Shown: positions 1 through 6,055 of the stretch, piece after piece
Layout: each line of letters begins with the position of its first letter
Numbering within the stretch: position 1 is the stretch's first letter
Assembly: GCA_003161205.1 (NCBI GenBank)
Contig: PMOU01000056.1
Span: forward strand, 1,691-7,745
Source: Actinomycetota bacterium
Lineage (GTDB): Bacteria; Actinomycetota; Actinomycetes; Streptosporangiales; Streptosporangiaceae
Direction of reading: 5' to 3'
DNA length: 6,055 nucleotides
Notes under the pieces: model-generated
Database searches by the model: none
What the model saw: the letters and a program-made list of their open reading frames with translations, nothing else
Told to the model about the DNA's origin: nothing
Translations under genes and position numbers: made by a program

Positions 1-591
1 CCCGGGCTTGACGTGCGCGCCGTCGCATCGGACTTCGAGGAGTACCTCGGCCTGCCCGCCGAAGGCGACGCGCCCGCCCCGCGGCTGGTCGCCTTCCTCG
101 GCAGCACGATCGGGAACCTGACCCCGGACCAGCGGGCGTCCTTCCTGGCCCGGGTCCGCGCCGAGCTGGAGCCCGGCGACTTCTTCCTGCTCGGCACCGA
201 CCTGGTCAAGGACCCGGCGACGCTGATCGCCGCGTACGACGACAGCTCCGGGGTGACCGCGGCGTTCAACAAGAACGTGCTCGCGGTGCTGAACGCCGAA
301 CTCGGCGCCGACTTCGACCCGGACGCGTTCGAGCACGTGGCGGTCTGGGACCCGGCCGCGGAATGGATCGAGATGCGGCTGCGGTCGCGGCACGACCAGA
401 CCGTGCACCTGCCCGGCATCGGGCTCACCGTCAGCTTCGGGGCGGATGAGGAGATGCGCACCGAGGTGTCGGCCAAGTTCCGCCGGGCGGGCGTGGAAGC
501 CGAGCTCGCCGCGGCCGGATTCACCCTGCGCTCGTGGTGGACCGATGCCGCCGGCCAGTTCGGACTGTCGCTTTCCGTCCCGACACGGTAA
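1..591 (+). CDS. egtD: L-histidine N-alpha-methyltransferase EgtD, C-terminal part (5' end outside window)
   Basis: EgtD trimethylates the alpha-amino group of histidine with three SAM to give hercynine, the first step of ergothioneine synthesis in the cytoplasm. The frame is open from base 1 (Pro-Gly-Leu-Asp, then a GTG at 13 that is only an internal valine) to TAA at 589-591. Counting from that valine, the substrate-binding residues of the mycobacterial enzyme fall at exactly the right spacing: Asn35 in FLGSTIGN (Asn166), Tyr75 in AAYDDSSG (Tyr206), Met121 in WIEMRLR (Met252) and Glu151 in RTEVSAKF (Glu282). The offset is a constant 131, so roughly 127 residues lie upstream. The Met/Glu pair that gives histidine specificity is intact, so the protein is probably active. 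egtB and egtC are expected to the left. The gene to the right is not egtE, so the pathway cluster appears to end here. Confidence 0.95.
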   Translation, partial: PGLDVRAVASDFEEYLGLPAEGDAPAPRLVAFLGSTIGNLTPDQRASFLARVRAELEPGDFFLLGTDLVKDPATLIAAYDDSSGVTAAFNKNVLAVLNAELGADFDPDAFEHVAVWDPAAEWIEMRLRSRHDQTVHLPGIGLTVSFGADEEMRTEVSAKFRRAGVEAELAAAGFTLRSWWTDAAGQFGLSLSVPTR

Positions 592-610
592 GAGCCGGCC
601 AGCCGGTCCG

Positions 611-627
611 GCACCATCCCAGGGTGC
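611..627 (+). terminator. Possible weak terminator hairpin after egtD
   Basis: GCACC (611-615) pairs with GGTGC (623-627) over a 7-nt loop, 19 bases after the egtD stop. A second short GCCGG/CCGGC pairing (594-598 with 608-612) lies just before it. There is no U-tract and the stems are only 5 bp, so this is a weak candidate in GC-rich DNA. Confidence 0.25.
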
Positions 628-748
628 GCCTGCTACAGCCACGACGCGAACAGCAAGATCTCCCACGCCGCGGGGCACCGAACGGACACGGGGTTCGCGG
701 TCCAGGCGGTTTCGTCCGCTTCGGCGAGAGATATCCCGGAAAGAGCCC

Positions 749-785
749 GTGACCCGGCGCGGCAAGTGTCCCGGATCCGGGTCAC
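749..785. promoter_or_regulatory. 9-bp inverted repeat, candidate activator site upstream of the dehydrogenase
   Basis: GTGACCCGG (749-757) and CCGGGTCAC (777-785) are perfect 9-bp inverted arms separated by 19 bases. The spacer contains the self-complementary CCGGATCCGG (771-780), which overlaps the right arm. The site lies about 145 bp upstream of the dehydrogenase ATG, a position typical of an enhancer-type activator site. Binding by the regulator at 2030-3904 is inference. The remainder of the 592-927 gap shows no coding region that I can support. Confidence 0.4.
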
Positions 786-788
786 TCG

Positions 789-809
789 GGCGCCAGGGCG
801 CTTGGCGCC
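789..809. repeat. Short inverted repeat GGCGCCA / TGGCGCC
   Basis: GGCGCCA (789-795) and TGGCGCC (803-809) are 7-bp inverted arms around a 7-base spacer that itself contains GGCGCT (797-802). It sits 3 bp after the 749-785 repeat. It may be part of the same regulatory region, or a chance product of GC-rich sequence. Confidence 0.3.
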
Positions 810-884
810 GGGTTCAGATCGACCGATTCTGGCACAGTCAGGGCGCTGCGGCCGCTGTTAGCGTCTCAGCTATCAAGCCGATCG

Positions 885-903
885 CTCCAGGGCTGCCCTG
901 GAG
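885..903. promoter_or_regulatory. Perfect 19-bp palindrome just upstream of the dehydrogenase start, candidate operator
   Basis: CTCCAGGGC (885-893) and GCCCTGGAG (895-903) are perfect 9-bp inverted arms around a single T. The element ends 24 bases before the ATG at 928 and 14 bases before the GGAG ribosome binding site. A 1-base centre does not suit an RNA hairpin loop but does suit binding of a protein dimer to DNA. It could be a repressor operator or the 5' UTR site of another regulator. The bound protein is unknown. Confidence 0.45.
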
Positions 904-927
904 TGCGCCCAGCAGACGGAGTTAGCG

Positions 928-1974
928 ATGAAGGCACTGGTATATCACGGACCCGGCCGCAAGTCCTGGGAAGACGTCCCGGATGCCGCGATCAGGGAAC
1001 CGGCCGACGTCGTGGTACGCGTCGACACGACGACCATATGCGGGACCGACCTGCACATCCTCCATGGCGACGTGGCCGCGGTAACGGACGGCCGCATCCT
1101 GGGGCACGAGGCGGTCGGCACCGTCACCGAGGTCGGCGAGGCGGTCAGCGGCTTCAGCGTCGGTGACCGCGTACTCGTCCCGGCCATCACCAAGTGCGGC
1201 CGGTGCCAGTACTGCCAGCGGGGCATGCCGTCGCACTGCCAGACCGTCGGCGGGATCGGCTGGATCTTCGGCCACCTCATCGACGGGACCCAGGCCGAGT
1301 ACGTCCGGGTTCCGTTCGCCGACACCTCGCTGTACGCGGTGCCCGACAGCGTCACGAACGAGCAGGCGATCTTCCTCGCCGACTCCCTCCCCACTGGCTA
1401 CGAGGTCGGCGTGCTCGCCGGGAACGTGCGGCCCGGCGACACGGCGGCTGTGGTGGGCGCCGGCGCGGTGGGCCTTTCGGCCATCCTCACCACCGGGCTG
1501 TGGGGCGCCTCGAAGGTCATCGCGATCGACACGAACAAGTTCCGGCTGGAAAAGGCGCTGGAATTCGGGGCCACGGACGCCGTGGAGGTCGGTCCGGGCA
1601 CCGTCGCGAATGTCATCGCGCTGACCGACGGCCTCGGCGTCGACGTCTCCATCGAAGCCGTCGGCTACCCGGAAACCCTGCTGACGGCGGCGTCCCTGGT
1701 CCGGCCGGGCGGCACCATCGCCAACATCGGGGTGCACGGGACGCCGGTCGAGCTGCCGATGCAGGACATGTGGATCCAGAACGTCACCCTGACCATGGGC
1801 CTGGTCGATACGGTCTCCATTCCCACGCTGCTCAAGATGGTCGCCAGCGGACGGATCCCGGCGGAGAAGATGGGCACGCACTCGTTCACGTTCGGGCAGA
1901 TAGACGAGGCCTATGACGTGTTCAAGAACGCGGCGGCGAACTCGGCGCTCAAGGTCGTCATCACGCCTGGCTGA
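928..1974 (+). CDS. Zinc-dependent alcohol dehydrogenase (medium-chain family), probably NAD-linked
   Basis: The protein has 348 aa, full length for the zinc-dependent medium-chain alcohol dehydrogenases. GGAG (918-921) six bases before ATG 928 supports the start. Catalytic zinc ligands are Cys38 (ICGTDLH), His60-Glu61 (GHEAVG) and Asp152 (FLADSLPTGYE). An Asp in that last position is typical of the secondary-alcohol/TDH-like branch. Structural zinc cysteines are 90, 93, 96 and 104. The Rossmann motif is GAGAVG (177-182), and Asp201 at the end of the second strand favours NAD over NADP. The expected reaction is reversible oxidation of a short-chain, probably secondary, alcohol or diol in the cytoplasm. 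The true substrate cannot be read from sequence. The convergent neighbour is an AcoR/MimR-like regulator, a family that often controls alcohol, ketone or acetoin catabolism, so it is the likely regulator. No partner enzyme is encoded nearby. Confidence 0.93.
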   Translation: MKALVYHGPGRKSWEDVPDAAIREPADVVVRVDTTTICGTDLHILHGDVAAVTDGRILGHEAVGTVTEVGEAVSGFSVGDRVLVPAITKCGRCQYCQRGMPSHCQTVGGIGWIFGHLIDGTQAEYVRVPFADTSLYAVPDSVTNEQAIFLADSLPTGYEVGVLAGNVRPGDTAAVVGAGAVGLSAILTTGLWGASKVIAIDTNKFRLEKALEFGATDAVEVGPGTVANVIALTDGLGVDVSIEAVGYPETLLTAASLVRPGGTIANIGVHGTPVELPMQDMWIQNVTLTMGLVDTVSIPTLLKMVASGRIPAEKMGTHSFTFGQIDEAYDVFKNAAANSALKVVITPG

Positions 1975-1992
1975 CCTGCCGTGCTATCGGTC

Positions 1993-2028
1993 CGGCCGCG
2001 GGTTCCGTGTCTTCGGGACCCGCGGCCG
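1993..2028. terminator. Strong hairpin between convergent genes, bidirectional terminator
   Basis: Bases 1993-2007 pair with 2014-2028 as a 15-bp stem (one G-U pair at 2004/2017) closed by a 6-base loop. The core CGGCCGCGGGT pairs with ACCCGCGGCCG. The hairpin lies 18 bases after the dehydrogenase stop and one base beyond the regulator stop, so it can serve both strands. There is no U-tract on either side, as is common in actinobacterial terminators. Confidence 0.75.
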
Positions 2029-2029
2029 A

Positions 2030-3904
2030 TCAAGCAATGTAGCTGATGCCGAACGCGTCGATCTTCCGGTACAGCGACGAGCGGGCGATGCCGAGCATGG
2101 CGGCGGCCTTGTAGCGATTCCCCCGGGCCTCGTACAGCGCCTGGATGATCGCGTCGCACTGCGCGGCCTCGAGCATGGACATCTTGCGCGGGCGGCGCTG
2201 GAAGCACAGCCGCGGCAGGTCCGGCGGCTGGATCTCGCCGACCGGCTTGCGGGCGATGACGTATCTCAGCACGTCCTCGAGCTCGTTGATGTTCCCCGGC
2301 CACGCGTAGCCCTCCAGGACCCGGACGACCTGCAGGCTGAGCCGCAGGGACCGGGCGCCCGCCAGCTCCTGCAGGATCGCCATCGAGATGTCGCCGATCT
2401 CATCGATCCGGTACCGGAGAGCCGGCACCCTGGTCATCTGGTGGAAGTGCCGAAGCAGTAGTCCGTAGGGTCTGGTCGCGTCGATGGCCGGGCTGTCGAT
2501 GCAGCCGACGACGCAGAGCCCGGCGTCCAGCGCGATGAGCGGCCGCAGCGATTCATCCAGACGGTGGGCCGCGACGGGAGACAGCCGGTTCAGTCCGCAC
2601 AGGAGCAGCAGCTGCGGGCGGTCCCCGGCCGACTCGGCCAGCTCGGTGACCGGGTGCGCCCCGGGTGATCCCGGCCCGTCCGGGAAGGACGCGCAGCTCA
2701 CCGCGACGACTTGCCCGTGCGGGAACGCCTGGCGGAACTGGGTGCGCACCAGTGTCTGCTTGCCCACGCCGGGCTCCCCGATGAGCAGGTGCCTGCGGCG
2801 CTGGGTGATACTCGCCGCGACCTCCTGCCTGGCCCGCAGGAACGGGGTCAGCAGTTCCTGGTTCGCGCGGATCTGCGCCTCGGCGTAGTTCCGCTGCCGG
2901 CGTGCCGGTCCCCGCAGGTCCTCGGCGTAGTCCCGGCGGATCGTCGGGGCGACGTGTGAGCCCTGCCGGCGGACCGCCTCGGGTACGGCCGCCGGGCGCC
3001 GCGGATGTGCGTCCCCGCCCGCTAGCACGCACCCGACCAGCTCTCCGGCCAGGTAGACGCCCTCCGTCACGGCCTCGGCGCAGCCGCCGGACGACAGATC
3101 CACGTGCTTGCGCCCGAACTCCTGCAACGAGAGGCTGCCCAGTGCGAGATCACTGAGCGCTCTCAGGTCAGCGGCGTCCAGCTGACGGGCCCGCGCGTTG
3201 GTGATGCCCCAGTCGCCGTCGGTGGCCAGTACCCATCCGGTCACCTGCTCACAGCAGCGGCTGAAGCGCTCCAGGATCGCCCGTGACCAGGAGCGCGGCC
3301 CTTCGGCCATGCTCCCGGCAATCCGCTGGGCCAGCATCCGCGCCGCCGCCAGCTGGAACATGGTCTCGTCCGACTCGTGGCAGATCACCACCACGGCACC
3401 GCACGCCTCGAGCTGACGCGAATCCGGGACCGGCGATGCGGCCCCGCTGATGAACGTCAGCCGGGAGTGATAGTGCTCAGCGCCGCTGATCACGACGTCA
3501 CATCGCTCGTGCTGGGCGACCGAGGAGGCGGTGGTCCCGACCACGGACTCGGCATGGCTGTAGCCGGGCACCAGCCGCACCTCATCCAGGAGCCTGGCCA
3601 GACCCTCGTCACCATCGCGGCGGGTCCGCACCACGCCGTCCGAGCCGACCAGGACCAGGGAAGCCGCCACCTTTCCGGCCAGCTTGAAGAAGTCGTCGAA
3701 CGCGTCCTCGGCGGCGGCGTGGAGCGGCGAGCCGTCATCGTGACCCGCGAAGGGAGCGGTGATCCGGTCGGGATCCACCTGGTCCCGGCGTGAGCGCTGC
3801 CACGAGGCCAGCACCTCAGGGCGGACGACGTTCCCCGGTTCCGGACACGCCCCGCAAGCCAGGAAAGAACGCCGGGCCGCTTCGAGATCTACAGCCCTGG
3901 ACAT
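2030..3904 (-). CDS. GAF/AAA+/Fis-type transcriptional regulator with degenerate sigma54-activator domain
   Basis: This 624-aa protein is related to AcoR/MimR-type activators. RPEVLASWQRSRR (28-40) is the family's N-terminal signature. A GAF-like sensor spans about 60-200 (VVGTTASS 121-128, GAEHYHS 141-147), followed by a second, possibly PAS-like, segment at about 205-300. The AAA+ core spans about 345-555 and the Fis-type HTH about 575-620 (GNRYKAAAMLGIARSSLYRK). Walker A is present (GEPGVGKQT, Lys382). The Walker B Asp-Glu is replaced by Cys436-Gly437. Only about 28 residues separate VSCASFP (402-408) from Walker B, so the GAFTGA loop is missing. The sensor II Arg of WPGNVREL is Asn540. 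ATP hydrolysis and sigma54 remodelling are therefore unlikely; this fits actinobacteria, which lack sigma54. The ATG at 3904 has only a weak ribosome binding site; a short upstream ORF may supply ribosomes. It probably controls the convergent dehydrogenase (inference). Confidence 0.88.
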   Translation of the reverse strand: MSRAVDLEAARRSFLACGACPEPGNVVRPEVLASWQRSRRDQVDPDRITAPFAGHDDGSPLHAAAEDAFDDFFKLAGKVAASLVLVGSDGVVRTRRDGDEGLARLLDEVRLVPGYSHAESVVGTTASSVAQHERCDVVISGAEHYHSRLTFISGAASPVPDSRQLEACGAVVVICHESDETMFQLAAARMLAQRIAGSMAEGPRSWSRAILERFSRCCEQVTGWVLATDGDWGITNARARQLDAADLRALSDLALGSLSLQEFGRKHVDLSSGGCAEAVTEGVYLAGELVGCVLAGGDAHPRRPAAVPEAVRRQGSHVAPTIRRDYAEDLRGPARRQRNYAEAQIRANQELLTPFLRARQEVAASITQRRRHLLIGEPGVGKQTLVRTQFRQAFPHGQVVAVSCASFPDGPGSPGAHPVTELAESAGDRPQLLLLCGLNRLSPVAAHRLDESLRPLIALDAGLCVVGCIDSPAIDATRPYGLLLRHFHQMTRVPALRYRIDEIGDISMAILQELAGARSLRLSLQVVRVLEGYAWPGNINELEDVLRYVIARKPVGEIQPPDLPRLCFQRRPRKMSMLEAAQCDAIIQALYEARGNRYKAAAMLGIARSSLYRKIDAFGISYIA

Positions 3905-3908
3905 GATG

Positions 3909-3974
3909 TCAGCCTAAACAGGCCCCGGCTCGCCGCAGCGTCTCATCGTGAGCCGCCACGTGGGCCGCCACCAT
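3909..3974 (-). CDS. Possible 21-codon upstream ORF leading into the regulator
   Basis: On the minus strand ATG (3974-3972) starts a 21-codon ORF encoding MVAAHVAAHDETLRRAGACLG. It ends at TGA (3911-3909), only 4 bases before the regulator ATG. A strong Shine-Dalgarno sequence, GGGGAG (3982-3987 complement), sits 7 bases upstream, much better than anything before the regulator itself. The arrangement suggests translational coupling. The peptide matches no family I know. The same frame is open for a further 24 codons upstream, so it could instead be the tail of a lost gene. Expression is not shown by sequence alone. Confidence 0.33.
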   Translation of the reverse strand: MVAAHVAAHDETLRRAGACLG

Positions 3975-4069
3975 GACGGCTCTCCCCACACTCGGCACGG
4001 TTCCAGCGGCAAGGAAGGCGACGCCTTGGCGACGAAGCCAGCCGGGTTAACGCGCGGTTCGGGGTCCGG

Positions 4070-4080
4070 ACGATTATCGT
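4070..4080 (+). promoter_or_regulatory. Leaderless-type -10 box within a small palindrome, promoter of the first TA module
   Basis: TATCGT (4075-4080) fits the actinobacterial -10 pattern TANNNT and ends 6 bases before ATG 4087. Transcription would then begin at or near the start codon, which agrees with the absence of a ribosome binding site. The box lies inside the 11-bp palindrome ACGAT-T-ATCGT (4070-4080), a plausible site for autorepression by the antitoxin or TA complex. No clear -35 is visible. Confidence 0.45.
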
Positions 4081-4086
4081 ATTGCC

Positions 4087-4404
4087 ATGATGCCTTCGCC
4101 CTCCGCTTCCGGTGGCGGCCAGCCCGTCTTGGCGTCGACGCCGCGAGAGATCCGCGCCGCGTTGAGCGGCGAGGAGATCGCCCATTTCGATCGCGAGTAC
4201 CGGGATGTGATGGCGGATGCCGCGGAATCTCTCGACCTCTCGGACGTGGTGTCGATGCTGAGACGCTGGCAGCGCGTGGCCTGGTCCACCCAGGATGACC
4301 CGGATGCACACCGGCACATGCTGGCTCGGGCGGACGAGCTGAACGCAGGCGAGGATGTTCCTACCGAGTCGTGGCGGGCGACGAAGGCCCGGCTGAGCCT
4401 GTAG
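4087..4404 (+). CDS. DUF6247-like protein, probable antitoxin of a TA pair
   Basis: A 105-aa acidic, mostly helical protein. After a low-complexity Ser/Pro/Gly start (residues 1-12), the segment from STPREIRAAL through EEIAHFDREYRDVMADA, then MLRRWQRVAWSTQDDPDAH, resembles the DUF6247 family of actinobacteria: a proline-led helix, an F-x-x-EY motif and a tryptophan-containing helix. I know that family as the small upstream partner of RelE-like proteins, so antitoxin is the likely role. No classical DNA-binding motif is obvious. ATG 4087 or the adjacent ATG 4090 could be the start; there is no Shine-Dalgarno sequence and a -10 box lies 6 bases away, so a leaderless start at 4087 is preferred. 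The TAG stop abuts the GTG of the next gene, showing a two-gene operon. The family assignment is from recall, not a search. Confidence 0.75.
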   Translation: MMPSPSASGGGQPVLASTPREIRAALSGEEIAHFDREYRDVMADAAESLDLSDVVSMLRRWQRVAWSTQDDPDAHRHMLARADELNAGEDVPTESWRATKARLSL

Positions 4405-4659
4405 GTGTATGCGGTCGAATCGGAGCACCACGCTCTCGAACAGGTCGCGGCGTTGCCTGCGGAGGCACTCCCCTACTATGCCGAGCTGATGACGGTCCTC
4501 GAAACTGCACCATGGGGCGGCGAACCCTATGACCGGCAGCGGCCCGATGGGAACATGCGCACGTATGTCTTCGGAAAGCACGACCAAGGCATGGTGATCT
4601 ACCTGGTCCTCGAAGATCAGCGGCGAGTCGTCGTCCTACGCGTCTTGTGGGCCGGCTAA
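4405..4659 (+). CDS. RelE/ParE-like toxin of a TA pair
   Basis: An 84-aa protein with the RelE/ParE pattern: an N-terminal strand, a helix around residues 7-16 (HHALEQVAALP), a second helix around 20-33 (ALPYYAELMTVLE), then APWGGEPYD and a three-strand sheet with MRTYVFG, MVIYLVLEDQRR and VVVLRVLWAG. The combination P-x-x-MR-x-FG with VIYLVLEDQ and a closing Trp is typical of small actinobacterial RelE-fold toxins next to DUF6247 genes. RelE-fold toxins usually cleave mRNA on the ribosome or, in the ParE branch, poison gyrase. The target here is unknown. The GTG start directly follows the upstream TAG with no spacer, so it is probably translated by re-initiation, keeping toxin below antitoxin. 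A terminator lies 2 bases after the stop. Confidence 0.8.
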   Translation: MYAVESEHHALEQVAALPAEALPYYAELMTVLETAPWGGEPYDRQRPDGNMRTYVFGKHDQGMVIYLVLEDQRRVVVLRVLWAG

Positions 4660-4661
4660 CA

Positions 4662-4688
4662 AGAACCTGGCCGCAATTGCCAGGTTCT
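4662..4688 (+). terminator. Intrinsic terminator hairpin after the RelE-like gene
   Basis: AGAACCTGGC (4662-4671) pairs perfectly with GCCAGGTTCT (4679-4688) over a 7-base loop. It begins 2 bases after the TAA stop and is followed by CTGTGGTCTATT, which is only mildly T-rich. It closes the two-gene TA operon. Confidence 0.75.
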
Positions 4689-4695
4689 CTGTGGT

Positions 4696-4874
4696 CTATT
4701 CGAGGTCGGACAGGTCTAGCGCGAAGCGGTAGCGGACGTGGGCCCGCTCAAGGCCGCGGTGACCGGTGAGGATCACGGCACGTCACGGATGATCCTGACG
4801 CCCTTCTTCGGGCGAGCTTGCAGCAGGTTCACCATGACCCGCTTGCCGGTCAGCTCCTCCAGCGATGTCGAGGA
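4696..4874 (-). pseudogene. Coding-like remnant of unknown family with a frame break
   Basis: On the minus strand 4874-4776 reads SSTSLEELTGKRVMVNL and on to KKGVRIIRDVP, ending at TGA (4775-4773). In a shifted frame 4776-4699 reads VILTGHRGLERAHVRYRF followed by ALDLSDLE, ending at TAG (4698-4696). Both pieces have the composition and hydrophobic pattern of real protein and join tail to head across a frame change, which suggests the decayed 3' end of one gene. I do not recognise the family. No intact gene covers 4689-5041; this piece, a repeat and the regulator fragment are all I see there. Confidence 0.3.
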
Positions 4875-4906
4875 GGAGCCGGCGGATCCGATCGCGGGGT
4901 GTCGGC
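4862..4906 (+). repeat. 45-bp imperfect repeat, first copy (ECF42-promoter-like)
   Basis: Bases 4862-4906 align without gaps to 5840-5884 at 35 of 45 positions by my count. Both begin with GCGATGTCGAGGA and share CCGGCGG, TCCGA and CGGGGTG at the same spacing. This copy has TGTCGA (4866-4871), 17 bases, then CGAT (4889-4892). No plus-strand gene follows it, so if it was a promoter it is now orphaned. The regulator-derived fragment begins one base after the repeat. Confidence 0.5.
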
Positions 4907-4907
4907 A

Positions 4908-5000
4908 GCGGCGAGCCGTGATCGTGACCCGCGAAGAGGGCGGCCATTCGGTCGGGAGCCACCTGATGCCGGCGGGAGCGTTCCCACGAAGCCAGAGCCT
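4908..5000 (-). pseudogene. Fragment of a second copy of the AcoR/MimR-like regulator (N-terminal region)
   Basis: These 93 bases align without gaps to 3724-3816 of the intact regulator at 78 of 93 positions by my count (84%). The minus-strand translation LASWERSRRHQV, then PDRMAALFAGHDHGSP, matches regulator residues 30-60 at 22 of 31 positions. The similarity stops abruptly at both ends. Downstream in the same frame there is no GAF domain, only a low-complexity stretch reaching a stop near 4783, and the upstream sequence runs into the vapC coding region. It is therefore a non-functional relic of a paralogous or transferred regulator gene. Substitutions in this piece are scattered rather than strictly third-position, as expected after loss of selection. 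Confidence 0.75.
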
Positions 5001-5041
5001 GCAGCGATCCGTGCGGCCGTGGCGCCTCAATCCGGCCGCCC

Positions 5042-5458
5042 TCAGGGAAGCGGCTGCACCGTAATGTTCGGATAAGGCGCGGCAAGCGAGGCGAGGTCAT
5101 CAGGATCGCCAGTCAGCACGACGCCGCCGCCGGATTCCACGGCCGCCGCGATCACGTGCGCGTCGGCCAGGTAACGAGAGTCCGCCTTCGCCCCGGTAAG
5201 CACCCCGCCAACCAAGCGCGCCAGCGGGCGGTCGGTGTCACGGACCCGGATCCCCGTCTCGCGTGCCAGACAGGCGTCTACCAGCTGGTTGCGGCCGGCA
5301 CCACGATAAAGTTCCGCGAGGATGACCGCCGGGACGATCACGTCTCGGTGCATGAGAGCGGCGGCTCGCATAGCGGCCCTGACTTCCTCTTGCCGCCTGG
5401 AGGGTCGGCCGCCTAGCGTGGCCAGCGCCTCGGAGTCGAGGATGAGCGCGCGGCTCAT
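5042..5458 (-). CDS. vapC: VapC-type PIN-domain toxin (ribonuclease)
   Basis: A 138-aa PIN-domain protein, normal length for VapC. VapC toxins are Mg2+-dependent endoribonucleases that cut tRNA or rRNA and stop translation. Acidic active-site residues are in place: Asp8 (LILDSEAL), Glu49 (VILAELYRG), Asp99 (YLADAHVIAAA) and Asp118 (VVLTGDPDDLASLA; Asp121 is an alternative). It ends with a short strand, NITVQPLP. ATG at 5458-5456 overlaps the antitoxin stop as ATGA, so translation is coupled to the upstream vapB gene. The 3' end runs up to the decayed region holding the regulator relic. Its specific RNA target cannot be predicted. All catalytic residues are present, so it should be active unless neutralised. 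Confidence 0.92.
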   Translation of the reverse strand: MSRALILDSEALATLGGRPSRRQEEVRAAMRAAALMHRDVIVPAVILAELYRGAGRNQLVDACLARETGIRVRDTDRPLARLVGGVLTGAKADSRYLADAHVIAAAVESGGGVVLTGDPDDLASLAAPYPNITVQPLP

Positions 5459-5676
5459 AGCAGCTCGGTGTACTTCGCGACGAGCGCCTCGTCAACTGGT
5501 CCGTACTTGGCATCAAGCGAGTCGAGCATGTCGGTCACCAGGCGGTTCCGCCGACGCCGCTCGACCTCGGCCCGGATAGCCTCGTTCACCTGCCCGGACA
5601 GCGCCTCGTCGGCGGCCTCAAGCTCCGCGACAAGATCCTCGTCGAGCGAGACGGAGACCTTCCGCTTTGTGGTCAT
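5455..5676 (-). CDS. vapB: VapB-type ribbon-helix-helix antitoxin
   Basis: A 73-aa protein. The N-terminal half (residues 4-40) is a ribbon-helix-helix DNA-binding domain: strand KRKVSVSL, helix DEDLVAELEAA, then a second helix ALSGQVNEAIRAEVERRRR. The C-terminal part (MLDSLDAKYGPVDEALVAKYTELL, given here as residues 50-73) is the likely toxin-wrapping tail. It should neutralise the adjacent VapC and repress the operon. ATG 5676-5674 was chosen because upstream codons in the frame (Val-Ile-Pro-Trp) include no start codon and family members begin at this MTTKRKV position. There is no well-spaced Shine-Dalgarno sequence; a -10 box 6 bases upstream suggests leaderless translation. The stop overlaps the vapC start by 4 bases. 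Confidence 0.9.
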   Translation of the reverse strand: MTTKRKVSVSLDEDLVAELEAADEALSGQVNEAIRAEVERRRRNRLVTDMLDSLDAKYGPVDEALVAKYTELL

Positions 5677-5701
5677 ACCTGAAGAGTACCAAGGTATTAC
5701 C
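5676..5701 (-). promoter_or_regulatory. vapBC promoter with phased TACC repeats, candidate autoregulatory operator
   Basis: On the minus strand TACTCT (5688-5683) fits TANNNT and ends 6 bases before the vapB ATG, the leaderless arrangement. On the plus strand TACC recurs at 5676-5679, 5687-5690 and 5698-5701, exactly 11 bp apart. GGTA (5693-5696) makes overlapping inverted pairs with the second and third copies. Short repeats spaced one helical turn apart suit ribbon-helix-helix dimers bound side by side over the promoter. Confidence 0.45.
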
Positions 5702-5736
5702 GGAGCTCTGGCGCGCGGCGCGCGGGCGCGTGCTCC

Positions 5737-5832
5737 TACGAGCGGATCTTCCTCGCGCCGCTCACCATCGACCCGGTGAGCACCACCGTCTTCAGCGGCG
5801 GAGCCGTCGTCCACGTCTTCGAGCGCGGATAA
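5737..5832 (+). pseudogene. Orphan 3' end of an unidentified gene
   Basis: On the plus strand 5737-5829 reads YERIFLAPLTIDPVS, then TTVFSGGAVVHVFERG, followed by TAA (5830-5832). The alternating hydrophobic pattern and strong G/C third positions look like a genuine protein C-terminus. Upstream in this frame the sequence turns into low-complexity Ala/Arg/Gly codons and then enters the vapB promoter, and no start codon with a ribosome binding site is visible. It could be the tail of a gene whose 5' part was lost when the TA region arrived. I do not recognise the family, and a chance open frame in GC-rich DNA remains possible. Confidence 0.28.
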
Positions 5833-5839
5833 TGGGCGG

Positions 5840-5884
5840 GCGATGTCGAGGACTCCCCGGCGGCTCCGACTACGGGGTGACAGC
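5840..5884 (+). repeat. 45-bp imperfect repeat, second copy, containing the DGPF-gene promoter
   Basis: This partner of 4862-4906 matches at 35 of 45 positions with no gaps. The shared blocks are GCGATGTCGAGGA, CCGGCGG, TCCGA and CGGGGTG. This copy is correctly placed upstream of an intact gene, so it is probably the functional one. Confidence 0.5.
5844..5870 (+). promoter_or_regulatory. ECF42-type sigma factor promoter (TGTCGA-N17-CGAC)
   Basis: TGTCGA (5844-5849) is followed after exactly 17 bases by CGAC (5867-5870). As I recall, promoters used by ECF42 sigma factors have TGTCGA at -35 and CGAC or CGTC at -10, and their targets are typically DGPF-domain genes. The next gene, at 5920, is such a gene. 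Transcription would begin near 5877, leaving an untranslated leader of about 43 bases. Confidence 0.7.
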
Positions 5885-5919
5885 GCGCCGACGGGGCGCA
5901 CAGAACACGGAGGCAACCG

Positions 5920-6055
5920 ATGAAGTACCTGATGCTGATCTACGGCAACCAGGAGAAGTGGGCGTCGATCCCGGCCGAGGCCTGGCCCGAGGCCATCGCC
6001 AAGCAGGACGCGTTCAACCGCAAGTACGCCGGCACCGGCGAGCTGATCGGCGCCT
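5920..6055 (+). CDS. YciI/DGPF-domain protein, N-terminal part (3' end outside window)
   Basis: The first 45 codons are MKYLMLIYGNQEKW, then ASIPAEAWPEAIAKQ, DAFNRKYAGTGELIGA. This is the typical N-terminus of the actinobacterial YciI-like (DGPF) family, small ferredoxin-fold alpha-beta proteins of roughly 110-140 aa with unknown biochemical role. ATG 5920 has a strong ribosome binding site, GGAGG (5909-5913), 6 bases upstream. In actinobacteria these genes are commonly paired with an ECF42 sigma factor that transcribes them. The promoter in front has the expected ECF42 form, so a sigma factor gene is predicted just beyond the right edge. The characteristic DGPF motif lies further downstream and is not in the window, so the assignment rests on the N-terminus and context. 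Confidence 0.88.
   Translation, partial: MKYLMLIYGNQEKWASIPAEAWPEAIAKQDAFNRKYAGTGELIGA

Follow-up and report, generated by a model that had tools for sequence, protein, structure and literature searches.

The regulator gene at positions 2030..3904 (minus strand) of the window, the whole 6,055-nucleotide stretch of DNA from an Actinomycetota bacterium analysed here, encodes a 624-amino acid protein with a GAF/PAS-like sensor, a degenerate AAA+ domain and a Fis-type helix-turn-helix (HTH), raising the question of what a relative of the bacterial enhancer-binding proteins (bEBPs) that activate sigma54 can do once its AAA+ motor has lost its key residues. The question reaches beyond this locus, as many actinobacterial proteins are labelled 'sigma-54-dependent' though nearly all sampled actinomycete genomes are without sigma54. 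We consider it probable that this DhaR-like protein activates the adjacent zinc alcohol dehydrogenase (ADH) gene independently of sigma54, acting at a housekeeping-sigma promoter, with the AAA+ domain serving as a non-hydrolysing, probably nucleotide-binding assembly module. The sequence basis of this reading is the pattern of motif losses and retentions, the gene linkage, the dyads with their spacing, and the lack of an rpoN match in genomes carrying an orthologue; from these we infer DNA binding by the regulator, activation, the ligand, nucleotide binding and the identity of the sigma factor.

The sensor half of the regulator (residues 27-299; 3008..3826, minus strand, as are all regulator features below) matches, in structure comparison of the predicted model, the fold of the E. 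coli DhaR sensor, which consists of a GAF and a PAS domain. The GAF sensor named in the preliminary description is thus borne out by fold and in relatives, but not by Pfam, which reports no GAF domain in the regulator itself at E <= 1. The degenerate AAA+ domain and lid (residues 336-568; 2201..2899) are recognized through Pfam AAA_lid_14 (36.4 bits, cut-off 27), the Sigma54_activat model reaching 14.7 bits, under its cut-off of 20.2, and the Fis-type HTH (residues 577-617; 2054..2176), also described previously, scores 40.5 bits against the HTH_8 cut-off of 22. The NCBIfam DhaR equivalog NF008485 gives 101.3 bits, far under its cut-off of 551, and the regulator is therefore not classed as DhaR itself. 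The predicted model has a pTM of 0.39 and a mean pLDDT of 76; bEBP AAA+ domains rank high in a Foldseek search with it, and in the VIA-align rows for the AAA+ part clamp loaders and p97 lead, ahead of the bEBPs.

The preliminary description had assigned each loss in the AAA+ domain to a particular residue, and alignment with E. coli PspF, NtrC, TyrR and DhaR (leaving out L008, a duplicate, and a piece of L004 in a second frame) places the slots at those same residues. The close-homologue search found 240 proteins, of which 120 are listed, the window protein being one of them. Walker A (GEPGVGK, residues 376-382; 2759..2779) is conserved, with Lys382 kept in 119 of the 120 listed close homologues and a gap in the other. 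The catalytic Asp-Glu of the Walker B strand is lost to Cys436-Gly437 (LLLL-C436-G437; 2594..2611), a position at which none of the 120 has an acidic pair and eight have an acid at 437 alone. The slot of the GAFTGA insert is occupied by the short Gly/Pro loop DGPGSPGAH (residues 409-417; 2654..2680), and GAFTGA is present in none of the 240 homologues listed from this search and a second one, started from a distant relative (412 proteins found, 120 listed). The sensor II Arg is replaced by Asn540 within WPGNINEL (2285..2287); among the 120 listed close homologues residue 540 is Ser in 87, Asn in 33 and basic in none. Asp470 in the sensor I slot (2495..2497) is kept in 119 of 120 and Arg485 (2450..2452) in all 120, the latter taking the position of the PspF arginine finger, R168, by an ungapped count from the LPPLR motif, where MAFFT inserts a gap. 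Because the losses are fixed across the 120 listed close homologues, they do not reflect chance or a sequencing slip, and their fixation alongside a strongly conserved P-loop argues for a maintained, altered domain and not for decay.

Motifs were further compared across three groups: 31 proteins (group A, taken from the 120 close homologues, three of every four being left out), 120 proteins (group B) and 25 proteins (group C, the highest-scoring proteins of the class sample). The comparison leaves out L030, L032, L034 and L037, which have no AAA+ part in the alignment, as well as L001-L004 and an ordinary bEBP (L005). An hhhhDE pattern at Walker B occurs in none of the 31, 120 and 25 proteins, and in the window protein neither hhhhDE nor GAFTGA was seen elsewhere in the AAA+ domain, so displaced versions of both motifs were rejected. 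An LDE at residues 449-451 is conserved in the clade (D450 and E451 each in 120 of 120) and was considered as a shifted Walker B; it was discarded because in the alignment it falls in the helix that follows the strand and because the other groups do not keep it. A sensor II Arg is found in 70 of the 120 and 12 of the 25 proteins of the distant groups, Arg485 is not kept in group B, and the Walker A Lys has become Arg in 14 of the 25 proteins of the most mixed group. By these alignments, the whole family has lost Walker B and GAFTGA, whereas loss of the sensor II Arg throughout is confined to the clade of the window protein, which has its own combination of a retained P-loop, Asp470 and Arg485 with a lost sensor II; retention of the sensor II Arg by roughly half of the distant-group proteins and the Lys to Arg change suggest that the losses were stepwise. 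A class-wide search at E <= 1e-10 matched 49 of 296 genomes, in part over the N-terminal region only; at most four candidates were scored per genome, so that the counts are lower bounds. Together with the second protein search, it shows a large actinomycete family to which the regulator belongs.

Dependence on sigma54 was assessed from both genomes and promoters. The RpoN search, which matched all of its positive controls (E. coli, B. subtilis, Caulobacter and Bacteroides), found the RpoN DNA-binding domain in none of the 29 genomes carrying an orthologue, the window's own genome not being among them, and in none of the 15 genomes in which a distant family member and the family dyad described below are both present; in 14 of these 15 the member and the dyad lie within 1 kb of each other. 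The earlier statement that Actinobacteria have no sigma54 comes close to the truth but is not strictly correct, as the RpoN cut-off is exceeded in 2 of 296 class genomes (G229 and G287). These two could represent rare sigma54 in the class or contamination. No -24/-12 promoter with up to two mismatches is present in the window, where 1.66 are expected by chance, and none matching at 10 of 11 positions is present in 40 ADH upstream regions; on these two scans a sigma54 promoter at the probable target, the ADH gene, was rejected. Taken together, the data support the view, already put forward on the basis of the motifs, that the regulator is not a sigma54 activator.

The probable target encodes a zinc alcohol dehydrogenase of 348 amino acids (928..1974, plus strand) whose nearest solved relatives are zinc ADHs followed by secondary-alcohol (isopropanol) dehydrogenases. 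Orthologues were sampled in 297 genomes from the family of an Actinomycetospora genome, a genus of the Pseudonocardiaceae, and at a cut-off of E <= 1e-60 the regulator was present in 29. An ADH 88-93% identical to that of the window adjoins the regulator in 28 of these 29 genomes, in convergent (as in the window), divergent (L075) or tandem orientation. In the exception, G469, the two genes lie approximately 1.9 Mb apart and the dyads stay with the ADH gene (L077). In two genomes (L079 in G004 and L083 in G350) the coding sequence of the regulator orthologue is spread over more than one reading frame, through sequencing errors or because the gene is broken, while the ADH gene appears intact, as do the two dyads (0 mismatches).

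Upstream of the ADH gene, a distal operator candidate, TGTCCCGGATCCGGGTCA (GTCCC-N6-GGGAC with one mismatch; 767..784, plus strand), is followed by a proximal operator-like dyad, GACCGATTCTGGCAC (three mismatches to GTCCC-N5-GGGAC; 821..835, plus strand), and by a -10-like hexamer, TAGCGT (859..864, plus strand). With the hexamer taken as the -10 element, from which the start sites follow, the dyads would be centred at approximately -94.5 and -42. The distal dyad with at most one mismatch is found in 27 of 29 linked loci, the window included, against a mean of 0.76 and a maximum of 4 of 29 in shuffled sequences. The best-fitting proximal dyad (0-3 mismatches) starts 53 or 54 nt after the distal dyad in all 29 loci, and a TA[GC][CG]GT hexamer starts 90-92 nt after the distal start in 28 of 29, the divergent locus L075 keeping the inter-dyad distance and having no hexamer. 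The inter-dyad distance is constant in all three gene orders, which assigns the sites to the ADH promoter. The proximal dyad of the window itself fits poorly; some members of the clade have a perfect GTCCC-N5-GGGAC there.

The two sites are distributed differently. The distal dyad occurs in 28 of 30 loci with the regulator and in 1 of 10 ADH loci without a close orthologue (Fisher p 1.9e-6, a value that, like the other P values here, is too small because the sequences are related and phylogeny was not corrected for), and thus tracks the regulator; the single orthologue-free locus with a distal dyad, L101 (G580), has it at the right spacing. These ten loci (L100-L109) carry an ADH 83-91% identical to that of the window, and in eight of them the proximal dyad is retained with TAnnnT 21-23 nt further on, suggesting an older site that may be shared with paralogues. 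Their ten genomes each hold 4-13 pieces matching the regulator, representing fewer genes, and a paralogue may bind the proximal dyad where no close orthologue is present. The ADH promoter is not the sole candidate target, as 5 of 28 regions have a family-type dyad 52-92 nt before the regulator gene, making self-control possible in some genomes: one of the five is the shared divergent region of L075 and another is L078, the region of the G469 regulator, and in L070, L074, L076 and L078 the dyad lies 52-64 nt upstream of the regulator start. No family-type dyad lies upstream of the regulator gene in the window. The exact 18-bp distal dyad has 0-6 copies per genome across 28 genomes.

A related dyad, GTCTCA-N3-TGAGAC, extends this arrangement to distant members of the family. 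Its perfect form has 34 copies in the 296 class genomes, of which 19 have a family gene (identified at E <= 1e-5 with a profile built from these proteins) within 1 kb, 17 of them within 300 bp, the 1-kb zones making up approximately 0.015% of the sequence if a mean genome size of 5 Mb is assumed. Only 16 of the 72 genes from the family search have a perfect dyad within 1 kb; since some class-search matches are N-terminal only, not all 72 need belong to the family. TAnnnT is the -10 element of actinomycetes, and the operator centres were read against the known positions of class II and class III activators. At the 19 family-near dyads TAnnnT follows at 21-23 nt six times and at 32-33 nt thirteen times, with a background rate of 0.0014 per position; the two spacings are one helical turn apart and would place the centres at approximately -42 and -52. 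The associated P values treat sites as independent and are descriptive, and those for the 32-33 nt spacing are not to be taken at face value because nine such loci are largely one syntenic group, in which the regulator is divergent from an amidohydrolase-like gene, its start readable in at least six of the nine and its identity confirmed by Pfam in one, L118. Near distant family members, the dyad with TAnnnT 21-23 nt downstream occurs six times in 29 loci, against 0.0 expected from shuffles that preserve base composition only.

For the remaining 15 of the 34 perfect dyads no family gene is closer than 2 kb, and their number is near to what a reversed control pattern gave (13 genomes with one each); TAnnnT follows them at 21-23 nt in four cases and at 32-33 nt in none. 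Downstream of dyads lie an amidohydrolase gene next to a family gene and, where the dyad is more than 2 kb from a family gene, genes encoding a zinc ADH, a P450 and a Methane/Phenol/Alkene hydroxylase, the dyad lying just upstream of the last in G145, approximately 9 kb from a family gene. One GTCTCA-N3-TGAGAC dyad, at position 1998 of L128, has TAnnnT at a distance of 22 nt on either strand, lies more than 2 kb from any family gene and adjoins an ORF that is TetR-like by eye.

Combining these observations, the sensor half of the regulator would respond to a small-molecule ligand, which is probably an alcohol, an aldehyde or a ketone, and the Fis-type HTH would bind the inverted repeats centred at approximately -42 and -94.5 upstream of the ADH gene. 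The preliminary description had left a choice between activation through another sigma factor and repression, and the candidate operators at approximately -42, -52 and -94.5, positions of ordinary activators, sharpen it: together with the missing rpoN matches they point to ordinary activation at a housekeeping-type promoter, where the DNA-bound regulator would recruit RNA polymerase with a sigma factor of the housekeeping type. The AAA+ domain, apparently without the parts for ATP hydrolysis or sigma54 contact, would act as an assembly or switch module. The retained P-loop suggests that the regulator probably binds nucleotide, and P-loop and Arg485 without a Walker B acid fit binding without turnover, making ATP binding without hydrolysis, as previously suggested, plausible. 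The two operators would lie approximately five DNA turns apart on the same helix face, suggesting that the AAA+ domain may couple two operator-bound dimers.

Other explanations of the same promoter were weighed. The regulator might read only the distal GTCCC-N6-GGGAC, leaving the -42 dyad to a paralogue or another activator with which it acts jointly. In favour of this, presence of the regulator goes with the distal site but not with the proximal one, which is kept in 8 of 10 orthologue-free loci, and the two spacers differ by 1 bp; we regard this division as unlikely, however, given that both sites have similar GTCCC half-sites and keep a rigid distance from each other, and that some members of the clade carry a perfect proximal GTCCC-N5-GGGAC. 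Repression, in which the protein bound at the -35 region and upstream blocks polymerase until its ligand is sensed, would agree with a proximal dyad covering the place of the -35 region and with the E. coli record, which annotates TyrR and DhaR as dual regulators. A distal site at approximately -94.5 is hard to fit with simple repression, however, and family sites also occur one turn further up, at approximately -52, where a steric block would be weaker; a consensus sigma70 scan found no match and hence no consensus -35, which is weak evidence as shuffles give 0.1. On balance we consider a repressor quite improbable.

An ordinary sigma54 activator whose motifs have been misread or lie elsewhere would explain source names such as 'sigma-54 dependent transcriptional regulator', but we give this reading almost no credence in view of the lost Walker B, GAFTGA and sensor II residues and the missing rpoN matches and -24/-12 sites.

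Among the closest known systems are bEBP relatives with a broken GAFTGA that are reported to depend on sigma70, namely TyrR, DhaR and HupR (PMC3162934). DhaR of E. coli, the regulator of the dihydroxyacetone kinase genes, is described there as sigma70-dependent and resembles the window protein in its sensor fold and in a degenerate AAA+ domain with lost GAFTGA. The window protein differs in its target, its actinobacterial host, a shorter GAFTGA region and operators that would be centred at approximately -42 and -94.5, and neither DhaK nor DhaL is encoded among the seven window ORFs scanned. In the alignment TyrR keeps the Walker B Asp-Glu and sensor II Arg, both of which the regulator has lost. 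The sigma54-dependent bEBPs NtrC and PspF share its domain order, AAA+ fold, lid and Fis HTH, whereas the regulator is without GAFTGA, the Walker B Asp-Glu and the sensor II Arg, and its orthologues are in genomes with no rpoN match. The remark that such proteins are poorly described holds for the actinobacterial family, as far as the literature was searched, but sigma70-dependent relatives such as these three were known before.

Within actinobacteria, the 2011 MimR paper reportedly describes MimR as an AcoR/Fis-type regulator beside a hydrocarbon monooxygenase. In Rhodococcus BCP1, a palindrome over the -35 region of prmA, a mapped start and an adjoining gene for a 'Fis family' regulator are reported (PMC4428276). 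By that description the prm cluster fits the family pattern, and its regulator may belong to the family. A literature search, most subscription papers being outside its reach, returned no operator or promoter geometry for the actinomycete family. While sigma54-independent bEBP relatives are already known, the likely target and promoter logic of an actinomycete family appear to be new.

A wider proposal, whose chances we judge to be just short of even, is that actinomycetes have turned a sigma54-activator lineage into a large class of housekeeping-sigma activators. Members would recognize a common operator code, made up of GTCTCA-N3-TGAGAC and variants including GTCCC-N5/6-GGGAC, from one helix face at approximately -42, -52 and -94, and would govern the use of short-chain alkanes, ketones and alcohols; the AAA+ domain would have been retained as a nucleotide-gated clamp that links operator-bound dimers and does not hydrolyse. 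If the activator reading of the window protein is right, the family gains a binding motif, a promoter geometry and likely targets, making the regulons of its members predictable, and the role of a dead AAA+ motor becomes testable on short intergenic DNA. Some members are tied to alcohol, monooxygenase and amidohydrolase genes useful for biosensors.

The rest of the window encodes the 3' part of an EgtD-like histidine methyltransferase gene (1-591, plus strand), a DUF6247 protein followed by an 84-amino acid protein with no Pfam match (4087-4659, plus strand), and a CcdA-like antitoxin with a PIN-domain protein (5042-5676, minus strand). Beside these toxin-antitoxin-like genes, an ORF at 4783-5100 (minus strand) resembles the N-terminus of the regulator, and 89 bp at 4907-4995 are 85% identical to 3723-3811 in the 5' coding part of the regulator gene, suggesting the relic of a duplicated regulator.
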